A DNA stretch of 64,000 nucleotides. Source: an uncultured Spirochaetaceae bacterium (GTDB lineage Bacteria > Spirochaetota > Spirochaetia > Sphaerochaetales > Sphaerochaetaceae). Position 1 is the first letter of the stretch; each line of letters opens with the position of its first letter. Made by a program: the position numbers and the translations under genes. The notes below the pieces were generated by a model. It searched no databases and was not told where the DNA came from. It saw only the letters and a program-made list of their open reading frames with translations. This document shows, in pieces, positions 1-64,000 of this stretch. The DNA lies in assembly GCA_944390015.1 (NCBI GenBank), contig CALXOL010000004.1:1-64000 (forward strand). Reading direction: 5' to 3'.

Positions 1-849
1 ATCAAGCTTCCGAAACTCGGAAGAGTGCGCATCATACTCCACCGTGGCATACCGGACGAGTGGAGGATGAAGCATGCTACTATAAAGGAGACGGCAAGCG
101 GGAAGTTCTATATATCTCTTACATTCGATGTGGATACAGAGCCAATGGAGACAAGGAAGAAATTCGAGAAAGTCGAGGCCTTCGACTACTCTATGCCATC
201 CCTCGTCGTCTCCGCATCTGGAGAGAACGACATCACCCCAGATGACATCCGCTGGTACCGTAATCTCGAGGAGAGGATTGCAAAGGAACAGAGGATGCTC
301 TCTAGGATGCAGTACGGGTCTGCTAACTATTGGGAACAGAAACATAAGATAGGAAAGCTTCATGAGAAGGCAAGTGCAAGGAGGAAGGACTTCCTGCATA
401 AGCTCTCCAGGAAAGTCTCCGATACATTTGATGCCGTCGTAGTGGAGGACATAAACCTTCAGCACATGTCCAAGGCTATGAACTTCGGCAAGAGCGTATA
501 CGACAACGGATATGGGATGCTGAGGAACATGCTTTCCTACAAGCTGAAAGACAAGGGGAAGGTGCTTGTGAAAGTAGATAGGTTCTTTCCCTCAAGTAAA
601 AGATGCTCTGCTTGCCATGAGATAAACCACGACCTGAAGCTCTCTGACAGAGAGTGGACATGCCCATCTTGTGGCACGCACCATGACAGGGACAGGAACG
701 CAACGAAAAACCTGCTGGATGAGGGAAAAGACATCCTTAACCGTTGGGCTAACGGGGATAGCTCACTGATACTGGCACCATCAGGTGTCTTGAGTGAGAA
801 GAAGCTCCGCCCTCAGGCTCACAGCAATGTGAGGCAGGGTGGAGAGTAG
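1..849 (+). CDS. tnpB: RNA-guided nuclease TnpB (IS200/IS605 or IS607 type), 5' end outside window
   Basis: The frame is open from base 1, so the N-terminus lies outside the window. TnpB is the RuvC-type, reRNA-guided DNA nuclease carried by IS200/IS605-like elements and an ancestor of Cas12. Visible RuvC pieces are FDYSMPSLVVSASG (first Asp), VVVEDINL (Glu) and HDRDRNATKN (last Asp). Between the last two sits a four-Cys zinc ribbon, CSACHE...CPSCG. The catalytic triad therefore looks complete and the protein may be active. No TnpA transposase is visible in the window. The 3' end of the gene overlaps a nested hairpin (805-844), as expected for a guide-RNA scaffold. Directly downstream is the 3' stub of a DUF4143 ATPase gene, which the element probably interrupted. 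Confidence 0.9.
   Translation: MKLPKLGRVRIILHRGIPDEWRMKHATIKETASGKFYISLTFDVDTEPMETRKKFEKVEAFDYSMPSLVVSASGENDITPDDIRWYRNLEERIAKEQRMLSRMQYGSANYWEQKHKIGKLHEKASARRKDFLHKLSRKVSDTFDAVVVEDINLQHMSKAMNFGKSVYDNGYGMLRNMLSYKLKDKGKVLVKVDRFFPSSKRCSACHEINHDLKLSDREWTCPSCGTHHDRDRNATKNLLDEGKDILNRWANGDSSLILAPSGVLSEKKLRPQAHSNVRQGGE
805..844 (+). ncRNA. Putative reRNA (omega RNA) scaffold hairpin at the tnpB 3' end
   Basis: Bases 805-813 (CTCCGCCCT) pair with 836-844 (AGGGTGGAG; nine pairs, one G-T). Inside them, 818-822 (CTCAC) pairs with 829-833 (GTGAG). In characterised TnpB elements the guide RNA starts in the tnpB 3' coding region and runs past the right end into flanking DNA. This nested stem sits at that place, just before the stop codon. 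The guide would be the sequence just beyond the element's right end, near 850-867. The fold was read by eye; the exact right end is not determined. Confidence 0.45.
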
Positions 850-860
850 GTCACTCTGCA

Positions 861-1037
861 TTCAGAATGGAAAATGCTGAAAAAATAGAGCAGGAACTCT
901 ATCCGTTCAGTATCACAGGAAACTCTTTCAAAAAGATTGTTGTGACAAGGCATGAATTGCTTCCTCATTACGATGAAAAAGGGATATTCCATGTTGGCAT
1001 TACTGATTTTCTATTGGGAGATTATTTGAAGGAGTGA
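861..1037 (+). pseudogene. 3' remnant of a DUF4143-type ATP-binding protein
   Basis: Right after the TnpB element a frame runs from 861 (first ATG 867) to a stop at 1035-1037. It contains LYPFSITGNSFKKIVV, HELLPHYDEKGIFH and VGITDFLLG. This resembles the C-terminal end of the AAA+/DUF4143 ATPase family, where the restriction-like tail ends with a short 'GI..I.D(F/L)L' strand. Only about 57 residues remain, with no P-loop, so it is not functional. Two further members of the family follow at 3366-4667 and 8121-9308. The simplest reading is that insertion of the TnpB element separated this tail from its gene. Confidence 0.6.
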
Positions 1038-1137
1038 AGTGCTTCATCTTATTTAGAGTCCTGAAGTTCATGCTTTCTTGCCTTAAATTCGACAAAAATT
1101 GATTGTATTTTGGTCCCTCTCGGTGGACAATCAAAGA

Positions 1138-2607
1138 ATGTACAATAAAACTGATGATAGAAAAAATCTCATCCTCTTTCCCTTGGGAACCTTTGGACGG
1201 GATATGATTTATGCTCTTGTAACGAATTTCCTCCTTTCTTTTATCATGTTCACTCAGAACCTCAATGCAAGTCAGCTTGCATCAATTACTCTTATCATGA
1301 TTGGGGCGCGTATCTTCGATGCCTTAAACGACCCGGTGATGGGAAATATAATCGAACGTACCAGGACTAGATGGGGAAAGTTCAAGCCATGGCTTGCAAT
1401 AGGAATAGTATCTACTTTCTTTGTTGTATATTTCATGTTCAACAACCCATTTGAAGGCTGGGCATTCGTGGCTACTTTCGGAGTTGTATATTTCCTCTAT
1501 AGCATTGCTTATACGATGCATGATATTTCTTACTGGGGTATGATACCATCTCTTAGTAGTGATGCTGGGATGCGTAATAAGTTCACATCCCGCACCACTC
1601 TTATTGCCGGTATCGGTGGTACGCTTGCAAACATCCTGATTCCAATGCTTACAACAGGAGCCTTTGCCATAGGAGGATCTGCAAAGATAGCTTATGGCCG
1701 TATAGCCCTTATCGTTGGCCTTATAGCACCATTGTTCCTTCTTTTTACCATAATCGGTGTGAGGGAAGACAGGCATTACATGAATGAGAAGGTTCCTCCA
1801 GTAAGTTTTAGGAAAATCATTTCAACCGTCAGGAACAATGACCAGCTGAGATGGGGATGCCTTTATCTTCTGCTTCAGCAGATTGGAAATGGGCTTGCAC
1901 TCTCTGGGATTGCTGCAACATACATATACTTTGAATTCGGTTACAGTGGTGGCCTCTTCTCAATTTATACTACGCTGGGGATGCTTCCTACAGCTTTCCT
2001 CATGATATTCTATCCAATTCTCAGCAAGAAGTGGGGCAGACGTAGTTTGGTGAAGGCCCTCAGCGCAATAGCACTAGCAGGTTATGCCTTATCGCTTATC
2101 ATTGGATTAGCTCTTCCTTCGACGAGTGTTAAGTTCATTATCTTGACAATCGGTTATATGGCATCTAATTTCGGACAATACGGCTTGTATCTTATCGCCA
2201 TGATCTCAATCTTGAATACTGTTGAGTATAATGAATATAAGAATGGAACAAGGGATGAGGCGATAATAGCATCCATGAGGCCTTTCTTCACAAAGCTCTC
2301 TTCCGCTCTTACCGTTCTTATTGCAACTGGAAGTTATATTCTCTTCGGTATTCTTGAATACACGAACAGCATCTCCGACTATGAGAATCTTGCGACACGT
2401 GGCCTTATAGGGGAGGCTGAGAAGCTTAAAGGGATTGAGAGTATCATAAAGAGTGCGACGAGAGGGGAGGCTGATGCGCTTTTGATAACCATGTGCGTCC
2501 TTCCTGCTATTCTTCTTGTCATTTCCAGTTGGCTCTATCTCAAAAAATACAAGCTCGATGAAAAATACTATGATGATATCTGTGCATCCTTAGGGGAGGG
2601 GAAATGA
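1138..2607 (+). CDS. MFS sugar:cation symporter, GPH family
   Basis: Membrane protein of 489 residues with about twelve hydrophobic segments. It resembles the glycoside-pentoside-hexuronide:cation symporters (MelB, XynB, UidB relatives): an early GTFGRDMIYALVTNFL stretch, then RIFDALNDPVMGNIIERT, the family's loop 2-3 signature with the Asp that takes part in cation coupling. An in-frame TTG exists at 1099, but the ATG at 1138 puts the normal GPH N-terminus (short tail, then LILFPLG) at the start. The PIG-L deacetylase gene overlaps its end by 4 nt (ATGA), so the two are translationally coupled. With the deacetylases and the GH4 enzyme downstream it suggests uptake of an acetylated or uronic-type sugar (inference). 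Confidence 0.85.
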   Translation: MYNKTDDRKNLILFPLGTFGRDMIYALVTNFLLSFIMFTQNLNASQLASITLIMIGARIFDALNDPVMGNIIERTRTRWGKFKPWLAIGIVSTFFVVYFMFNNPFEGWAFVATFGVVYFLYSIAYTMHDISYWGMIPSLSSDAGMRNKFTSRTTLIAGIGGTLANILIPMLTTGAFAIGGSAKIAYGRIALIVGLIAPLFLLFTIIGVREDRHYMNEKVPPVSFRKIISTVRNNDQLRWGCLYLLLQQIGNGLALSGIAATYIYFEFGYSGGLFSIYTTLGMLPTAFLMIFYPILSKKWGRRSLVKALSAIALAGYALSLIIGLALPSTSVKFIILTIGYMASNFGQYGLYLIAMISILNTVEYNEYKNGTRDEAIIASMRPFFTKLSSALTVLIATGSYILFGILEYTNSISDYENLATRGLIGEAEKLKGIESIIKSATRGEADALLITMCVLPAILLVISSWLYLKKYKLDEKYYDDICASLGEGK

Positions 2608-3350
2608 GTCTTACTAAGATAGCAATGCGTTTTGCCCTTAAGCGTCCTAAACTCCTTTCTTATGACAGATATCTTTTCTTCGGCCCTCATCCTGATGATA
2701 TAGAAATCGGAGCGGGGGCTACGATAGCAAAACTTTCATCAATAGGAAAGAAGATAAGATTCGTAATATGCACCGATGGGCGTTACGGCTCTGATGTTAT
2801 AGGCACGGATGAACTGATCGGGATAAGGAGAGCGGAGGCAATTGCCTCTGCAGGGAAGCTAGGGGTAGATGATGTCGTATTCCTCAATCTAAGTGATGGG
2901 GCGTTTTATAAGGAGGAAGAACTTTTTAAAGCGATGGCAGCTGCGATTTCATCCTTCAATCCTGATATCATATTCGCCCCAGATCCATTTGTATCAAATG
3001 AATGTCATAGGGACCATCTGAATGTGGGAAATGCTGCAAGGAATCTTGCTTGTTTTGCACCTTTTTCATCCATCATGGGACAATATGGATGCAAGAAAGC
3101 AGATGTTAAAGCTATCGCCTTCTATATGACTGCGAAACCTAATGTCTATGTTAAGACAGGGGGAAGCATCAAGAAACAGTTTGAAGCACTTAAGTGCCAT
3201 AAAAGCCAGGATTCAGGACTTGAAAGCGTATATCTATATCTTCGCTTACGCTCTTTGGATTTTGGTCTAAGAAGGCTCTCCCTTCATGCTGAAGGGTTCA
3301 GAGCATATACTCAGACAGAGATGCACTGTCTGCCTGAGAGAGGAGAGTGA
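2604..3350 (+). CDS. PIG-L family N-acetylglucosaminyl deacetylase-like protein
   Basis: A 248-residue LmbE/PIG-L family zinc-dependent amidohydrolase. Members remove N-acetyl groups from GlcNAc-containing molecules, as in MshB, BshB and chitobiose deacetylases. The metal motif HPDDIEIGAGAT is present near residue 29, with CTDGRYGSD after the second strand, RRAEAIASAGKLGV on the following helix, and NECHRDHLNVG carrying the third metal-binding His. All expected ligands appear intact. The start overlaps the stop of the upstream GPH symporter (ATGA), so the two are co-expressed. The pairing suggests the imported sugar is N-acetylated. The exact substrate cannot be read from sequence. Confidence 0.85.
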   Translation: MSLTKIAMRFALKRPKLLSYDRYLFFGPHPDDIEIGAGATIAKLSSIGKKIRFVICTDGRYGSDVIGTDELIGIRRAEAIASAGKLGVDDVVFLNLSDGAFYKEEELFKAMAAAISSFNPDIIFAPDPFVSNECHRDHLNVGNAARNLACFAPFSSIMGQYGCKKADVKAIAFYMTAKPNVYVKTGGSIKKQFEALKCHKSQDSGLESVYLYLRLRSLDFGLRRLSLHAEGFRAYTQTEMHCLPERGE

Positions 3351-3365
3351 AGAAGAATTCTGTGC

Positions 3366-4667
3366 CTATAGAAGAAAAGCAAGGTAAATAGGCAGAGAGA
3401 TTATGCCGTTTTCCTCTCCTATATTTTTGGTAGAGAGCTTTATTGCCTTTTTTATTCTGTATTTTCCGCTTAAAAGTAATGAATTGAGAGATTTAGAACG
3501 TGTATTATCACTGGATTTTACTTCTATAGGGCATGCAGAGTCTTCAAAGCGTATGATGAAATCGATTTCCATGTTTTGTGAAGGTTTGAAAAAGTATAAT
3601 CGATAACCTTTTGCTGTAAGCATTTGTGCGACTGCATTCTCATATATTGCACCTTTATGACGCCCGATGTTATCCGTTATTATGTTCAAGGCCGTACCGT
3701 CTTCGTATTGAGATGTAAGTAGACCTGTATCGGCTAAATAGAGCTTGAAATTATTCTCTTCCTCATAGGCTTTAAGCGGTAATTCCAGTGTTGATAGGTT
3801 ATGACAGAAATTTACTACATTTGCATCTGAAAGCCAAAGAACACTGGCTCCATATTTTCTTGCAGATGATCCTTTTTCCACTGCGGAATATTGGAACTTT
3901 CTGTTTTCTTTTGCAAGCTGTCTTGGAATGGAAAGAAAACATGAGCGTATCTTCTGTTTTTCATTACTATCTGCATATTTTATGATATCTAGTTCATAAT
4001 CTTTCATTATCGCTTTTTGTATTTCCTGTACTGTTGAGAAATTATTTGTTTCCTTATAGTTTTCAACTGCACGTGGCATCCCACCGACCACCAGATATGT
4101 TCTGAAAAGTTCTAATAGGCGGCTATGAATGAAGTTGTCTACTTTCGCTCTTCTTACAAAGCATTCTTTCAAGTTTTCTATTACTTGCTCTTGAATTCCG
4201 TTTGCCCACAGGAATTCTTCATAGTCCATCGGATACATAGTAAGGTAATCGACATAGCCGACGGGGTAGGATACGACATTTTTATACTTTATTCCTAAAA
4301 GGGAACCGGATGCTATGATATCTACATTCTTAGCGGATGAGAGAAATTTCAATGATGTTCTTGCTTCTGGACATTCTTGGATTTCATCGAGAAAAATCAG
4401 GGTATCCCCATCTTCTATGATGAAATCGGGAATAACAAGGGAGAGCCTGGCCATTATTGCAATCGGACTTAAGTCTCCGCGAAAGGCTTCCATTGCAGAT
4501 GGTGTTTCTATGAAATTTATTTTATAGAATTTTGAATAGTTGTTCTTTCCAAAATTTATTATTGAAGTTGTTTTTCCAACCTGTCTTCCACCTTGAACAA
4601 TTAAAGGAAGCTTATCTTTTTTCTTTTTCCATTCTTTTAATGCGTCATCGATTTTTCTCTTTAGCAT
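3366..4667 (-). CDS. AAA+ ATP-binding protein with DUF4143 domain
   Basis: 433 residues. Walker A GGRQVGKTTSI lies near residue 26 and Walker B LIFLDEIQECPEA near residue 88, followed by the DUF4143 part: LVVGGMPRAVENY, LADTGLLTSQY, GAIYENAVAQML and MEIDFIIRFE...PIEVKSS, the last resembling a PD-(D/E)XK nuclease-like core. The family is very common in anaerobes and its biological role is unknown; a link to mobile DNA or defence is often suspected. Convergent with the PIG-L gene (15 bp apart). The start is preceded by TATCAT-N6-ATG with no Shine-Dalgarno, so the mRNA is probably leaderless. Upstream are repeats of GCATATTTTTAT. Intact, unlike the copies at 861-1037 and 8121-9308. Confidence 0.85.
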   Translation of the reverse strand: MLKRKIDDALKEWKKKKDKLPLIVQGGRQVGKTTSIINFGKNNYSKFYKINFIETPSAMEAFRGDLSPIAIMARLSLVIPDFIIEDGDTLIFLDEIQECPEARTSLKFLSSAKNVDIIASGSLLGIKYKNVVSYPVGYVDYLTMYPMDYEEFLWANGIQEQVIENLKECFVRRAKVDNFIHSRLLELFRTYLVVGGMPRAVENYKETNNFSTVQEIQKAIMKDYELDIIKYADSNEKQKIRSCFLSIPRQLAKENRKFQYSAVEKGSSARKYGASVLWLSDANVVNFCHNLSTLELPLKAYEEENNFKLYLADTGLLTSQYEDGTALNIITDNIGRHKGAIYENAVAQMLTAKGYRLYFFKPSQNMEIDFIIRFEDSACPIEVKSSDNTRSKSLNSLLLSGKYRIKKAIKLSTKNIGEENGIISLPIYLAFLL

Positions 4668-4788
4668 ATTTTTATGATAGTATCATATCTTCTTCGTGTA
4701 AATATAAATGCATATTTTAAGAGATAATTTTTATGAGTGAATGCATATTTTTATGAGTTATTTTATGCGGTTTTGCATATTTTTATCG
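4664..4788 (+). repeat. Four copies of GCATATTTTTAT-like repeat upstream of the DUF4143 gene
   Basis: GCATATTTTTATGA at 4664, a shortened GCATATTTTAAGA at 4710, GCATATTTTTATGAG at 4743 and GCATATTTTTATCG at 4775. The last three are spaced 33 and 32 bp apart, about three helical turns. The first copy covers the ATG and -10 of the DUF4143 ATPase. This fits an array of binding sites for an autoregulator, but nothing in the sequence identifies the binding protein. The rest of 4668-4894 holds no gene. Confidence 0.5.
4674..4679 (-). promoter_or_regulatory. -10 element of a likely leaderless promoter (DUF4143 ATPase)
   Basis: Read on the minus strand this is TATCAT, then six bases (AAAAAT), then the ATG at 4667. 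The normal distance from -10 to +1 puts transcription start at or next to the A of the ATG. No Shine-Dalgarno sequence is seen. The same spacing recurs before several other genes in the window. Confidence 0.45.
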
Positions 4789-4894
4789 TACATCAGGAGA
4801 TTTTTCTTTGTTGAATGCTGGGTTTCATAGAAGATAGGAGTAATATAATCGTTTCATATGGATTACAAATTCATACTGTTATAAAATCTTTTCT

Positions 4895-5701
4895 ATGGAA
4901 AAGAAAAAGATATATACGGTCTTTCCTGAGGGGAGATACAAGGCTCTGACGCTCAGCTATGATGATGGCACGGTAGATGATCTGCGCCTCATCTCAATAC
5001 TTCGCAAATACGGTTTGAAAGCGACATTCAATCTGAATTCAGGTCTTTGCTCTACTGATGCAAACAGAATAGATAGCAGCAGATGGAAAGAGGTTTACGA
5101 TGGTTTTGAGGTGGCATCGCACACACTGAGTCATCCAACTCTTACAAGATGCCCATCTTCTCGTGTTGTAGAAGAAATATTGGAGGATAGGCGCTATATT
5201 GAGGATACGATTGGCTATCTTGTGAGGGGTTTTGCCTATCCAAACGGCTCTTATTCTGATGAGATAATCAGACTTCTTCCTTCTTTAGGAATAAGTTATG
5301 CACGCATTGTCGGGAATTCTGATAGCTTTGAACTTCCAGAGAACTATTATCAGTGGAAGGCCACATGTCATCATAATCACAGGCTGATTGAGAATGCGAA
5401 GGCTTTCATCGATTTTAAGAAGCCATGGTATCTTAAACTCATGTATGTCTGGGGGCACAGCTTTGAATTTTCTCAAGATGATAACTGGTCTTTGATTGAG
5501 GAGTTTGCAAAGATGGTAGGCTCTCGTGATGATATATGGTATGCGACGAATATAGAGATTATCGATTATATGGAAGCCGCAAAGCGTCTTATCTTCACTG
5601 CAGATTGTTCTAAGGCCTATAATCCATCCGCACTCGATGTATGGCTTATGATTGATGATCATCCTATCAAGATAAAAAAAGGAGATTTTATTTCGCTTTA
5701 A
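4895..5701 (+). CDS. Polysaccharide deacetylase (NodB-like) family protein
   Basis: 268 residues. The NodB homology domain (carbohydrate esterase 4 fold) is recognisable by LTLSYDDGTVDDLRL near residue 19 (catalytic base and metal Asp pair), ATFNLNSGL, and VASHTLSHPTLTR with the two metal-binding His. GFAYPNGSYSDEI carries the family's third conserved motif. There is no signal peptide, so it is probably cytoplasmic and acts on imported sugars rather than on peptidoglycan. It precedes the GH4 enzyme by 23 bp and is likely in the same transcript. The ATG follows TAAAAT by 7 nt without a clear Shine-Dalgarno, so a leaderless start is possible. Confidence 0.82.
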   Translation: MEKKKIYTVFPEGRYKALTLSYDDGTVDDLRLISILRKYGLKATFNLNSGLCSTDANRIDSSRWKEVYDGFEVASHTLSHPTLTRCPSSRVVEEILEDRRYIEDTIGYLVRGFAYPNGSYSDEIIRLLPSLGISYARIVGNSDSFELPENYYQWKATCHHNHRLIENAKAFIDFKKPWYLKLMYVWGHSFEFSQDDNWSLIEEFAKMVGSRDDIWYATNIEIIDYMEAAKRLIFTADCSKAYNPSALDVWLMIDDHPIKIKKGDFISL

Positions 5702-5724
5702 GATTTGTTTTTGGAGGTTTTACT

Positions 5725-7068
5725 ATGGAGAAAATCCGTGTCTGTATTATCGGTGGTGGCTCAAGGCTCTGGGCCATACAGTTTCTAAAAGATCTGACTC
5801 TTCAGGATAAGCTGGGCGCTCATGTCGTGCTTTATGATATCGATAAGAATGCTGCAGAGAATAATGAGGAAGTAGCAAATGAGATATTCAGGATAAACGG
5901 GAAAGCGGATGTCCTTTCAGTATCTGTTGCATCGACTCTGGATGAAGGATTAAGAGGTGCTGATTTTGTCATAATAGCAATAGAACCCGGTCTTACTGAA
6001 ATCAGGAAGTTTGATCTGGAGCTTCCTGAAGAGTATGGAATCCTGCAATCTGTTGGGGATACCACAGGACCTGGTGGTCTGATGAGGGCCCGCCGTGCCA
6101 TTCCTCTATTTATAGATTTTGCAAGAGCCATAGAGAAAAACTGCCCCGATGCATGGGTGATAAACTACACGAACCCGATGACTCTCTGTACTTCAGCACT
6201 TTATAAGGGATATCCAGGAATTAAGGCTCTTGGATGCTGCCACGAGGTGTTCCACACAGAGTCATATATTGCAGCATTTATCGCAGAGAAACGGGGGATA
6301 GAGACTCCTGATAGGAGAGAGATTGATATCGATGTATCAGGACTCAACCATTTTACGTTTGTCACAAAAGCCCGTTATAAGGGCGAGGATGTGATGCCTC
6401 TTTTAAAAGAATATGTGAAGAATAATGATGTTTTTGCTGATAGGACTGAGAGTGCAAAAGGAAGGGTAAAAGAGGGTAAATGGTTCGATTCTGACCACCT
6501 TGTAGCTCTTCGCTTCCTTCGTGATTTCGATACCCTCGGAGCGGCAGGGGACAGGCATTTGGCAGAATTTGTTCCTTTCTTTCTTACCAGCGATGAAGAT
6601 GTATGGCGTTACGGTTTTGTACGTACTCCATACTCATATAGAGCGGCAGAGGATATAAGGAAGAAGAACAAGGTCTATACACCCGATGAGCTTATTGCAA
6701 AGCCCTCAGATGAAGAAGGTGTTGATATAATCCTCTCTCTTGCAGGGGAGAGAACACTCAAGACTAACATCAACATACCGAATATAGGGCAGGTTGGATA
6801 TCTTAAAAAAGGGCATATCGTGGAGAGTAATGGGTATATCTCTGCAAATTCAATTGTCCCGATAGTCTCCACTGCTCCAAGCCTCTCAATACAGGCCATG
6901 GTTCAGAGGATAGAGGCGGAGCAGAGCATCGCACTTGAAGCAATATTGGAAAACGATATGGATAAGCTTTTTGAGGCATTCATTCTCGATCCTCTTGTAG
7001 ACATCCCAATCGATAAAGCTCATGAGCTTTTTGAGAGGATGCTTGCTTCCTGCTATTTAAGATATTGA
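5725..7068 (+). CDS. GH4 family NAD- and Mn-dependent glycosidase (alpha-glucosidase / alpha-galacturonidase type)
   Basis: 447 residues, the usual GH4 length. The N-terminal Rossmann start is VCIIGGGSRLWAIQFLKDL. GH4 motifs seen: VGDTTGPGGLMRARR, NYTNPMTLCTSALYKG, the metal-binding GCCHEVFHTES (CHEV type), and SGLNHFTFVTKARY. The family hydrolyses glycosides by an oxidation-elimination route using NAD+ and a divalent metal. The CHEV motif points to the non-phosphorylated alpha-glucosidase/alpha-galacturonidase side of the family rather than 6-phospho-glycosidases; the precise sugar is uncertain. A strong Shine-Dalgarno (TTGGAGG) precedes the ATG. It follows the NodB-like gene and a hairpin terminator (7083) follows it. 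Confidence 0.85.
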   Translation: MEKIRVCIIGGGSRLWAIQFLKDLTLQDKLGAHVVLYDIDKNAAENNEEVANEIFRINGKADVLSVSVASTLDEGLRGADFVIIAIEPGLTEIRKFDLELPEEYGILQSVGDTTGPGGLMRARRAIPLFIDFARAIEKNCPDAWVINYTNPMTLCTSALYKGYPGIKALGCCHEVFHTESYIAAFIAEKRGIETPDRREIDIDVSGLNHFTFVTKARYKGEDVMPLLKEYVKNNDVFADRTESAKGRVKEGKWFDSDHLVALRFLRDFDTLGAAGDRHLAEFVPFFLTSDEDVWRYGFVRTPYSYRAAEDIRKKNKVYTPDELIAKPSDEEGVDIILSLAGERTLKTNINIPNIGQVGYLKKGHIVESNGYISANSIVPIVSTAPSLSIQAMVQRIEAEQSIALEAILENDMDKLFEAFILDPLVDIPIDKAHELFERMLASCYLRY

Positions 7069-7082
7069 TTAAGGAAAGCGAA

Positions 7083-7113
7083 CTTGTCGGAAATTCCGAC
7101 AGGTTTGTCTTTA
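7083..7113 (+). terminator. Rho-independent terminator after the GH4 gene
   Basis: The hairpin CTTGTCGG / CCGACAGG (7083-7090 with 7096-7103, one G-T pair) has a short AAATT loop and is followed by the T-rich TTTGTCTTT. It ends the sugar-gene transcript. The remainder of 7069-7278 shows no further feature. Confidence 0.65.
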
Positions 7114-7278
7114 CTTGGTATAGAGGTTATCTTTTGGTATTTAGATGAACCGAAAAAAGTTTTTTGAATTACTCACTCCATTGAGTTGATTTTCTCAATC
7201 GATTGAGTTGTTAGTATTCATGGCATGTTTTCTATGAATCTAGAAAGAAGGTCTGGCGATAACCTTGGTATGTTTTCC

Positions 7279-8061
7279 TTAATGTTTGAAAACAAGGTCA
7301 TTGTGGTATTCAAGAAATTCTTTTTTGGGCCATCGCTCCTGATTTAAAGGTAGCTGAATTTGGCACCCTGCGTAAAGTTTTAGTTGGTTTGTTATCTTTT
7401 CGTCGGAGATATGGGATGAAAGCAGGACTGAATAATCGGTGCTTTTGATAGTTATGTATCCTTTATCGAATGCCTTGTCCAAGAAGACATTCAGGAGGAT
7501 CCCGTTTCTTGGGTTAATCCTATTGTTTTTATCAATTGCCCATGGAACGATATGGGAGGCAACAAGAAAGTCTGGATTCCTTACTCCCGATAGGCAGCAT
7601 TGCTCGTTGTAGCCTTTCATGAGTGATGCCCTGAATAGCCATTGTCTATCTCTCCATGTCTGCAGTTTTAGTTTATCTTCAGATGTAAAATCAATCTCAT
7701 TCAAAAGCTTATCTGTCTCTGATTCCGGTAATATATGTTCTGGTGTGATATCCGCAACATTTTCAGATGCGTATATCCCTGCTAGGATTTCTTTCTTCTT
7801 CTCGAATAGCTCAAATGGTTTGTTCAGGTATTTGTCCCATACAATCTTGTCCATTTTAGCACCATGGATGAAACCAGTTCCCGCCTGAGTTTTATCCAGA
7901 GCTTTTAAGTTTCCGAGTTTGAAAACTACGGATCCGACGGATCTATCCAGCAGAGAGGCTAATGCTTTCACTTCAGGTGTGTTCTTATCGTGCTTTGCAG
8001 TGGGTAGCTCATAGTACAGGCATAATGCAAGTATGTCTTCATCTTCTGTCCAGTTTCTCAT
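7279..8061 (-). CDS. HNH endonuclease (HNH_2 type, predicted restriction nuclease)
   Basis: 260 residues. The C-terminal third carries an HNH_2-like domain: CCLSGVRNPDFLVASHIVPW, then INPRNGILLNVFLDKAFDKGYI, which gives the SHI-x-PW / N-x-R-N-G / DKAFD pattern of this predicted restriction-endonuclease family. The N-terminal part (WTEDEDILALCLYYEL...RSVGSVVFKLGNLKAL) is a helical, DNA-binding-like domain usual for these proteins. No partner methyltransferase lies beside it; the neighbours are the broken ATPase gene and a second HNH gene, so it may be a solitary defence or mobile-DNA nuclease. The start at 8061 has no strong Shine-Dalgarno. Confidence 0.78.
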   Translation of the reverse strand: MRNWTEDEDILALCLYYELPTAKHDKNTPEVKALASLLDRSVGSVVFKLGNLKALDKTQAGTGFIHGAKMDKIVWDKYLNKPFELFEKKKEILAGIYASENVADITPEHILPESETDKLLNEIDFTSEDKLKLQTWRDRQWLFRASLMKGYNEQCCLSGVRNPDFLVASHIVPWAIDKNNRINPRNGILLNVFLDKAFDKGYITIKSTDYSVLLSSHISDEKITNQLKLYAGCQIQLPLNQERWPKKEFLEYHNDLVFKH

Positions 8062-8120
8062 ATTCCCTATGTCCCAGGATAATATGTAATCTCAGGGAAA
8101 TCCAGCTATATTTACACTCT

Positions 8121-9308
8121 TTAGAATCTTAGTCTGAACTTAGCCTCTTTCGGCGTGAACATATCGTATGAATTATGGAAGTTTATAAATTCAGCTTCCA
8201 GATATTCGGGAACATCTTCTCCTGCGTAGATGACACAGCTTGATGTTGCCCCATATTTGTTTTTGTAGAAGTTGATGCCTTTTAAAAAATCTTTGCTTAG
8301 GCTCATTGATGATTTTATTTCAAAGATATTCATTCCTTCTGGCCGCTTGTGCAGAAGATCAACCTCAACACCATTGCTGTTACGGAAAAAGAATAAGCTG
8401 TCAATAATGTTGTTATCGTACTCTGCTTTTAATGCTTCTATCACAATCATGTTTTCGAAGATCTGACCCATGAGAGGAGCACGGTTCATTTGTTGAGGTG
8501 TCTTTATTCCAAGTAGGTATGATACTATCCCCGTGTCGCAGAAATACAGTTTTGGTGTTTTTACTTCTTGCCCTGTTCTTGATGAGTACCAAGGTTTGAG
8601 CCTGTAGATTATATGTGTGGATTCAAGTATTGAAAGCCACCTTTTGAGTGTTTTCGTACTTACTCCAATGTCTATGGCCAATGCAGATTCATTAATCAGT
8701 TGCCCGACTCTGGATGCAAGCAGGTGAAGCATTTTCTCAAATGAGGTCAGATCGCGTACTTGATTCTGTGATGCTATATCCCTTTCAAGATATGTTGCAA
8801 TGTAACTTTTATAATATTCAGATGGTGCTATTCCTTCATTTGCAAACATGTAAGGCATATTACCTGCAAGAAGCTGTACATCCCTATCAAGTGTTATCCC
8901 TTCTTCTTGAAGTTCTTTAAGCGAAAGAGGGAGCATGTTAAGAACTGAAGTCCTTCCTGCCAGGGATTGTGATACCGCCTCTTTGAGTTGTATTTGCGCA
9001 CTGCCTGTGAAAACATACTGTCCCTTCACTTTGTTTTTATCGATTCGTACCTGAACTGTCGATAGGAGACTCGGAACTCTTTGAATTTCATCAATGATGA
9101 CAGGTTCTGGAAATCGAGCAAAGAAACTAATCGGATCATTTAGTGCCAATTGCCTGATATTCGTATCCTCTAAATTTGCATAGCTGAAGTCTGGAAAAAG
9201 TTTTTTTACTATTGTAGTCTTTCCGCATTAGCGTGGCCCATATATGGTTACAGATGGGAAATCTTTCATTGATTGGATTATCTGAGCTTCAATTTTTCTT
9301 CTTAGCAT
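8121..9308 (-). pseudogene. DUF4143-type ATPase inactivated by a stop codon in Walker A
   Basis: Read from the ATG at 9308 (MLRRKIEAQ...), the frame meets TAA at 9228-9230, codon 27, inside VTIYGPR(stop)CGKTTIVKK. This is the P-loop, where the family normally has Gln (GPRQ-x-GKTT); one C-to-T change of CAA explains it. The rest is an intact 342-codon frame with Walker B EPVIIDEIQRVP, LFRN-like nuclease-tail residues (FRNSNGVEVDLL...IFEIKSS) and a normal C-terminus. The damage is therefore recent, or the stop is read through. A start after the stop would lack the P-loop and could not bind ATP normally. The promoter shows TACTAT-N6-ATG, with a 13-bp dyad just upstream. Confidence 0.8.
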
Positions 9309-9314
9309 GCATAT

Positions 9315-9320
9315 ATAGTA
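9315..9320 (-). promoter_or_regulatory. -10 element of a likely leaderless promoter (broken DUF4143 ATPase)
   Basis: On the minus strand TACTAT is followed by six bases (ATATGC) and then the ATG at 9308. The layout is the same as before the intact DUF4143 gene, and no Shine-Dalgarno is visible. Confidence 0.4.
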
Positions 9321-9327
9321 GTACTAG

Positions 9328-9367
9328 TTTACGGAGATTTCTACCTATAGTTCCAAATCTCCGTAAA
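9328..9367. repeat. Perfect 13-bp inverted repeat upstream of the broken ATPase
   Basis: TTTACGGAGATTT at 9328-9340 and its exact reverse complement AAATCTCCGTAAA at 9355-9367, separated by 14 bases. It lies just upstream of the -10 of the ATPase pseudogene (minus strand), where an operator would be. No T-run makes it a convincing terminator in either direction. Between it and the HNH gene (9368-9565) I see only a short 25-codon frame (9407-9484) with no recognisable product. Confidence 0.6.
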
Positions 9368-9553
9368 AAATATCTTAAATGAGAAGTATTATAAATTCTT
9401 TATTTCATGGCAGCATTAGTGGTTACCAAGGGCTCAAAAAGACTGTTAGCCTCAGCACGATTAGGGATACGTCCCAATCAGTAAAGGAGTTGTCGCCAGA
9501 TATTGAATGTTCACTCACTGATATTTTCCCTTCAAAACCAGTTAAGTAGCTGC

Positions 9554-9559
9554 TATCAT
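9554..9559 (+). promoter_or_regulatory. -10 element, leaderless promoter of the HNH gene
   Basis: TGC-TATCAT (an extended -10) is followed by six bases and then the ATG at 9566. The same TGCTATCAT block with the same spacing precedes the aldo/keto reductase gene at 20455. This decides the start in favour of 9566 over the upstream in-frame TTG at 9503. Confidence 0.45.
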
Positions 9560-9565
9560 CTGATT

Positions 9566-10432
9566 ATGAAGATATTTCCACCTCTTGATTTCAGTAACAG
9601 AAGCCGTGAATTCAATTGCTATAGCGAAAAGCAACGTGCTGCGGTTATTTATAATTGGCTTGTTACAGGCATGACGACAAGGGAGATGGACAAAGAGATT
9701 CTTGGAATGGATGCAAGATCCAAAGGTTATCAATCTCATGGAATCTATAGGTATTTAGGATTGACAGGGGAGCATCAGGGCTTTTTCAAAGGCTGGCAGC
9801 TCTCAGATATTGTTGCATACTTTCATCAGTTATGTCGTAACCCAGACTATTGTATCATTTTTTATTACTTTCTTGATTATCTCGATCAGAAGAGTTTTTC
9901 AGAAGTAGACAATGCCATTATTGCCGAAGCTAGGATTCATCAGCCGGAAGAGAGTCTGAAAGATCAGACTTGGATTAGAAATAGTTGGATGGGAAAAGCA
10001 ATGGATGTTAATGAACGACTTCTAGCCCTGCCAGATGTAAAGGAGGGATGTCGTGGACGAGTCAGTATTGGTCGCTCTTCATCACGATATGAATACTATA
10101 GTAGTACTACTGTTAAAGAGACCATAAAAAGTCTTTATGACTTTCATTGCCAGATATGTGGTGATGTTATTCTAAAGACGGGGTGGAGTACCGCTATGGG
10201 TAGGGTGGACAGTTGGCGCTATCTTTCTGCGGATGTACATCATATTCTTCCTCTCTCAGAGAAAGGGCCGGATCTGAAGTCCAACATGCTCTGTCTCTGT
10301 CCTACCTGTCACAGGAAGTTTCATTCGGGAGAGTTCCGTATAAAGCAGAAAAATGATGAATTCATCGTTCGTGATGAGCTTCTCGGACAAGATAGGAATC
10401 TTAAAATGCTTCATCAGATTATAATCTACTGA
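9566..10432 (+). CDS. HNH endonuclease family protein
   Basis: 288 residues from the ATG at 9566. The C-terminal HNH domain is clear: FHCQICGDV (first CxxC), VHHILPLSEKGPDL (the HH catalytic pair), SNMLCLCPTCHRKFHSG (Asn-rich loop, second CxxC zinc pair and final His). The N-terminal half (SEKQRAAVIYNWLVTGMTTREMDKEILG...YLGLTGEHQGFFKGW) is an uncharacterised helical region that repeats a DNA-binding-like pattern. The protein probably cuts DNA, but no partner genes are present to say in what setting. The start is set by the -10/ATG spacing. The following 275 bp (10433-10707) contain nothing I recognise. Confidence 0.75.
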   Translation: MKIFPPLDFSNRSREFNCYSEKQRAAVIYNWLVTGMTTREMDKEILGMDARSKGYQSHGIYRYLGLTGEHQGFFKGWQLSDIVAYFHQLCRNPDYCIIFYYFLDYLDQKSFSEVDNAIIAEARIHQPEESLKDQTWIRNSWMGKAMDVNERLLALPDVKEGCRGRVSIGRSSSRYEYYSSTTVKETIKSLYDFHCQICGDVILKTGWSTAMGRVDSWRYLSADVHHILPLSEKGPDLKSNMLCLCPTCHRKFHSGEFRIKQKNDEFIVRDELLGQDRNLKMLHQIIIY

Positions 10433-10707
10433 AAATTTAACCATATTTTGAGTATGTTTTACGAATAATCTCTTATAAAGAAATTTGGATGTTTTATTTC
10501 TGTTGTATACTAAAAGAAGAAACTATTATCTCATGTTGCTCTAAAAGAAACTTAAGCATCGGTTTTGTTCAATGCATGGAGAAGCACGAATTCCATCGTT
10601 AATACGAGAATATATGATGGTTAGTTTAGAGGTGCTGTACGTACTTTATTATATTCTTGATGGCATTGTTAAGATTGTTTCTGATGAGAGATTAAGGAGG
10701 ATGCCGA

Positions 10708-11191
10708 ATGAGCAGAAAAAGCAAGGATACATCGCTTGTGTACTCCTCCGCCGCTGAGTATCTGACTTACGTTGCAGCTACAGGTGGTTCGGATGAAAGT
10801 ATCGAGCTTCGCTATGAAGATGAGAACATATGGCTAACGCAGAAGATGATGGCAACACTGTACGGTGTCGAGATTAATACAATCAATGAACACATCAAGA
10901 AGATATATAGTGATGTCGAGCTCCAGGAAGAGGCAACTATTCGGAAATTCCGAATAGTTCAAACCGAAGGGAACAGACAAGTATCGAGGAAAGTAATTCA
11001 CTCTCTGGGATAAAGATGTGCTCAAGGATAATGGAAAGATATTTGCAGAGCTTGCGAAGGCTCATGCCCTGAGTGAGTTTGAGAAGTATAGGGTTATCCA
11101 GGACAGGCTCTATCAGAGTGATTTTGACAGGATGATGCTTGAAATCCAATCTGTTCAGCCAAAAGAGAGCAAGGGCAATAAACAACCTTGA
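10708..11191 (+). pseudogene. RhuM-family gene remnant with large internal deletion and frameshift
   Basis: The first part (10708-11013) gives the RhuM N-terminus: IELRYEDENIWLTQKMMATL, YGVEINTINEHIKKIY, EEATIRKFRIVQTEG. It then runs into TAA at 11011. The +1 frame continues from 11009 with DKDVLKDNGKIFAELAKAHA, EFEKYRVIQDRLYQSDFDRM, the conserved RhuM C-terminus, ending at 11189-11191. The whole middle of the protein is missing, so a deletion has fused the two ends out of frame. RhuM proteins of unknown function are common on mobile and restriction islands. Downstream, 11192-11263 holds a further short frame ending ...REIDFSKI that I cannot assign. Confidence 0.75.
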
Positions 11192-11260
11192 TTATCTGTT
11201 TGAGATGTATTTGCTATCTTCCAAGCTGACTGCAAGACGTGAGATTGACTTTTCAAAGAT

Positions 11261-11340
11261 CTAATGGTAATTATGCTGTATAGTCTGACGCTCGAATCGC
11301 CTTTTAGAGTGGTTCACCAATGAGGTCAGACTTATTTTTT
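11261..11340 (+). repeat. 80-bp repeat, copy A (decayed 3' end of an LPD3-like gene)
   Basis: Closely matches 25728-25810: the CTGACGCTCGAATCGCC block, GAGTGGTTCA, AATGAGGTCAG and CTTATTTTTT are shared in order. In copy B the minus strand encodes the end of an LPD3-like protein (...LIDEPL...EAIRAS...). Here the minus strand gives LIGEPL, stop, KAIRAS, so copy A is a degenerate remnant. The block also contains an inverted GTCTGAC/GTCAGAC pair followed by TTATTTTTT and could act as a terminator. Confidence 0.55.
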
Positions 11341-11403
11341 CAATATTGTTCTTTTATTTTCATGACTTTCCGATAAGAACCAACTCTTGTGAATACATTA
11401 TAA

Positions 11404-12052
11404 CATGCAGACTACACAATTCCTCGTGGTATTGTGAAAATTTTGGCCTATGATGATAGATATGTATTCCAGAATCCAGGATGCATGCTCATAAAGCCAG
11501 AAGACTTCTTTGTTGGTGGCAAGTCAGAGCTTAGGAATGAGATTATCATGAAAGGCTTCAGAATGCTGCACCTCTCCGAGCGTCAGGGAATGGGAGGAAG
11601 TAGGATTTTCAAGGTGACGAGTGACAACAAGGTTCGTGCTCCCCAGATAGATACTAGTCTGATGACTACAGAACTAACCATCTGGAGAGTAGATATCGCT
11701 GAATATCCTGATTTGGGAGAAAGGGAGAAGGCTATTCTCCGCTATATTGCAAAGGCGGGTCGAGAGGTTAAATCAAAGGAACTACTCGAGCGGCTTACTG
11801 AGTATAAGAGAGATTCGTTATACGCAGGGCTTTCAGTCTTGCTGGAAAAGGGAATGATACAGAAGCTTGGCGCAAGTGTTTCCACTAGCTATGTTTTCTG
11901 CCCTGCTTCTTTGAATACCATATCTGATACCAACAAAGAGAAACAGGTGTTCATGGATATCATCTGCAGAGGTCAAGGAAAAGGCTGAAAAGCGTCTGAC
12001 TTCCGTCGGAAAAGCGTCGGGGCCTGAGAAGCCTGCAAAGGATACTTTCTAG
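11404..12052 (+). pseudogene. C-terminal remnant of an AlbA_2/RecG-like ATP-binding regulator
   Basis: The frame opens after a TAA at 11401-11403 with HADYTIPRGIV, the conserved 'H-x-DY' motif of AlbA_2-type ATP-binding transcriptional regulators. It continues LAYDDRYVFQNPGCMLI, RNEIIMKGFRMLHL and RQGMGGSRIFKV, then a winged-helix part ending in CPASLNTI. The N-terminal AlbA_2 nucleotide-binding half is missing. Near 11955 the frame shifts: the +2 frame carries the family's repetitive tail (EKAEKRLTSVGKASG) to TAG at 12050-12052. Degraded copies of the same KAS-type tail continue to about 12135. Non-functional. Confidence 0.65.
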
Positions 12053-12223
12053 GATAATATCTTATATAACAGAGAATTATTGTTGATGAAAAAGCGTCTG
12101 AAAGCGTCAGGATTGCGGCTGAAAAGCGACTGATTAGGTATGGTTTTATCTTTTTTGAGTTAATATTGGTGTTTGTATTGGATTCTTATAATCAATGGCA
12201 AAGAGAATTTCTTGATGTGTTTA

Positions 12224-12255
12224 AACTAAAACAGCTCCCTGTTTCCAGAGAGCTG
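12224..12255 (-). terminator. Rho-independent terminator of tRNA-Ala
   Basis: Minus-strand hairpin CAGCTCTCTG-GAAA-CAGGGAGCTG (12255-12232, one G-T pair, GAAA tetraloop) followed by TTTTAGTTT. It lies 7 bp beyond the tRNA 3' end. Confidence 0.8.
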
Positions 12256-12262
12256 CTTCTTA

Positions 12263-12336
12263 TGGAGCTGATCGGGATCGAACCGACTACCTATTGAATG
12301 CCATTCAATCGCTCTAGCCAGGTGAGCTACAGCCCC
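12263..12336 (-). tRNA. tRNA-Ala (anticodon GGC)
   Basis: 74 nt without encoded CCA. Acceptor arm GGGGCTG/CAGCTCC (one G-U), D stem GCTC/GAGC, anticodon stem ATTGA/TCAAT with loop ATGGCAT giving GGC, T arm GTCGG-TTCGATC-CCGAT, discriminator A. All arms pair. GGC reads GCC and GCU alanine codons. It stands alone, with its own promoter-like sequence and terminator. Confidence 0.93.
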
Positions 12337-12355
12337 GTTTGTTTTAACGATGGAT

Positions 12356-12384
12356 AATTTACAGCAATGAAAGAAAAAAAGCAA
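12356..12384 (-). promoter_or_regulatory. Putative promoter of tRNA-Ala
   Basis: Minus strand: TTGCTT (12384-12379), 17-bp spacer, TAAATT (12361-12356). This would start transcription about 12 nt before the tRNA, the same leader length as inferred for tRNA-Cys. Both boxes are only partial matches. Confidence 0.35.
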
Positions 12385-12627
12385 TACTATAAAAAGGGGA
12401 AAGAAATATAGCGGAATGTTCTTATGGCGATTTTGCCGATTTCTAAAGATTTTTGTTCATTAGGACATTATTGAGCCTTTATCCACGTTCATTGTTTTAA
12501 TCTTTTTTAAGCATTACGCTATTTCCTCAAATACTTTTAGCGTAATATTATACAACAGCCATTAGTCAAATTGGCGGTTTTCATTTAAAAAGGAAATTCT
12601 TAAGAAATAGATTTTAATGCTATCTCA

Positions 12628-12655
12628 TTGAAATTATATTTAAGCTTGTTATTAT
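12628..12655 (+). promoter_or_regulatory. Putative asd promoter
   Basis: TTGAAA (12628-12633), 16-bp spacer, TATTAT (12650-12655). This predicts a leader of about 100 nt before the asd ATG. I see no known riboswitch fold in that leader. The rest of the 12337-12763 gap is A+T-rich and holds no gene I can support. Confidence 0.4.
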
Positions 12656-12763
12656 TGGAACAGAATGTAAATTTTATAACAAATATATAGAAAAGAGGTT
12701 GACCCTAGTGGCATAAAAGAATTAATCTTGCCTTACCTTATTAATATTATGAGGATGAACGCT

Positions 12764-13786
12764 ATGGAGAATAAGAAGATTAAAGTAGCCGTAATCGGTG
12801 CAACCGGAGCAGTCGGACAGGTTTTCATGTGGATGCTATCAGATCATCCATGGTTTGAACTCAGCTATGTAACAGCGTCTGCGGCAAGGGTGGGGCAGAA
12901 GTATGCTGCTACCGTTCATTGGGTAATGCCGTTTGAGATGCCTGAGAGTATTAAGGACATGGATGTAAGGGAGTTCAATTATGCTCAGATGAAGGAAGCC
13001 GGGGTAAGAATCGTCTTCTCAGCTCTTCCTGCTGCGGTTGCCTCAGAAGCAGAGCCTCAGCTCAGGGCTAATGGATTCTATGTGTTCTCAAATGCTGCAG
13101 CGATGAGATATGATGCCAATGTTCCAATTCTTATTCCTGATACGAACGTAGATCAGCTTGAGCTGATAAGGAAGCAGGGATATCCTCAGACGGGTTTCTG
13201 CGTGACAAATGCAAACTGTGTAACCACTGGCCTTGCAATGGCTCTCGCTCCACTTAGGAAATATGGCATTAAGACTATAATGATTAACAGTTACCAGAGT
13301 GTTTCTGGCGCAGGTTATCCAGGTCTTTCCTCTTTCGATATCACAGATAACTGTATTCCTTTTATAAAGGGTGAGGAGGAGAAGATTGAGAAGGAGATTA
13401 AGAAGATCCTCTCAATAGATCCTGAGGTTTATGCATATACGGTGCGTGTTCCCGTGATGTTCGGACATCTTGAGACAGTCTGGCTTGAGACGGAAAAGGA
13501 TGCAAGTGAGGAGGAGATCATAGCGGATTGGAAGAACTTCAATACCGTTCCAGAACTCCCTTCAACACCGGCTCAGCCTATCCAGTACTCTGCGGAGCCT
13601 ACATTCCCTCAGCCGAAATATGCTTTCTGGGGTGAGCCAAAAGGAATGGTCGTCTATACAGGAAGGTTAAAGAAGAAAAACGGCAAGATAGGTTTCTGCC
13701 TTCTTGTAAATAATATCGTAAAAGGTGCTGCAGGCGGTTCTATACAGAATGCAGAAGCCTTCGTTCAGAAATATGGATTGGTTTGA
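12764..13786 (+). CDS. asd: Aspartate-semialdehyde dehydrogenase (archaeal/fungal-type)
   Basis: 340 residues. Reduces aspartyl phosphate to aspartate semialdehyde with NADPH, the branch point to lysine/diaminopimelate, threonine and methionine. The NADP-binding start VAVIGATGAVGQVFMWML is clear. The active-site Cys is in VTNANCVTTGLAMAL, followed by NSYQSVSGAGYPG. HLETVWLET supplies the substrate-binding His region. This layout matches the archaeal/fungal-type branch of the family. GAGG at 12751 precedes the ATG at 12764 by 9 nt, so I prefer this start over in-frame ATGs at 12749 and 12755. A terminator follows at 13807. Confidence 0.93.
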   Translation: MENKKIKVAVIGATGAVGQVFMWMLSDHPWFELSYVTASAARVGQKYAATVHWVMPFEMPESIKDMDVREFNYAQMKEAGVRIVFSALPAAVASEAEPQLRANGFYVFSNAAAMRYDANVPILIPDTNVDQLELIRKQGYPQTGFCVTNANCVTTGLAMALAPLRKYGIKTIMINSYQSVSGAGYPGLSSFDITDNCIPFIKGEEEKIEKEIKKILSIDPEVYAYTVRVPVMFGHLETVWLETEKDASEEEIIADWKNFNTVPELPSTPAQPIQYSAEPTFPQPKYAFWGEPKGMVVYTGRLKKKNGKIGFCLLVNNIVKGAAGGSIQNAEAFVQKYGLV

Positions 13787-13806
13787 AAATTAATCAGTTT
13801 CCTTCG

Positions 13807-13835
13807 GCCCTCAGTCTTCTGAGGGCTCTTCTTTT
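13807..13835 (+). terminator. Rho-independent terminator after asd
   Basis: GCCCTCAG-TCTT-CTGAGGGC (13807-13826) followed by TCTTCTTTT. The hairpin overlaps the stop codon of the convergent U32 gene, so the two genes share this short junction. Confidence 0.75.
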
Positions 13836-15817
13836 ACAATGCTTTGGCAGTTATCCACTCTGACTGTATACTTCTTCCCATTCTGTTCGATATGAAATTC
13901 ATGGTGCCTCTCACATCCCTTGCAGTCCATTTTGAGACTGTCATGGCGGAAACAGCTTCTAGAGATGAAGAGTGGAAGCTTATAGCCGTTTAACGGTGTA
14001 GGCTTTATAGGCCATGGGCTCTCATATGAGCTGAAATCTGCGGCAAGATATGCACCTTTCAAACTTTCCTTGAGAATGTCTTTTATAAGTGCCGTACTTT
14101 CCCTGTTGGAGGCATAGAGATATACATCCATGAAATATGAGTACTGTGGATGGTTCTTTGCGAAGAATACATCCGCTATGTTATTCAGGCCTATCATGAG
14201 ATCTCCCTCTATTTCTTCAGCCCTTTTGAGAAGGTGCTCATATTTCTCCTCTTCGTTGTATGTAACAGGGGAGAGGGTTATATATGTTGTACCATCAATC
14301 GTAACTCCGTCTTCATTCCATGGCGTGTATTTCCCCTCAAGCAGCTTTCTCTCGGGTAGCAGGATTCCTTCTTCTTCGTAATTCTCGGCAGTATATTCCT
14401 TCTCTTTTCTCTCTGCTTTTTCCAGCAGGGATAGAAAATCCCTTCTTTTCTCCTTTGCTTCTTTCTCTCTTACATAAAGGTTCTCAGGATTATCAATACT
14501 AATTATGCTAAGCGCTTTATCCCCTGTGCTTTGCGAGAAGATTCTTCTTATGCTCTCCGTATTGGCCTCTTTCAGCGCTTTTTCCGTTTTCGCTTCATAT
14601 TCCTTTGCCAGTATAGGAGTTTCAACTCTTAATCTGCCATCCATTATCTTTATGGAAGCCTCAATGTTCTCTTTTTCTTCCTTGAGCGCCTCCGTATTGA
14701 TTTTTTTGAGTGCGATTGATGAGTCACTTATCTTGTAGACATGTGAGCCGTATGGGATCTGAATATCCCCATCAAGCTGGATTTCATTTTCTCTTATGAC
14801 CTTTGCTGCAAATTTATAAGATTCGTTTTTCCCCAGCAGGATCATCAGTCCGTCCCGGTCTTTTATCTCTTCATTCAGGCTAAGCTTCAATTTTCTACCA
14901 CTCTGGCTGATAACAGTACCAATATCTTTTCCTTCATGTTGCGTATAGTTCTCTGTGATAAGCCTATTGTGCCCAGGTCCTGAGTAATTGAAGAATCCAG
15001 ATGAGTGTTCTCTTAAAAAGGTGTAGGGGTGTAGGTCCTTCTCTTTTGTCCCATCAAGGATGTTCCTGTAGTATCTTGCAGTGTAATAGACGAATTCATT
15101 TCCCTTCATCCTTCCTTCGACCTTTACGCTGTCTATGCCCATTTTATCAAGTAGAAGAATCTCTTCTCCCGCATCCATGTCCTTCATGCTGAATGGGAAG
15201 ATCTTTTTTCCATCGTATGTGAACCATGTGCGGCAGATCTGGGCGCATTCTCCTCTGTTTGCGCTCCTGCCTGTTTTTTCAAGCGATGCCATGCATAGCC
15301 CTGAGAAGCCATAGCACATCGCACCATGGATGAAGACTTTTAGTTCTATCTCAGGATTGTCCTTTCTTATCTTCTCTATTTCACTTAGAGATAGTTCTCT
15401 GGAAAGCACGACTCGCTCCGCTCCTAAAAGCTTCAGCATCTTCACCCCGTAATCGGTATGTACTGCAAGCTGTGTGGATGCATGTATCTTAAGAGAGGGG
15501 AAGTATCGCCTCATCATCCTTATAACGCCGAGATCCTGTACTATTATTCCGTCAACCCCGTATTTTTCTATCTCCTTCAGAGTCGTAAATACGCTTTTTA
15601 GCTCACTGTCTTTTATAAGAGTGTTGATCGTAATATAGATTTTCTTATTGTTCTCTTTCGCTGCTTTCCTGATTTTCCTGAAATCACTGATTGTAAAATT
15701 CGCCGCTCCTTTTCTGGCGGAGAATTCCTTAAGCCCGAAATATACGGAGTCCGCTCCTGCTGAGAATGCATTGATGGCGTTTTCAAGGCTGCCTGAAGGC
15801 AGAGATAGTTCTAACAT
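13811..15817 (-). CDS. U32 family peptidase-like protein (RlhA/YhbU-type, with DUF3656-like part)
   Basis: 668 residues. The N-terminal half is a U32 TIM-barrel: AGADSVYFGLKEFSARKGA, VDGIIVQDLGVIRM, HASTQLAVHTDYG, VFIHGAMCYGFSGLCMAS, ANRGECAQICR, SVKVEGRMKGNEFVYYTARY. The Cys residues in the GLCMAS and GECAQICR regions, with later C-x-x-C (MDCKGCERHHEF near the C-terminus), fit the metal or Fe-S site now assigned to U32 RNA/ubiquinone hydroxylases. E. coli RlhA, a close architectural match, hydroxylates C2501 of 23S rRNA; that role here is an inference. The start shows TACACT-N6-ATG on the minus strand and no Shine-Dalgarno. Confidence 0.85.
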   Translation of the reverse strand: MLELSLPSGSLENAINAFSAGADSVYFGLKEFSARKGAANFTISDFRKIRKAAKENNKKIYITINTLIKDSELKSVFTTLKEIEKYGVDGIIVQDLGVIRMMRRYFPSLKIHASTQLAVHTDYGVKMLKLLGAERVVLSRELSLSEIEKIRKDNPEIELKVFIHGAMCYGFSGLCMASLEKTGRSANRGECAQICRTWFTYDGKKIFPFSMKDMDAGEEILLLDKMGIDSVKVEGRMKGNEFVYYTARYYRNILDGTKEKDLHPYTFLREHSSGFFNYSGPGHNRLITENYTQHEGKDIGTVISQSGRKLKLSLNEEIKDRDGLMILLGKNESYKFAAKVIRENEIQLDGDIQIPYGSHVYKISDSSIALKKINTEALKEEKENIEASIKIMDGRLRVETPILAKEYEAKTEKALKEANTESIRRIFSQSTGDKALSIISIDNPENLYVREKEAKEKRRDFLSLLEKAERKEKEYTAENYEEEGILLPERKLLEGKYTPWNEDGVTIDGTTYITLSPVTYNEEEKYEHLLKRAEEIEGDLMIGLNNIADVFFAKNHPQYSYFMDVYLYASNRESTALIKDILKESLKGAYLAADFSSYESPWPIKPTPLNGYKLPLFISRSCFRHDSLKMDCKGCERHHEFHIEQNGKKYTVRVDNCQSIVKEEPSED

Positions 15818-15856
15818 GGCTAAAGTGTATCAAATTCAGGCTAAAGTGAATATAAT
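15818..15856. promoter_or_regulatory. Divergent promoter region with direct repeat GGCTAAAGTG
   Basis: GGCTAAAGTG occurs at 15818-15827 and 15839-15848, 21 bp (two helical turns) apart. On the minus strand, TACACT (15829-15824) within the first copy is the -10 of the U32 gene, six bases before its ATG. On the plus strand TATAAT (15851-15856) follows the second copy and would drive the cNMP-binding gene. A regulator bound to the repeats could control both directions (inference). Confidence 0.5.
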
Positions 15857-15878
15857 AAGAAAAGAAGGAGGCTCTTAC

Positions 15879-16424
15879 ATGCAGAACTATGATGCGGGAA
15901 ATAAGGTTATAAATCTGGAGAAGGGGCATGTGCTTTACCGCCAGGGGGATGAGTGCAATACGATGTTCGTCCTTCTAAGCGGAATGGTGGAGCTTTTTCT
16001 CAACTATGGTACAAAGGATCAGTATGCACTCATTGTGCTCTCTGAGAAGGGCTCGAGCCTTGGTGAGATGGGGCTTTTGGAGGGGGAGCCGAGGAATGCT
16101 ACCGCAGTCGCACTTGAGGATTCAGTCCTTGTTGAACTTGAAGAGTCTCATTTCCAGGAATTCATAGAGAGTCATCCGAATCTTGGAGTGAAGATAATCA
16201 AGGATCTTGCAAAAAGATTCAAGGTGGTAACCGATGAGCTTCTGGGAGCACAGGATGTCGTGAGAGTTCTTGTAAATGAGATGGAAAGCGACAAGACGAA
16301 AGAGAAGAAGAGCATCCGAGAACGCCTGAAGGGTATTGCGGATGTCCTTTTAGACGTGCCTAAGGATGTACCGCCGGACTTGTACGTTACATGCTATACG
16401 AGGACACATGGGAACCTGCACTAA
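15879..16424 (+). CDS. Cyclic nucleotide-binding domain protein without DNA-binding domain
   Basis: 181 residues from ATG 15879, which has a near-perfect AAGGAGG Shine-Dalgarno. The CRP-type beta-roll is clear: LEKGHVLYRQGDECNTMFVLL, SLGEMGLLEGEPRNATAVA (phosphate-binding cassette; Glu and Arg in the cNMP-binding positions), then LVELEESHFQEFI. After the C-helix (residue ~115) there is only a helical, charged tail (VNEMESDKTKEKKSIRERL) and no helix-turn-helix. It therefore cannot act like CRP itself and may signal by protein contact. It is divergent from the U32 gene. Confidence 0.85.
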   Translation: MQNYDAGNKVINLEKGHVLYRQGDECNTMFVLLSGMVELFLNYGTKDQYALIVLSEKGSSLGEMGLLEGEPRNATAVALEDSVLVELEESHFQEFIESHPNLGVKIIKDLAKRFKVVTDELLGAQDVVRVLVNEMESDKTKEKKSIRERLKGIADVLLDVPKDVPPDLYVTCYTRTHGNLH

Positions 16425-16524
16425 TAGATAAGAGATTATCTATATTGCAAAAAAAGAGTTATTCTTATACTCTATGGAAAGAAAATATTCTGGATGACTC
16501 CAGATTATTATAAGGAGAATTCTG

Positions 16525-18348
16525 ATGACAATTAATGATCTTAAGCATGCAAAACTTGTCAGCTGGATTGAAGAGATTAAAGCTCTCTGTGAACCAGATG
16601 ATGTTGTAATTGCGGATGGATCCAAGGCTCAGTATGATGAACTCATCAAGGGATGTGTTGATTCTGGTCTTGCTATCCGTCTCAATGAAGAGAAGAAGCC
16701 GGGATGTGTACTTTTCCACTCCGATCCTTCTGACGTTGCTCGTGTAGAGAAGAGAACATTCATCGCTTCTGAGAAAGAAGAGGATGCAGGCCCTACAAAT
16801 AACTGGATTGATCCAAAAGAACTCAAGGCTACAATGAAAGGACTTTATAAGGGATGTATGCATGGAAGAACCATGTATGTTATTCCGTTCTCAATGGGTC
16901 CTCTCGGATCTCCGATTTCCAAGATCGGTGTTGAGATCACAGATAGCGCATACGTTGTATGCAACATGATGATCATGACAAGAGTTGGAGTAAAGGTTCT
17001 CGACCTCCTTGGAACAGATGGATATTATGTTCCATGTCTCCACTCAGTAGGTAAGCCACTTGCAAAGGGTGAGAGCGATAATGGTCAGTGGCCATGTGCA
17101 CCAATGGAGCACAAGTACATCAGCCAGTTCCCAGAGACAAGGGAGATCTGGTCATACGGTTCTGGTTACGGTGGAAACGCACTTCTTGGAAAGAAGTGTC
17201 TCGCACTTAGAATCGCAAGTGTTCTCGCTCGCGATGAGGGATGGCTCGCAGAGCACATGCTCATCTTGAAGATTACAAACCCAGAGGGTAAGAGCAAGTA
17301 TGTTACAGGTGCTTTCCCATCAGCTTGCGGAAAGACAAACCTCGCAATGCTTATTCCTACCATCCCAGGATGGAAGGTTGAGACAATCGGAGACGATATC
17401 GCATGGATGAAGCCAGGAAAGGATGGCAGACTCTATGCTATCAACCCAGAGGCTGGTTTCTTCGGCGTTGCTCCTGGAACAAGTGCAAAGAGCAACTACA
17501 ACGCTCTTATGGCAGCAAGCAAGAATACAATCTTCACGAACGTAGCTCTTACAGAAGATAAGGATGTATGGTGGGAAGGAATCGGATACGATGCTCCTGG
17601 CAAGCTTATCGACTGGCACGGAAATGAGTGGGTTCAGGATAAGGGCAACAAGGAGCAGGCTCCAGCTGCACATCCAAACTCAAGATTCACAGCACCAGCC
17701 GCACAGTGCCCATGCATCGCACCAGAATGGGAAGATCCTGCAGGTGTTCCAATTTCTGCAATCCTCTTCGGTGGAAGAAGACCTTCAACAATTCCTCTAG
17801 TACACATGGCAAGGAACTGGAACCATGGCGTATTCCTCGGATCAATCGTTGGAAGTGAGGTTACAGCAGCAACTCTTGATGCTAAGGTCGGTACAGTAAG
17901 AAGAGATCCGTTCGCAATGCTTCCATTCTGCGGATACAACATGGGAGATTACTTCCAGCACTGGATTGACGTAGGTAAGGCAGCTCCAAGCCAGGATGTT
18001 CTTCCTAAGATCTTCTACGTCAACTGGTTCAGAAAGGATGCAGAGGGTCACTTCATCTGGCCGGGATACGGTGACAACAGCCGCGTTCTCAAGTGGATTT
18101 TCGAGTGCTGTGATGGTACTGCAAAGACAGTCGATACAGAGATCGGAATCATGCCAACAGTCGATGCAATCGACCGCCCAGAGGGTGTTACTGAAGAAGA
18201 TATGAAGACTCTTCTCACCGTCGATAAGGCTGGATGGCTCAAAGAGGTTGAGGACATCAGAACCAACCACTATCCGAAGTTCGGAAAGCACCTTCCAAAG
18301 GAGCTTTCAGAGATGCTCGATACACTCGAAGCCGCTCTTAAGAAATAA
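16525..18348 (+). CDS. pckG: Phosphoenolpyruvate carboxykinase (GTP)
   Basis: 607 residues, normal for the GTP-type enzyme. It interconverts oxaloacetate + GTP with phosphoenolpyruvate + CO2 + GDP. The P-loop-like kinase motif with the reactive Cys is [17 protein letters not shown]. Also seen are [20 protein letters not shown], the metal-binding [20 protein letters not shown] and [18 protein letters not shown]. Codon choice is very uniform (GGA, CTC, ATC, AAG), as expected for a highly expressed gene. TAAGGAG precedes the ATG by 6 nt. In anaerobes the enzyme often runs in the PEP-carboxylating direction and works with the oxaloacetate decarboxylase and malic enzyme, both in this window. Confidence 0.97.
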
Positions 18349-18356
18349 CTTAATCA

Positions 18357-18386
18357 CCCCAGGGCTTAGGCCTTGGGGATTTTTTT
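18357..18386 (+). terminator. Rho-independent terminator of pckG
   Basis: CCCCAGGGC-TTAG-GCCTTGGGG (18357-18378, one G-T) followed by seven T. It starts 9 bp after the stop codon. The rest of 18387-18627 shows no supported feature. Confidence 0.9.
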
Positions 18387-18627
18387 CATCAAAAATTAAC
18401 ACTCTCTTTATTGTTTTTTCTCATTGCACTGTTATCTTTAGTGTGTCAAAGATGAAAGCGATGCGCTCAAAGGAGACAACCTCAGGCGGGGAAATAGGAA
18501 ATGTTCAGGTTTCGTTTTAGGACATTCCAGAAGAAAAAAGGCCAAGGATCCCAGAATAAAAGCGCAGAGCTTCTTCTTGCTTATTTTGATGCTTATACAC
18601 GGGTACTCTTAGCAGTACCTTTTGTTT

Positions 18628-18633
18628 TATAAT
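18628..18633 (+). promoter_or_regulatory. -10 element, leaderless promoter of the WYL regulator gene
   Basis: A perfect TATAAT is followed by six bases (TTTCC-T) and the ATG at 18640, with no Shine-Dalgarno. A -35 match is poor. It fits transcription starting at the initiation codon. Confidence 0.5.
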
Positions 18634-18639
18634 TTTCCT

Positions 18640-19539
18640 ATGAGTCAGACAGAGAGGATCTTTTATATCATAGACCAGCTTATGGAAAAGGGGAGATTCC
18701 GCAGAGATGAGGTTGCAAGGCATTTTGAGGTTTCTCAGAAACAGATATGGCGTGATAAGGAATACCTGAGAGACCGATGTCCACTCCCATGTGGTAATCT
18801 TGATATCGTATATGACCGCTCAGTTAGGGCATATGTTCTTACCGCAGAGGCAGCCGAGCATCTTATCCAATGGAGGGCTGAGGCTTCCTTAAGCTTTGCA
18901 AAGAGTAAGCAGGAAGGTAAGCAAAACCTCTCTGAGAGCACGATGGTTGCATCTGATGCGGCATACATAACATATAAAAGCTATGCAAAAGAGCATTTTT
19001 CCCCATCTGTCTATGATAGGATAATGAATGCGATGAAGAATGGTAAGAGAATAAAGCTTCATTATCCTACTTCGAAAAAACATCCTATTCGTGTTGTCGA
19101 GCCCCTACGTCTTATAAATTACGGAGAAATATGGTATCTTATCGCCAATGTCAGTGGAAAGCTCCTGACATACAGCCTTTCCAGAATAGAGGATGTTGAG
19201 ATAGAGGAAGATGATATTGAATTCTCTGATTCAGAACGTCTTCAAAGTCTCCTCGATGGTTATGGAATATACTCTGATGAGCTAGCAAGCCGGGAGTATG
19301 TTATAAACTTCTATTCCTGGGCGATTCCGATTGTCGCGGCTCAGCTCTGGCAGAAGGATCAGAAGTTAAGCCTCTCATCTGATGGAAAGACGCTGGAACT
19401 CCGTCTTCCGATAAGTAATCATACGGAGCTTCTCTCAAGGATTCTGTTTTACGGTGATGCCGCAGAACCCATAGCCCCGGATGATTTCGTATCTGAGTAC
19501 AGGATAAAATGCAGGGAAATGGCGAAGAGATATGAATGA
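18640..19539 (+). CDS. WYL domain-containing HTH transcriptional regulator
   Basis: 299 residues from ATG 18640. The N-terminal DeoR/HTH_11-like winged helix reads RIFYIIDQLMEKGRFRRDEV, ARHFEVSQKQIWRDKEYL. The middle WYL domain reads RIKLHYPTSKKHPIRVVEPL, NYGEIWYLIANVSGKLLTYS, LSRIEDVEI, with the name-giving Trp-Tyr-Leu present. A C-terminal extension (WCX-like) follows. WYL proteins sense nucleic-acid or nucleotide ligands and often control DNA repair or defence genes. The RNase D-like gene overlaps its last 8 bp, which suggests a shared nucleic-acid theme. Confidence 0.88.
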   Translation: MSQTERIFYIIDQLMEKGRFRRDEVARHFEVSQKQIWRDKEYLRDRCPLPCGNLDIVYDRSVRAYVLTAEAAEHLIQWRAEASLSFAKSKQEGKQNLSESTMVASDAAYITYKSYAKEHFSPSVYDRIMNAMKNGKRIKLHYPTSKKHPIRVVEPLRLINYGEIWYLIANVSGKLLTYSLSRIEDVEIEEDDIEFSDSERLQSLLDGYGIYSDELASREYVINFYSWAIPIVAAQLWQKDQKLSLSSDGKTLELRLPISNHTELLSRILFYGDAAEPIAPDDFVSEYRIKCREMAKRYE

Positions 19540-20407
19540 TTATGAATATGTGACTGACGATACAAGGCTCTTGGAGATCGTGGAGGACTTCAAATCTCTT
19601 GATGCCATTGCAATTGATTTCGAAGAGGAGTGTAATCTCCACTGTTATGGGGAGCATATCTCGATAATACAGATTTATGACAGAGCGAGATTCTATATCA
19701 TAGATGTGCTCTCAAAGGGTATTACAGATAATGCTCTTGAGGCGCTTTTCTCCACGCCTTGTCAGAAAATCTGGTTTGAATGCCACTCTGATCTTTCGAT
19801 TTTATATAAGAAGCATCATATAAAAGCGAATAACGTATATGACCTGCGTACTCTCGCAAAAGCGCTTGGAAACATCCATGGCCTTGATCAGGTAATCATG
19901 GAATTCCTCGGCATAGACCGTGGGGGTTCTAAAAAGAAGAATCAGACAGAGAACTGGATGAGACGTCCGATAGACGATCAGATGCTTAATTATGCCCTTA
20001 AGGATGTTGAGTATCTTTTTGATTTGAAAGATGCCTTGTTAAGTGAGGTTGAGAAGAGGAAGCTTTTACGTCAAGTGAACCAGGCCATGAAGCATGTTGC
20101 GGACATAAAACCTCAGAAGCCAGGATGGATGAAGATCTGTAATGTCTATTCCCTCTCTAAGAATGAAAGGATCTATCTTAAACATATATTCAATGCAAGG
20201 GAGAAGATTGCAGAGCGCTTTAATACTCCTGCTGTTAATGTTTTAAAAAAGAGCGATGTCCTAAAGCTTGCAAAGCTCTCTCCATTGAATGAAGAAGATG
20301 TCACAAAGTTCTTGAGTGAGGCTCCTTTAAGATATAGAAGGTTTCTCATTCCATCTGTAATGAATGCGATGGAGCGTGCAAAAGAGGAGATCAGTTCTTC
20401 TCGTTGA
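19532..20407 (+). CDS. RNase D-like 3'-5' exonuclease (DEDDy)
   Basis: 291 residues. The DEDD-type exonuclease domain has DFEEECNLHCYGEHISIIQI (ExoI, Asp/Glu pair), WFECHSDLSILYKKHHIKAN (ExoII Asp) and YALKDVEYLFDL (ExoIII, Tyr-x3-Asp, hence DEDDy). A conserved WMRRPIDDQMLNYA precedes ExoIII as in RNase D. The C-terminal 90 residues (MKICNVYSLSKNERIYLKHI...KLSPLNEEDVTKFL) form an HRDC-like helical domain. RNase D trims tRNA and other RNA 3' ends. It overlaps the WYL regulator gene by 8 nt and is probably translated from the same mRNA. Confidence 0.85.
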   Translation: MNDYEYVTDDTRLLEIVEDFKSLDAIAIDFEEECNLHCYGEHISIIQIYDRARFYIIDVLSKGITDNALEALFSTPCQKIWFECHSDLSILYKKHHIKANNVYDLRTLAKALGNIHGLDQVIMEFLGIDRGGSKKKNQTENWMRRPIDDQMLNYALKDVEYLFDLKDALLSEVEKRKLLRQVNQAMKHVADIKPQKPGWMKICNVYSLSKNERIYLKHIFNAREKIAERFNTPAVNVLKKSDVLKLAKLSPLNEEDVTKFLSEAPLRYRRFLIPSVMNAMERAKEEISSSR

Positions 20408-20442
20408 TGGGAAAAACTCTCTTAATACTCTGTTTTTTCTGC

Positions 20443-20448
20443 TATCAT
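20443..20448 (+). promoter_or_regulatory. -10 element, leaderless promoter of the aldo/keto reductase gene
   Basis: TGC-TATCAT, six bases, ATG at 20455. The TGCTATCAT block and spacing are identical to those before the HNH gene at 9566. This supports 20455 over the upstream in-frame ATG at 20404. Confidence 0.45.
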
Positions 20449-20454
20449 GAAGCC

Positions 20455-21444
20455 ATGTATGAAGCTTTAGATACAAGATATGATTTTATGAAGTACAGAA
20501 GGGTGGGAAACAGCGGACTTGTCCTTTCTGCGTTCACATTGGGACTATGGCATAATTTCGGATCATCTGGGGATTATGCTGAGATGAAGCGGATGGTTTA
20601 TACCGCTTTTGATAACGGTATAATGAGCTTTGATCTTGCAAATAACTATGGCCCTCCTGGAGGGGAGGCTGAGAGGAATTTCGGCTCCATACTTAAAGAC
20701 GGGCTTTCCGCTTACCGTGATGAGATCATAATCAGTACGAAGGCAGGCTATCAGATGTGGCCGGGACCTCTTGGAAGGGGAGGTGGAAAAAAACATCTCC
20801 TCTCATCTCTTGACCAGAGTCTGAAGCGCATGGGACTTGATTATGTGGATATTTTCTACCATCATTGCCCCGATCCTGATACTCCGCTTGAAGAGACTGT
20901 TGAGGCGCTTGTAGAGGCAATCAGGAGTGGTAAAACAAGGTATGTGGCGCTCTCTAAATATAACGCAAAGGATGCTCGGAGAGCATATGAGCTCTTTTCG
21001 ATGTACGGGGTAAGGCCGGTACTCGATCAGGTTAGGTATTCCATCCTGGACAGGGCTTTCGATGATGACAATCTTTTCATGGTTCTTGATTCTATAGGGA
21101 TGGGATCTGCTATATTCTCTCCTCTTGCCCAGGGGCTTTTGACCGATAAATACCTTTCTGGAGACGTTCCGGTTAATTCAAGGGCACATGAGAATAACTA
21201 CCTCAGGGAGAGTGTGATCACCGCGGGCCTCATCGCACGGCTTGAGGAGCTTAAAAAGATAGCATCCATGCGAGGGCAGAGCCTTGCCCAGATGGCTCTT
21301 GCATTTGCCCTTTCCCAGAGGAGTGTCGCTACCGTCCTAGTAGGGGCTAGGAACGCAGAGCAGCTTGTCGAGAATATTAAGACGCTAGAGACCGATTTGA
21401 ACTTCTCAGACGATGAGATAGCTGAAATACTCTCTTACGCTTAA
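20455..21444 (+). CDS. Aldo/keto reductase, YghZ (L-glyceraldehyde-3-phosphate reductase)-like
   Basis: 330 residues, NADPH-dependent AKR barrel. Signature pieces: YRRVGNSGLVLSAFTLGLWH, FDLANNYGPPGGEAERNFG (catalytic Asp and Tyr), IISTKAGYQMWPGPLGRGGG (catalytic Lys), YVDIFYHHCPDPDTPLEET (catalytic His) and the NADP-binding ATVLVGARNAEQL. The GPPGGEAE and HHCPDPDTP strings are typical of the YghZ/AKR14 group, which detoxifies methylglyoxal and reduces L-glyceraldehyde 3-phosphate. The start is set by promoter spacing. Convergent with the xanthine dehydrogenase gene, overlapping by 4 bp. Confidence 0.88.
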   Translation: MYEALDTRYDFMKYRRVGNSGLVLSAFTLGLWHNFGSSGDYAEMKRMVYTAFDNGIMSFDLANNYGPPGGEAERNFGSILKDGLSAYRDEIIISTKAGYQMWPGPLGRGGGKKHLLSSLDQSLKRMGLDYVDIFYHHCPDPDTPLEETVEALVEAIRSGKTRYVALSKYNAKDARRAYELFSMYGVRPVLDQVRYSILDRAFDDDNLFMVLDSIGMGSAIFSPLAQGLLTDKYLSGDVPVNSRAHENNYLRESVITAGLIARLEELKKIASMRGQSLAQMALAFALSQRSVATVLVGARNAEQLVENIKTLETDLNFSDDEIAEILSYA

Positions 21445-23999
21445 CCTTGGCTCTTGTGGTATGGAGTATCATCAAGAGGGAGTGAGTACCTTTTCTTGCC
21501 GTCGTAATCGAGGTATGCGTTTCTTATCGCGGGGGCTGTCGGAATAGCGCACAGCTCCCCGATTCCCTTGGCTCCGAACGTGGATGCGCTTTTCCCTTCT
21601 GCGTGCACGAGGCGTACTTCAATCTCTGGCACCTCAGTGCTCCTGAGCAGTCCGAGAGTCCCGTACTTGCTCTTTACATAACCGTTCTCGGTTATGAAGT
21701 TCTCCCTTACGGCATAACCCATGCCCGTTACCACGCCGCCTTCGATCTGTCCTTCTATCATGGTCTTGTTGATGACGGTTCCTGCATCCGAACTTGTTAT
21801 TATCCTCTCTATCTTACCGTCATCTCCGATTATGGCCATCTGTGCAGAGTAAGAGTAGGCGAGGTGACTCACAGGATTCTTTTTCTTTGATCCCAATGGA
21901 TCTGTTTCTGGCATGAACTCTTTGAAAATCTCAGTTCCTTCAAGCTCCGCAAGTGATGATTTCTCAAGCCTCCTGCTCAGTTCATTCGCAGCAAGACGTA
22001 CAGCCTCCCCTGTGAATGCGGTCTGTCTTGATGCCGTGGAAGTACCACTGTCAGGAGTCCGATTCGTATCCGGTTCTTCTACCATGAACAGTTTGGGATC
22101 AAGACCTGTCTCTTCAACTGCGACCTGTAGGGCCATGGTCTTAAGTCCCTGTCCCATGCATGCGGCGCTTGTCCTGATATGTATGATTCCTTTTTCAACG
22201 CTTATCACACAACGCCCTGCGTCTGGCACCCCCATACCGAGACCGGCATTCTTAAAGCCCAATGCGATACCTTTATGCTTTGCATTATAATAGTCGTCCT
22301 TTAGAGCCATCAGGCACTCATATGCAGCAGTATCCTCTCCTGCAATCTGTCCGTTTGGAAGCTCTTTGCCTGGTTTTATAACATTCATCTCTCTTATTTG
22401 GAATGGATCTATGCCTATGATCCGCGCCATCTCATCGAGTGCGCTTTCGATTGCAAAACATGTCTGGGTGACTCCGAATCCACGGAATGCTCCGCTTGGA
22501 ACATTATTCGTATATACGGCTCTTCCTCTTACGCTCATATTCTGGAAATCGTAAGGGCCTCCGGCATGCGTACATGCCCTCTGAAGTACGGGGCCTCCAA
22601 GGGATGCATAAGCGCCAGTGTCCGCAAGGATGTCCTCTTTTAGTGCCAGAATCTTACCTTTTTCATCGCATGCAAGTGTTAGATCCATTTTCATTGGATG
22701 CCTTTTGGGGTGTACCATAAGGCTTTCCTGACGTGAGAATACGAGTTTTACGGGGCGCTTCGTTATATAAGCGGCAAGTGCGGCATGGTGCTGTACTGAC
22801 ATGTCCTCCTTACCACCGAATCCTCCCCCAACGAGGCAGGCAGTCACCCTTACTTTCTCTTTTGGGAGGTCTAGCATGCGCGCACACTCCCTTCTGTCAT
22901 CGTAGATGCTCTGGCTTGATGTGAAGAGATGCAGGTAGTCGGATTCGGGAATGGCTATCGCAGCCTCTGGTTCCATGAATGCGTGCTCAGTATGCGGTGT
23001 TATATATGTCCGTCTCAAAACATGGGCTGCCATCTCTATCGCCTTATCTGCATCGCCACGGATGATGTTCTCTTCCTTATATAGATTCGTATTCTCCCAG
23101 TAATGGACGATTTTCTCATCCTTTATGGCATCTTCCGCGCTGTAGACTCCTTCAAGAGGGGTAGCATCAACATTTACAAGAGCTTTCAACTCATCCAGTG
23201 CATTCTTATCAGGACTTGCGATTATTAAAAGCGCATCTCCTATATATGATGTTACATCGCCCTCTCCATAAAGTACTGGCCAGTCGGGTGTAATATGCCC
23301 GTGGCGGTTAAATGGAACATCGCTCTTCCTGATTATGCAGGCACATCTTTCATCCTTTTCCAGCTTAGTCGTATCTATCATATTAATACGGCATTTAGGG
23401 TAGGGGGTTCTAAGAACAGCGAGATAAAGCATGTTCTCTGCATCGATGTCGTTGACGAATATCCCCTTGCCGAGAGCCTTCTCTACGGCATCAAGTCTTG
23501 TATAGCGCTCTCCAAGGCGTGCGCTCTCGCTCTCTTCTTTTATCTGGATATTCTCTCTGAAGATTTTTGCGGCCATTAGGATGGCTTGTTCTATCTTCTT
23601 ATAGCCGGTACAGCGGCAGACGTTGCCTCTTATTGCTTTTTTTACATCATCGAGTGAAGGTGATGAATTAGTGTCTATAAGGGCTTTTGCTGACATTATC
23701 ATGCCTGGAGTGCAATATCCACACTGCACAGCACCTGCTTTGGCGAAAGAATATGAATAGACCTCTTTCTCCCTATTTGAAAGTCCTTCAATCGTGATTA
23801 TGGATTTTCCCTCCAGACGGGAAAGCTTTTGAACGCATGCCCTCTGAGCCTTCCCATCTATGATGACGGTACACGCACCGCATGCTCCTTCCGAGCATCC
23901 GTCCTTCGTCCCTTCGAGTCTTAATACATCTCTAAGGAAGCGCAGTAAGCTCATATCCTGCTCTACGTGGTAGTGTATCCCGTTTATAAGAATATCCAT
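21441..23999 (-). CDS. xdh: Xanthine dehydrogenase, fused Fe-S / molybdopterin subunits (selenium-dependent type)
   Basis: 852 residues from ATG 23999, preceded by GGAGA. Residues 1-75 form a plant-type 2Fe-2S ferredoxin (CSEGACGACTV...RACVQ). Residues ~85-145 form the second 2Fe-2S domain (CGYCTPGMIMSAKAL...GNVCRCTGY). The rest is the molybdopterin-binding subunit (GGGFGGKEDMSVQHHAAL, GAFRGFGVTQTCFAIE, GMGVPDAGRCVIS, AKGIGELCAIPTAPAI). The FAD subunit is absent. This fused layout and length match the family annotated as selenium-dependent xanthine dehydrogenase of purine-fermenting anaerobes. No in-frame TGA is needed, since the selenium in that family is a labile cofactor. No molybdenum cofactor or selenium genes lie in the window. 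Confidence 0.88.
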   Translation of the reverse strand: MDILINGIHYHVEQDMSLLRFLRDVLRLEGTKDGCSEGACGACTVIIDGKAQRACVQKLSRLEGKSIITIEGLSNREKEVYSYSFAKAGAVQCGYCTPGMIMSAKALIDTNSSPSLDDVKKAIRGNVCRCTGYKKIEQAILMAAKIFRENIQIKEESESARLGERYTRLDAVEKALGKGIFVNDIDAENMLYLAVLRTPYPKCRINMIDTTKLEKDERCACIIRKSDVPFNRHGHITPDWPVLYGEGDVTSYIGDALLIIASPDKNALDELKALVNVDATPLEGVYSAEDAIKDEKIVHYWENTNLYKEENIIRGDADKAIEMAAHVLRRTYITPHTEHAFMEPEAAIAIPESDYLHLFTSSQSIYDDRRECARMLDLPKEKVRVTACLVGGGFGGKEDMSVQHHAALAAYITKRPVKLVFSRQESLMVHPKRHPMKMDLTLACDEKGKILALKEDILADTGAYASLGGPVLQRACTHAGGPYDFQNMSVRGRAVYTNNVPSGAFRGFGVTQTCFAIESALDEMARIIGIDPFQIREMNVIKPGKELPNGQIAGEDTAAYECLMALKDDYYNAKHKGIALGFKNAGLGMGVPDAGRCVISVEKGIIHIRTSAACMGQGLKTMALQVAVEETGLDPKLFMVEEPDTNRTPDSGTSTASRQTAFTGEAVRLAANELSRRLEKSSLAELEGTEIFKEFMPETDPLGSKKKNPVSHLAYSYSAQMAIIGDDGKIERIITSSDAGTVINKTMIEGQIEGGVVTGMGYAVRENFITENGYVKSKYGTLGLLRSTEVPEIEVRLVHAEGKSASTFGAKGIGELCAIPTAPAIRNAYLDYDGKKRYSLPLDDTPYHKSQG

Positions 24000-24051
24000 C
24001 TCTTTCTCCAAAATAATTGTCCAATCCCAACATCCAGCTGTCAATGAAAAG

Positions 24052-24537
24052 TTAGAATTTAAGGACTATTTCGCTCTTAACAGGCTTTAATTCCTGAAGT
24101 TCAACGCCTGCAGCTTCCAGCATTTTTACAGAAGCTTTAGTAGCATCCGTATCCTTATACTTGTTTGATAGGTATACGACTTTTTTTATGCCGACCTGTA
24201 TGATCGCCTTCGCACACTCATTGCACGGAAAGAGGGCCACATAGAGCGTTGCTCCCTTCAGGGAAGGCAGACTTGAGTTTAAGATGGCATTGAGCTCTGC
24301 ATGGCAGACGTAAGGATATTTCGTCTCTATCCAATTTCCATCCCTGTCCCATGGAAGTTCATCATCGCTGCATCCGATTGGAAAACCGTTATAGCCAACT
24401 CCTATTATCTTTTTCTCCGGGCTTACTATGCATGCTCCTACCTGTGTGTTTGGATCCTTGCTCCTCATACTTGAGAGAACAGCGACTCCCATGAAGTATT
24501 CATCCCATGAGATGTAATCCTGTCTTTTTGAACTCAT
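24052..24537 (-). CDS. Deoxycytidylate (dCMP) deaminase / ComEB-like
   Basis: 161 residues. Zinc-dependent cytidine/deoxycytidylate deaminase: HAELNAIL gives the His ligand and the catalytic Glu, PCNECAKAI gives the two Cys ligands. DPNTQVGACIVSPEKKIIGV is the usual N-terminal strand. It converts dCMP to dUMP for thymidylate synthesis. The insertion after VGYNGFPIGCSDDELPWDRD is typical of dCMP deaminases. It overlaps the preceding hydrolase gene by 4 nt (ATGA), so both are in one transcript. Confidence 0.9.
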   Translation of the reverse strand: MSSKRQDYISWDEYFMGVAVLSSMRSKDPNTQVGACIVSPEKKIIGVGYNGFPIGCSDDELPWDRDGNWIETKYPYVCHAELNAILNSSLPSLKGATLYVALFPCNECAKAIIQVGIKKVVYLSNKYKDTDATKASVKMLEAAGVELQELKPVKSEIVLKF

Positions 24538-25532
24538 CGTTTATCCTCCTTCTCGAAAAAATTAAATATCAGGTCTGTGTATTCCTTCTTACAGGAATCA
24601 TACATTAAAAGTGAATGATGCGTATGCCTGTAGTTTGGCATCTCCGGGCTGTATGCCTCAATATCGCTACTGCTTATTGATGATAGAATTATCTTCTGAT
24701 TTCCGAAAGGAACGGTTTTATCCCCCTTATCATGAATGCTTATAATAGGGACGGATACTTTTGCCAGATCCTTTCTAATTATTTTCAGATTATAAATAAG
24801 AGAGAGTCCCTGACGTGGAAATGTTCCTCCGTATCCCGTCCAATTCTCATTGCCATCCTCGCTTTCAGGTTTACATTCTATGCATTTTGCTCCTATTTCC
24901 TTGATGAAAAGTGCAAGAAACCGTCCAATATAGAAAGACCAGCTCGTGACGAAATGATCTCTTAAGAGGCTGTTGTATGCGACGGGGGCTGAGAGTACTG
25001 CGATTTTTTCAGGAGCAAGAGGAGATGCTGAATATTTTTCTGCAATTTTCAGTGTCATCGCTCCTCCCATTGAAACTCCGATTACATAAACTCTCTCATA
25101 TTTATTCTTCAGTTCGATATAGTAGTCGTCAATAAAAGAGAACCACTGGCTGAAGCTCGTCTCCTCGAATTCCTTATAGTCCGCACCGAAAGTGGGAATG
25201 AGTGGGGCATATACATCATAGCCTCTTTCGCTGAGGACTTTTGCCGGGTAGCTGTACATGCTCGGGGTAGTTGGAAAACCATGAATGAAAAGGACTGCTT
25301 TGTCATGGCCTTTTACGTAAAGAATCGACCTGCATTTCTCTGAGAAGCATTTACTCTCATCGCTTTTAAGCTTAGGCTCTTTCTTCTCCTTATAGAAGAT
25401 AAGGGATATGTTCCATATGAAGAATAGGACTATTAAAACCAGGATGCAGATTGGAAGAAAAGTCATACAGGACGCAACATAAATTGAAGTTGCCCCATCT
25501 GCTCCACCTATTACCGTACTGATTTCTTCCAT
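24534..25532 (-). CDS. Membrane-anchored alpha/beta hydrolase with GGADG N-terminal motif
   Basis: 332 residues. An N-terminal STVIGGADGATSIYVAS is followed by a single membrane helix (LPICILVLIVLFFIWNIS) and then a cytosolic-sized alpha/beta hydrolase: VLFIHGFPTTPSMYSY (oxyanion strand), VIGVSMGGAMTL (nucleophile Ser in GxSxG), ISIHDKGDKTVP (acid Asp) and NYRHTHHSLL (His). It resembles carboxylesterase/monoacylglycerol-lipase-type enzymes. The first motif matches the [13 protein letters not shown] segment of the decarboxylase beta subunit encoded at 40516-41709, an unexpected similarity. AGGAG precedes the ATG. Co-transcribed with dCMP deaminase. Confidence 0.82.
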   Translation of the reverse strand: MEEISTVIGGADGATSIYVASCMTFLPICILVLIVLFFIWNISLIFYKEKKEPKLKSDESKCFSEKCRSILYVKGHDKAVLFIHGFPTTPSMYSYPAKVLSERGYDVYAPLIPTFGADYKEFEETSFSQWFSFIDDYYIELKNKYERVYVIGVSMGGAMTLKIAEKYSASPLAPEKIAVLSAPVAYNSLLRDHFVTSWSFYIGRFLALFIKEIGAKCIECKPESEDGNENWTGYGGTFPRQGLSLIYNLKIIRKDLAKVSVPIISIHDKGDKTVPFGNQKIILSSISSSDIEAYSPEMPNYRHTHHSLLMYDSCKKEYTDLIFNFFEKEDKR

Positions 25533-25719
25533 TGCATCTCCTTAAACCATGTAATGAATATTTTTTATAAGTATAAGGGTAAAAGCGGCAGAAAAAAAGT
25601 GCACCTCCTTTATATGAAGGGGCATAACTCAATAATAGAAGAGGAAGCGTTCTTTTTTTAATAACGCTAATGAAAAATATTGTTTCAAATATCGAATGCT
25701 AAGCAACTAAATTGACAAC

Positions 25720-26211
25720 TTAAGGTTCTGATGGTAATTTAATTATAGGGTCTGACGCTCGAATCGCCTCTTTGGAGAGTGGTTCATCAATGAGGTCAGG
25801 CTTATTTTTTATACCTATCAATTCTATTGTATATAGTGTATTGCCTTCAATATTGCTCATCTTCATCATTATCTGTGCCCAGCCGCATTTGCCTGAAGGA
25901 CAAAACTCAATAGATGTTTCGTAATATCTGATTGTTACATCAGCATTACCTTTCCTATCAGGTCTCTCAACAATCATATGGCTATATTCATAAAGAACAA
26001 CTATATTTGCAACCGCAGTACTATGTTCTTGAGGTGAGAAACCATTCTTTAATGACTTCTCACGTGCTTTGTTTGATATCATCTTATTGCGACCGACAGA
26101 GCCGTATCTTGCGATTGTTCCGTCTGAGATGTTCTTTATATCCTTGCCCTGCTGTTGCTTCAAGTAATAAGTGGCCTGTTCATTATTAGCCGCATAAACT
26201 GTCTTTTCCAC
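25720..26211 (-). pseudogene. LPD3-like (large polyvalent protein-associated) fragment, N-terminus lost
   Basis: About 163 codons beginning at a GTG. Text such as VYAANNEQATYYLKQQQGKD, ISDGTIARYGSVGRNKMI and HSTAVANIVVLYEYSHMIVE resembles the LPD3 barnase-EndoU-like domain found at the ends of phage and conjugative-element polyvalent proteins and near toxin-type genes. Upstream the frame stays open for about 15 codons without an ATG and then meets TAA, so the 5' part is missing. Its last 80 bp are repeated in decayed form at 11261-11340. The product name rests on remembered family text, not a search. Confidence 0.5.
25728..25810. repeat. 80-bp repeat, copy B (3' end of the LPD3-like fragment)
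   Basis: Matches 11261-11340 with a few substitutions and a three-base length difference inside. It contains inverted GTCTGAC/GTCAGGC and then CTTATTTTTT on the plus strand. Confidence 0.55.
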
Positions 26212-26287
26212 TTTCTCAGCATAATTGATTCTATTCTGAACTGTAAGAGAAAAACAGATTTACATGCTGTTAAATTATTTGTTTTGC

Positions 26288-26941
26288 TTAATCATTTATG
26301 GCCGTAGATAATTCCTCTAAACTTGTTAATGTATGCCTAACCAGCAAATCCGCAGCTTCCTCTATTTTGCTGTTAAGGAGTAAGTCAATTATCTCAAAAT
26401 GTTCTTTATTTATTCTTAACGCTCCGTTATTCCTACCAGTAAAATAGATTATTCTATATCGCTGACTTTGCTCCCAAAGGCTATCAATTATTTTTATCAA
26501 AACATCATTGTCTGATAATTTATAAATCGACTCGTGAAATTCCTTGTTAAGTCTGAGGGAATCGTCCAAAGAAAGAACCTTATCATCATTTTCTTCTAGA
26601 AATTCTTTTATCCTCATAAAGTCTGACTTTTTTGCTTTATTGGCTGCTTCTTTCAAAGCCAATGGTTCAAGCACTCCTCGGAGTGTGAAAATCTGGCGAA
26701 GATTTTCTTTTGATGTAGGGGTCACAATACACCCTCTCCGTGGAGAGATTAAAACAAGATTATCATTAGCTAATTTTTCAATTGCAGTCCTGATAGGTAG
26801 TCGGCTTAATCCAAGTTTCTTTGCATACTCATCTTGGTTAATTTTCTCTCCTGATTTACATGTTCCATTAAGGATCCATTCTTTCATTTGAGCATATGCA
26901 TACTCAGATGCAGTAACTGGGGTATATTTTGTCGGTTCCAT
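26288..26941 (-). CDS. GntR family regulator, FCD (FadR-type) ligand-binding domain
   Basis: 217 residues. The N-terminal winged helix reads ASEYAYAQMKEWILNGTC, KSGEKINQDEYAKKLGLSRL, PIRTAIEKLANDNLVLISPR. The C-terminal all-helical FCD domain has LRGVLEPLALKEAA, LNKEFHESIYKLSDN (metal-ligand Asn/His region) and a late LLVRHTLTSLEEL (His). FCD regulators bind organic acids such as pyruvate, lactate, gluconate or citrate through a metal. It is divergent from the 13-kb catabolic operon, with an 8-bp dyad between the two promoters, so it is very probably that operon's local, substrate-sensing repressor. Confidence 0.88.
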   Translation of the reverse strand: MEPTKYTPVTASEYAYAQMKEWILNGTCKSGEKINQDEYAKKLGLSRLPIRTAIEKLANDNLVLISPRRGCIVTPTSKENLRQIFTLRGVLEPLALKEAANKAKKSDFMRIKEFLEENDDKVLSLDDSLRLNKEFHESIYKLSDNDVLIKIIDSLWEQSQRYRIIYFTGRNNGALRINKEHFEIIDLLLNSKIEEAADLLVRHTLTSLEELSTAIND

Positions 26942-26950
26942 TTGTAAACA

Positions 26951-26979
26951 ATCCTATCGGCTAGGAGAGGGATTGTCAA
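26951..26979 (-). promoter_or_regulatory. Promoter of the GntR regulator gene
   Basis: Minus strand: a perfect TTGACA (26979-26974), 17-bp spacer, TAGGAT (26956-26951). The ATG at 26941 follows the -10 by 9 nt, leaving a leader of only a few bases. Confidence 0.55.
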
Positions 26980-26981
26980 TC

Positions 26982-27034
26982 TTTTGTATAATTGGATACA
27001 AAAAAATATTTTTTATCCAATATCCAAAATCCAA
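26982..27034. promoter_or_regulatory. Operator-like region: 8-bp dyad plus three ATCCAA heptad repeats
   Basis: TTTTGTAT (26982-26989) and ATACAAAA (26996-27003) form a perfect inverted repeat with a 6-bp spacer, the usual kind of GntR/FCD site. Downstream, ATCCAA occurs at 27015, 27022 and 27029, exactly 7 bp apart, and its complement TTGGAT sits inside the dyad at 26992-26997. The block lies between the divergent promoters and just upstream of both -35 boxes. Confidence 0.55.
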
Positions 27035-27051
27035 AAAATTATAAAAAAAAC

Positions 27052-27079
27052 TTGACTTGTAGATTTTTCATGTTTTAAT
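27052..27079 (+). promoter_or_regulatory. Promoter of the catabolic operon
   Basis: TTGACT (27052-27057), 16-bp spacer, extended -10 TGT-TTTAAT (27071-27079). The LeuC-like ATG at 27100 follows a weak AAAAGGA ribosome site. I see no terminator or second obvious promoter until 40370, so the genes downstream probably share this transcript. Confidence 0.6.
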
Positions 27080-27099
27080 GAAATAAAAGGAAAACAAAC

Positions 27100-28359
27100 A
27101 TGCCGAATATGTTATACAAAATACTTTTTGATAAAGTTGGGCGCAGCTTTAAGACAGGAGACGTAGTATTCGCCAAGATTGATTGTGCTATGATGCATGA
27201 TGTTGGTACGGCAGGTGTTGCTCCATTATTAGACTCTTATGGGCTTAAAAAACTTCCCGATGACATACAAATCGTTGTTATTTTAGATCACTTTGTTCCC
27301 GCATGTACCATTATGCATTCTGAGAGTCATGTAAAAGCTCGTTCTTTTGTAAAAAAGTGGGATGTAGAAGACTTTTATGAGGTCGGCAGAGGCGGTATAT
27401 GTCATCAGGTCATGTTGGAAGATGGGTTCGCAAAGAGTGGAAATCTTATAGTTGCAACTGATGCTCATGTTACAACATATGGAGGTATTGGCTGCTTAGG
27501 CTTAGGATGTGGTGTTACAGATGTTGCGATAGCAATTACAACAGGGAAAATCTGGTTAAAAATTCCTAAAACGATAGGAATCAAAATTACAGGAAAATTT
27601 TCTACCAAGGTATCTGCAAAAGATTTTGCTATCCGGATTTTGAAGGATATTCCATTTAGTCTCTTGGATTATTCTGTAGTAGAGATTTATGGTGATGGTA
27701 TTTCGTCTCTTAGCATGGATGAAAGGTTTTGTTTATGTAATATGCTTTCAGAAGGTGGAATAAAGAGCTGTCTTGTTGCTTGTGATTCTAAGACAGAAGA
27801 ATACATGAAGAAACATGCAGATGGAAAATATAAACTTATTCATCCTGATTCTGATGCCGAGTATGACTTTAATTATAGTTACAATCTTTCTGAAATAGAA
27901 CCGATGATTGCTGTTCCTCATCATCCAACAAATGGTATTGCCTTATCTAATTTACCTGAGGTTAAAATCAATCAGGCCTTTATTGGGTCTTGCACAAATG
28001 GGCGACTGGAGGATTTAAGAGTTGCTGCTAATATTTTAAAAGGTAAGAAGGTAAACAAAGATGTCAGATTAGTAATAACTCCTGGTTCCCAAAAAATATA
28101 TAAAGAAGCAATAAAAGAAGGGCTAATTGATATTTTTATTGATTCTGGTGCTCTTATAACAAATCCTTCTTGTGGTGCATGTATAGGTGCTTCATCATTA
28201 CTCGCACCTGGCGAAGTTTGTGTATCGACATCAAATAGAAATTTTAAAGGCCGTATGGGAAGTGTAGAAGCTTCAATTTACTTAGCTTCACCTTATACTG
28301 TGGCCTGTTCTGCTTTGGCTGGATATATAACAAATGAGGTTTTATATGGCGTATGTTAA
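27100..28359 (+). CDS. LeuC-like hydro-lyase large subunit (aconitase superfamily)
   Basis: 419 residues, the length of the compact 3-isopropylmalate dehydratase/dimethylmalate dehydratase large subunits. Cys ligands of the 4Fe-4S cluster are in FIGSCTNGR and NPSCGACIGAS, plus an earlier Cys in LGLGCGVTD. Other family text: MMHDVGTAGVAPLL, VVILDHFVPA, RGGICHQVMLEDGF, VTTYGGIGCLGLG. Together with the small subunit it should move a hydroxyl between adjacent carbons of a malate- or citrate-like acid. Because no leucine genes (leuA) are present and a catabolic operon follows, a degradative substrate is more likely than isopropylmalate. Confidence 0.87.
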   Translation: MPNMLYKILFDKVGRSFKTGDVVFAKIDCAMMHDVGTAGVAPLLDSYGLKKLPDDIQIVVILDHFVPACTIMHSESHVKARSFVKKWDVEDFYEVGRGGICHQVMLEDGFAKSGNLIVATDAHVTTYGGIGCLGLGCGVTDVAIAITTGKIWLKIPKTIGIKITGKFSTKVSAKDFAIRILKDIPFSLLDYSVVEIYGDGISSLSMDERFCLCNMLSEGGIKSCLVACDSKTEEYMKKHADGKYKLIHPDSDAEYDFNYSYNLSEIEPMIAVPHHPTNGIALSNLPEVKINQAFIGSCTNGRLEDLRVAANILKGKKVNKDVRLVITPGSQKIYKEAIKEGLIDIFIDSGALITNPSCGACIGASSLLAPGEVCVSTSNRNFKGRMGSVEASIYLASPYTVACSALAGYITNEVLYGVC

Positions 28360-28876
28360 GAGAGCAAAAATAGGTGCTTGCCTTCCAGATAATGTAAATA
28401 CCGATCTGATTTTTCCTGCTAGATATTTGGTATTGTTTAAGCCTGAAGAGATTCGTACTCATTTATTTGAGGACATAAATCCTAGTTTAGCCAAAGATTT
28501 AGAAAATAGAGCAGTTATTGGAGGTGCTAATTTTGGTTGCGGGTCAGCTCGGGAACAGGGCCTTTCGGCTTTAAAGTATGCTGGTGTTCAGCTTGTAATA
28601 GCAAAGTCTTTCTCAAGGGCTTTTTTCAGAAATGGTTTTAATAATGCAGTACCTCTCTTTATTGCAGATTGTCCAGAACCGATTGAGGAAATTGCTAGTG
28701 TAGGAGATGAGGTTGAGGCGGATTTTGAAAGTGGGCTACTCCGAAATATAACAACAGGAAGGGATTTTCAGTGTTCTCCAACATCTATATTTCTGGTTTC
28801 TTTGCTAAAGGAAGGGGGAATCTGGAATTATTGTCAAAATCATAAGGACGAGATGAATGGAGGTACTGATGAATAA
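28346..28876 (+). CDS. LeuD-like hydro-lyase small (swivel) subunit
   Basis: 176 residues from ATG 28346, with GAGG 6 nt before it. The gene starts 14 bp inside the end of the large-subunit gene. The swivel-domain motifs are NVNTDLIFPARYLVLFKPEE and GGANFGCGSAREQG, which contacts the substrate carboxylates, followed by AKSFSRAFFRNGFNNAVPLF. It completes a heteromeric isopropylmalate dehydratase-type enzyme. The YLVLFKPEE string occupies the loop that sets substrate choice in LeuD/HacB; it does not match the isopropylmalate form I know, consistent with another hydroxy-acid. Confidence 0.87.
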   Translation: MAYVKRAKIGACLPDNVNTDLIFPARYLVLFKPEEIRTHLFEDINPSLAKDLENRAVIGGANFGCGSAREQGLSALKYAGVQLVIAKSFSRAFFRNGFNNAVPLFIADCPEPIEEIASVGDEVEADFESGLLRNITTGRDFQCSPTSIFLVSLLKEGGIWNYCQNHKDEMNGGTDE

Positions 28877-29858
28877 ACATAAGGTGTCAATTCTTCTTGG
28901 AGATGGAGTAGGCCCCATTCAAGCTAAATATTCATCTCAAATTATATGTAAACTTGCAGAAAAACATGGATTCCAAGTCGTTGTTAGTCTCCTTTCCTTT
29001 GGAAAAGAATGCTATAAAAAATCTGGAACACCTTTGCCTGATGAGACAATATGTGGATTGAATACTTCAGATGCCAGTCTACTTTTTGCGGTTGATGGAT
29101 CGGATATTCCTGGTGCAACTCCAGTTGGCCGATTGCGAAAAGTTCTTCAGCTTTATGCAGAAACAAGGAAGATTATACCAGTGCCAGGACAGTGGGCGAT
29201 ATCACAAAATATAAATATTTGTTTTGTTCGTGAAATAACAGAGGGTTTTCTTTGTGATAGAAATTTAGAAATAGGAATGGGGGAGTGGCAAACCGATAAG
29301 GATACTGCTTGCTCAATACGTGTTATACGGAGATATAACTCGATGAGAATAGCAGAGTATGCTTTTGATTATGCATATAGGAATGGATATCAAAAGGTTA
29401 CTGCAGCGCATAAGGCCTCTATATTTAAGTTAACTTGTGGACTTTTTTTGGAGTGTTGTAGGGAAGTAAAGAAAAAATATCCTTCAATTGAATATGAGGA
29501 AAAAGCTGTTGACGATATTGCTGGAGATTTAATTTCAAAACCAGAATCGTTCGGTGTTATTGTTACAACCAATATGTTTGGCGATATTTTATCTGACGAG
29601 GGCGCCTCTCTTGTTAGTGGTTTATGTGTAGGATCAAATATCGGCGAAAGAACAAGGTTATATATGCCTGTCAGGCACAGTGCTTTATATCAATATATCA
29701 ACGATGATAGCTTCGATTCTCATGTATCAATGATGTGTATTTCTGAATTGCTAAATGATCTAGGTGAAGCAACTGCTGCAAAAGAATTGAATTCAAAAAT
29801 ATTCAAGATATGTGGAAAAGGTAGTAACTACCTGGAAAAGTTATTAGACAGCATTTAG
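28869..29858 (+). CDS. Beta-decarboxylating hydroxyacid dehydrogenase (isopropylmalate/isocitrate dehydrogenase family)
   Basis: 329 residues. GGAGG at 28859 precedes ATG 28869; the gene overlaps leuD-like by 8 bp. Family text: ILLGDGVGP at the N-terminus, VIRRYNSMRIAEYAFDYA (substrate Arg and Ser), AAHKASIFKLTCGLFLE (catalytic Lys), and the Asp-rich metal site VDDIAGDLISKP and TTNMFGDILSDEGASLVSG. The NAD-binding GSNIGE is present. It oxidises a 2-hydroxy acid with a 3-carboxyl and releases CO2. With the LeuCD-like pair it forms an isopropylmalate-type three-step module, here in a catabolic setting. Confidence 0.85.
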   Translation: MNKHKVSILLGDGVGPIQAKYSSQIICKLAEKHGFQVVVSLLSFGKECYKKSGTPLPDETICGLNTSDASLLFAVDGSDIPGATPVGRLRKVLQLYAETRKIIPVPGQWAISQNINICFVREITEGFLCDRNLEIGMGEWQTDKDTACSIRVIRRYNSMRIAEYAFDYAYRNGYQKVTAAHKASIFKLTCGLFLECCREVKKKYPSIEYEEKAVDDIAGDLISKPESFGVIVTTNMFGDILSDEGASLVSGLCVGSNIGERTRLYMPVRHSALYQYINDDSFDSHVSMMCISELLNDLGEATAAKELNSKIFKICGKGSNYLEKLLDSI

Positions 29859-29875
29859 ACATAAAGGAGGTAAAA

Positions 29876-31159
29876 ATGGCAGATCTAAGAACTAAGCTAG
29901 GACCTTTAACTTTAAAAAATCCATTTATTGTTGGTGGAGGTCCTCCGGCAGGAACAGTGGAACACATTAAAAAGTGTGTGGATTCTGGACTTGGTGCAAT
30001 TGTCACTAAAACGGCATCAACGGTTTGGTATTTACAGAGATATCCAAGGCCGCTGTATAAGTTGATTGATTACAAGAAAGATCCAAAGCATCCCTTTGAT
30101 ACCCCAAAAGATTATTTTTGGATGCATCGTGAGCATAATTCATGTTATGAACCAATCCCATTTGCAGAGATAATAAGACAATCTTCTGGGTACTGTAAGG
30201 AACATGATTGTAAACTGATTGGAAGTTTCTCATGTAAGACAATGGAAGAATGGAAGAATATTGCACAACTCTATGTTGACGCGGGGGTTGATGCACTTGA
30301 ATTAAATTTTTGCTGCCCATTTCCTCCTACTGGATTATCAAAAAGCGAAGAAGATAACCACGTTGGTATTTATTACACAATGCATCCAGAAGCAGCATAT
30401 GAGGTTCTATCAGAGTTAAAGAAAATCATTAGAGTTCCAATGTTTGTAAAAATGAATCCCGATGGTGCAAATTTTGTCACTGTTGCCAAGAATCTTGAGA
30501 AGGCTGGTGCTGCTGGTGTGACCATGTTTGCAAACAACAAGACAATGCGTGTTGATATTAAAACCGGGAAGCCTTATATCTACGGACCAGGTCCTGGAAC
30601 TGGTACAGGCATGAAACCAATTAGTATGAGATGGGTGTGTGAGGTCGCAGATGCTTGTGATTTCGCTGTAATGGCTGGCCGTGGCGCTGTTACATGGGAT
30701 GATGCCGTAGAATTTATTATGAGTGGTGCTGATGCAGTTCAGTATTGCTCTCCAATAATGATTAGAGGACTTCCTTATGTAAAAGAAATGATTAGAGACT
30801 TGAATAACTTCATGGATGAAATGGGTTATGAAAGCATTGAGGCCATTAAAGATATGGCAAGAAAGCAGTGCTATTCTAATCAGCAACTTGTAGATTTGGT
30901 AAAGCCTCTTTATGCAGAGGTAGATCCCGAAAAATGTATCGGATGTAGGAGATGTGAACGATCTTGTTGGTATGATGCTATTTCATTCAATGATAGAAAA
31001 GCCCTGATTATTAAAAATCACTGCGCTGGTTGTTCGCTGTGTTCACAGCTTTGTCCTCAGGACGCAATTACGATGCATGAAAGAAAATCAGATAAAGAGC
31101 ATTTCCAAGCAATGGCATCAGCTCATCCTGATTTAGCACCAAAAGGTTTTTTTGATTAA
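29876..31159 (+). CDS. PreA-like dihydropyrimidine dehydrogenase / DHOD-type flavoenzyme with two 4Fe-4S clusters
   Basis: 427 residues with a strong AAAGGAGG Shine-Dalgarno. Residues 1-320 are an FMN TIM-barrel of the dihydroorotate dehydrogenase/PreA type (KNPFIVGGGPPAGTVEHIKK, ALELNFCCPFPPTG, VPMFVKMNPDGANFVTVAK, GADAVQYCSPIMIRGLPYVK). The C-terminus is a double ferredoxin, CIGCRRCERSC and CAGCSLCSQLCP. In dihydropyrimidine dehydrogenase, PreA works with PreT, which passes NAD(P)H electrons through such clusters. No PreT gene is here, so electrons may come from ferredoxin or a distant subunit. It may reduce a C=C bond made by one of the dehydratases (inference). Confidence 0.83.
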   Translation: MADLRTKLGPLTLKNPFIVGGGPPAGTVEHIKKCVDSGLGAIVTKTASTVWYLQRYPRPLYKLIDYKKDPKHPFDTPKDYFWMHREHNSCYEPIPFAEIIRQSSGYCKEHDCKLIGSFSCKTMEEWKNIAQLYVDAGVDALELNFCCPFPPTGLSKSEEDNHVGIYYTMHPEAAYEVLSELKKIIRVPMFVKMNPDGANFVTVAKNLEKAGAAGVTMFANNKTMRVDIKTGKPYIYGPGPGTGTGMKPISMRWVCEVADACDFAVMAGRGAVTWDDAVEFIMSGADAVQYCSPIMIRGLPYVKEMIRDLNNFMDEMGYESIEAIKDMARKQCYSNQQLVDLVKPLYAEVDPEKCIGCRRCERSCWYDAISFNDRKALIIKNHCAGCSLCSQLCPQDAITMHERKSDKEHFQAMASAHPDLAPKGFFD

Positions 31160-31179
31160 CACGATAAAAGGAGAAAAAG

Positions 31180-32346
31180 ATGAAAAAAATTACTACATTA
31201 CTACTAGTTTCGTTATTGTCACTCGTCTGTTTATTCGCTGGCGGTAATGCAGAAGAGCCCGGTACTGAAACCATCAAAATCGGAGCCGCATTATCACTGA
31301 CAGGAACTAACGTTCATGGTGGAACAGAGGCCTTAAATGCAATTAATCTTCTCATTGATGAGGTTAATGCAGCTGGTGGAATTAAAGGTAGGCAAATTGA
31401 GCTTTTTGTTGAAAATACCAACTCTGAAGCCGAACAGGCGGTTAATGGAGCATTGAAGCTTGCCAATGAAAATAATGTTCTTGCAATTATAGGACCTGAT
31501 AATGGTACAACTGCTACTGCGATTAAAATGCAAGTAGCTGAAGTATATGAGGTTCCTCAGATTTCAGTTACAGGAAGCTCTCCAAAACTTACATCTGATA
31601 AACCCAAATGGTTCTTCAGAGGTGCGACACCTTCTACTTACCAGTCTACAGAACTAGCAAATTACCTTGTAAATACATTGGGCAAAACAAGAATTGCTAT
31701 TCTTTGCGATGATTCATTAAAAGATCAGGCAACCTCCTTCACAGATGATCTTGCAGCACTTAATCTTGAGCCTGTATCAATGCAGACACATGCGACAGGT
31801 AATACAAACTTTAACGGGCAATTACTTGCGACAAAATCTGCAAATCCAGATGCAATTATGTTTATCGGTTATCCTACAGAATGCGCTAGCGCATTAAAAC
31901 AGGCAACTGATATGGGACTTGATTGTCAGTGGGCTGGAAGTATAGGAACAGTCTATCAGGAGTTAATTAATCTTGCAGGAAGCTTGGCCGAAGGCTTCAT
32001 TGGCTCTATCGGATTTTCCGCTTCAAACCCATCCGAACTTGTTCAGGAGTTTGTAAAGAAGTATGAAGAAAGATATGGTGTAATTCCAGAACATGCAGCA
32101 GGCCAGGCATATGATCAGCTTACCCTGGTTCTTAAAGCAATTGAAGAATGTGATATCGGTTTTACTAATGATTCTCTAGCTAATGACAGATCTCTTATCA
32201 GGGATTGGTTGGAGACAAAAGCAAACGGATTTGAAGGTCTTTCAGGTGTTATCAAATATGATGCAAACGATCATACAGCATATAAGTCCGTAAACCTTGT
32301 TATTGTAAAAGATGGGCAGTGGACTATTCTTCAGGCTTCCCATTAA
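31180..32346 (+). CDS. Liv-type ABC transporter substrate-binding protein
   Basis: 388 residues. Signal peptide MKKITTLLLVSLLSLVCLF followed by AGGNAEE, a style common in spirochaetal binding proteins. The mature part is a Peripla_BP_6 fold: IKIGAALSLTGTNVHGGTEA, INLLIDEVNAAGGIKGRQIE, AIIGPDNGTTATAI and the usual late FEGLSGVIKYDAN. Relatives bind branched-chain amino acids, amides, or carboxylic and aromatic acids. It should deliver the operon's substrate to the LivHMGF-like membrane complex encoded directly downstream. The Cys in the signal region is not in a convincing lipobox, so I do not call it a lipoprotein. Confidence 0.88.
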   Translation: MKKITTLLLVSLLSLVCLFAGGNAEEPGTETIKIGAALSLTGTNVHGGTEALNAINLLIDEVNAAGGIKGRQIELFVENTNSEAEQAVNGALKLANENNVLAIIGPDNGTTATAIKMQVAEVYEVPQISVTGSSPKLTSDKPKWFFRGATPSTYQSTELANYLVNTLGKTRIAILCDDSLKDQATSFTDDLAALNLEPVSMQTHATGNTNFNGQLLATKSANPDAIMFIGYPTECASALKQATDMGLDCQWAGSIGTVYQELINLAGSLAEGFIGSIGFSASNPSELVQEFVKKYEERYGVIPEHAAGQAYDQLTLVLKAIEECDIGFTNDSLANDRSLIRDWLETKANGFEGLSGVIKYDANDHTAYKSVNLVIVKDGQWTILQASH

Positions 32347-32360
32347 AAAAGTATTTTCTT

Positions 32361-32390
32361 CTGTAGTGTAGCGTTAAAACTGCACTACAG
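32361..32390 (+). promoter_or_regulatory. Intra-operon stem-loop between binding-protein and permease genes
   Basis: CTGTAGTG (32361-32368) pairs with CACTACAG (32383-32390); outer and inner bases extend the stem. No T-run follows, so it is not a classical terminator. In ABC operons such hairpins commonly stabilise the upstream mRNA so the binding protein is made in excess. Confidence 0.45.
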
Positions 32391-32449
32391 CAGAAATTAA
32401 AATTAGATGCTGAAATACCAGTACGTTTAGTAAAAAAGGAGATTGTTCT

Positions 32450-33316
32450 ATGATAGATGTTCTTATCATAGGTATTACTTTTGGTTTGATTTATGGGTTG
32501 GTTGCAATTAGTTATAGTTTGATTTGGCAGTCCATGAATCTGATTCACTTTGCGCAGGGCGATCTTTTGATGATAGGTGGCTTCATAGCAATAACACTTA
32601 TAAATCTCGGCATTACAAACATGTTTCCCGTTGTATTGATTACGTTTGTAATCTTGGCATTGATTGGAGTTGTTATGCAAAATGGCATTTATAGGTTTAT
32701 TCCGCAAAAAAGAGTAGTTACCAGAATCATTGCAACTCTTGGTATGGGAATTATTTTTAAGAACCTTGCTGTTTTAATTTGGGGGTCAAATTCTCATGCA
32801 CTTCCTGAGACATTTTTCCCCGGATCTGCAATTTCAATTTTTGGAATAAGTATCAGACCTGTTTATTATTGGACACTTTTGATTTCAATAACACTTGTTG
32901 TCTTACTAATGCTATTCCTTTATAAGACAAAATTCGGATTGGCTGTTCGACTGACAGCATATAATACAGAATTAGCAAAATTGATGGGAGTCAATCCTTT
33001 ATTATATCAAAGTGTAGCTTTCTCTCTTGCTATAGGAATTACAGGTGTCTCTGGAATTCTTTGTAGCCCGATATCATATGTAAACTACAAAATGGGACTT
33101 GCCTTTGGCGTAAAAGGATTTGCAGCTGCTATTATTGGCGGACTGGATAGCTTCCCTGGTGCAATTATCGGTGGAATTGTAATTGGATTAATTGAGGTTG
33201 CTTTTGGACAGTATCTATCTGGGTATATTGATGCAGTTGTGTTCGGAATTATGATAGTTGTTCTTGTCATTAGACCACGTGGTCTCTTTGGTAAATCAAA
33301 GGCTATTAAAATTTAA
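32450..33316 (+). CDS. Liv-type ABC transporter permease (LivH family)
   Basis: 288 residues, about eight membrane segments. LivH-type features: start ITFGLIYGLVAISYSLIW, NLIHFAQGDLLMIGGF, and the C-terminal transporter block GVKGFAAAIIGGLDSFPGAI with GGIVIGLIEV, which contacts the ATPases. ATG preceded by GGAGA. With LivM it forms the membrane channel of the importer. It lies about 100 bp behind the binding-protein gene, after the stem-loop, and 11 bp before livM. Confidence 0.9.
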   Translation: MIDVLIIGITFGLIYGLVAISYSLIWQSMNLIHFAQGDLLMIGGFIAITLINLGITNMFPVVLITFVILALIGVVMQNGIYRFIPQKRVVTRIIATLGMGIIFKNLAVLIWGSNSHALPETFFPGSAISIFGISIRPVYYWTLLISITLVVLLMLFLYKTKFGLAVRLTAYNTELAKLMGVNPLLYQSVAFSLAIGITGVSGILCSPISYVNYKMGLAFGVKGFAAAIIGGLDSFPGAIIGGIVIGLIEVAFGQYLSGYIDAVVFGIMIVVLVIRPRGLFGKSKAIKI

Positions 33317-33327
33317 GGGGGCTGGAA

Positions 33328-34302
33328 ATGAATAGAAAAATAAATAATTTATCATTACCTGTAGTTTCTTTACTTGTTATACTTTTCCCTCTTCTTCTGA
33401 ACAGCTACTACACAATGCGCATACTTTCGACTTTGGGGATTTATCTTATAATCGCTATGGGGTTGAATGTACTATTAGGCTTTACCGGCTTGGTAAGTAT
33501 TGGACAGGCTGGTATATTCGGTATTTCCGCATATGTATGTGGAATACTTATGGAGAGGGCAGGTGTTAACTTTTGGTTTGCATTTTTTTTCGCAATGGCA
33601 GTAGGCCTTCTTGTTGGCTTAGGGCTTGGTGCTATTACCTTAAAGCTTGAATCTGGGTATCTTGCAATTACTACTTTAGGCCTTTGTCTTATGGTAAAAA
33701 ATATCCTTCAGAATTGGGATTCCATGACTAATGGATTTGAAGGGGTAATCGGAATACCCAAACCATCTATTTTCGGCTATGTAATTAAGAGCCAGAAAGC
33801 TGTTTTGGTGACAATTACCATTTTTGTTGTGATTATATTCTGGATGCTAAGATTTTTCCTTAAATCTAAATATGGAAGAAAATTAAGAGCTTCAAGAGAT
33901 AATGAGATCGCGGCAAGTATGATGGGAATTAATGTAGTTTCAACCCGATTACTTGCATTTACAATTGCATCTGTTACAGCTGCGATAGCTGGTTGGCTTT
34001 ATGCTGGTCTTTATGGCGCATTATTTCCTGATTTCTTTAGTATGGATTTGTCCGTTTTGTTCATGTGTATTGTGATTGTTGGCGGGCAAGGTACAATTTG
34101 GGGGCCAATCATTGGTTCATTTGTTGTTGTCTATGGAAAGGAATTGCTTGGAAGTCTGGGAGAAGGCCAGATGTTGGTTTATGGAATAATTCTGGTTCTG
34201 CTATGCGTAGTACAACCTAGTGGGCTGGCAGGTCTATTTGAAAAAGGCTTTGCTAGGCTTAGAGAAATTACCTTAAAAAAGGGAGAAGAAAATGCCAGAT
34301 AA
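33328..34302 (+). CDS. Liv-type ABC transporter permease (LivM family)
   Basis: 324 residues with multiple membrane helices. LivM text: YLIIAMGLNVLLGFTGLVSI, GQAGIFGISAYVCGIL, KLESGYLAITTLGL, and the cytoplasmic coupling region SRDNEIAASMMGINVVSTRL. C-terminal VGGQGTIWGPIIGS is typical. Preceded by AAGGGGG. It overlaps the livG-like gene by 11 bp, so translation is coupled and partners are made in matching amounts. Confidence 0.9.
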   Translation: MNRKINNLSLPVVSLLVILFPLLLNSYYTMRILSTLGIYLIIAMGLNVLLGFTGLVSIGQAGIFGISAYVCGILMERAGVNFWFAFFFAMAVGLLVGLGLGAITLKLESGYLAITTLGLCLMVKNILQNWDSMTNGFEGVIGIPKPSIFGYVIKSQKAVLVTITIFVVIIFWMLRFFLKSKYGRKLRASRDNEIAASMMGINVVSTRLLAFTIASVTAAIAGWLYAGLYGALFPDFFSMDLSVLFMCIVIVGGQGTIWGPIIGSFVVVYGKELLGSLGEGQMLVYGIILVLLCVVQPSGLAGLFEKGFARLREITLKKGEENAR

Positions 34303-35110
34303 AATTCTCACAGTTGATAATATTTCAAAGAACTTTGGAGGCGTAAAAGCTCTCAGTGGAGTTTCTACCGAGATAGAAAGAGGAACGATTCATTCTATCA
34401 TTGGCCCAAATGGATCAGGTAAGACCACTTTAATTAATGTTATTACTGGTTTTTATAAACCAGAGTCAGGAGCAATCTTATTCAATGGTGAGCATATGGA
34501 AGGGCTTAAGCCTCATATTATCGCTAGGAAAGGAATTGGAAGAACATTCCAGAATCTAAGATTATTCGATTCCATGACGGCTGAGGAGAATATTATTGTC
34601 GCTATGGAAAAGGATATGAAGGAAACGCTGTGGGGGGCTTTCGTAAATTCTCCTTCCATTAGGAATATAGAGAAGTCCGCAAAGGAAAAAGCTCATATTA
34701 TTTTAAAAAGACTGGAAATCGAGGATTTTGCAGATAGGCCTGTTGCCATGCTCCCCTATGGAACCCGGCGTCTTATTGAAATTGGTCGTGCTTTGGGATT
34801 AAATCCAGAAATTCTGATTTTGGATGAACCTGTAGCAGGTATGAACCCCGCAGAGAGTGAGAATCTTATGCGAATTATTAAGCTTCTCGTTGAGGAACAA
34901 AAGATAACAACCATCCTGATTGAACATGATATGAAGGTTGTTATGAATTATTCCGATGAGATTACTGTCATTAACAATGGCAAGCTTATTGCGCGTGGAG
35001 TTCCAAAAGATATTCAGTCGAATCCAGTTGTTATCCAGGCATATCTGGGGACAGGAAGAGCTGGGTCACAGGGAATAAAGGAGGAAACTGATGCCAGTAT
35101 TAAAAATTGA
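34292..35110 (+). CDS. Liv-type ABC transporter ATPase (LivG family)
   Basis: 272 residues. Walker A IIGPNGSGKTTLINVITGF, Q-loop in GIGRTFQNLRLF, Walker B PEILILDEPVAGMNP, switch LIEHDMKVVMNYSD. The usual LSYG-type signature is represented by MLPYGTRRLIEIGRALG, normal for LivG members. The C-terminal PVVIQAYLGTGRAG is the LivG tail. Overlaps livM by 11 bp and livF by 20 bp. Confidence 0.92.
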   Translation: MPDKILTVDNISKNFGGVKALSGVSTEIERGTIHSIIGPNGSGKTTLINVITGFYKPESGAILFNGEHMEGLKPHIIARKGIGRTFQNLRLFDSMTAEENIIVAMEKDMKETLWGAFVNSPSIRNIEKSAKEKAHIILKRLEIEDFADRPVAMLPYGTRRLIEIGRALGLNPEILILDEPVAGMNPAESENLMRIIKLLVEEQKITTILIEHDMKVVMNYSDEITVINNGKLIARGVPKDIQSNPVVIQAYLGTGRAGSQGIKEETDASIKN

Positions 35111-35804
35111 TAACTTAGATGTTGTATATAATAAGGTTATAACAGCTTTATCTAATGTTTCTATAGAAGTTGATCAGGGTGAGATTGTTGCCATCCTAGG
35201 AGCCAATGGTGCAGGGAAATCAAGTCTTTTAAAAACTATTTCTGGGCTTGTAAGGGCTGAAAAAGGTTCGATTTCTTATGAAGGCAAGGAAATTACCAGA
35301 ATGGCACCAAATCAGATTCTTAAGGATGGTATTGCTCAAGTTCCTGAGGGTAGAATGATTGTTCCCCATTTTACGGTAAAAGAAAACCTAGAAGTGGGCG
35401 CACACATTACTAACCGAAAGGCCATCAAAGATAATATCGATATGGTAGTCAATCTTTTTCCTATTCTTAAGGAACGTTATCTACAGTCTGCAGGAACACT
35501 CTCTGGTGGAGAACAGCAAATGCTGGCAATAGGGCGCGCTTTGATGTCTAATCCTAAGCTGTTACTTCTTGATGAGCCTTCTCTTGGTCTTGCTCCAGTT
35601 ATCGTTGATAAGGTTATGGAGATGATTAAAACCATCAATAGAGAGAGGGGAATTACCATAGTGCTTGTTGAACAGAATGCTTATATTGCTTTGGAAACAT
35701 CTAATAGGGCATATGTGCTTGAAAATGGAATCGTTTCTATGAGCGGTTTATCGAGTGAATTATTAAATAATCCTGAGCTTAAGAGTAAGTACTTAGCTGG
35801 GTAG
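35091..35804 (+). CDS. Liv-type ABC transporter ATPase (LivF family)
   Basis: 237 residues. Walker A ILGANGAGKSSLLKTISGL, QVPEGRMIVPHFTVKENL, signature GTLSGGEQQMLAIGRALM, Walker B PKLLLLDEPSLGLAP, switch LVEQNAYIALETSNRAYVLE. These are standard LivF features. The start lies 20 bp inside livG. After its stop, 10 bp separate it from the first RraA-family gene, so the importer and the enzymes are one unit. Confidence 0.92.
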   Translation: MPVLKIDNLDVVYNKVITALSNVSIEVDQGEIVAILGANGAGKSSLLKTISGLVRAEKGSISYEGKEITRMAPNQILKDGIAQVPEGRMIVPHFTVKENLEVGAHITNRKAIKDNIDMVVNLFPILKERYLQSAGTLSGGEQQMLAIGRALMSNPKLLLLDEPSLGLAPVIVDKVMEMIKTINRERGITIVLVEQNAYIALETSNRAYVLENGIVSMSGLSSELLNNPELKSKYLAG

Positions 35805-35814
35805 GGGGGTAAAT

Positions 35815-36474
35815 ATGTTAGATAGTACTACAAGACAGAGACTTTGGAATCTTTCGACTACAAATCTTTCAGATGCAATTGATGCACTTGGATATAAAGG
35901 GGCAACTTTTGGTATTGTGCCTATGTGGCATACGATGACCAAGATTGTGGGACCAGCTGTGACTGTAAAGATGACAGCAGCTGGAGAAACAAAAGGGAAA
36001 CATCATCTTGGAGTGTCTGCAATTGCAGCGGCAGAGAAGGGAGATGTTATTGTTATTGATAATGGAGGAAGAATTGATACTTCCTGTTGGGGTGGTATTC
36101 TTACTAATGGCGCAATGATGAAAGGTATATCGGGCGTTGTTATTGATGGAGCATGTCGCGATGTCGATGAATTTGTCGAGTGTGGGTTTAATGTATATGC
36201 TCGTGGATCTGTTGTCGCTACGGCACGAGGCCGAATTATGGAAGAAGCAACCAATGTGATGATTCAGTTCGCAGGTGTACAGGTGCGTCCTGGTGACATT
36301 GTTGTAGGAGACAAGAGTGGTGTCGTTATAATTCCAATCGAACATTTAGATGAAGTCATTGAAAAAGCAGAACAGCTTGAAGCAAAAGAAGAGGCGATGA
36401 TTAAAGAGATAAAAGCCGGAGTTCCTATGCTCGAAGTTGATTCCAAGTTCAACTATGAACGTATGCTTAAGTGA
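35815..36474 (+). CDS. RraA-family aldolase/decarboxylase-like protein 1
   Basis: 219 residues, preceded by GTAGGGGGG. The family includes RraA (RNase E inhibitor) and 4-hydroxy-4-methyl-2-oxoglutarate/4-carboxy-4-hydroxy-2-oxoadipate aldolases, which also decarboxylate oxaloacetate. Seen here: TNLSDAIDALGYKGATFGI, VIDNGGRIDTSCWGGILTNGA, and the metal/pyruvate-binding VVIDGACRDVDEFVE in which the catalytic Arg-Asp pair is kept. With that pair intact an aldolase or decarboxylase is more likely than an RNA-related role. First of three tandem paralogues that differ clearly from each other. Confidence 0.85.
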   Translation: MLDSTTRQRLWNLSTTNLSDAIDALGYKGATFGIVPMWHTMTKIVGPAVTVKMTAAGETKGKHHLGVSAIAAAEKGDVIVIDNGGRIDTSCWGGILTNGAMMKGISGVVIDGACRDVDEFVECGFNVYARGSVVATARGRIMEEATNVMIQFAGVQVRPGDIVVGDKSGVVIIPIEHLDEVIEKAEQLEAKEEAMIKEIKAGVPMLEVDSKFNYERMLK

Positions 36475-36483
36475 GGAAAAAAA

Positions 36484-37113
36484 ATGGATAATGTTCTTGA
36501 TAGATTTGACAAAATACCTCTTGGCAATATATGTGATGCAAATGGAAAAGTCGGTGCGATGGATTATGGTATTAGACCAATTGATCACTCAAAGCGCCTT
36601 TCTGGATATGCCTATACGGTAAAAGGACATCCCGGCGACAACGTATCCATCCATATGGCTATGCTTGAGGCTCCTAAGGATTCTGTTTTAGTTGTTGATA
36701 TGAATGGTTACTGTAAAGGTGGTCATTTTGGGGAAATAATGGCTACTGCTTGTCTTGAACACGGTATCAGAGGACTGGTGATTGATGGATCCGTGAGAGA
36801 TGCTCAGGATATTGAAGATGTTGGTTTTCCTGTTTTTGCAAGAGGAATTTGCCCTAACGGAACAACTAAATATGATGTGGGAAAGCGTGGCATACCTATC
36901 GTTTGCGGCGGTGTTCAAGTTGAGACAGGCGACTTGATTATAGGAAGCAGAGATGGTGTCGTTGTTATCAAAAAAGATAGGATTTCGGATGTCCTTACAA
37001 AAGCAGAAGCAATTATGCACAAGGAAGAAGAAATAATTATCCAGTTAAAAGAAGGGATGACAACAGCTGATGTATATAGGTTTCCTGCATTGGAAAAAGA
37101 AAGGAGTAAATAA
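36484..37113 (+). CDS. RraA-family aldolase/decarboxylase-like protein 2
   Basis: 209 residues. FDKIPLGNICDANGKVGAMD replaces the usual 'TT-x-SDALD' start. VVDMNGYCKGGHFGEIMATA stands where paralogue 1 has GGRIDTSCWGG. LVIDGSVRDAQDIEDVGFPV keeps the Arg-Asp active-site pair. It is the most divergent of the three and lacks the Trp of the CWG motif, which suggests a different substrate. The stop at 37111-37113 is followed at once by the ATG of paralogue 3. Confidence 0.82.
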   Translation: MDNVLDRFDKIPLGNICDANGKVGAMDYGIRPIDHSKRLSGYAYTVKGHPGDNVSIHMAMLEAPKDSVLVVDMNGYCKGGHFGEIMATACLEHGIRGLVIDGSVRDAQDIEDVGFPVFARGICPNGTTKYDVGKRGIPIVCGGVQVETGDLIIGSRDGVVVIKKDRISDVLTKAEAIMHKEEEIIIQLKEGMTTADVYRFPALEKERSK

Positions 37114-37785
37114 ATGGCTGTCAAAAGTTGCATAACAAAGGAAATGATTGAAGAATTTAGAGCCTTAGATACCTGCTGTGTCTCTGACGCTATGGATAAA
37201 CTAGGACTCTATGCAGGTTTGCTAGGCGTAAACTGTGTTTTGACAGATAAGAAAATCTGTGGATTAGCATTTACGGTTCATTATAGGCCTTGTGGTACGG
37301 AAAAAGGTACTGTTGGGGATTTCCTTGATGATGTTGAGAGTGGGGAAGTTGTTGTAATCGACAATGCAGGAAGGTTAAATTGCACTGTCTGGGGAGACAT
37401 AATGTCCATAATGGCAACTCAAAAAGGGATTGAAGGAACTGTTATTGATGGAGTATGCAGAGACTTACCTACAGTAAGAAGCCTTGGATACCCTATTTTT
37501 TCAAAAGGACATTATATGGTGACAGGAAAGGATCGTGTTGAAGTAGATTACATAAATCAGCCAGTTGCCATTAGCAGTGTTGTTGTCCAGCCTGGAGATC
37601 TTATTTTAGGTGATGACACAGGTGTTGTATGCGTTCCGCAAGAAAAAGCGCAAGAAGTTTTGAATATTGCGAAAAACATAGAAGAAAAAGAATCTTGTAT
37701 TGTTAAGTATATTTCCGAGGGAGTGTCACTAAAAGAGGCACGCAAACGCACAGGATACCATCATCTTCAGACCCATTGTGAATAA
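37114..37785 (+). CDS. RraA-family aldolase/decarboxylase-like protein 3
   Basis: 223 residues. LDTCCVSDAMDKLGLYAGLL at the N-terminus, VIDNAGRLNCTVWGDIMSIM in the glycine loop, TVIDGVCRDLPTVRSLGYPI with the Arg-Asp pair, GDDTGVVCVPQEKA at the C-terminal strand. The Shine-Dalgarno AAAGGAG is inside the previous coding end. RraA enzymes act as homotrimers or hexamers of identical subunits; three genes in a row could give separate enzymes or a mixed trimer (speculation). A pyruvate- or oxaloacetate-releasing last step of the pathway would fit at least one of them. Confidence 0.83.
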   Translation: MAVKSCITKEMIEEFRALDTCCVSDAMDKLGLYAGLLGVNCVLTDKKICGLAFTVHYRPCGTEKGTVGDFLDDVESGEVVVIDNAGRLNCTVWGDIMSIMATQKGIEGTVIDGVCRDLPTVRSLGYPIFSKGHYMVTGKDRVEVDYINQPVAISSVVVQPGDLILGDDTGVVCVPQEKAQEVLNIAKNIEEKESCIVKYISEGVSLKEARKRTGYHHLQTHCE

Positions 37786-37798
37786 AGGAGAGTAGAGA

Positions 37799-39013
37799 AT
37801 GAGACTGACAAAAGAAGAACAAAAAATGCTTAATGGAGAATATGGTGCTACAGTCCAAAAGTGCATGAAGGTTCTCGTTAAGCTCGGTGAGATTTATGGC
37901 GCAGAATGTATGGTTGAAGTAAAAAGTGTACATTCTCCTGGGGTTTCCTATAGAGTGGCAGGAGATGCTGGGCTGGGCTATGTTGTAGATGCTAGCGCAG
38001 ATGCTAAATTTAAAATTCCATGCACTCTAAATACGATTGGAATTGATGAAGATGCATGGAAAGAAATTGGATTTGATGAATATTTTGCTTCGCAGCAAAT
38101 CAAGCTTTCGGATGCGTACAAGAAGATGGGGGCAATCCCATGTAACACATGTACCCCATATCTTGTAGGTTCTATTCCAATGCAGGGAGAACATGTTGCT
38201 TGGGGTGAGTCCTCGGCGATTGCCTTTGTAAATTCTGTTTTAGGTGCAAGAACAAATAGAGAAGGTGGCCCTACTGCACTTGCCGCAGCTGTATGTGGAA
38301 GAGTTCCTAAGTATGGTCTTCATCTTGATGAGAACCGCAAAGGAACTTGTCACATTGACGTTCAAGTCCCTCTTAATAGCGATAAAGATTATGCCGCACT
38401 TGGCTATTTCGTCGGTAGCGTTGTGGGACAGGGAGTTCCTGTAATTACTGGGGTGAAAGAGCGTCCATCAATAGATAACTTTAAAACATTGGGTGCAGCT
38501 GCAGCATCTGCGGGTGCTGTTGCTCTCTATCATGTTGTTGGGTTTACTCCTGAGGCTCCAACTTATGAAGCAGTTGTTAATATAGAGTTAGAGACTGTCG
38601 TTTTCGGACAGGATGAATATGATAAAGTGTGCAGTAAGTTTGCTCAGAAGGGTGATATTGACTTTGTTGTTATTGGATGCCCGCATGCTTCCATTTTAGA
38701 AATAGAGGCAGTCGCAAAACTTCTTGCAAATAAAAAGATAAAGACTGGATTCTGGATTTGTACGGCACGGCAGACAAAGAGTCTTGCGGATAGAATGGGG
38801 TATACAAAAAAACTGACAGATGCAGGTGTGGAAATTATATGTGATACTTGTCCTGTTCTTTGTCAGACTCTTACTCAAAGAAATTATAAGACAATTGCTA
38901 CTAATTCAGGGAAAATGGCGCATTATGCTCCTGGATTATGGCATCTGCAGCCCGTACTTTTAACATTAGAGGAATGTGTGAAAGTAGCATTGGAAGGAAA
39001 GTGGGAGGACTAA
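37799..39013 (+). CDS. Aconitase X catalytic (large) subunit
   Basis: 404 residues, the DUF521/AcnX large subunit as a separate protein. Features: MRLTKEEQKMLNGEYGATVQ, Cys-rich loop IPCNTCTPYLVGSIP, HVAWGESSAIAFVNSVLGAR, TNREGGPTALAAAVCGRVP, and later FVVIGCPHASILEIEAVAKL and IICDTCPVLCQTL, whose Cys probably bind the Fe-S cluster. Characterised AcnX enzymes are cis-3-hydroxy-L-proline dehydratase (bacteria) and phosphomevalonate dehydratase (archaea). Neither pathway's other genes are here, so the substrate is open. GGAGAG precedes the ATG. Confidence 0.87.
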   Translation: MRLTKEEQKMLNGEYGATVQKCMKVLVKLGEIYGAECMVEVKSVHSPGVSYRVAGDAGLGYVVDASADAKFKIPCTLNTIGIDEDAWKEIGFDEYFASQQIKLSDAYKKMGAIPCNTCTPYLVGSIPMQGEHVAWGESSAIAFVNSVLGARTNREGGPTALAAAVCGRVPKYGLHLDENRKGTCHIDVQVPLNSDKDYAALGYFVGSVVGQGVPVITGVKERPSIDNFKTLGAAAASAGAVALYHVVGFTPEAPTYEAVVNIELETVVFGQDEYDKVCSKFAQKGDIDFVVIGCPHASILEIEAVAKLLANKKIKTGFWICTARQTKSLADRMGYTKKLTDAGVEIICDTCPVLCQTLTQRNYKTIATNSGKMAHYAPGLWHLQPVLLTLEECVKVALEGKWED

Positions 39014-39016
39014 AAA

Positions 39017-39427
39017 ATGCAGAAGACATTTATGTTAAAAGGCCGTTGTATTGTTGAAGGAAAAGCAGAAGGCTATGCATTAGTCACTAAGGATTGTATC
39101 TCTTTTATGGGCACTGTTAGTCCGAAAACAGGACAGATCATAGAAAGAAAACATGAGATTGAGGGTGAGTATCTTAAGGATCGGATTCTTGTGTTTCCTC
39201 AGTCAAAAGGATCTACTGGCGGATCTTATATGTTGTATGATGTCGTTAAAAATGGTGTAGGGCCAAAAGCCATCATAAACAGGGCTGCGGAATCTGTTGT
39301 GACAATCGGTGCCATTGTTTCAGATCTTCCTATGGTTGATCAGATTGATATAAATCAAATCAAAACAGGCGATTATCTCAAAGTTGATGCGACTGCAGGA
39401 ACTGTCGAGGTAACAAGGGAGGAATAA
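39017..39427 (+). CDS. Aconitase X small (swivel) subunit
   Basis: 136 residues, the DUF126 swivel domain of AcnX. KGRCIVEGKAEGYALVTKDC, ISFMGTVSPKTGQIIERKH, LVFPQSKGSTGGSYMLYDV (the SKGSTGGS substrate-carboxylate loop) and KAIINRAAESVVTIGAIVSD are all typical. It begins 3 bp after the large subunit and the two must act together. In many bacteria the two parts are fused; here they are separate, as in archaeal and type IIb enzymes. Confidence 0.88.
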   Translation: MQKTFMLKGRCIVEGKAEGYALVTKDCISFMGTVSPKTGQIIERKHEIEGEYLKDRILVFPQSKGSTGGSYMLYDVVKNGVGPKAIINRAAESVVTIGAIVSDLPMVDQIDINQIKTGDYLKVDATAGTVEVTREE

Positions 39428-39428
39428 A

Positions 39429-40370
39429 TTGAATAGCTTCGTTGCATCATTTAATGTCGTCGCTCCTTTGTTTATATTAATGGCAATTGGTTTTTGTATA
39501 AAAAGATTGGGACTGATTAATGATGCAACGATTAGGCAAATGGACTCTATTTCATTCAGGATTTTTCTACCTGTTATGCTTCTAAATAACATTATCATGA
39601 CTGATTTAGAGTCCGATTTTGATCATAATATTATCTGGTGGGGTACATTAATAAGTCTATTCCTTACTGCTTTCTCCTATGTTTTAGGATGTTTATTTGA
39701 ACAAGATAGGAGGAAAAGAAGTGCTCTTGTTCAATGTTTGTTTAGAAATAATTTTATGCTATTTAGTGCCTCTCTGGTGTTCTCTGTTTATTCAAAAAGT
39801 TCTTCTGCTTATGTATCAATTCTTCCATCTATAATCATACCGTTAAATAATGTGTTTGGCGTACTCGTGATGATGGCTATTGTAAAACATCAGCAGAGTT
39901 TATTAAAAACAATTAAAAGCATAGTTTTAAATCCATTTGTTTTAGCGTCATTCATTGGTTTTTTCATTTTGCTCATTGACCTTGATTTGCCTTATATTCT
40001 TAGAACAAGCATTTCTGATGTAAGTAAGATTGCAACACCTCTTCTATTTATACTCCTTGGTGCGGATCTAAATAGAAACGTTTCTAAAGATGCTCTTAGG
40101 GATATACTTTTTTGTATCAGCATTAAAATGATAGTATTCCCCGCATTATTTACTTTTATTATTGGGTATCTTGTAGGAATAAGGGGAGAAGAGTTATTAA
40201 TACTTTTTATCACTGTTATTACTCCTGCTGCTATCCCTGCTCAGGTTACTACAAGTGAGATGGGTGGTGATGGCGAACTGGCAGGACAGCTAATTGTTTC
40301 AACTACCGCAGTGTCAATGATTTTCATTTTTTTATGGCTTTCTTTATTTGGAATGATAGGTTGGCTGTAG
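39429..40370 (+). CDS. AEC (auxin efflux carrier) family transporter
   Basis: 313 residues with about ten membrane segments; TTG start preceded by AAGGGAGG at 39414-39421. Family text: VVAPLFILMAIGFCIKRLGL, RIFLPVMLLNNIIM, DISKIATPLLFILLGADLN-like (SDVSKIATPLLFILLGADL), and the last repeat TPAAIPAQVTTSEMGGDGEL. Bacterial AEC proteins move malonate, malate, lactate or other carboxylates. As the last gene of the operon it could export an acidic end product or import a second substrate. The following 94 bp hold only the terminator of the opposite operon. Confidence 0.82.
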   Translation: MNSFVASFNVVAPLFILMAIGFCIKRLGLINDATIRQMDSISFRIFLPVMLLNNIIMTDLESDFDHNIIWWGTLISLFLTAFSYVLGCLFEQDRRKRSALVQCLFRNNFMLFSASLVFSVYSKSSSAYVSILPSIIIPLNNVFGVLVMMAIVKHQQSLLKTIKSIVLNPFVLASFIGFFILLIDLDLPYILRTSISDVSKIATPLLFILLGADLNRNVSKDALRDILFCISIKMIVFPALFTFIIGYLVGIRGEELLILFITVITPAAIPAQVTTSEMGGDGELAGQLIVSTTAVSMIFIFLWLSLFGMIGWL

Positions 40371-40464
40371 TTTGTTTCTATTTATCTATTGTTACTATAA
40401 AAACTTAGTCATGTTTCTTTAATAAATTGATGTAGCTTTTATTGTTTGTATTTTATTATTTCTT

Positions 40465-40492
40465 AAAAAAAGTGCACCCCGAAGGATGCACT
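40465..40492 (-). terminator. Rho-independent terminator of the oad operon
   Basis: Minus strand AGTGCATCC-TTCG-GGGTGCACT (one G-T, UUCG tetraloop) followed by seven T. It lies 24 bp after the oadB stop. The plus-strand side lacks a T-run, so it may not stop the AEC operon. Confidence 0.88.
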
Positions 40493-40515
40493 TATTATCC
40501 GGTTTTTCCTCTTTA

Positions 40516-41709
40516 TCAGAGAGCTGCCATCATCGTAGGAACAACTGAGATAAGCACACCAGCTGCTACTGCGCTTCCGATAACTCCAGATACGTTCGGT
40601 CCCATGGCATGCATGAGAAGGAAGTTCTGAGGATCCGCCTCCTGTCCAACTTTGCTTGATACACGGGCAGCCATTGGAACTGCAGATACTCCAGCAGATC
40701 CGATAAGCGGATTTGTCGGGTGCTTAGGATCAAGCTTGTTCATAAGCTTTCCAAGAAGAACACCACCTGCTGTTCCGACTCCGAATGCGACCATTCCAAG
40801 AAGGAGGATTCCGAGCGTCTCAAGGTTGAGGAACTTGTCCGCAGCCATCTTTGATCCTACAGAGAGTCCGAGGAAGATGGTTACAGTGTTCATGAGAGCG
40901 TTCTGCATAGTATCGGAAAGTCTTCCGATTACTCCACACTCCTTAGCCAGGTTTCCGAACATGAGAGCTCCGATAAGAGGACATGCTGAAGGAAGAAGAA
41001 CAGCACAAGCTGTGATTACCATGATAGGGAATACGATCTTCTCAAGTTTGCTTACAGGTCTGAGCTGATCCATCTTAATCTTTCTTTCCTTCTCTGTCGT
41101 AAGAAGTCTCATGATAGGTGGCTGGATGATAGGAACCAAGGCCATGTATGAATAAGCCGCAACTGCGATTGAGCCGAGGTAATCCGGGGCAAGGCGGCTT
41201 GTTACGTAGATAGCCGTAGGTCCATCAGCACCTCCGATGATACCGATTGATGATGCGACATTGAGATCGAAGTTGATTCCAGGCAGGAATGAGAGAAGCA
41301 GAGCTCCAATGAGTGCTGTGAAGATTCCGAGCTGTGCGGCTGCGCCGAGAAGGAGTGTCTTCGGATTCGCGATAAGTGGTCCGAAGTCCGTCATGGCTCC
41401 AACACCCATGAAGATGAGTACAGGGAAGAGTCCTGACTCGATTCCTGCATCGTAGAGAACCTTGATGAATCCGGCATCCCCACTGACTGGATCAATACTT
41501 GCGATATAAGCAAACGGGATGTTTGAAAGGATACAACCCATTCCGATTGGAATGAGGAGTAGGGGTTCAAATCCCTTCTTTATGGCAAGATAGAGGAGCA
41601 CAAAGCCTACGAGGATCATCAAGGCATTCCCCCATCCTCCATTCTGCATGAACCCGACGATACCCGTCGTGTTCCATAGCGATATTGCGCCTTCAATAAT
41701 AGCTTCCAT
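40516..41709 (-). CDS. oadB: Na+-translocating oxaloacetate decarboxylase, beta subunit
   Basis: 397 residues, integral membrane carrier of the sodium pump. Diagnostic [20 protein letters not shown] with the Na+-binding Asp lies near residue 150. [20 protein letters not shown] and the C-terminal GNAAAIGA-like [18 protein letters not shown], with [18 protein letters not shown], match the family. It couples decarboxylation of carboxybiotin to Na+ export. AGGAG precedes the ATG. Last gene of the oadGAB operon; close match also to glutaconyl- and methylmalonyl-CoA decarboxylase beta subunits, but the alpha subunit fixes the oxaloacetate assignment. Confidence 0.94.
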
Positions 41710-41721
41710 TATCTGCTCCTA

Positions 41722-43875
41722 TTAACCTATTGTCATAAGGAGGTCTCCGCTCTGGAGCTGATCTCCCTGGTTGACATCGATACTCATGATGGTTCCACTT
41801 GCTGGAGCATAGATTTCATTCTCCATCTTCATTGCTTCCATAACCATCAAAAGGTCGTTCTCATTTACATGGTCACCGACTTTGACTGCGAAGCGAAGTG
41901 CAAGACCTGGCATTGGTGCGTTTACTTCAACGCTTCCCTTTGCGCCGCTCTGAACTGGTGCTGCAGGGGCTGCTACAACTGGCTCTGCTTCCTTTACAGG
42001 CTCTGGCTCTGGTGCTGCTACAGGGGCTGCTACAACTGTTCCTCCAATCTGCATGAGGAGGTCTCCGCTCTGGAGCTGGTCTCCCTGCTTTACACAGATC
42101 TTTGATACAACGCCATCGCAAGGTGCGTAGATCTCGTTCTCCATCTTCATAGCCTCCATGACCATGAGAATGTCGTTCTTCTTAACTGTATCTCCTTCCT
42201 TTACTTCGAAGCGGAGTGCAAGACCCGGCATTGGAGCTGTGATATCTGTGCTACCTGTGACAACTGTCTGTACAGGAGCGGCTACTGGTGCTGCCTGAGC
42301 CTGAGGAGCTGCCTTGATTCCATCGACGATAGAGAGTGGATACTTCACACCGTTGACTGTAGCGCTGTCCTTCTCAAGTTTAACGGCATAAGCTGCTCCG
42401 TTAACTGTTACTGTGTATTCGCCGTTGCCTTTCTTTGCTGCAGGTGCTGCTTCCTTCTTCTGCTCCTCGCTTACCTTTCTTACGCCGTTTACATGAGCCT
42501 TTCCTGTGAGGTAGAGGATACCCTTGTCCTTACATGCGGCAGCGATGAAGACGTTCTCGTCAGTAATTGGAAGACCTGCATCCTTGAGCATAGCCTCTGC
42601 TGCTGCTCTGCCTTTCTTCGGATCCCTGTCGTTGATATCTACGCATTTCTCCGTCGTTGGTTCAAGCTTGAGCTGTGCTGCGGCAAGCTTTACAACTTCT
42701 GGATCTGGAGCTACTGGAGTCTTTCCGAAGTAACCGAGAACCATCTTTCCGTATCCCTCTGCGAACTTCTTCCATGGTCCGAACATGACGTTGTTGAATG
42801 CCTGCTGGAAGTAGAACTGGCTTACTGGTGTAACGGAAGTTCCGAATCCACCCTTTGCTACTGTCTCACCCATAGCCTCGACAATCTGAGGATACTTATC
42901 CATGAGGCCGTTATCTCTGAGCATCTGTGTATTAGCTGTAAGAGCTCCACCTGGGAGTGGGAAGAATGGAATCTCAGGGTTAACCATTGTTGCCTCTGGT
43001 GGGAGGAAGTAGTCCTTCATGCACTCTTCGAATACCTTCTCAGCTTCACGAACCTTGTTGATGTCGATATCGAGTGTGTACTCTGTTCCCCTGAGTGCGT
43101 GCCACATCGTGATGATGTCCGGCTGGCATGTACCGCCTGAGCATGGGCTCATGGAAAGGTCAACCTGATCCGCACCTGCCTCGATGGCAGACATGTACTG
43201 CTGGATTGAAACACCTGCTGTCTCATGTGAGTGGAATACGATCTTTACATTTGGTCCGAGGAGCTTTCTTGCTCTCTTGACTGTCTCATATACATTGTGA
43301 GGTGTAGATGTACCTGATGCATCCTTGAAACATACGCTGTCAAAAGGAATGTCCGCATCGAGAATCTGGCGGAGTATCTTCTCATAGAAGTCAGGGTCAT
43401 GAGCTCCTGTAACTCCCTCTGGAAGGCTCATCATTGTAACTGTAACCTCGTGCTTTAATCCTGCATCATGGATGTATCTTCCACTGTCGATGAGGTTATT
43501 TACATCGTTAAGTGCATCGAAGTTCCTGATTGTCGTCATTCCGTGCTTCTTGAAAAGCTCTGCGTGAAGCTTGATCATGTCGCGTGGCTGGCTGTCGAGA
43601 CCTACGACGTTTACACCTCTTGCGAGTGTCTGGAGGTTCGCATCCGGTCCTGCGACTCTTCTGAACTCATCCATCATCTCAAACGCATCTTCGTTTGTGT
43701 AGAAATATAGTGACTGGAATCTTGCACCGCCACCAGCTTCGAAGTGGTTGATTCCAGCTTCCTTTGCTGCAGCTACTGCAGGCATGAAGTCCTTTGTGAA
43801 GACACGAGCTCCGTAAACAGACTGGAAACCGTCACGGAATGCTGTACACATGAAATTAATCTTTTTCTTGCTCAT
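41722..43875 (-). CDS. oadA: Oxaloacetate decarboxylase alpha subunit with two tandem biotinyl domains
   Basis: 717 residues, longer than the usual ~590-600. The carboxyltransferase barrel has FMCTAFRDGFQSVYGARVFT, VCFKDASGTSTP (carboxylated Lys), IVFHSHETAGVSIQQYMSAI (metal His pair). A PYC_OADA-type domain follows, then Ala/Pro-rich linkers and two biotin carrier domains, each with VMEAMKMENEIYAP. They are separated by an acidic Pro/Ala linker (APEPEPVKEAEPVVAAPAAP). The reaction is oxaloacetate to pyruvate + CO2 through carboxybiotin, which is then decarboxylated by the beta subunit. The duplicated carrier domain is unusual and is not a sequencing-type exact repeat, since the two copies differ around the motif. 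Confidence 0.94.
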   Translation of the reverse strand: MSKKKINFMCTAFRDGFQSVYGARVFTKDFMPAVAAAKEAGINHFEAGGGARFQSLYFYTNEDAFEMMDEFRRVAGPDANLQTLARGVNVVGLDSQPRDMIKLHAELFKKHGMTTIRNFDALNDVNNLIDSGRYIHDAGLKHEVTVTMMSLPEGVTGAHDPDFYEKILRQILDADIPFDSVCFKDASGTSTPHNVYETVKRARKLLGPNVKIVFHSHETAGVSIQQYMSAIEAGADQVDLSMSPCSGGTCQPDIITMWHALRGTEYTLDIDINKVREAEKVFEECMKDYFLPPEATMVNPEIPFFPLPGGALTANTQMLRDNGLMDKYPQIVEAMGETVAKGGFGTSVTPVSQFYFQQAFNNVMFGPWKKFAEGYGKMVLGYFGKTPVAPDPEVVKLAAAQLKLEPTTEKCVDINDRDPKKGRAAAEAMLKDAGLPITDENVFIAAACKDKGILYLTGKAHVNGVRKVSEEQKKEAAPAAKKGNGEYTVTVNGAAYAVKLEKDSATVNGVKYPLSIVDGIKAAPQAQAAPVAAPVQTVVTGSTDITAPMPGLALRFEVKEGDTVKKNDILMVMEAMKMENEIYAPCDGVVSKICVKQGDQLQSGDLLMQIGGTVVAAPVAAPEPEPVKEAEPVVAAPAAPVQSGAKGSVEVNAPMPGLALRFAVKVGDHVNENDLLMVMEAMKMENEIYAPASGTIMSIDVNQGDQLQSGDLLMTIG

Positions 43876-43886
43876 CTGACTCTCCC

Positions 43887-44174
43887 TTATCTTTCTTTGT
43901 CGTAAGCTGCTGCGATAGCTGCTGCAACTGCAGCGTCATTACTCTTTGCAACTACGTTTGGTCTTGCTACTGCACTAGGCTTCTTCTCAGCTGCTGGTGC
44001 AGTGGTCTCTGGTTCTAGTTTTGCACAGATTCTACTCATTAGTTTTGTGATGTAAACGAGTAAAATAAGGAAAATAAAAACAGTTCCCATTCCAAGAACC
44101 AATAATATAAGTCCATCTTTAATCTGCTGGACTAGGATTTCTCGAGGCAAGTTTGTTAACAATGATAACATCAT
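43887..44174 (-). CDS. oadG: Oxaloacetate decarboxylase gamma subunit
   Basis: 95 residues: one membrane helix (DGLILLVLGMGTVFIFLILLV), then YITKLMSRI and an Ala/Pro/Lys-rich tail ending AAAIAAAYDKER. This is the normal OadG layout; the tail binds the alpha subunit and anchors it to the beta subunit. GAGGAG precedes paired ATG codons (44174 and 44171). First gene of the oadGAB operon. Confidence 0.88.
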   Translation of the reverse strand: MMLSLLTNLPREILVQQIKDGLILLVLGMGTVFIFLILLVYITKLMSRICAKLEPETTAPAAEKKPSAVARPNVVAKSNDAAVAAAIAAAYDKER

Positions 44175-44496
44175 TTTTCTCCTCTAATACTTAATAAAAG
44201 TCATTCAAGATAGAATCTTATCTTAAAAGGGATTCTTTCTTCAAGTAATTAAGGCAAGAAAAACGTATCAGATGGATAGGTTGTAACTCTTTATCAACAA
44301 AAGAAAAGGAAAAAGTGTATTTTTATTCCCACATACCGTTTGATAATGTGAAGAAAGGTGAAAAAACGAAAAAGGTCCAATGCAATGTGTAATCTGAAAA
44401 AGACACAAATCATTGTTTTAATTCCCGCTCTTTTCTTTCCTTTTACACGTAGTTAGATTAAGATAGGTGAGAATAACTTAACAGAGAGGAAGTTTT
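44175..44496. promoter_or_regulatory. Divergent intergenic region between oadG and the Mrp gene
   Basis: 322 bp with no gene. On the minus strand TTGAAG, 18 bp, TAAGAT lies about 65 bp before oadG and is a weak promoter candidate. The small dyad AAGATA-N6-TATCTT overlaps it. A GAGAGGAAG ribosome site precedes the plus-strand gene. I see no riboswitch or repeat. Confidence 0.35.
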
Positions 44497-45426
44497 ATGG
44501 CGCAGCAGGTTAATGATGAGTATGAGCTTACGAATGAACGCATCCGCGAGCGCATGGATAAAATCGGAAGAAAGATAATGGTAATGAGCGGCAAGGGAGG
44601 TGTTGGTAAGACGACCGTCACTGTAAACCTTGCGAATGAGCTTGCGGACATGGGCTGCAGGGTTGGAGTGCTCGATACCGATCTTCACGGGCCTAATGTG
44701 GCGAAGATGTTCGGAGTGGAGGGTGAGAGCCTTTCCAGTAATGACGGGGTGTCGTTTCTTCCCGTCAAGGTAAGGGACAACCTTTTTGTAATCTCTCTTT
44801 CTTTTGCCCTTGAGGATCCAGATGCTCCTGTAATCTGGAGGGGGAGCATGAAGATGGGAGCTATTAGGCAGTTCCTCGCCGATGTGGAGTGGGGAGAGCT
44901 CGATTACCTCTTAATAGATACTCCTCCTGGAACGGGAGATGAGCAGCTTACCGTATGTCAGTCAATTCCAGAGCTTACAGGAACGATCATCGTTACAACT
45001 CCTCAGGATGTGGCGATTCTTGATGCGAGGAGAAGTGTTAATTTCTCCAGAAAGCTTGGGGTTGCGATCATAGGTGTGATAGAGAACATGAGTGGCCTTA
45101 TCTGTCCTGAGTGTGGGACAGAGATTCCAATTTTCGGAAAGGGAGGAGGAAAGAGGATGTGTCAGGACATGCACGTTCCTTTCCTTGGAGAAGTACCGAT
45201 GGAGATGGATTTAAGGGTCGCAGAAGATGAGGGAAAAGACTGGTCTCACGTAGGAGCAAGCCATCCGTCGCAGAAAGCGCTTAGAGAGATAGCTAATGAG
45301 ATCAACAATGGAACGGCATGTTCGACCAGCAGGGATACCTCATTCCTTGGAACCCCGTCATGTAAGCCAAGTGCTTGTGCAACATGTACGTCAAATTGTC
45401 CGTCAAGGAAGAAAAATAATGGATAA
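44497..45426 (+). CDS. Mrp/NBP35 family Fe-S cluster carrier ATPase
   Basis: 309 residues. Deviant P-loop VMSGKGGVGKTTVTVNLANE near residue 30, switch I-like LDTDLHGPNVAKMFGV, LIDTPPGTGDEQLTV, and the paired Cys of the family in NMSGLICPECGTEIPIF. Mrp/ApbC proteins carry Fe-S clusters to target enzymes. The C-terminus has an extra Cys-rich tail (ACSTSRDT...PSCKPSACATCTSNCPS) that is not part of standard Mrp and may bind another cluster. The NUDIX gene overlaps its stop by 8 bp. Confidence 0.9.
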   Translation: MAQQVNDEYELTNERIRERMDKIGRKIMVMSGKGGVGKTTVTVNLANELADMGCRVGVLDTDLHGPNVAKMFGVEGESLSSNDGVSFLPVKVRDNLFVISLSFALEDPDAPVIWRGSMKMGAIRQFLADVEWGELDYLLIDTPPGTGDEQLTVCQSIPELTGTIIVTTPQDVAILDARRSVNFSRKLGVAIIGVIENMSGLICPECGTEIPIFGKGGGKRMCQDMHVPFLGEVPMEMDLRVAEDEGKDWSHVGASHPSQKALREIANEINNGTACSTSRDTSFLGTPSCKPSACATCTSNCPSRKKNNG

Positions 45427-46036
45427 GAAGCTTTTCAAAGAGCCTAGGGAATGTAACACCCTGAGCTGGATCTCAGGGGAGAGTAAGCTAGAACTCCATA
45501 CCCCGATATTCGATGTCATGCGAATTGATAGGGAGAATCAGGATGGGACTAAGAAGGGATCATTCATCCAGCTTCATACTACCGATTGGATTGTAGTCAT
45601 CCCATGGTTCAGGGATGAGGAGGGTGTTCCCCGCTTCATAATGGAGCAACAGTATCGCCACGGTAATAATGCCGTGACGAGGGAATTCCCAGGAGGACTT
45701 GTGGATGAAGGGGAGAGCAGCCTCGATGCTGCAAAGAGAGAACTTCTGGAAGAGACGGGTCTGAAAGGTAGAATCACATTCTTAGGTGATGTCTGTCCGA
45801 ATGCTGCATTCATGGATAACAGGCAGAATTTCTATCTGGCAGAGGATCTTGAGCTCGTAGCGGGACAGGATCTGGATGAGAATGAGGAGATTGATGTGTT
45901 CTCCATTCCCGTAGAGGAGGCGGTAGAGAACATGGGGCGTGGCGTCTATGACAATGGAACCATGATGATGGCCCTAGGCTATTTTCTTCGTTATGCAAAA
46001 GACCATCCATATCTGATGGAGAAGATAGCTCCTTGA
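45419..46036 (+). CDS. NUDIX hydrolase (ADP-ribose pyrophosphatase-like)
   Basis: 205 residues from ATG 45419. The complete Nudix box is GGLVDEGESSLDAAKRELLE plus ETGL (Gx5Ex7REUxEExGU). Preceding REFPGG and the following FLGDVCPNAAFMDNRQNFYL resemble ADP-ribose/nucleoside-diphosphate-sugar pyrophosphatases of the MutT/NudF side. It is translated from within the end of the Mrp gene. Substrate not certain. Confidence 0.85.
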   Translation: MDKKLFKEPRECNTLSWISGESKLELHTPIFDVMRIDRENQDGTKKGSFIQLHTTDWIVVIPWFRDEEGVPRFIMEQQYRHGNNAVTREFPGGLVDEGESSLDAAKRELLEETGLKGRITFLGDVCPNAAFMDNRQNFYLAEDLELVAGQDLDENEEIDVFSIPVEEAVENMGRGVYDNGTMMMALGYFLRYAKDHPYLMEKIAP

Positions 46037-46151
46037 ATTCGACAGAAATCTTCAAATTAAGTTTAATTGAAAAACATCTTTTTCTTTTAAACTGAGTGAA
46101 AGATTACCTGAAGGAGAAGAGTTTTAATCTTCTTTTTTTTTAGGAGGAGAA

Positions 46152-46865
46152 ATGAAGAAAGTATTAATAGCGGCGTTGGCGTTATCATTAATTTTACTTG
46201 CATCTTGTTCTACGACTTCTTCTGATAACCCGGCAACAATAAGCGTAAGTGGATTCTCTACTGTTTACATGAATCCTGACATGGCCTCTTTCACGGTCTC
46301 CGCGGAAGCCCTCCGGGATACTACCGATGAGGCTAGGAATGCAATCGATGGCATCATAACTGAGGCTGTGAAAATCATGAAAGATAAGTACGGGGTATCG
46401 GATGAGGAGATAAGGACTAACTATCTTACGCTGAGCCCGGAGTACACATATGTCGATAACCAGAGGGTTCTTGCAGGACAGAGAGGAAGCCAGAGTATTG
46501 ATATCACCATCGCGGATATTGACCTTATCGGGCCAATAGTCGAGGATCTAGCTAAGATAAACGGGATCTCAATCTCCTCAATTACCTTGGATAAGAAGGA
46601 TAAGAGTGAGGAGATAGCACAATCAAGGCGTCTTTCAATCCAGGATGCGATAAGTAAGGCTCGAACGTATGCTGAGGCAATCGGGGCATCGATAAAAGAT
46701 ATAGTCTCAATTTATGAGAACAGTGCTTCTCCCCGCTATGTAAGTCCTCTTAGAATGGAGGCCGCGGCACTGACAGCTAATGCCGATGCAAGTTATAAGA
46801 CCACGTTCTATGACTATGAGTTAAGCTGTTCCGATTCAATAAGCCTTATCGTTTCTATTGAATGA
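46152..46865 (+). CDS. SIMPL domain (DUF541) lipoprotein
   Basis: 237 residues. Lipoprotein signal MKKVLIAALALSLILLASC with the lipobox LASC (Cys19). The SIMPL/DUF541 fold follows: ISVSGFSTVYMNPDMASFTV, VSDEEIRTNYLTLSPEYTYV, SIDITIADIDLIGPIVEDLA, SISSITLDKKDKSEEIAQSR, DAISKARTYAEAIGASIKDI. The family is envelope-located in Gram-negatives, of poorly known role (BP26, YggE-like). TTAGGAGGAG precedes the ATG. It appears to be a single-gene unit. Confidence 0.87.
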   Translation: MKKVLIAALALSLILLASCSTTSSDNPATISVSGFSTVYMNPDMASFTVSAEALRDTTDEARNAIDGIITEAVKIMKDKYGVSDEEIRTNYLTLSPEYTYVDNQRVLAGQRGSQSIDITIADIDLIGPIVEDLAKINGISISSITLDKKDKSEEIAQSRRLSIQDAISKARTYAEAIGASIKDIVSIYENSASPRYVSPLRMEAAALTANADASYKTTFYDYELSCSDSISLIVSIE

Positions 46866-46907
46866 AATTCCATGTGAAGCCCTGGCTGGAATGTCAGGGC
46901 TCTCTTA

Positions 46908-47864
46908 TCAGCTAAGAGCCGCTGTGATGTAGTCATTGAGGCTGCTACCCATGTACATCAAGCGATAAAGTGACATTACAAGTGGGAAATCCTCTTCCCT
47001 CTTTTTTTCAGTAACTATCTCTCCTATAAGCCTGATCGTCCTCTTTCCCTCTATTACGGTTGCTCCTGACTTCTCATCATACGAGAAGCCCTTTCCAATG
47101 AGCATTCCGAATGTCCTGTTCCTTGAGAGATCGTTAAGACTTGTAAGCCCCAGGTCTCCGATACCGCAGTAACGGAATATTGTCTCTTCATCACATGAGA
47201 ATAGGTTCAGCAGCTGCCTCATCTCATTTACAGCCTTTGTATATACGAGGAAATCGACGTTAGGGCTGTTATACCTGCCAGATACGAGGCCGATTGCGAT
47301 TGCGTACATGTTTTTCAGAATACTTGCAAGTTCTACGGCACGGACATCCTTGCTGTAGTCCAGGGAGAAACCCGTGTGCGGTAGTACTTCGGATTTAAAA
47401 TATTTGTAATCGTCCCTTTTACCGCCGAAAGTGAATGCCGTCGGGAACCCGTTCAAGGTCTCAATTGCGAATGACGGGCCTTTCATACTTGCTGTACGTG
47501 TGAATGGAATCTTTTCCGTGATGAATGCTCCGTCATCGCTCATACCTTTTGCCAGGTTTATTACCAGAGGCTCCCGCTTCGTATGCTTTTTCATCTCCAA
47601 GGAGAAACTTACTATCGCTTTCGATGGTATTACAAGCATTATGACATCTGCATCGGAGAACACGTCATATGATGTGGTTGCATGTATGCTCTGATTAATA
47701 AAACGGGTAGGGAAGTATTTTGAGTTCTTATGGTTTTCCTCGATATCTGCTGCAACCTCGGTCTCAATCGTATGAAGGTAAACCCTGTTGTTAAGATTCC
47801 AAGCCAGACGCTCTGCGACACTGGTTCCGAATGTTCCTGCACCTGCTATAACAATCTTATTCAT
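46908..47864 (-). CDS. gpsA: Glycerol-3-phosphate dehydrogenase [NAD(P)+]
   Basis: 318 residues. NAD-binding VIAGAGTFGTSVAERLAWNL, VIMLVIPSKAI, LVINLAKGMS, the family's KGPSFAIETLNGFPTAFTFG, catalytic Lys region AVELASILKNMYAIAIGLVS, and GIGDLGLTSLNDLSRNRTFG. It reduces dihydroxyacetone phosphate to sn-glycerol 3-phosphate for phospholipid synthesis. Its ATG lies 8 bp inside the end of the upstream GH36 gene, an odd partner for a lipid-precursor enzyme. Confidence 0.9.
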   Translation of the reverse strand: MNKIVIAGAGTFGTSVAERLAWNLNNRVYLHTIETEVAADIEENHKNSKYFPTRFINQSIHATTSYDVFSDADVIMLVIPSKAIVSFSLEMKKHTKREPLVINLAKGMSDDGAFITEKIPFTRTASMKGPSFAIETLNGFPTAFTFGGKRDDYKYFKSEVLPHTGFSLDYSKDVRAVELASILKNMYAIAIGLVSGRYNSPNVDFLVYTKAVNEMRQLLNLFSCDEETIFRYCGIGDLGLTSLNDLSRNRTFGMLIGKGFSYDEKSGATVIEGKRTIRLIGEIVTEKKREEDFPLVMSLYRLMYMGSSLNDYITAALS

Positions 47865-50100
47865 CTATCTTCCTAAATATATAAAGTCTTGAGCTGTAGT
47901 CTTTCAGTTTCCTCATGTCTTCTTGAAGATCCACTCCTCCGTCTTTTTCGGATAATGCGATTCCAGCCCACTTAATCGCATCTCCCCATGCCTCATAGCA
48001 TTCTATTTCCGCAGGATATAATAGCTCCTCAGCCTCGCTCTGGATATGAGTTCTTGAATATATCCTGTATTTATAATTCTCATTCGCCTGAGTTACGAAA
48101 AGCCGTTCCTTGCTGTCGTTTGGAATTAGCTCTTTTATCAGGTATAACATTATTATGATGGATGCATCCTGATTACTGATGCTCCAGATTATTCTCTTCT
48201 CATCGTCATCTGTAATAACTTTTCCAGTTTGAAGCACATTCCTATATTGCTTGTAGAACTCTATCTGATTCTTGATGGCGAGAGTCTCATCAAGTGAAAG
48301 ATTCATGATATCCAAGGAGTATTCGGGTATGCAGAATACGGATGCGTTGAATCTTGTCTCGATATCGGTCTCTTTACGTGTTATCTTATCCGGGGAACCG
48401 GATATTGTTATCAGTTGCGATGATACAGGATAGAAAAGCCTTGCTCCCTCAATGGTCTTTATCCTTGAGATTGGATCCGTGTTCTCAGTGACTCTCATCA
48501 GGGCAGAGTAGTTCAGCATCCCCAAATCGAAGCGGCAACCTCCGGATGCGCTCGTCTCGATAATCATATTTGGGAATTTCCTGGCAATCGTATTGAGCAC
48601 GTTATATATGCCCATGATGTACTTATGTGCAAATTCCTCAGGATAATCGACATTGATTTCAGAGGGCAGTCTTGTCTTCTCATACCTCAGATAATCGAGC
48701 TTTGTCGTCTCTATGATGAGCGATAGAGTATCAATTGCCCACTCCTGTACCTCTTCTTTCGTATAATCCAGGATGAAATCTCCCTCGTTAGATGAGTAGT
48801 TCTTCCTGTCTTTTGACCCTATGATCCACTCATTCTTCTCCTTATAGAAATTGCTTATCTGACAGACTGTCTCGATATCGAAATATAGACCGAAGAGAAG
48901 TCCGTCCCTATGGATGTTCTGGGCAAGCATTTTTAAGCCGCTGGGAAATTTCATTGAATTCACATACCAGTCTCCGAGGCTGGTATTCCTCTCTCTTCTT
49001 ACGCCGAACCACCCATCATCAAGTACTATGGCCTCAAAGCCCATAGCCTTTGCAGCCCTGCTGAGCTGTTCTATCTTGTTTTCATCTACATCCAGAGAGA
49101 ATATGTCCCTGGTTGATAGTGTCACGGGTCTTAAACGCTCCTTCCAAGGACCTCGCATTATAAGCTTCTCTACGCCTCTCTTGAACAGTTCGCTGCCATT
49201 TTCCAGCCCTTCATCAGAGTAGAAGAGTATGCTCTCTGGACTTTCAAACTCCTCTGAGGGTGCAAGACGATATGAAAAGCATTCAGGGTTTATACCGCTT
49301 ATGATATGGAGTTTTGAATAGGGGCTCTGCTCGAAAGAGGTAGAGAAATCGGAAGAGTAGAGGAGCCCTGATATTATGCACTCTCCTTTTCCATATAGAA
49401 GTGCAAATACGTTGTTGCTTTCAAAACCAGTGCTCATGTTCCTTGAGCTAAGCGTGATCTTCTCTTGCCCGATTAACCTTCTTTCTTTCCTCATCTCCCT
49501 CAGCCATGCGCCTGCTAGGCTTACAAGGGTAAATGATGAGCCGTGAAGATCCAGTTGCATTGATGCACATTTATCAATCTCAATCTCATTATCCCCGTCA
49601 TTTCTTATGATTGTTTTGCGCGTTATGATATCCCAATCCTTGAAAAGCGTATAACAGAGGATGATTGATATATCATGAGTGCTTTCTTTTAAAAGAATTT
49701 CGAGTGTCTCCGCATTGAACTCCTCTGCAACAGCCATTGGCAGGTGTGCTTTCTTATATCTTCTGATTCCGGGGTAGGCGCGATGTCCTGAATAACGGAA
49801 ATCGAGTGTCTTTATTCCTTTTATTCTGATAAGAGGCTCTTTAAAATCCCCTTTGCCTTCGAAAGAAGCCTCAAGGCACATGTTGTTGAGGTCCAGTGTC
49901 GGGTGCCTTTCGTCAAATGAGAGCGAAGGTAATGCTCGTGTAAGGTTTTTCTCTACGATTGCTTTCTCAGACTGGTCTACGTGATTAAGCCTCTTGCCAT
50001 AATAGATATGCTCAAGATGGTTTGTCTCTGTGATTCTGAGAACGTAGCTCGAATTCTTCCCTCTCAGGTTAATCAGTCTGTGATCGTTTATTTCTATCAT
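47857..50100 (-). CDS. GH36-family alpha-galactosidase-like protein with altered catalytic residues
   Basis: 747 residues, normal for GH36. The N-terminal beta-sandwich is followed by the barrel: AIVLDDGWFGVRRERNTSLG, DWYVNSMKFPSGLKMLAQNI, GLLFGLYFDIETV. The canonical KWDMNR nucleophile motif reads RYEKTR here (Glu474 for Asp). The canonical SD(D/N)TDP acid/base motif reads TENTDP (Glu539 for Asp). Their spacing is right. ETSASGGCRFDLGMLNYS matches the region between them. Both catalytic Asp positions are therefore Glu, so activity on ordinary alpha-galactosides is doubtful. AGAGGG precedes the ATG. Divergent from an unknown sugar-related gene and coupled to gpsA. Confidence 0.8.
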   Translation of the reverse strand: MIEINDHRLINLRGKNSSYVLRITETNHLEHIYYGKRLNHVDQSEKAIVEKNLTRALPSLSFDERHPTLDLNNMCLEASFEGKGDFKEPLIRIKGIKTLDFRYSGHRAYPGIRRYKKAHLPMAVAEEFNAETLEILLKESTHDISIILCYTLFKDWDIITRKTIIRNDGDNEIEIDKCASMQLDLHGSSFTLVSLAGAWLREMRKERRLIGQEKITLSSRNMSTGFESNNVFALLYGKGECIISGLLYSSDFSTSFEQSPYSKLHIISGINPECFSYRLAPSEEFESPESILFYSDEGLENGSELFKRGVEKLIMRGPWKERLRPVTLSTRDIFSLDVDENKIEQLSRAAKAMGFEAIVLDDGWFGVRRERNTSLGDWYVNSMKFPSGLKMLAQNIHRDGLLFGLYFDIETVCQISNFYKEKNEWIIGSKDRKNYSSNEGDFILDYTKEEVQEWAIDTLSLIIETTKLDYLRYEKTRLPSEINVDYPEEFAHKYIMGIYNVLNTIARKFPNMIIETSASGGCRFDLGMLNYSALMRVTENTDPISRIKTIEGARLFYPVSSQLITISGSPDKITRKETDIETRFNASVFCIPEYSLDIMNLSLDETLAIKNQIEFYKQYRNVLQTGKVITDDDEKRIIWSISNQDASIIIMLYLIKELIPNDSKERLFVTQANENYKYRIYSRTHIQSEAEELLYPAEIECYEAWGDAIKWAGIALSEKDGGVDLQEDMRKLKDYSSRLYIFRKIDE

Positions 50101-50148
50101 TAAAACCCTCTTTCTGTGATATTATATTATAGCAACGAGGATTTTTCC

Positions 50149-51327
50149 ATGGATATTCGCCGTATACCACTTTGGGAAGGCAGAAATGCCACCTATATGA
50201 GTAATGACATTATTAACGTAGTTATCGAGGATCAGGGAGAGGTCTGTCTTGAGATTTCTAATACATGCATCACAGGGGCACGGGTCAATCCACTCAGTCT
50301 GCCATATTTCAGGGGTATAGGAAGTGGCGTGCTCTCCGACCCGAATGGCGAATGGTACCAGATGAAGCAGGGGCTCTATCAGGCGGGGGGAAGTTATTTT
50401 ACATTCCCTTATTCCAGCGAGGATCATATAACGAGCAACAATACATACTGGACCGTACGTAAATATGGAACGGAAGAGAATTATGGTGGCGTCTGGCGGC
50501 TTTCCGAGATGAAGAGCAGGGAGGAGGGTAACAGGTATCATCTTGAGAAGGTTGACCTTGTGATTCCTGGTCATCCTGTTCTATATACTGCCATCAGGAT
50601 AACCAATACGGGGGATGAGACGATTTATGCCTCTCCTTCCCATTCTGTAATGCTCGGATCTCCTTTCTTTGAATCGGGTTGTTTCATAGATACCAACGCC
50701 CGTAATTTCTCCGCTTACCACAGGGCGGTCAGGGAAATGGCCACAAACCGTTTCCTCTCAGGTCCGGTTTTTGACGATTTGAAGAAAGCACCTCTTGTGA
50801 AAGGGGGAACGGCAGATGCCTCATATGTTCCACCTCCGACAGGCACGTACGATTATCTTCTGGGCAAGTTCCCAGACAGGGTGAAAACCGGATGGATAAG
50901 CATAATAAACCCACGACTTCAGCAGCTTTTCATCTCATTCACGCCTTCTGATATGCTGGATAGTTTCCCTAACGTCTTCTTAGTGGAGAACTATCTTGGA
51001 CGCATGGATACTCCATGGGCGCTCTATGATGGCGCAACCAGTCAGATCTATAGCCTTTCTTTGGGAATGAATTACGGGCCTAAGCATACGAAGAACTTTA
51101 CAATAGATGCTGGAAAATCGAAGACGCTTTACTATGCGGATGCCTTCCTCGGTTATGAGAATCCGAGGATGAATCTCGGCATATACTCTGTGGAATTCAT
51201 AGAGAAGGGGATATTGCTGAAAAGGACGAAGAGTTCAATCTTCGTCCCCGCTGATCATAATTTTGAAGCTATTTCAAAAGTATCGAAACGCCTCTTTCAG
51301 AATGGCCAGGAATCAGTAAGAGAATAA
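50149..51327 (+). CDS. Conserved hypothetical protein, possibly carbohydrate-binding beta-sandwich
   Basis: 392 residues from ATG 50149 (GAGG 8 nt before). I do not recognise the family with certainty. No signal peptide or membrane segment. The text is strand-rich with many aromatic residues (GVLSDPNGEWYQMKQGLYQA, GSYFTFPYSSEDHITSNNTY, VDLVIPGHPVLYTAIRITNT), reminiscent of galactose-mutarotase-like or glycoside-hydrolase accessory sandwiches. It is divergent from the GH36-like gene with a 48-bp gap, so the two probably share regulation. Its last 31 bp overlap the convergent Ldh2-family gene. Confidence 0.55.
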   Translation: MDIRRIPLWEGRNATYMSNDIINVVIEDQGEVCLEISNTCITGARVNPLSLPYFRGIGSGVLSDPNGEWYQMKQGLYQAGGSYFTFPYSSEDHITSNNTYWTVRKYGTEENYGGVWRLSEMKSREEGNRYHLEKVDLVIPGHPVLYTAIRITNTGDETIYASPSHSVMLGSPFFESGCFIDTNARNFSAYHRAVREMATNRFLSGPVFDDLKKAPLVKGGTADASYVPPPTGTYDYLLGKFPDRVKTGWISIINPRLQQLFISFTPSDMLDSFPNVFLVENYLGRMDTPWALYDGATSQIYSLSLGMNYGPKHTKNFTIDAGKSKTLYYADAFLGYENPRMNLGIYSVEFIEKGILLKRTKSSIFVPADHNFEAISKVSKRLFQNGQESVRE

Positions 51328-52433
51328 CGTGCGGACAGTTCCTTTATTACTTTCTGCAGGGAAGGGGGAACCGGGCAGCCATATTCCTTCCTGATCTGAT
51401 ATGCTTCGTATTCAAGCTCTCCTGCCGTGTATATCCTCTCTTGTCCTGGGGCTTTCTTACTTTCTCTCAGCTCTTTAAGTATTGCCGATGCGATTCTCTT
51501 GAATGTCTCTCTTCCCATGAAGAAATCAGGATCTATGGCAATGAAGAAATGTCCAAGAGGATACGGGATTGCCTTGCCATTCTCATCTTTCCCGTTGAGT
51601 GCCTTCATAAAAGCTCCGTCCTGGAGTGCGGCAGAGAGAATCTCTACGACTGTCGCGTATCCATAGCCTTTATAGCCGGCAGTCTCCGCACCAAGTCCTC
51701 CAAGTGGGGTGAGTGCGGCTTTGCCGAGTGTCAAATCTTTAAGGATTTGCTCTGTATCTGTTCTGGTGTTTCCACTCTCGTCTATGACCCATCCTGGAGG
51801 GATGTCTTTACCCGCTCTTCCGTATACCTCTATCTTACCTCTCTGGCTGACACTTGTCGCACAGTCCAGTACGAATGGGAATGCATCGTTTGTAGGTAGC
51901 CCTATCGTAAGAGGATTCGTTCCAAGCATGTTCTCAACGCCGAAAGTTGGAGCGATCGAAGGGCGTGCATTGGTACCTGTGATACCGATAAGGCTCTCAC
52001 TCGTCGCCATGGTCGCATAGTATCCTGCTATACCGTAATGAGTACTGTTTCTTACAACTGTCATGGCGATTCCGTTTTTCTTTGCCTTGTCTATGGCCAT
52101 TGCCATGGCTTTATGTGAGATTACGTGTCCCATTCCATTATGCCCGTCTATGACCGCAGTCGCTTTTTCTTCTCTTATGATTTCTATGGTAGTAACGGGA
52201 TTAAGTATTCCTTTGTCGATTCTGTCGATATAAATCGGCTTTAATCGTCCGATTCCATGGCTGTCGATTCCTCTTTTGTCGCTCTCAATCAGGACATCTG
52301 CGATGATTTCCGCATCTGCTTTTGGAACGCCGGCACCCATCAAGGCTTCCTTCATAAAGCGCTCAAGCTTATCGAAATGTACGAATACGCAATCACTGTA
52401 TCTATCCAGGTAATCTCTTACTTCTTTTGTCAT
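51297..52433 (-). CDS. Malate/L-lactate dehydrogenase, Ldh2 (YlbC/ComC) family
   Basis: 378 residues. NAD(P)-dependent 2-hydroxyacid (or imino acid) dehydrogenase of the type II malate/lactate family: ESDKRGIDSHGIGRLKPIYI (catalytic His), VVRNSTHYGIAGYYATMA, GTNARPSIAPTFGVENMLGT, LDCATSVSQRGKIEVYGRAG, GYKGYGYATVVEILSAAL. Members reduce pyruvate-like acids, 2,3-diketogulonate, ureidoglycolate or Delta1-piperideine-2-carboxylate, so the substrate is open. GGAGG stands ahead of the ATG. Overlaps the upstream convergent gene by 31 bp. Confidence 0.88.
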   Translation of the reverse strand: MTKEVRDYLDRYSDCVFVHFDKLERFMKEALMGAGVPKADAEIIADVLIESDKRGIDSHGIGRLKPIYIDRIDKGILNPVTTIEIIREEKATAVIDGHNGMGHVISHKAMAMAIDKAKKNGIAMTVVRNSTHYGIAGYYATMATSESLIGITGTNARPSIAPTFGVENMLGTNPLTIGLPTNDAFPFVLDCATSVSQRGKIEVYGRAGKDIPPGWVIDESGNTRTDTEQILKDLTLGKAALTPLGGLGAETAGYKGYGYATVVEILSAALQDGAFMKALNGKDENGKAIPYPLGHFFIAIDPDFFMGRETFKRIASAILKELRESKKAPGQERIYTAGELEYEAYQIRKEYGCPVPPSLQKVIKELSARYSLTDSWPF

Positions 52434-52480
52434 AAAAGCCTCCGAAAACAGTATAAACTACTTTTTCCCGCTTTTGAAAA

Positions 52481-53065
52481 CTAAATACTGATGTAGTCTA
52501 TATACGAGTATCCTGATGGTAGTGAAGCATAAGACGGGGTAGAAAAACGTACTGTGAAGCCGATGAAAGCACCTCCGTAATATGCAAAATACGGCTTGCC
52601 GTAATCTGGAAGGATGGCAGAGAAATAGTTTACCGTGCCCAGCGATGTTCCAATTGATTTCTGATCATTGAAATAGTAGGTCATACCAAGGGTAAGGCCT
52701 CCTCCTACGCCCATGAGTTCTTCTTTGCCGCTTTCCGGGGTGATTATCGTGACCTGAGGCCCCATGATTATGTAGAGGTCAAATCTCTTAGTTAAATTTG
52801 CATTAAAGGCCAGACCGCTCATGAAGGCGAATGAGAAGGTATCGAAAGGTATGCTGAAGGTAAAATCAAGCCTGGTTCCCAGTCCAACATTTAACGGTGT
52901 TCCTTCTACTGGAAAAGTAAAGTAATAGTCCGTATAAAATCCTGTCTCGAAATAGTTATAAGGATCCTCATAAACGCCGCTTATACCGAAACCAGTGAAG
53001 GAATCAGCAAAAATCGAAGTGGAGATTAAAGTTGCAATCAACGCTATCAATAATACTTTTCTCAT
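52481..53065 (-). CDS. Secreted/outer-membrane barrel-like protein of unknown function
   Basis: 194 residues. Signal peptide MRKVLLIALIATLISTSIFADS with cleavage after IFA. The mature part alternates polar and hydrophobic residues in short strands rich in Phe, Tyr and Gly (YFETGFYTDYYFTFPV, LNVGLGTRLDFTFSIP, GVGGGLTLGMTYYFND, PYFAYYGGAFIGFTVRF) and ends ...YIDYISI. This is the pattern of a small outer-membrane beta-barrel, common in spirochaetes. AGGAG precedes the ATG. No close family is recognised. Confidence 0.65.
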   Translation of the reverse strand: MRKVLLIALIATLISTSIFADSFTGFGISGVYEDPYNYFETGFYTDYYFTFPVEGTPLNVGLGTRLDFTFSIPFDTFSFAFMSGLAFNANLTKRFDLYIIMGPQVTIITPESGKEELMGVGGGLTLGMTYYFNDQKSIGTSLGTVNYFSAILPDYGKPYFAYYGGAFIGFTVRFSTPSYASLPSGYSYIDYISI

Positions 53066-53148
53066 TTGAAAAAACTCCTAAGAAGTATTTTTTATAGTAT
53101 GGAGTGCAAGCTGGATATTGTAAATTGTGAAAAATGAAATTTCACATC

Positions 53149-53177
53149 TTGAATAAGAGGTATCTTTCTGCTAAAGT
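53149..53177 (+). promoter_or_regulatory. Putative promoter of tRNA-Cys
   Basis: TTGAAT (53149-53154), 17-bp spacer, TAAAGT (53172-53177), about 18 bp before the tRNA. The spacing is ideal; the boxes are partial matches. Confidence 0.4.
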
Positions 53178-53195
53178 CATTAAAGCTAAAAACAT

Positions 53196-53269
53196 GGTGT
53201 CGTACCCAAGCGGCCTAAGGGAACGGTCTGCAAAACCGTCTTTCAGCGGTTCGAATCCGCTCGACACCT
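53196..53269 (+). tRNA. tRNA-Cys (anticodon GCA)
   Basis: 74 nt. Acceptor GGTGTCG/CGACACC, anticodon stem ACGGT/ACCGT with loop CTGCAAA giving GCA, T arm AGCGG-TTCGAAT-CCGCT, discriminator T as usual for Cys. CCA is not encoded. The last 42 bp are repeated at 58489-58530, so the tRNA is the attachment site of the island. Confidence 0.95.
53228..53269 (+). repeat. attL core (42 bp, inside tRNA-Cys)
   Basis: Identical over 42 bp to 58489-58530. It covers the anticodon loop to the 3' end of the tRNA; the bases on both sides differ between copies, which defines the repeat exactly. Confidence 0.93.
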
Positions 53270-53342
53270 ATATTGTAAGCCTCTTTCCAGTAACGATTTA
53301 TCTTATTTGGTGGTAGGAAATCTGTTACTAGGAGAAAGGCAC

Positions 53343-53364
53343 TGTGACTAAATCTGTGACTAAA
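53343..53364 (+). repeat. Arm-type repeats TGTGACTAAA, left end
   Basis: TGTGACTAAA at 53343-53352 and 53355-53364, period 12 bp, between attL and the integrase gene. The same pair in the same orientation lies near attR (58348-58369). They are likely arm-binding sites for the tyrosine integrase. Confidence 0.6.
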
Positions 53365-53429
53365 AATGAGGTTGCAAAATCTCGTACGTTAAGCAATTTC
53401 TCCCTTCTTTTGCACTACAGGAGGGAGCG

Positions 53430-54668
53430 ATGAAATCAAGATTTTATGTATTCAAACGCAAGACAGGATTAAAAACCCCTTCTTTCTACGTGAGGTTTAC
53501 CCCGTTATCTCAAAAATACAACTATGTTGTTAAAAGCATAGACAGGCTTAATGAGCAGCTGTCTTTCTCTTATGGGGAAAGGAAGATAACGAAAAGATAT
53601 GAAGCCATAGCAATTGCCGAAGAGGCTTTAAAAAGGGATATGGTCTTTCATAGCAATTCGGATAGAGAGAAAAAGTCATGCTTTAATGACTATGTCTGTC
53701 TCATATGGGATTATGAGAAATCCCCCTATATAAGAAGGAAGCTTAAAGAAAAGCCTGATAGTATCACAAGAAAACACGTTGATGATATCTCTAGGGCTTT
53801 TCAGTTGCACGCAATGCCTTATATCCCCTCTAAGCTGCTGTTGTCTGAATTTACCCCGTCTACAGTAGAAAAGATAAAAGACAGAATGCTTGATGATGGA
53901 CTTTCCAGCTCTACTATCAACAAGGTGGTGCAAGCAATTCGCACTGCTGTAAAAGAGGCTTACAGGGTAGGAGATATAAAGGACAACATTGCAGACAGGA
54001 TCATAAACGTTACAAGCAATCAGGAGAAGGAAAGGGGAATCCCTTCTACAGATGAAGTAAAAAAACTATTGGACTATCTCAATGACTGTTACCCCGTAGG
54101 AGAATATGATAGGGCTTATTATCTCATAACTGCTATTGCTGTTTTCACAGGCATGAGAGAGGCAGAAATAAGAACGCTACACGCAAACGCTATCCATTTG
54201 CACGAGAAGACGGCAATCATAGATGTAGAATACTCATATAACCCGAAAGACAAGCTTAAATGCACGAAAAACAGAAAGAAGCGTAATGTAACAATTCCTT
54301 TAAGTCTTGCTATAGAAATCTTGGATTATTCAGGCTGTAATCCGATAGATGGAGGCTTTATCTTCTGGAGCGTTAAGAATCCAGGTAAGCCGATATCTAC
54401 AAATGCGATATTGAATCACTTCTACTCAGCATTAGAGGCAATCGGGGTAGACTACAAGGAAAGAAACATAGTCTTTCATTCTTTAAGGCATTATTTCACC
54501 TCCACAATTCAGGAAGAATTGACCTCTGATGAAGCCAGACGCTTGCTAGGACACTCTTCTTTAAAGATGACGGATCATTACACTCATGAGACTACAGAAC
54601 ATCTTTTAAAGATGGATGTTGTCAGAGAGAAGGCTATACCTTCTTCAATGCTCAATGGAGGTGTTTGA
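53430..54668 (+). CDS. int: Tyrosine recombinase (site-specific integrase)
   Basis: 412 residues. N-terminal arm-binding region, SAM-like core-binding domain (TPSTVEKIKDRMLDDGLSSS, TINKVVQAIRTAVKEAYRVG), then the catalytic domain. Catalytic Arg is in AVFTGMREAEIRTLHANA, Lys/beta-hairpin in KCTKNRKKRNVTIPL, His-x-x-Arg in VFHSLRHYFTST, second His in RRLLGHSSLKMTDHYTH, where the final Tyr nucleophile also lies. All residues are present, so it should be active. It sits next to attL with arm-type repeats in its leader and directs insertion into tRNA-Cys. Three TTACCCCGT copies are inside the gene. Confidence 0.95.
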   Translation: MKSRFYVFKRKTGLKTPSFYVRFTPLSQKYNYVVKSIDRLNEQLSFSYGERKITKRYEAIAIAEEALKRDMVFHSNSDREKKSCFNDYVCLIWDYEKSPYIRRKLKEKPDSITRKHVDDISRAFQLHAMPYIPSKLLLSEFTPSTVEKIKDRMLDDGLSSSTINKVVQAIRTAVKEAYRVGDIKDNIADRIINVTSNQEKERGIPSTDEVKKLLDYLNDCYPVGEYDRAYYLITAIAVFTGMREAEIRTLHANAIHLHEKTAIIDVEYSYNPKDKLKCTKNRKKRNVTIPLSLAIEILDYSGCNPIDGGFIFWSVKNPGKPISTNAILNHFYSALEAIGVDYKERNIVFHSLRHYFTSTIQEELTSDEARRLLGHSSLKMTDHYTHETTEHLLKMDVVREKAIPSSMLNGGV

Positions 54669-54669
54669 T

Positions 54670-55254
54670 ATGGCCAGAGCAAGGGATAACAACACAATAC
54701 CTTTTGACCGCAACCGAATAATAAACGGGGTAATGTATTCAATTCCTGAAATGAAAGAGAAGGCTTTAAACATAATCGACAATTCAACAAAAACAATGGA
54801 AGAGAGCTATAGCAGAAATAAAGGGAGATGGGAGCTTTATATCTTGGGTGATTATGATTTTGAGATGGATTTAGAAGATATAATCAGTAGAAATCTCCAC
54901 ACGCTGGGAATGAAATTAGATAAGGCAGATAGATTAAGAGGAGATGTTTTAAACGCTGTCTGTGAAGCTGATAAAACGCTTAGAATGCTATGGAAATGTA
55001 CGGGGGAAAAGCAAGATACCCTGAGAAGAGAAGTTACCCCGTTTTTATCCCCTTCTGAAAGTAGATTGTTTGAAAAGCTTTTAGAGAGAAATACAAAGTT
55101 TCTTGAATTTGTGAATAGATCCATGGAGAGGGCTTTAGCAAAGATTTATATCAAGGCTGAAATTTTAACGGAAACATTAGAAATGGAAAGAGAGTTAAGA
55201 AATATAAGAGAAGGGGGCGAGGATGGCGAATGGCTGGAGAAAAGAGAACAATAG
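54670..55254 (+). CDS. Island protein of unknown function (helical)
   Basis: 194 residues from ATG 54670, just after the integrase stop, with GGAGG 8 nt upstream. Mostly charged helical text (EMKEKALNIIDNSTKTMEES, LDKADRLRGDVLNAVCEADK, FEKLLERNTKFLEFVNRSME), coiled-coil-like towards the C-terminus. No membrane segment and no motif I recognise. One inverse TTACCCCGT copy (54725) and one direct copy (55034) lie in it. Overlapping coupling with the next unknown gene suggests the two proteins act together. Confidence 0.55.
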   Translation: MARARDNNTIPFDRNRIINGVMYSIPEMKEKALNIIDNSTKTMEESYSRNKGRWELYILGDYDFEMDLEDIISRNLHTLGMKLDKADRLRGDVLNAVCEADKTLRMLWKCTGEKQDTLRREVTPFLSPSESRLFEKLLERNTKFLEFVNRSMERALAKIYIKAEILTETLEMERELRNIREGGEDGEWLEKREQ

Positions 55255-55931
55255 ATAGAATTGTTAATTTCTTTATTGAAAACTCTTTTTTGAGTTTGTG
55301 TCATGTGCATAGTTGTAGCGAAAATGAAGGGGATACTCTTTGGGGAGGGGTTTATTATGATGAATTTTCTTCTGAAGAAACTTTTGATGTTCCATTAGAA
55401 AAAATGCATATCTTGGAGGACATAGAAGAATTGAATAACCATTTAAATACCCTTATTTGTGGATTCGATTCTTTTTCAAAAAGATTTTGTGATATTTTGG
55501 TGAAAGAAGATTCTTGCTTATCGGATAAAGATAAGAATAACGTAAAGAAATTCTTTAGAGATTATATGCTAAGTGAAGAAGTCAATTCCATTTCCCGTCT
55601 AATTAGAAATATATATCTTGAAGTAAGTAATATGGAAAAACTTGCAAAACTTGCTATTGGTGATAACAAAGAATCAGCTTATGGTTTAGCCGTTAAACAT
55701 GGTCTTTTACAAGAAAAAGATGGTACTTATACGCCTATTTTTGAAGATGGAAAGAAAGGGCTGAAAAATGTGTTAGAAAGATGGTATGTACTCTCTTTAG
55801 ATTATAAAATCCCTATGCCTACTGCTAAAGAGATTGCCCAAAAAATAAGCAATCCAGACGGAAAGAGTTACAAGGAAAGTACAATAGGAAAATACTTGGA
55901 ACATTTTAGAATTTTAAGAAGTTACAATTAG
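55230..55931 (+). CDS. Island protein of unknown function with C-terminal HTH-like segment
   Basis: 233 residues; starts 25 bp inside the preceding gene. A+T-rich. Early Cys/His residues (LSLCHVHSCSEN), a helical middle (NVKKFFRDYMLSEEVNSISR, LIRNIYLEVSNMEKLAKLAI) and an end that reads like a winged-helix unit (TAKEIAQKISNPDGKSYKES, TIGKYLEHFRILRSY). It could bind DNA, for instance the tandem repeats that follow 16 bp after its stop, but this is inference. No family recognised. Confidence 0.55.
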   Translation: MAGEKRTIDRIVNFFIENSFLSLCHVHSCSENEGDTLWGGVYYDEFSSEETFDVPLEKMHILEDIEELNNHLNTLICGFDSFSKRFCDILVKEDSCLSDKDKNNVKKFFRDYMLSEEVNSISRLIRNIYLEVSNMEKLAKLAIGDNKESAYGLAVKHGLLQEKDGTYTPIFEDGKKGLKNVLERWYVLSLDYKIPMPTAKEIAQKISNPDGKSYKESTIGKYLEHFRILRSYN

Positions 55932-55946
55932 AATTACGGGAAAATT

Positions 55947-55980
55947 GGAATAAATTCGGAATAAATTCGGAATAATTTTC
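55947..55980 (+). repeat. Tandem 11-bp iteron-like repeats
   Basis: GGAATAAATTC at 55947-55957 and 55958-55968, then a weaker GGAATAATTTT at 55969-55979. They lie about 100 bp before the Xis-like/RepA-like operon. Tandem repeats in this position are typical of a Rep-binding origin or of an operator for the operon. The remaining bases to 56079 are A+T-rich without another clear feature, apart from AGTAGGAGG before the next ATG. Confidence 0.55.
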
Positions 55981-56079
55981 GAATTACTTTTTCCTTCTAT
56001 TTGTTTATGGTCATAGTTGTCTTACCACCAAATAAGACAAAACGTTACAAAGACCACAAAATAAGTAGGAGGATTTTTT

Positions 56080-56271
56080 ATGGAAAAATTGTTAGGTCTA
56101 AAAGAAGCAGCTGGAATGCTAGGCGTTAAGCAGTCCACCCTCAGGAAATGGGTTTACTTAGGCAATGTGGAATACTGCAAAGTCGGCGGTATGTTGAAAT
56201 TCACGGAAGCACAGATCAAGGCGTGTATCAAAACATATTCTTTCTCAAAGTCGCATAAGAAGGAGGCTTGA
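56080..56271 (+). CDS. Excisionase-like HTH protein (MerR/HTH_17 type)
   Basis: 63 residues. LLGLKEAAGMLGVKQSTLRK, WVYLGNVEYCKVGGMLKF is the HTH_17 'DNA-binding, excisionase family' pattern: helix-turn-helix followed by a short wing (KVGGMLKF). AGTAGGAGG precedes the ATG by 7 nt. It ends 1 bp before the RepA-like gene. As the only small HTH protein of the element it is the likely Xis, or the activator of the replication gene. Confidence 0.8.
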   Translation: MEKLLGLKEAAGMLGVKQSTLRKWVYLGNVEYCKVGGMLKFTEAQIKACIKTYSFSKSHKKEA

Positions 56272-56272
56272 T

Positions 56273-57424
56273 ATGAAGGGGGATGTTGTTAAAAAATCCC
56301 CCTCCAAAGCTGGAGAAGGGGATAAAAATTCTTTGTATAATAATAGCTCTTTTATTTTAAAAGGAGAACATAAAGAACGACTAAAGTTAGCTGATAGGTC
56401 TTGGCGTGAGTCTGAGAGAGTTGTAGACAGATGGCTTATACATGAAATTATCCCCTCTAAAGGCGCAGGGATGTTGCATGGTTTATCTGGTTCTTATAAG
56501 ACATATGTAGCTTTAGACATTGCTTGTCATATCGCTACTGGAACCGCCTACCATGGGTTTAAAACGCAACAAGGGGGAGTTCTCTTTATAGAAGGCGAAG
56601 GCGATGGGCTTGGGATAAAGCAAAGAATCAATGCTTGGCTCGATTTTCACCTAGACGCATCACCTTCTAGTTTGCTGGATAATATAGAATTTTTGAATTT
56701 TGAATTCATAAGCCAATTAAAGTTTAGAAAAAATAACGAAGTATTATGTTGGCTGACAGAAGGCATAAAGGCAGAAGGTTCTAACATAAAATTGATTGTT
56801 GTTGACACTCAATCTGTTTTTAACGTTGGAGATGAAAATAAAGAAGAAACGGCAAAGGATTTTGTTGAGACTTGTAAGTATGTTTCTGTTGAATTGGGCT
56901 GTAATGTATTGTTCATTCATCATGATGGGAAAAATAGCGAGGTGTCATCAGGGCAGACCTATAGAGGCTCTTCTGCATTCTATGCAAATAGTGACTATTC
57001 GTTAAAATTGAAAGTAAAGCCAGGGATGATTAATCATGCCTATCTGGAAATTGAAAAAATGAGACAGTCCAAAAGTAATTATTCTTTTGAAGTAGGGTTG
57101 AGCGAAATCACTTTTGAAGAAGGATATGGATCTAGTCTTGCCGTAACATCTTTGACATGCTGCGAGAATGTTGACCTCTCACGAAACAATGACAAGAGAA
57201 TTGTTTTTGAAGATTTCCTTAAGTATTGTTCTTTGAATAAAGGTGATACATTCGGATATGAAGACTTTAAATCATGGAGAGAATCAAAAGGGGATGATGA
57301 TGAATCTATACGAAGAGCCTTCAATGATAAGAATAGATTCATAGACAGATGGTTAGAGCAATCTTATATCGCTCGAGTTGATAGTGGTTTTCAGGGGACA
57401 AAACGCAAATTCAACGTAGTTTGA
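56273..57424 (+). CDS. RepA-like AAA ATPase (AAA_25, replicative-helicase type)
   Basis: 383 residues. Walker A variant MLHGLSGSYKTYVALDIACH (GSYKT instead of GSGKT; the Lys and Thr are kept and this variant is seen in related phage proteins). Then GGVLFIEGEGDGLGIKQRIN, Walker B LIVVDTQSVFNVGDENKEE, LFIHHDGKN and GQTYRGSSAFYANSDYSLKL. This is the hexameric RecA-fold seen in RSF1010 RepA and phage/satellite primase-helicases. The C-terminal 90 residues look like a helical, winged-helix domain. It probably unwinds the excised element for replication. Confidence 0.85.
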   Translation: MKGDVVKKSPSKAGEGDKNSLYNNSSFILKGEHKERLKLADRSWRESERVVDRWLIHEIIPSKGAGMLHGLSGSYKTYVALDIACHIATGTAYHGFKTQQGGVLFIEGEGDGLGIKQRINAWLDFHLDASPSSLLDNIEFLNFEFISQLKFRKNNEVLCWLTEGIKAEGSNIKLIVVDTQSVFNVGDENKEETAKDFVETCKYVSVELGCNVLFIHHDGKNSEVSSGQTYRGSSAFYANSDYSLKLKVKPGMINHAYLEIEKMRQSKSNYSFEVGLSEITFEEGYGSSLAVTSLTCCENVDLSRNNDKRIVFEDFLKYCSLNKGDTFGYEDFKSWRESKGDDDESIRRAFNDKNRFIDRWLEQSYIARVDSGFQGTKRKFNVV

Positions 57425-57433
57425 AGGCAACTA

Positions 57434-57468
57434 ACTAACTATTCCTATATATTGTTTAGATAGTTAGT
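57434..57468 (+). terminator. Inverted repeat, probable terminator of the RepA-like gene
   Basis: ACTAACTAT (57434-57442) and ATAGTTAGT (57460-57468) pair perfectly, with partial extension outward. A T-rich stretch (GTTGTTTT) follows. It begins 10 bp after the stop. Confidence 0.5.
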
Positions 57469-57503
57469 CGGTTAGGTTGTTTTACTCTAATACGCAACAC
57501 AAA

Positions 57504-57581
57504 ACGGGGTAAGAGAGGAGTTGACGGCGTGGCGCACTTGATTAACAGTGTATTACGCTGGAAGTACCTACCTTACCCCGT
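57504..57581. other. Structured non-coding segment bounded by inverted TTACCCCGT motifs
   Basis: ACGGGGTAAG (57504-57513) and CTTACCCCGT (57572-57581) form a 10-bp inverted repeat. Inside are GCGT/ACGC and CACT/AGTG pairs around GATTAAC. There is no reading frame. The whole could fold as one branched stem, fitting a single-strand origin, a protein-bound cruciform or a small RNA. The outer arms are two of the element's eight TTACCCCGT words. Confidence 0.45.
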
Positions 57582-57629
57582 GTATCATTAGGGTACACCC
57601 TTATGAGATATTTGATTTAGTCTGTTTTG

Positions 57630-57715
57630 TGTATCAATAAAGTTACTTTTATGATACATAAATATATCAAAATTCATTTAAGCTCTATTGAGATATATTG
57701 AGATATATATTACTC
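57630..57715. promoter_or_regulatory. Candidate resolution (res) site upstream of the serine recombinase
   Basis: Dyads TGTATCA/TGATACA (57630-57636 with 57652-57658) and TGATA/TATCA (57652-57669) are followed by direct TTGAGATATA repeats (about 57689-57710). Serine resolvases usually bind several imperfect dyads directly upstream of their gene, and autoregulate there. The boundaries are approximate. Confidence 0.4.
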
Positions 57716-57734
57716 TATTATTAAGGGGTCTTAG

Positions 57735-58289
57735 ATGAAAGTAGCTTATATTAGAGTATCGACAGAAGAACAAAATACAGCAAGACAGGAAGAGGCTGTG
57801 CAAAAGCAAGGGGCTGAAAAACTTTTTATAGAAAAGATATCTGGAAAGAATGCCAACAGACCTCAATTAAAAGCAATGCTTGATTTTGTGAGAGAGGGAG
57901 ATTGTTTAATTGTAGAGAGCTATTCAAGGCTTGCAAGAAACACTGTAGATCTTCTTAACATCGTAGGAGAGTTAAACAAGAAAGGTGTTTCCTTTATTTC
58001 CCTTAAAGAGAATATTGATACTTCTACACCACAAGGAAGATTAATGCTTACTATATTTGCTGGACTTGCACAATTTGAAAGGGAGTGTACCTTACAGAGG
58101 CAAGCAGAGGGAATAGCTATTGCAAAGGCGGATGGCAAATATAAAGGTAGGAAGCCTATTTCTCTCCCTTCCAATTGGGACGAGGTAATAAAGCTTTGGA
58201 AAGATGGAGAAATCACTGCTAGAGTTGCACAAAGGAAATTAAATATGACACCAGCAACATTTTATAGGAAAGTTGCAAATATAGAGTAG
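57735..58289 (+). CDS. Serine recombinase (resolvase/invertase family)
   Basis: 184 residues. N-terminal catalytic domain: VAYIRVSTEEQNTARQEEAV with the nucleophile Ser of YxRVST, IVESYSRLARNTVDLL (conserved Arg pair region) and FAGLAQFERECTLQRQAEGI (E-R helix). A C-terminal Hin-like HTH follows: GRKPISLP, then TARVAQRKLNMTPATFYRKV. AAGGGG precedes the ATG. In a small replicating element it would resolve dimers; it may also help excision. A tyrosine integrase is also present, so the roles are probably divided. Confidence 0.92.
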   Translation: MKVAYIRVSTEEQNTARQEEAVQKQGAEKLFIEKISGKNANRPQLKAMLDFVREGDCLIVESYSRLARNTVDLLNIVGELNKKGVSFISLKENIDTSTPQGRLMLTIFAGLAQFERECTLQRQAEGIAIAKADGKYKGRKPISLPSNWDEVIKLWKDGEITARVAQRKLNMTPATFYRKVANIE

Positions 58290-58347
58290 GATATTGCGTG
58301 GTAACTTACCCCGTTTTCTAATTGTGCAATTTAGCTTTACTACCATC

Positions 58348-58369
58348 TGTGACTAAATCTGTGATTAAA
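58348..58369 (+). repeat. Arm-type repeats TGTGA(C/T)TAAA, right end
   Basis: TGTGACTAAA at 58348-58357 and TGTGATTAAA at 58360-58369, period 12 bp, as at the left end. They lie about 120 bp inside attR. Between the recombinase stop and here is another TTACCCCGT (58306); 58370-58488 shows nothing else clear. Confidence 0.6.
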
Positions 58370-58488
58370 ATAACGTAGCAAAATAAGCTAACATATCTTT
58401 ACTTATCTCTATTTATCGTTATAATATGTTATTACACTATCAATAAATAGATAAATATAGAGCTGGTTAGAGTAAACAATAAATTGCA

Positions 58489-58530
58489 CTGCAAAACCGT
58501 CTTTCAGCGGTTCGAATCCGCTCGACACCT
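58489..58530 (+). repeat. attR core (42 bp)
   Basis: Exact copy of 53228-53269, the 3' part of tRNA-Cys without the 5' half. It is followed after 10 bp by a terminator hairpin that must originally have ended the tRNA-Cys transcript. Confidence 0.93.
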
Positions 58531-58540
58531 TCTTCTCTGA

Positions 58541-58566
58541 GCTTCCAAGAGATTGGAAGCTTTTTT
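58541..58566 (+). terminator. Original tRNA-Cys terminator, now beyond attR
   Basis: GCTTCCAA-GAGA-TTGGAAGC (58541-58560, perfect) followed by six T. In the empty site it would lie 11 bp after the tRNA; the island now separates them by 5.3 kb. Confidence 0.85.
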
Positions 58567-58966
58567 ATATGCTGATGCTCACGATATTTTTAAATTTAAT
58601 CTTCGTATCATCGCATAGGGTTAGGTTCTTTTCGCTATCTGAGATTTTTTTTGCTCTTGTCCTCTCAGTTTTTATGTATCGCCCTCCATTCTCTTTAAGC
58701 TTATCGGGAATGAAATACGTTATATCAAAACATGTTGAAATATCTTTTGAGATAATATTAAGAGCCTGGTTTATCTTATCTTTCTCCTCTTGGCTAAGCT
58801 TTATCTTATCATCAACGTATCTTGCTTCTTCCCTTATGAGATCATCATATCCGGTAAGGGCTGCGAACGGTGAGAATTGTGCAGCCCGCTCAGCCATGCT
58901 CATCTTCTCATGGCCAGTGGGATAGGGGTATTTTAGATTTATGATATCCTCATATCCTTCTCTCAT
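58565..58966 (-). CDS. Small protein associated with Y-family polymerase (YolD-like)
   Basis: 133 residues. The N-terminal PYPTGHEKMSMAERAAQFSP, FAALTGYDDLIREEARYVDD is a familiar string in small proteins encoded beside UmuC/DinB-like polymerases in Firmicutes and spirochaetes. The rest is helical and charged. Its ATG overlaps the polymerase stop by 4 nt (58963-58966), so both are made together. It is probably a regulator or partner of the polymerase. Confidence 0.75.
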   Translation of the reverse strand: MREGYEDIINLKYPYPTGHEKMSMAERAAQFSPFAALTGYDDLIREEARYVDDKIKLSQEEKDKINQALNIISKDISTCFDITYFIPDKLKENGGRYIKTERTRAKKISDSEKNLTLCDDTKIKFKNIVSISI

Positions 58967-60492
58967 GCCTTATGCCCTCCAATCTGCTCATTCCTTTCCC
59001 TTGCGGTAGCTCCATCCTCAAGACTTATACCTTTTAAAATCGCATTCTTTCCGAATTTCTTCTTTATCTCAAGTGTGGCATATTGAAAACTCTTTTCTTT
59101 TACAGCCTGTCTTGAGTCTTCGATTTTTTTCCTCTCTTTCTCCTCATAGTCAATAAACAGATCAAGTTGCTCCGCATTATCAAGCTTTTCCACCTCTTCC
59201 TCCCTTATTACGGCGCATGCCGTGATATAAAGTCTTTTTATCAGAAGTTTTCTATTTACTATGGAATTAAAAAGTTCTACAGATGCTTTTGTTATTTTTC
59301 TGGAGGATGATGTATAGCATTCGGTGTGGATCGTACCATGTGCGTACATGGGGATTTTTCGCCCATAATGATCCTCTCTGATTTCTCCAGAGAATGCTTC
59401 TATTCTCTTGGGATCTTTCAGGTTCTCGGCATCATAGCCCACTGTTATTACAATCTGGTTTGTAAGAAGACCTTTTGCAACCAGATCAAGAGCAAGGCTG
59501 TCTGCCATCTCTTTGAGTACAATCTCTGCCTTTTCAAATGGATAAGGGCAGGAGAGAACCTGGCCTGAGCCAATGCTGTTGTCTTTTGGCTTATAGGCTT
59601 TTATATCCTTGAGCGTGCAAGGCTCATAACCCCATGCATGGTCGATTAAGAGTTCCGCATTCTTACCGAATACCTTGCAAAGCAGATTCTCGTTGTAATA
59701 ATCCCTCTCTTTCCCGAGAGAACACTTTGCGATATCCCCCATGGTATAGAGTCGAAGGTCGTTTAGCCGTTTCTCATATCCCCTTCCAATTCTCCAGAAA
59801 TCTGAAAGGGGGCGGTGACTCCAGAGCTTTTTCCTATACTCCATTTCATTTAGGAATGCTATTCTTACTCCGTTTTTATCAGCAACGATGTGCTTTGCCA
59901 TGATATCCATTGCGATTTTAGCCAGATAGAGGTTCGTTCCAATCCCTGCGGTAGCGGTTATCCCCGTCTCATTTAGAACATCGAGGATTAATCGCATTGC
60001 AAAATCATGTGCGTCCATTTTGTATATCCCGATATAGTCCGTCGCATCTATGAAGACCTCATCGATTGAATACACATGGATATCCTCAGGTGCTACGTAT
60101 CTGAGATAGATGGAGTATATCTTCCTGCTGTATTGCATGTAGAGCGCCATCCTTGGAGGAGCAATCAGAAAATCAAGTTCAAGGTCATTGTTCTTCTTCA
60201 GTTCGGAGAGAAATACCGATTTTGAATAAAGCCTTTTCTTATGAGATTCTGCAATCCTCTTTCTGTTTATCTCCCTTACTTTCTCTCTTACTTCGAAAAG
60301 ACGGGCCCTTCCTGGAAGGCCGAAAGATTTCAGCGACGGGGATATTGCGAGGCAGATTGTCTTATCCGTTCTGCTTTCATCGGCTACCACAAGGTTGGTA
60401 TCTAGAGGATCAAGATTCCTCTCCCTGCACTCAACTGAGGCATAAAAGGATTTGAGGTCTATTGCGATGTATATTCTCTCTTTCTCAGGCAT
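58963..60492 (-). CDS. Y-family DNA polymerase (UmuC/DinB-like)
   Basis: About 509 residues from ATG 60492. YIAIDLKSFYASVECRERNL holds the first catalytic Asp, the family's steric-gate aromatic and the YASVE helix. HVYSIDEVFIDATDYIGIYK carries the second acidic pair. ATAGIGTNLYLAKIAMDIMA and WRIGRGYEKRLNDL are the helix-hairpin-helix parts, followed by the little-finger domain. It does translesion synthesis. The start at 60492 rather than the in-frame ATG at 60501 is favoured because TATCAT ends 7 nt before it, a leaderless layout. No LexA box was recognised. Confidence 0.88.
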   Translation of the reverse strand: MPEKERIYIAIDLKSFYASVECRERNLDPLDTNLVVADESRTDKTICLAISPSLKSFGLPGRARLFEVREKVREINRKRIAESHKKRLYSKSVFLSELKKNNDLELDFLIAPPRMALYMQYSRKIYSIYLRYVAPEDIHVYSIDEVFIDATDYIGIYKMDAHDFAMRLILDVLNETGITATAGIGTNLYLAKIAMDIMAKHIVADKNGVRIAFLNEMEYRKKLWSHRPLSDFWRIGRGYEKRLNDLRLYTMGDIAKCSLGKERDYYNENLLCKVFGKNAELLIDHAWGYEPCTLKDIKAYKPKDNSIGSGQVLSCPYPFEKAEIVLKEMADSLALDLVAKGLLTNQIVITVGYDAENLKDPKRIEAFSGEIREDHYGRKIPMYAHGTIHTECYTSSSRKITKASVELFNSIVNRKLLIKRLYITACAVIREEEVEKLDNAEQLDLFIDYEEKERKKIEDSRQAVKEKSFQYATLEIKKKFGKNAILKGISLEDGATARERNEQIGGHKA

Positions 60493-60499
60493 AGCTATC

Positions 60500-60505
60500 A
60501 TGATA
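60500..60505 (-). promoter_or_regulatory. -10 element, leaderless promoter of the Y-family polymerase
   Basis: Minus strand TATCAT, seven bases, ATG at 60492. The upstream ATG (60501) overlaps this -10 and would lie outside the transcript. Confidence 0.4.
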
Positions 60506-60539
60506 GTAGCCTGAAAATCAAAGGATTTGCAAAAGGATT

Positions 60540-61367
60540 TCAGCTGTCACACTGATACCAGAGTTCCGCATTGCCATGCCTTATGACATCTCCTTTTCGG
60601 AATCCACTTTCTTCGTAGCTGCCTCTTAAGCTTCCACTCAATAGTCCATCGGTTATTTTGATGTAGTCTTTTATTATACTCTTTTCAAGGATGGGGTTGC
60701 CATGCCCTATGATGAGGCTGTCAAACTCTTTTTCATGTTTCCAGATTTTTAGCAGTGAATCATGGAATATTTTTATCAGTTTTGTGCTGTTATCAGGTTG
60801 TCGCATGAGGATTATGCTTCTATTTATCGTATCTCCGCTGAATAGGAGCCTGTTTTTCCTATCAAGGAAGCATATACTTCCATCCGTATGTCCCGGGGTA
60901 TGGATGCACTCAAGTGTTCTCTCTCCTAAGTCGATGATGGAACCATCATCTATGTTTATGTAGTCAAAAGACGTGCAGTCAGGATTATCGTTTGGAATGA
61001 GGGAATATAGATTTCTTATCTCCCCATCATATAATCTTGGGCCCCTTGTCTCTATGTACATTCTTCTAAATCCATTGTCTGTTCTCATTCCCCAGAGTTT
61101 CAAACTATCATCATCGCTATTCATATAGATAGGAAGGCTTTTAAAATGATACACGCCTCCTGCATGATCCGGGTGTGAATGTGTTAGCAGTACATATAGC
61201 ATCTTATCCGTAATTTCTTTTACGCACTTATCTATTTCCCCGAGTCCGCATCCAGTGTCTATCAGGGCAGAGTTCTTCTTTCCTTCAAGCAGGAAGGCAT
61301 TTACAAGATTGAATTCGTTTATTCTCCACGTGCTTTCATTAATCTTTTCAACCTGATGAGCTAACAT
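60540..61367 (-). CDS. MBL-fold metallo-hydrolase
   Basis: 275 residues. Metallo-beta-lactamase fold with the metal motif LLTHSHPDHAGGVYHFKSLP (HxHxDH), ECIHTPGHTDGSICFLDRKN (second His), LLFSGDTIN (bridging Asp) and LIIGHGNPILEK (last His). All ligands for a two-metal site are present. The family covers glyoxalase II-like thioesterases, lactonases and many unassigned hydrolases. AAAGGA precedes the ATG. Divergent from the MATE gene. Confidence 0.85.
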   Translation of the reverse strand: MLAHQVEKINESTWRINEFNLVNAFLLEGKKNSALIDTGCGLGEIDKCVKEITDKMLYVLLTHSHPDHAGGVYHFKSLPIYMNSDDDSLKLWGMRTDNGFRRMYIETRGPRLYDGEIRNLYSLIPNDNPDCTSFDYINIDDGSIIDLGERTLECIHTPGHTDGSICFLDRKNRLLFSGDTINRSIILMRQPDNSTKLIKIFHDSLLKIWKHEKEFDSLIIGHGNPILEKSIIKDYIKITDGLLSGSLRGSYEESGFRKGDVIRHGNAELWYQCDS

Positions 61368-61434
61368 TTTGCAGTCCTTTTTCCTGATAATACCCTTTCT
61401 TGTATGTCCTAAACAAGAAAAAGCCTGCTTTGTA

Positions 61435-61462
61435 TTGACTGCTTTAAGTTTAGTTTTATGAT
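61435..61462 (+). promoter_or_regulatory. Promoter of the MATE transporter gene
   Basis: TTGACT (61435-61440), 16-bp spacer, TATGAT (61457-61462). Transcription would begin near 61469, downstream of the in-frame ATGs at 61458 and 61461, so translation must start at 61482. Confidence 0.6.
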
Positions 61463-61481
61463 GAAAAGCAGGAGGAGTGAA

Positions 61482-62855
61482 ATGCTGAGCGAAGACAGGG
61501 TGAAAATATTTGAGAGTGAGAGCATCCCACGTGCGATTGCCGCACTTTCAATTCCGACAGTTCTCTCTTCTCTTGTCACTATCCTATACAGCCTTGCCGA
61601 TACTTACTTTGTGGGAATGCTCAACAACAGCGTCCAGAATTCCGCAGTAACGCTTTCCGCTCCTGTCCTGCTTGCATTCAATGCCGTAAACAATCTCTTC
61701 GGGGTAGGCTCTTCAAGCATGATGAGTCGTGCTTTGGGGAGAAAAGATTATGAGACGGCAAGAAGGAGCAGTGCCTTCGGTTTCTATTGCTCCATCTTCT
61801 TCGGGGTCCTGTTCTCTATTTCCTGCACCGTCTTCTTCGAGCCGCTGCTGAATATAATAGGGGCTGATGCAACGACTAAGGATGCGACAGCATCTTATCT
61901 TTTCTGGACCGTATCTCTTGGAGCCGCACCTGCGATACTGAATGTCGTGATGGCATATATAGTACGTGCCGAGGGCTCTGCGATTCATGCGAGCATCGGT
62001 ACGATGAGCGGATGTCTTCTTAATATCATACTGGATCCGATATTCGTACTTCCTTGGGGTCTGGATATGGGAGCCGAGGGGGCGGGTCTTGCCACATTCA
62101 TCTCAAACTGTGTTGCGGTGCTATATTTCATCATCTTGATTCTTTACAGGAGAAAGAGCACATTCGTCTCCATAAACCCGAAGTATTTCGGCTTTAGGAA
62201 AATAATTGTTTTAGGAGTCTGTGCCGTCGGGATTCCTGCCAGCATACAGAACCTTCTTAATGTGACAGGAATGACGATACTTAACAACTTTACAAGCGTT
62301 TATGGTTCCGATGCTATAGCTGCAATGGGGATTGCCCAGAGGATAAACACTGTTCCGACTAATATTGCACTCGGATTCAGCCAGGGAATAATGCCCCTCG
62401 TCAGCTATAACTGGGCGAGTGGGAATATGAAGAGGATGAAGGATGCTATCTTCTTTGCCCTCCGGATAATCCTATTGAGCATGCTCTCTGTTTCCGTAAT
62501 ATTCTATATCGGTGCTCCTTTGTTCGTATCGCTCTTTATGAAGAATGAGATAATAGTCGATTATGGAACACGGTTTCTAAGAGGGTTCTGTCTAGGCATT
62601 CCTCTTCTTACGATAGATTTTCTTGCAGTCGGAGTCTTTCAGGCGGTAGGCATGGGGTCTAAGAGCTTCATGTTCGCGATTCTGAGAAAACTGATTCTCG
62701 AGATTCCCCTTATTTTCCTGTTAAATCATCTCTTCCCTCTGTACGGGCTTGCATACTGTCAGTTCGGCAGCGAGGTAGTGATGTCGTGCCTTGCAATAAT
62801 CACGCTGCGATCAATCATAAGAAAGGGAAGTGCTGTATCCAGAAAGAGGGGATGA
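61482..62855 (+). CDS. MATE family efflux transporter
   Basis: 457 residues from ATG 61482, which has an AGGAGGA ribosome site and lies after the predicted transcription start. Twelve membrane helices in two matching halves: IPRAIAALSIPTVLSSLVTI, LADTYFVGML and GVGSSSMMSRALGRKDYETA in the first; GIPASIQNLLNVTGMTILNN, AQRINTVPTNIALGFSQGIM and PLVSYNWASGNMKRM in the second. It is an Na+- or H+-coupled exporter of organic cations or drugs, in the prokaryotic DinF/NorM-related group. Confidence 0.9.
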   Translation: MLSEDRVKIFESESIPRAIAALSIPTVLSSLVTILYSLADTYFVGMLNNSVQNSAVTLSAPVLLAFNAVNNLFGVGSSSMMSRALGRKDYETARRSSAFGFYCSIFFGVLFSISCTVFFEPLLNIIGADATTKDATASYLFWTVSLGAAPAILNVVMAYIVRAEGSAIHASIGTMSGCLLNIILDPIFVLPWGLDMGAEGAGLATFISNCVAVLYFIILILYRRKSTFVSINPKYFGFRKIIVLGVCAVGIPASIQNLLNVTGMTILNNFTSVYGSDAIAAMGIAQRINTVPTNIALGFSQGIMPLVSYNWASGNMKRMKDAIFFALRIILLSMLSVSVIFYIGAPLFVSLFMKNEIIVDYGTRFLRGFCLGIPLLTIDFLAVGVFQAVGMGSKSFMFAILRKLILEIPLIFLLNHLFPLYGLAYCQFGSEVVMSCLAIITLRSIIRKGSAVSRKRG

Positions 62856-62911
62856 GATTATCCTTTTGATTGAAAATTCTTTGGTGTATACTTTCCATGT
62901 TGGAGGAAATA

Positions 62912-64000
62912 ATGGACGAACTAGAAAAGAAAGCACTTGAATACCATAGTAGAGCTGGAGTTGCGGGAAAGCTCTCCGTCGTACCGACAAAGCCATGCAA
63001 GAGTGCCGATGATCTTGCACTTGCCTATACGCCGGGAGTCGCAAAACCAGTACTCAGGATTGAAGAGAATAAGGCAGATGCATATAAATATACGAATAAA
63101 GGCAATCTCGTTGCCGTGATTTCAAACGGTACTGCGATTCTAGGACTTGGAGACCGTGGTGCTCTTGCCAGTAAACCCGTAATGGAAGGAAAGGGTGTTC
63201 TCTTCAAGAGATTTGCTGATATAGATGTTTTTGATATAGAGATTAATGAGAAGGTTCCGGATAAGGTGATAGAGATAGTCAAGGCCATTTCTCCGACTTT
63301 CGGAGGGATTAACCTTGAAGATATAAAAGGTCCTGAGTGTTTCAGGATTGAGAAAGAGCTGATTGATCTCTGTGATATACCAATATTCCATGATGATCAG
63401 CATGGAACTGCGATTATAGCATCAGCCGGCCTGATGAATGCCTCTGAGATCGCAGGAAAGTCTCTCTCTTCTCTTAAGGTTGTCGTCAGCGGAGCCGGTG
63501 CGGCAGGCATATCCTGTGCAAGGATGTTTACTCTTATCGGAGTGAGAAAAGAGAATATCATAATGCTGGATAGCAAAGGTGTCATATATGAGGGGAGGGA
63601 AGGTCTTACGGAGGAGAAGAAGGAGTTTGCTTCAAAGACCGAGGAGCGTACACTCTCTGATGCCATGAAGGGCGCCGATGTGTTCATGGGGCTTAGCAAG
63701 CCCAATGTCGTAACACCAGAGATGCTACTTTCCATGAGCGATAATCCTATCGTTTTTGCCATGGCGAATCCTGATCCTGAGATTACATATGAAGTGGCGA
63801 CAGCAACCAGGAGCGATATCATAATGGCTACGGGGCGATCGGATTATCCTAATCAGATAAACAATGTTCTCGGCTTCCCGTTTATTTTCCGCGGTGCTCT
63901 TGATACAGGGGCTAAGAAAATCACGGAGAACATGAAACTCGCCGCTGCGAAGGCTCTTGCGGAACTTGCTAGGAAAGAGGTTCCCGAGATCGTATCCAAA
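62912..64000 (+). CDS. NAD(P)-dependent malic enzyme (partial, runs off the window)
   Basis: 363 codons visible, open at the window end. TGGAGG precedes ATG 62912. Malic-enzyme text: [34 protein letters not shown] (catalytic Tyr), [40 protein letters not shown] (catalytic Lys), [36 protein letters not shown] (metal Asp), [16 protein letters not shown] (NAD(P) site). It converts malate to pyruvate + CO2. The visible part matches the short bacterial form; whether a phosphotransacetylase-like tail follows cannot be seen. It links with PEP carboxykinase and oxaloacetate decarboxylase at the C4/C3 node. Confidence 0.93.

Follow-up and report, generated by a model that had tools for sequence, protein, structure and literature searches.

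Several described systems repeat a short word within a genome or a mobile element. In the satellite P4, the alpha-protein repeats lie in ori and crr and are clustered in non-coding DNA. TraB recognition sequences, KOPS and DNA uptake sequences (DUS) are strict words of 8-10 bp, which occur on both strands and also in genes. Iteron-controlled replicons carry clustered direct repeats that are bound by Rep. The stoperators of L5-type mycobacteriophages are asymmetric, and 18-30 repressor sites are spread over such a genome (PMC4557955).

Here we analyse an integrative element of 5.26 kb (hereafter the island) located at a tRNA-Cys gene in the genome of an uncultured Spirochaetaceae bacterium (G000, a draft of 34 contigs that is about 95% complete). 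The island carries eight exact copies of the nine-base word TTACCCCGT, which is probably a dedicated recognition site for copying or maintaining the element. All results on this word are based on the single known island that has it. The window designates the whole stretch of 64,000 nucleotides that was analysed.

Organization of the island and its relatives

The 42-bp att repeat in tRNA-Cys, the Phage_integrase domain and the excisionase-like HTH_17 domain are features of a tRNA-integrated integrative element (Table 1), and all six genes lie on the plus strand. The CTGTGACTAAA repeats are probable arm-type sites of the integrase, and the AT-rich stretch likely holds the res site of the serine resolvase.

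Table 1. Features of the island, with positions in the window.
Feature	Position	Strand	Remarks
tRNA-Cys	53196-53269		
attL, 3' part of tRNA-Cys (gca)	53228-53269	+	exact 42-bp direct repeat with 58489-58530
CTGTGACTAAA direct repeats	53342-53377	+	family D1, near both element ends
Tyrosine integrase gene	53430-54668	+	Pfam Phage_integrase, E 2e-22; three word copies
Word copy 1	53497-53505	+	integrase site 1, FTPL
Word copy 2	53851-53859	+	integrase, FTPS
Word copy 3	54089-54097	+	integrase, CYPV
Orphan ORF2 (194 aa)	54670-55254	+	two word copies
Word copy 4	54725-54733	-	in ORF2
Word copy 5	55034-55042	+	in ORF2
ORF3 (233 aa)	55230-55931	+	kept in sister islands between int and xis (alignment)
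Excisionase-like gene	56080-56271	+	Pfam HTH_17, E 2e-7
RepA-like hexameric helicase gene	56273-57424	+	AAA_25, E 2e-28; matches RepA 1g8y, E 7.5e-8
Prophage-shared block, ~93 bp	57479-57571	+	directly 3' of RepA gene; 76% and 74% identity, E 2.8e-8 and 9e-10
Imperfect 78-nt hairpin	57504-57581	+	outer arms are word copies 6 and 7
Word copy 6	57504-57512	-	hairpin left arm; prophage blocks read ATGGGGCAA
Word copy 7	57573-57581	+	hairpin right arm; absent from prophage blocks
AT-rich stretch	57581-57734	+	17-25% G+C for much of its length; aligns with sister islands
Serine resolvase/invertase gene	57735-58289	+	Pfam Resolvase, E 4e-45
Word copy 8	58306-58314	+	3' of resolvase gene
attR	58489-58530	+	42-bp repeat

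The homologues of the integrase are 30-45% identical to it. No primase domain was found in the six island proteins (the PHROG hits of RepA to primase-helicases span its AAA part only), and no dedicated initiator was identified in the island. ORF2 has no relatives in Pfam, PHROGs, NCBIfam, 296 phylum genomes, viral contigs or phage records, and its structure model is helical and of low confidence. The predicted structure of ORF3, of low confidence overall, has a winged-helix-like C-terminal part (pLDDT about 85 over residues 150-230); its best fold match among the families in the comparison list is a weak one, to the DNA-binding domain of AraR (Z 4.6).

Sister islands in the genus carry int, an ORF3-like gene, xis and sometimes a resolvase gene, together with a different replication gene; the resolvase of the island is ~80% identical to that of sister islands L062 and L064. 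Putative Rep_trans proteins, scoring under the Pfam cut-off, occur in sister islands and not in the word-bearing one. Sisters that bear RepA also carry a Toprim primase-like gene, which the island lacks. TTACCCCGT is missing from the sister islands with related int, xis and res, and the RepA-bearing relatives have no comparable private word. Searches of viral contigs, phages and plasmids with P0002, P0003 or P0005 returned no close relatives of the island, only resolvase/RepA matches, and no other element searched has a dispersed TTACCCCGT array like that of the island. An inverted pair of the word in viral contig L120 was dismissed as coincidence (the contig is a T7-like phage and the word lies inside promoter-like repeats), and L121, L122, L151 and L152 were attributed to chance. 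Among the papers listed in a literature search for TTACCCCGT, none was relevant as judged by title.

There are also other repeat families. An iteron-like cluster of TTGGCACCA repeats lies beside another RepA-helicase gene of the same genome (L017, 8945-9113, G000:C12), and dense short repeats occur in other genomes of the genus, in L085 (12014-13597) and L018 (1744-3675) (ACTGTGTTAG, 25 copies; AGTGAATCA, 16 copies).

A strict word concentrated in the island

The positions and strands of the eight copies given in the earlier note are all exact. That note had seen no exact copy in the flanking DNA, but the window holds a ninth one outside the island, at position 21005 (minus strand). It had also named equal frequency across the chromosome as the observation that would count against a special role of the word. 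The whole-genome count gives the opposite picture, with 21 copies in the other 2.19 Mb and a 158-fold higher density in the island. At the rest-of-genome rate, 0.05 copies would be expected in the island (P(>=8) = 1e-15), and the count corresponds to E ~2e-15 against a Markov-2 background with correction for all words. Only TTACCCCGT and its overlapping shifts reach at least four copies in the island, while the commonest 9-mer in any of ten 5.2-kb tiles of flanking chromosome is an A/T-rich word present five times. The word is also strict: the island has eight exact and two one-mismatch copies, compared to one exact and 15 one-mismatch copies in a chromosome sample.

All 21 copies outside the island are located in open reading frames. 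On the coding strand, the context is xAC GGG GTA A (Asn/Asp/Tyr/His-Gly-Val) for 18 of these, as opposed to one of the eight island copies (Fisher P = 5e-4). The chromosomal copies are a codon-context background. Across the genus, the count is 0-4 in most of 48 genomes and 11-29 in a few. We considered restriction-driven avoidance of the word in the genus and rejected it: the low counts match the Markov expectation and the high counts track the codon context GGG GTA, so that they reflect this context rather than avoidance. The codon pair GGG GTA after xAC shows a genome-specific excess in some species of the genus (as seen in the G000 chromosome) and not in others.

This excess of the same word in the chromosome (18/21 in the xGV frame), along with a prophage region of G063, another species of the genus, with four copies in 5.6 kb, could be taken to mean that the word has no function and results from chance, codon context or some mutational oddity. 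We consider this very unlikely, because the island copies occupy other frames and non-coding DNA, their number is improbable (P 1e-15) and their one-base neighbours are almost absent. The same genomes bear on a role as a protection or methylation site against a nuclease, which the earlier note had envisaged. A strict asymmetric word would suit such a role, for which no positive evidence was found. As domain and family searches revealed no methylase or nuclease among the six island genes, and as related genomes are at Markov background for the word with no sign of avoidance, a protection site is without support and we regard it as extremely improbable.

The word is imposed on coding sequence

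In 20,000 trials of synonymous shuffling of the island genes, at most three coding copies were obtained (three only once), compared to the five observed. At integrase site 1, the island reads FTPL, whereas the third residue is D or N in 20 of 20 homologues compared; sites 2 and 3 tell us less, because FTP or YPV also occurs there in some homologues. Since shuffling never gave five coding copies and site 1 replaces a conserved D/N, the island word is imposed at the DNA level. The earlier statement that a protein motif cannot explain the copies, which occupy three reading frames as well as non-coding DNA, holds. Even if the word were no recognition box, this 5-kb element would remain an unusually clear example of selection on DNA prevailing over protein sequence.

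A non-coding block shared with prophages

The hairpin framed by copies 6 and 7 starts 80 bp past the end of the RepA-like gene. Its z is -6.2 as plus-strand RNA (with G-U pairs), -4.4 as DNA and -4.1 as minus-strand RNA. The 13-mer around copy 8 is the reverse complement of the 13-mer around copy 6. The better folding as plus-strand RNA and the location of all six genes on that strand would suit an RNA signal, in which a small RNA or an RNA-binding protein of the element would read UUACCCCGU / ACGGGGUAA in a one-direction transcript and the hairpin would be a source or a sink. However, local RNA structure is confined to the pair 57504/57573 and is lacking at the remaining copies, two of the eight copies have the opposite sense, and tRNA is the only Rfam match, which makes an RNA signal improbable.

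The block that overlaps this hairpin has homologues in two related prophages of G063, the first found in a genus-wide search with the island non-coding stretch and the second by inspection. In both prophages it occupies the same position, between convergent genes and 24-26 kb past the major capsid gene. It is the sole non-coding DNA found to be common to the island and the prophages. A degenerate pattern for its left part (up to three mismatches) matched the island and these two prophages and nothing else in the genus. The left arm reads ACGGGGTAA in the island and ATGGGGCAA in both prophages, and the two differences are exactly those which make the word; the right arm is missing from both prophage blocks. 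The inner stem (loop TTGATTA) forms in the island and in one of the two prophages, whereas the other prophage block does not fold in this way. A search with the major capsid protein found no related prophage in the host genome (~95% complete). Judging from sequence, a cis block common to island and prophages suggests a phage-satellite relation.

Two other interpretations of the block were set aside. The plus strand of the prophage block has no third-position excess of changes expected of coding DNA (hand count), and a minus-strand reading is possible, although short. The pT181-/pC194-like nick sites in the block (TACTCTAATA, CTTGATTA) are suggestive only.

A small int-xis-rep island that lacks terS and capsid genes and has a 93-bp block in common with prophages looks like a phage satellite, which raises the question of a transfer tag. 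Such a tag could direct packaging by a helper phage, TraB/KOPS-like conjugative translocation or DNA uptake, and the words known from DUS and TraB are likewise short and strict. But the shared block is situated about 29 kb from the prophage terS/terL, whereas a phage cos or pac site lies beside the gene of the terminase small subunit. As no other non-coding DNA was found in common, the packaging tag proposed in the earlier note is disfavoured. Moreover, the island has no translocase gene, the prophages have no dispersed word array like that of the island, and among 393 genomes of the phylum none shows an uptake-signal-like density of TTACCCCGT (maximum 60 copies per genome) or qualifies as a donor with a dense word array. 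The packaging, restriction-protection and uptake-signal readings are all poorly supported, and we think a transfer tag of any kind improbable.

Position and orientation also bear on a resemblance to stoperators, whereby a repressor of the element would bind the asymmetric word in and between genes, block elongation and silence the integrated element. The word is short, asymmetric and scattered, three copies are in int, and six of the eight copies have the same sense relative to the all-plus genes. This orientation bias is not significant, though (P = 0.29), and the island has no recognised repressor gene. In addition, the block of the anchor copies sits between convergent genes in the prophages, so that promoters are unlikely there. 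Silencing of this kind is unlikely, in our view, but deserves some weight.

The G063 prophages have features of their own. Both contain a dispersed AAATACATTT word (L103, 6025-10641, G063:C4, and L143, 6576-9255, G063:C5), which is probably a phage promoter or operator; seven of the eight copies in L103 are intergenic, all are on one strand, and CCATTTA follows most of them after about 10 bp. In L082 (7701-13321, G063:C4), four TTACCCCGT copies lie in prophage structural genes, in four contexts and without the strictness seen in the island. Both prophages also encode a reverse transcriptase with an upstream putative variable target protein, in a diversity-generating-retroelement-like arrangement (L143, 1153-4531; L103, 740-4060), and the early region of one of them carries an ArdA antirestriction gene (L143, 9266-9799).

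A candidate origin box

Our preferred reading, which is tentative (probability of about 0.4), takes TTACCCCGT for a strict box that is specific to the element and recognised by one of its proteins, with an origin-like anchor and with distal copies for titration/handcuffing or maintenance. Among the roles suggested in the earlier note, those of a binding site or a tag for replication agree best with the data, given that the origin-like block 3' of RepA, which is common to two prophages, contains two copies. The anchor would be a cis site that resembles an origin and lies immediately 3' of the gene for the RepA-like helicase. Its left-arm block may have been inherited from, or shared with, a temperate phage lineage, and the island would have acquired another copy in inverted orientation, the two together framing a hairpin next to the AT-rich stretch. 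The six remaining copies, which are spread over both strands and lie for the most part in int and ORF2, could be extra binding sites, either for the titration/handcuffing of an initiator or for maintaining the excised circle in the manner of a plasmid. We infer the function of the block as a replication origin, the binding of the word by a protein and the role of the distal copies. The protein that reads the word might be ORF2, ORF3 or RepA; ORF2 suggests itself solely by being the one gene that has no relatives elsewhere. Against a box at an origin, the copies are scattered, in both orientations and mostly in coding DNA, whereas classical iterons are clustered direct repeats. The absence of the word from the sister islands and of a comparable word from RepA-bearing relatives, the inner stem-loop that only one prophage block keeps and the failure to identify a dedicated initiator also speak against it.

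A bolder version, which seems to us rather unlikely, is that this satellite-like element has overwritten parts of its genes with a strict nine-base identity word, at the expense of conserved residues. The dispersed copies would then be a code for self-recognition, and a phage-captured anchor would have been re-specified (from ATGGGGCAA to ACGGGGTAA), with the result that one kind of box distinguishes element and phage. Should the word be a box for an initiator or for self-recognition, this would be a mobile element that imposes a DNA code on its own genes and re-specifies a phage-derived cis site. It would provide a short, testable handle on how small satellites separate their own replication or silencing from that of the phage.

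Comparison with described systems

Like TraB sites, KOPS and DNA uptake sequences, the island has a strict word scattered on both strands, including in genes, but it has no translocase, and the genome-wide density that marks uptake sequences in a donor lineage was seen in none of the 393 phylum genomes. Like the stoperators of L5-like mycobacteriophages, its sites are short, asymmetric and dispersed over a mobile element; however, they number only eight, lie mostly in coding sequence and in both orientations, and have no known repressor. As in P4, short boxes recur at two or more places of a small integrative element, although the island has no alpha-type primase-helicase.

PICI/SaPI satellites and small plasmids carry int, xis and rep genes, as the island does, and their iteron origins similarly place a repeated word 3' of rep beside an AT-rich stretch. 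The island differs from them in having no primase (PICIs have a primase homologue), recognised initiator, packaging or interference gene, and its copies are mostly scattered through int and ORF2 on both strands, instead of forming the clustered direct repeats of an iteron-controlled replicon. In PICIs, the replication origin lies immediately 3' of rep; in the island, this place is taken by the structured, AT-rich and prophage-shared block.
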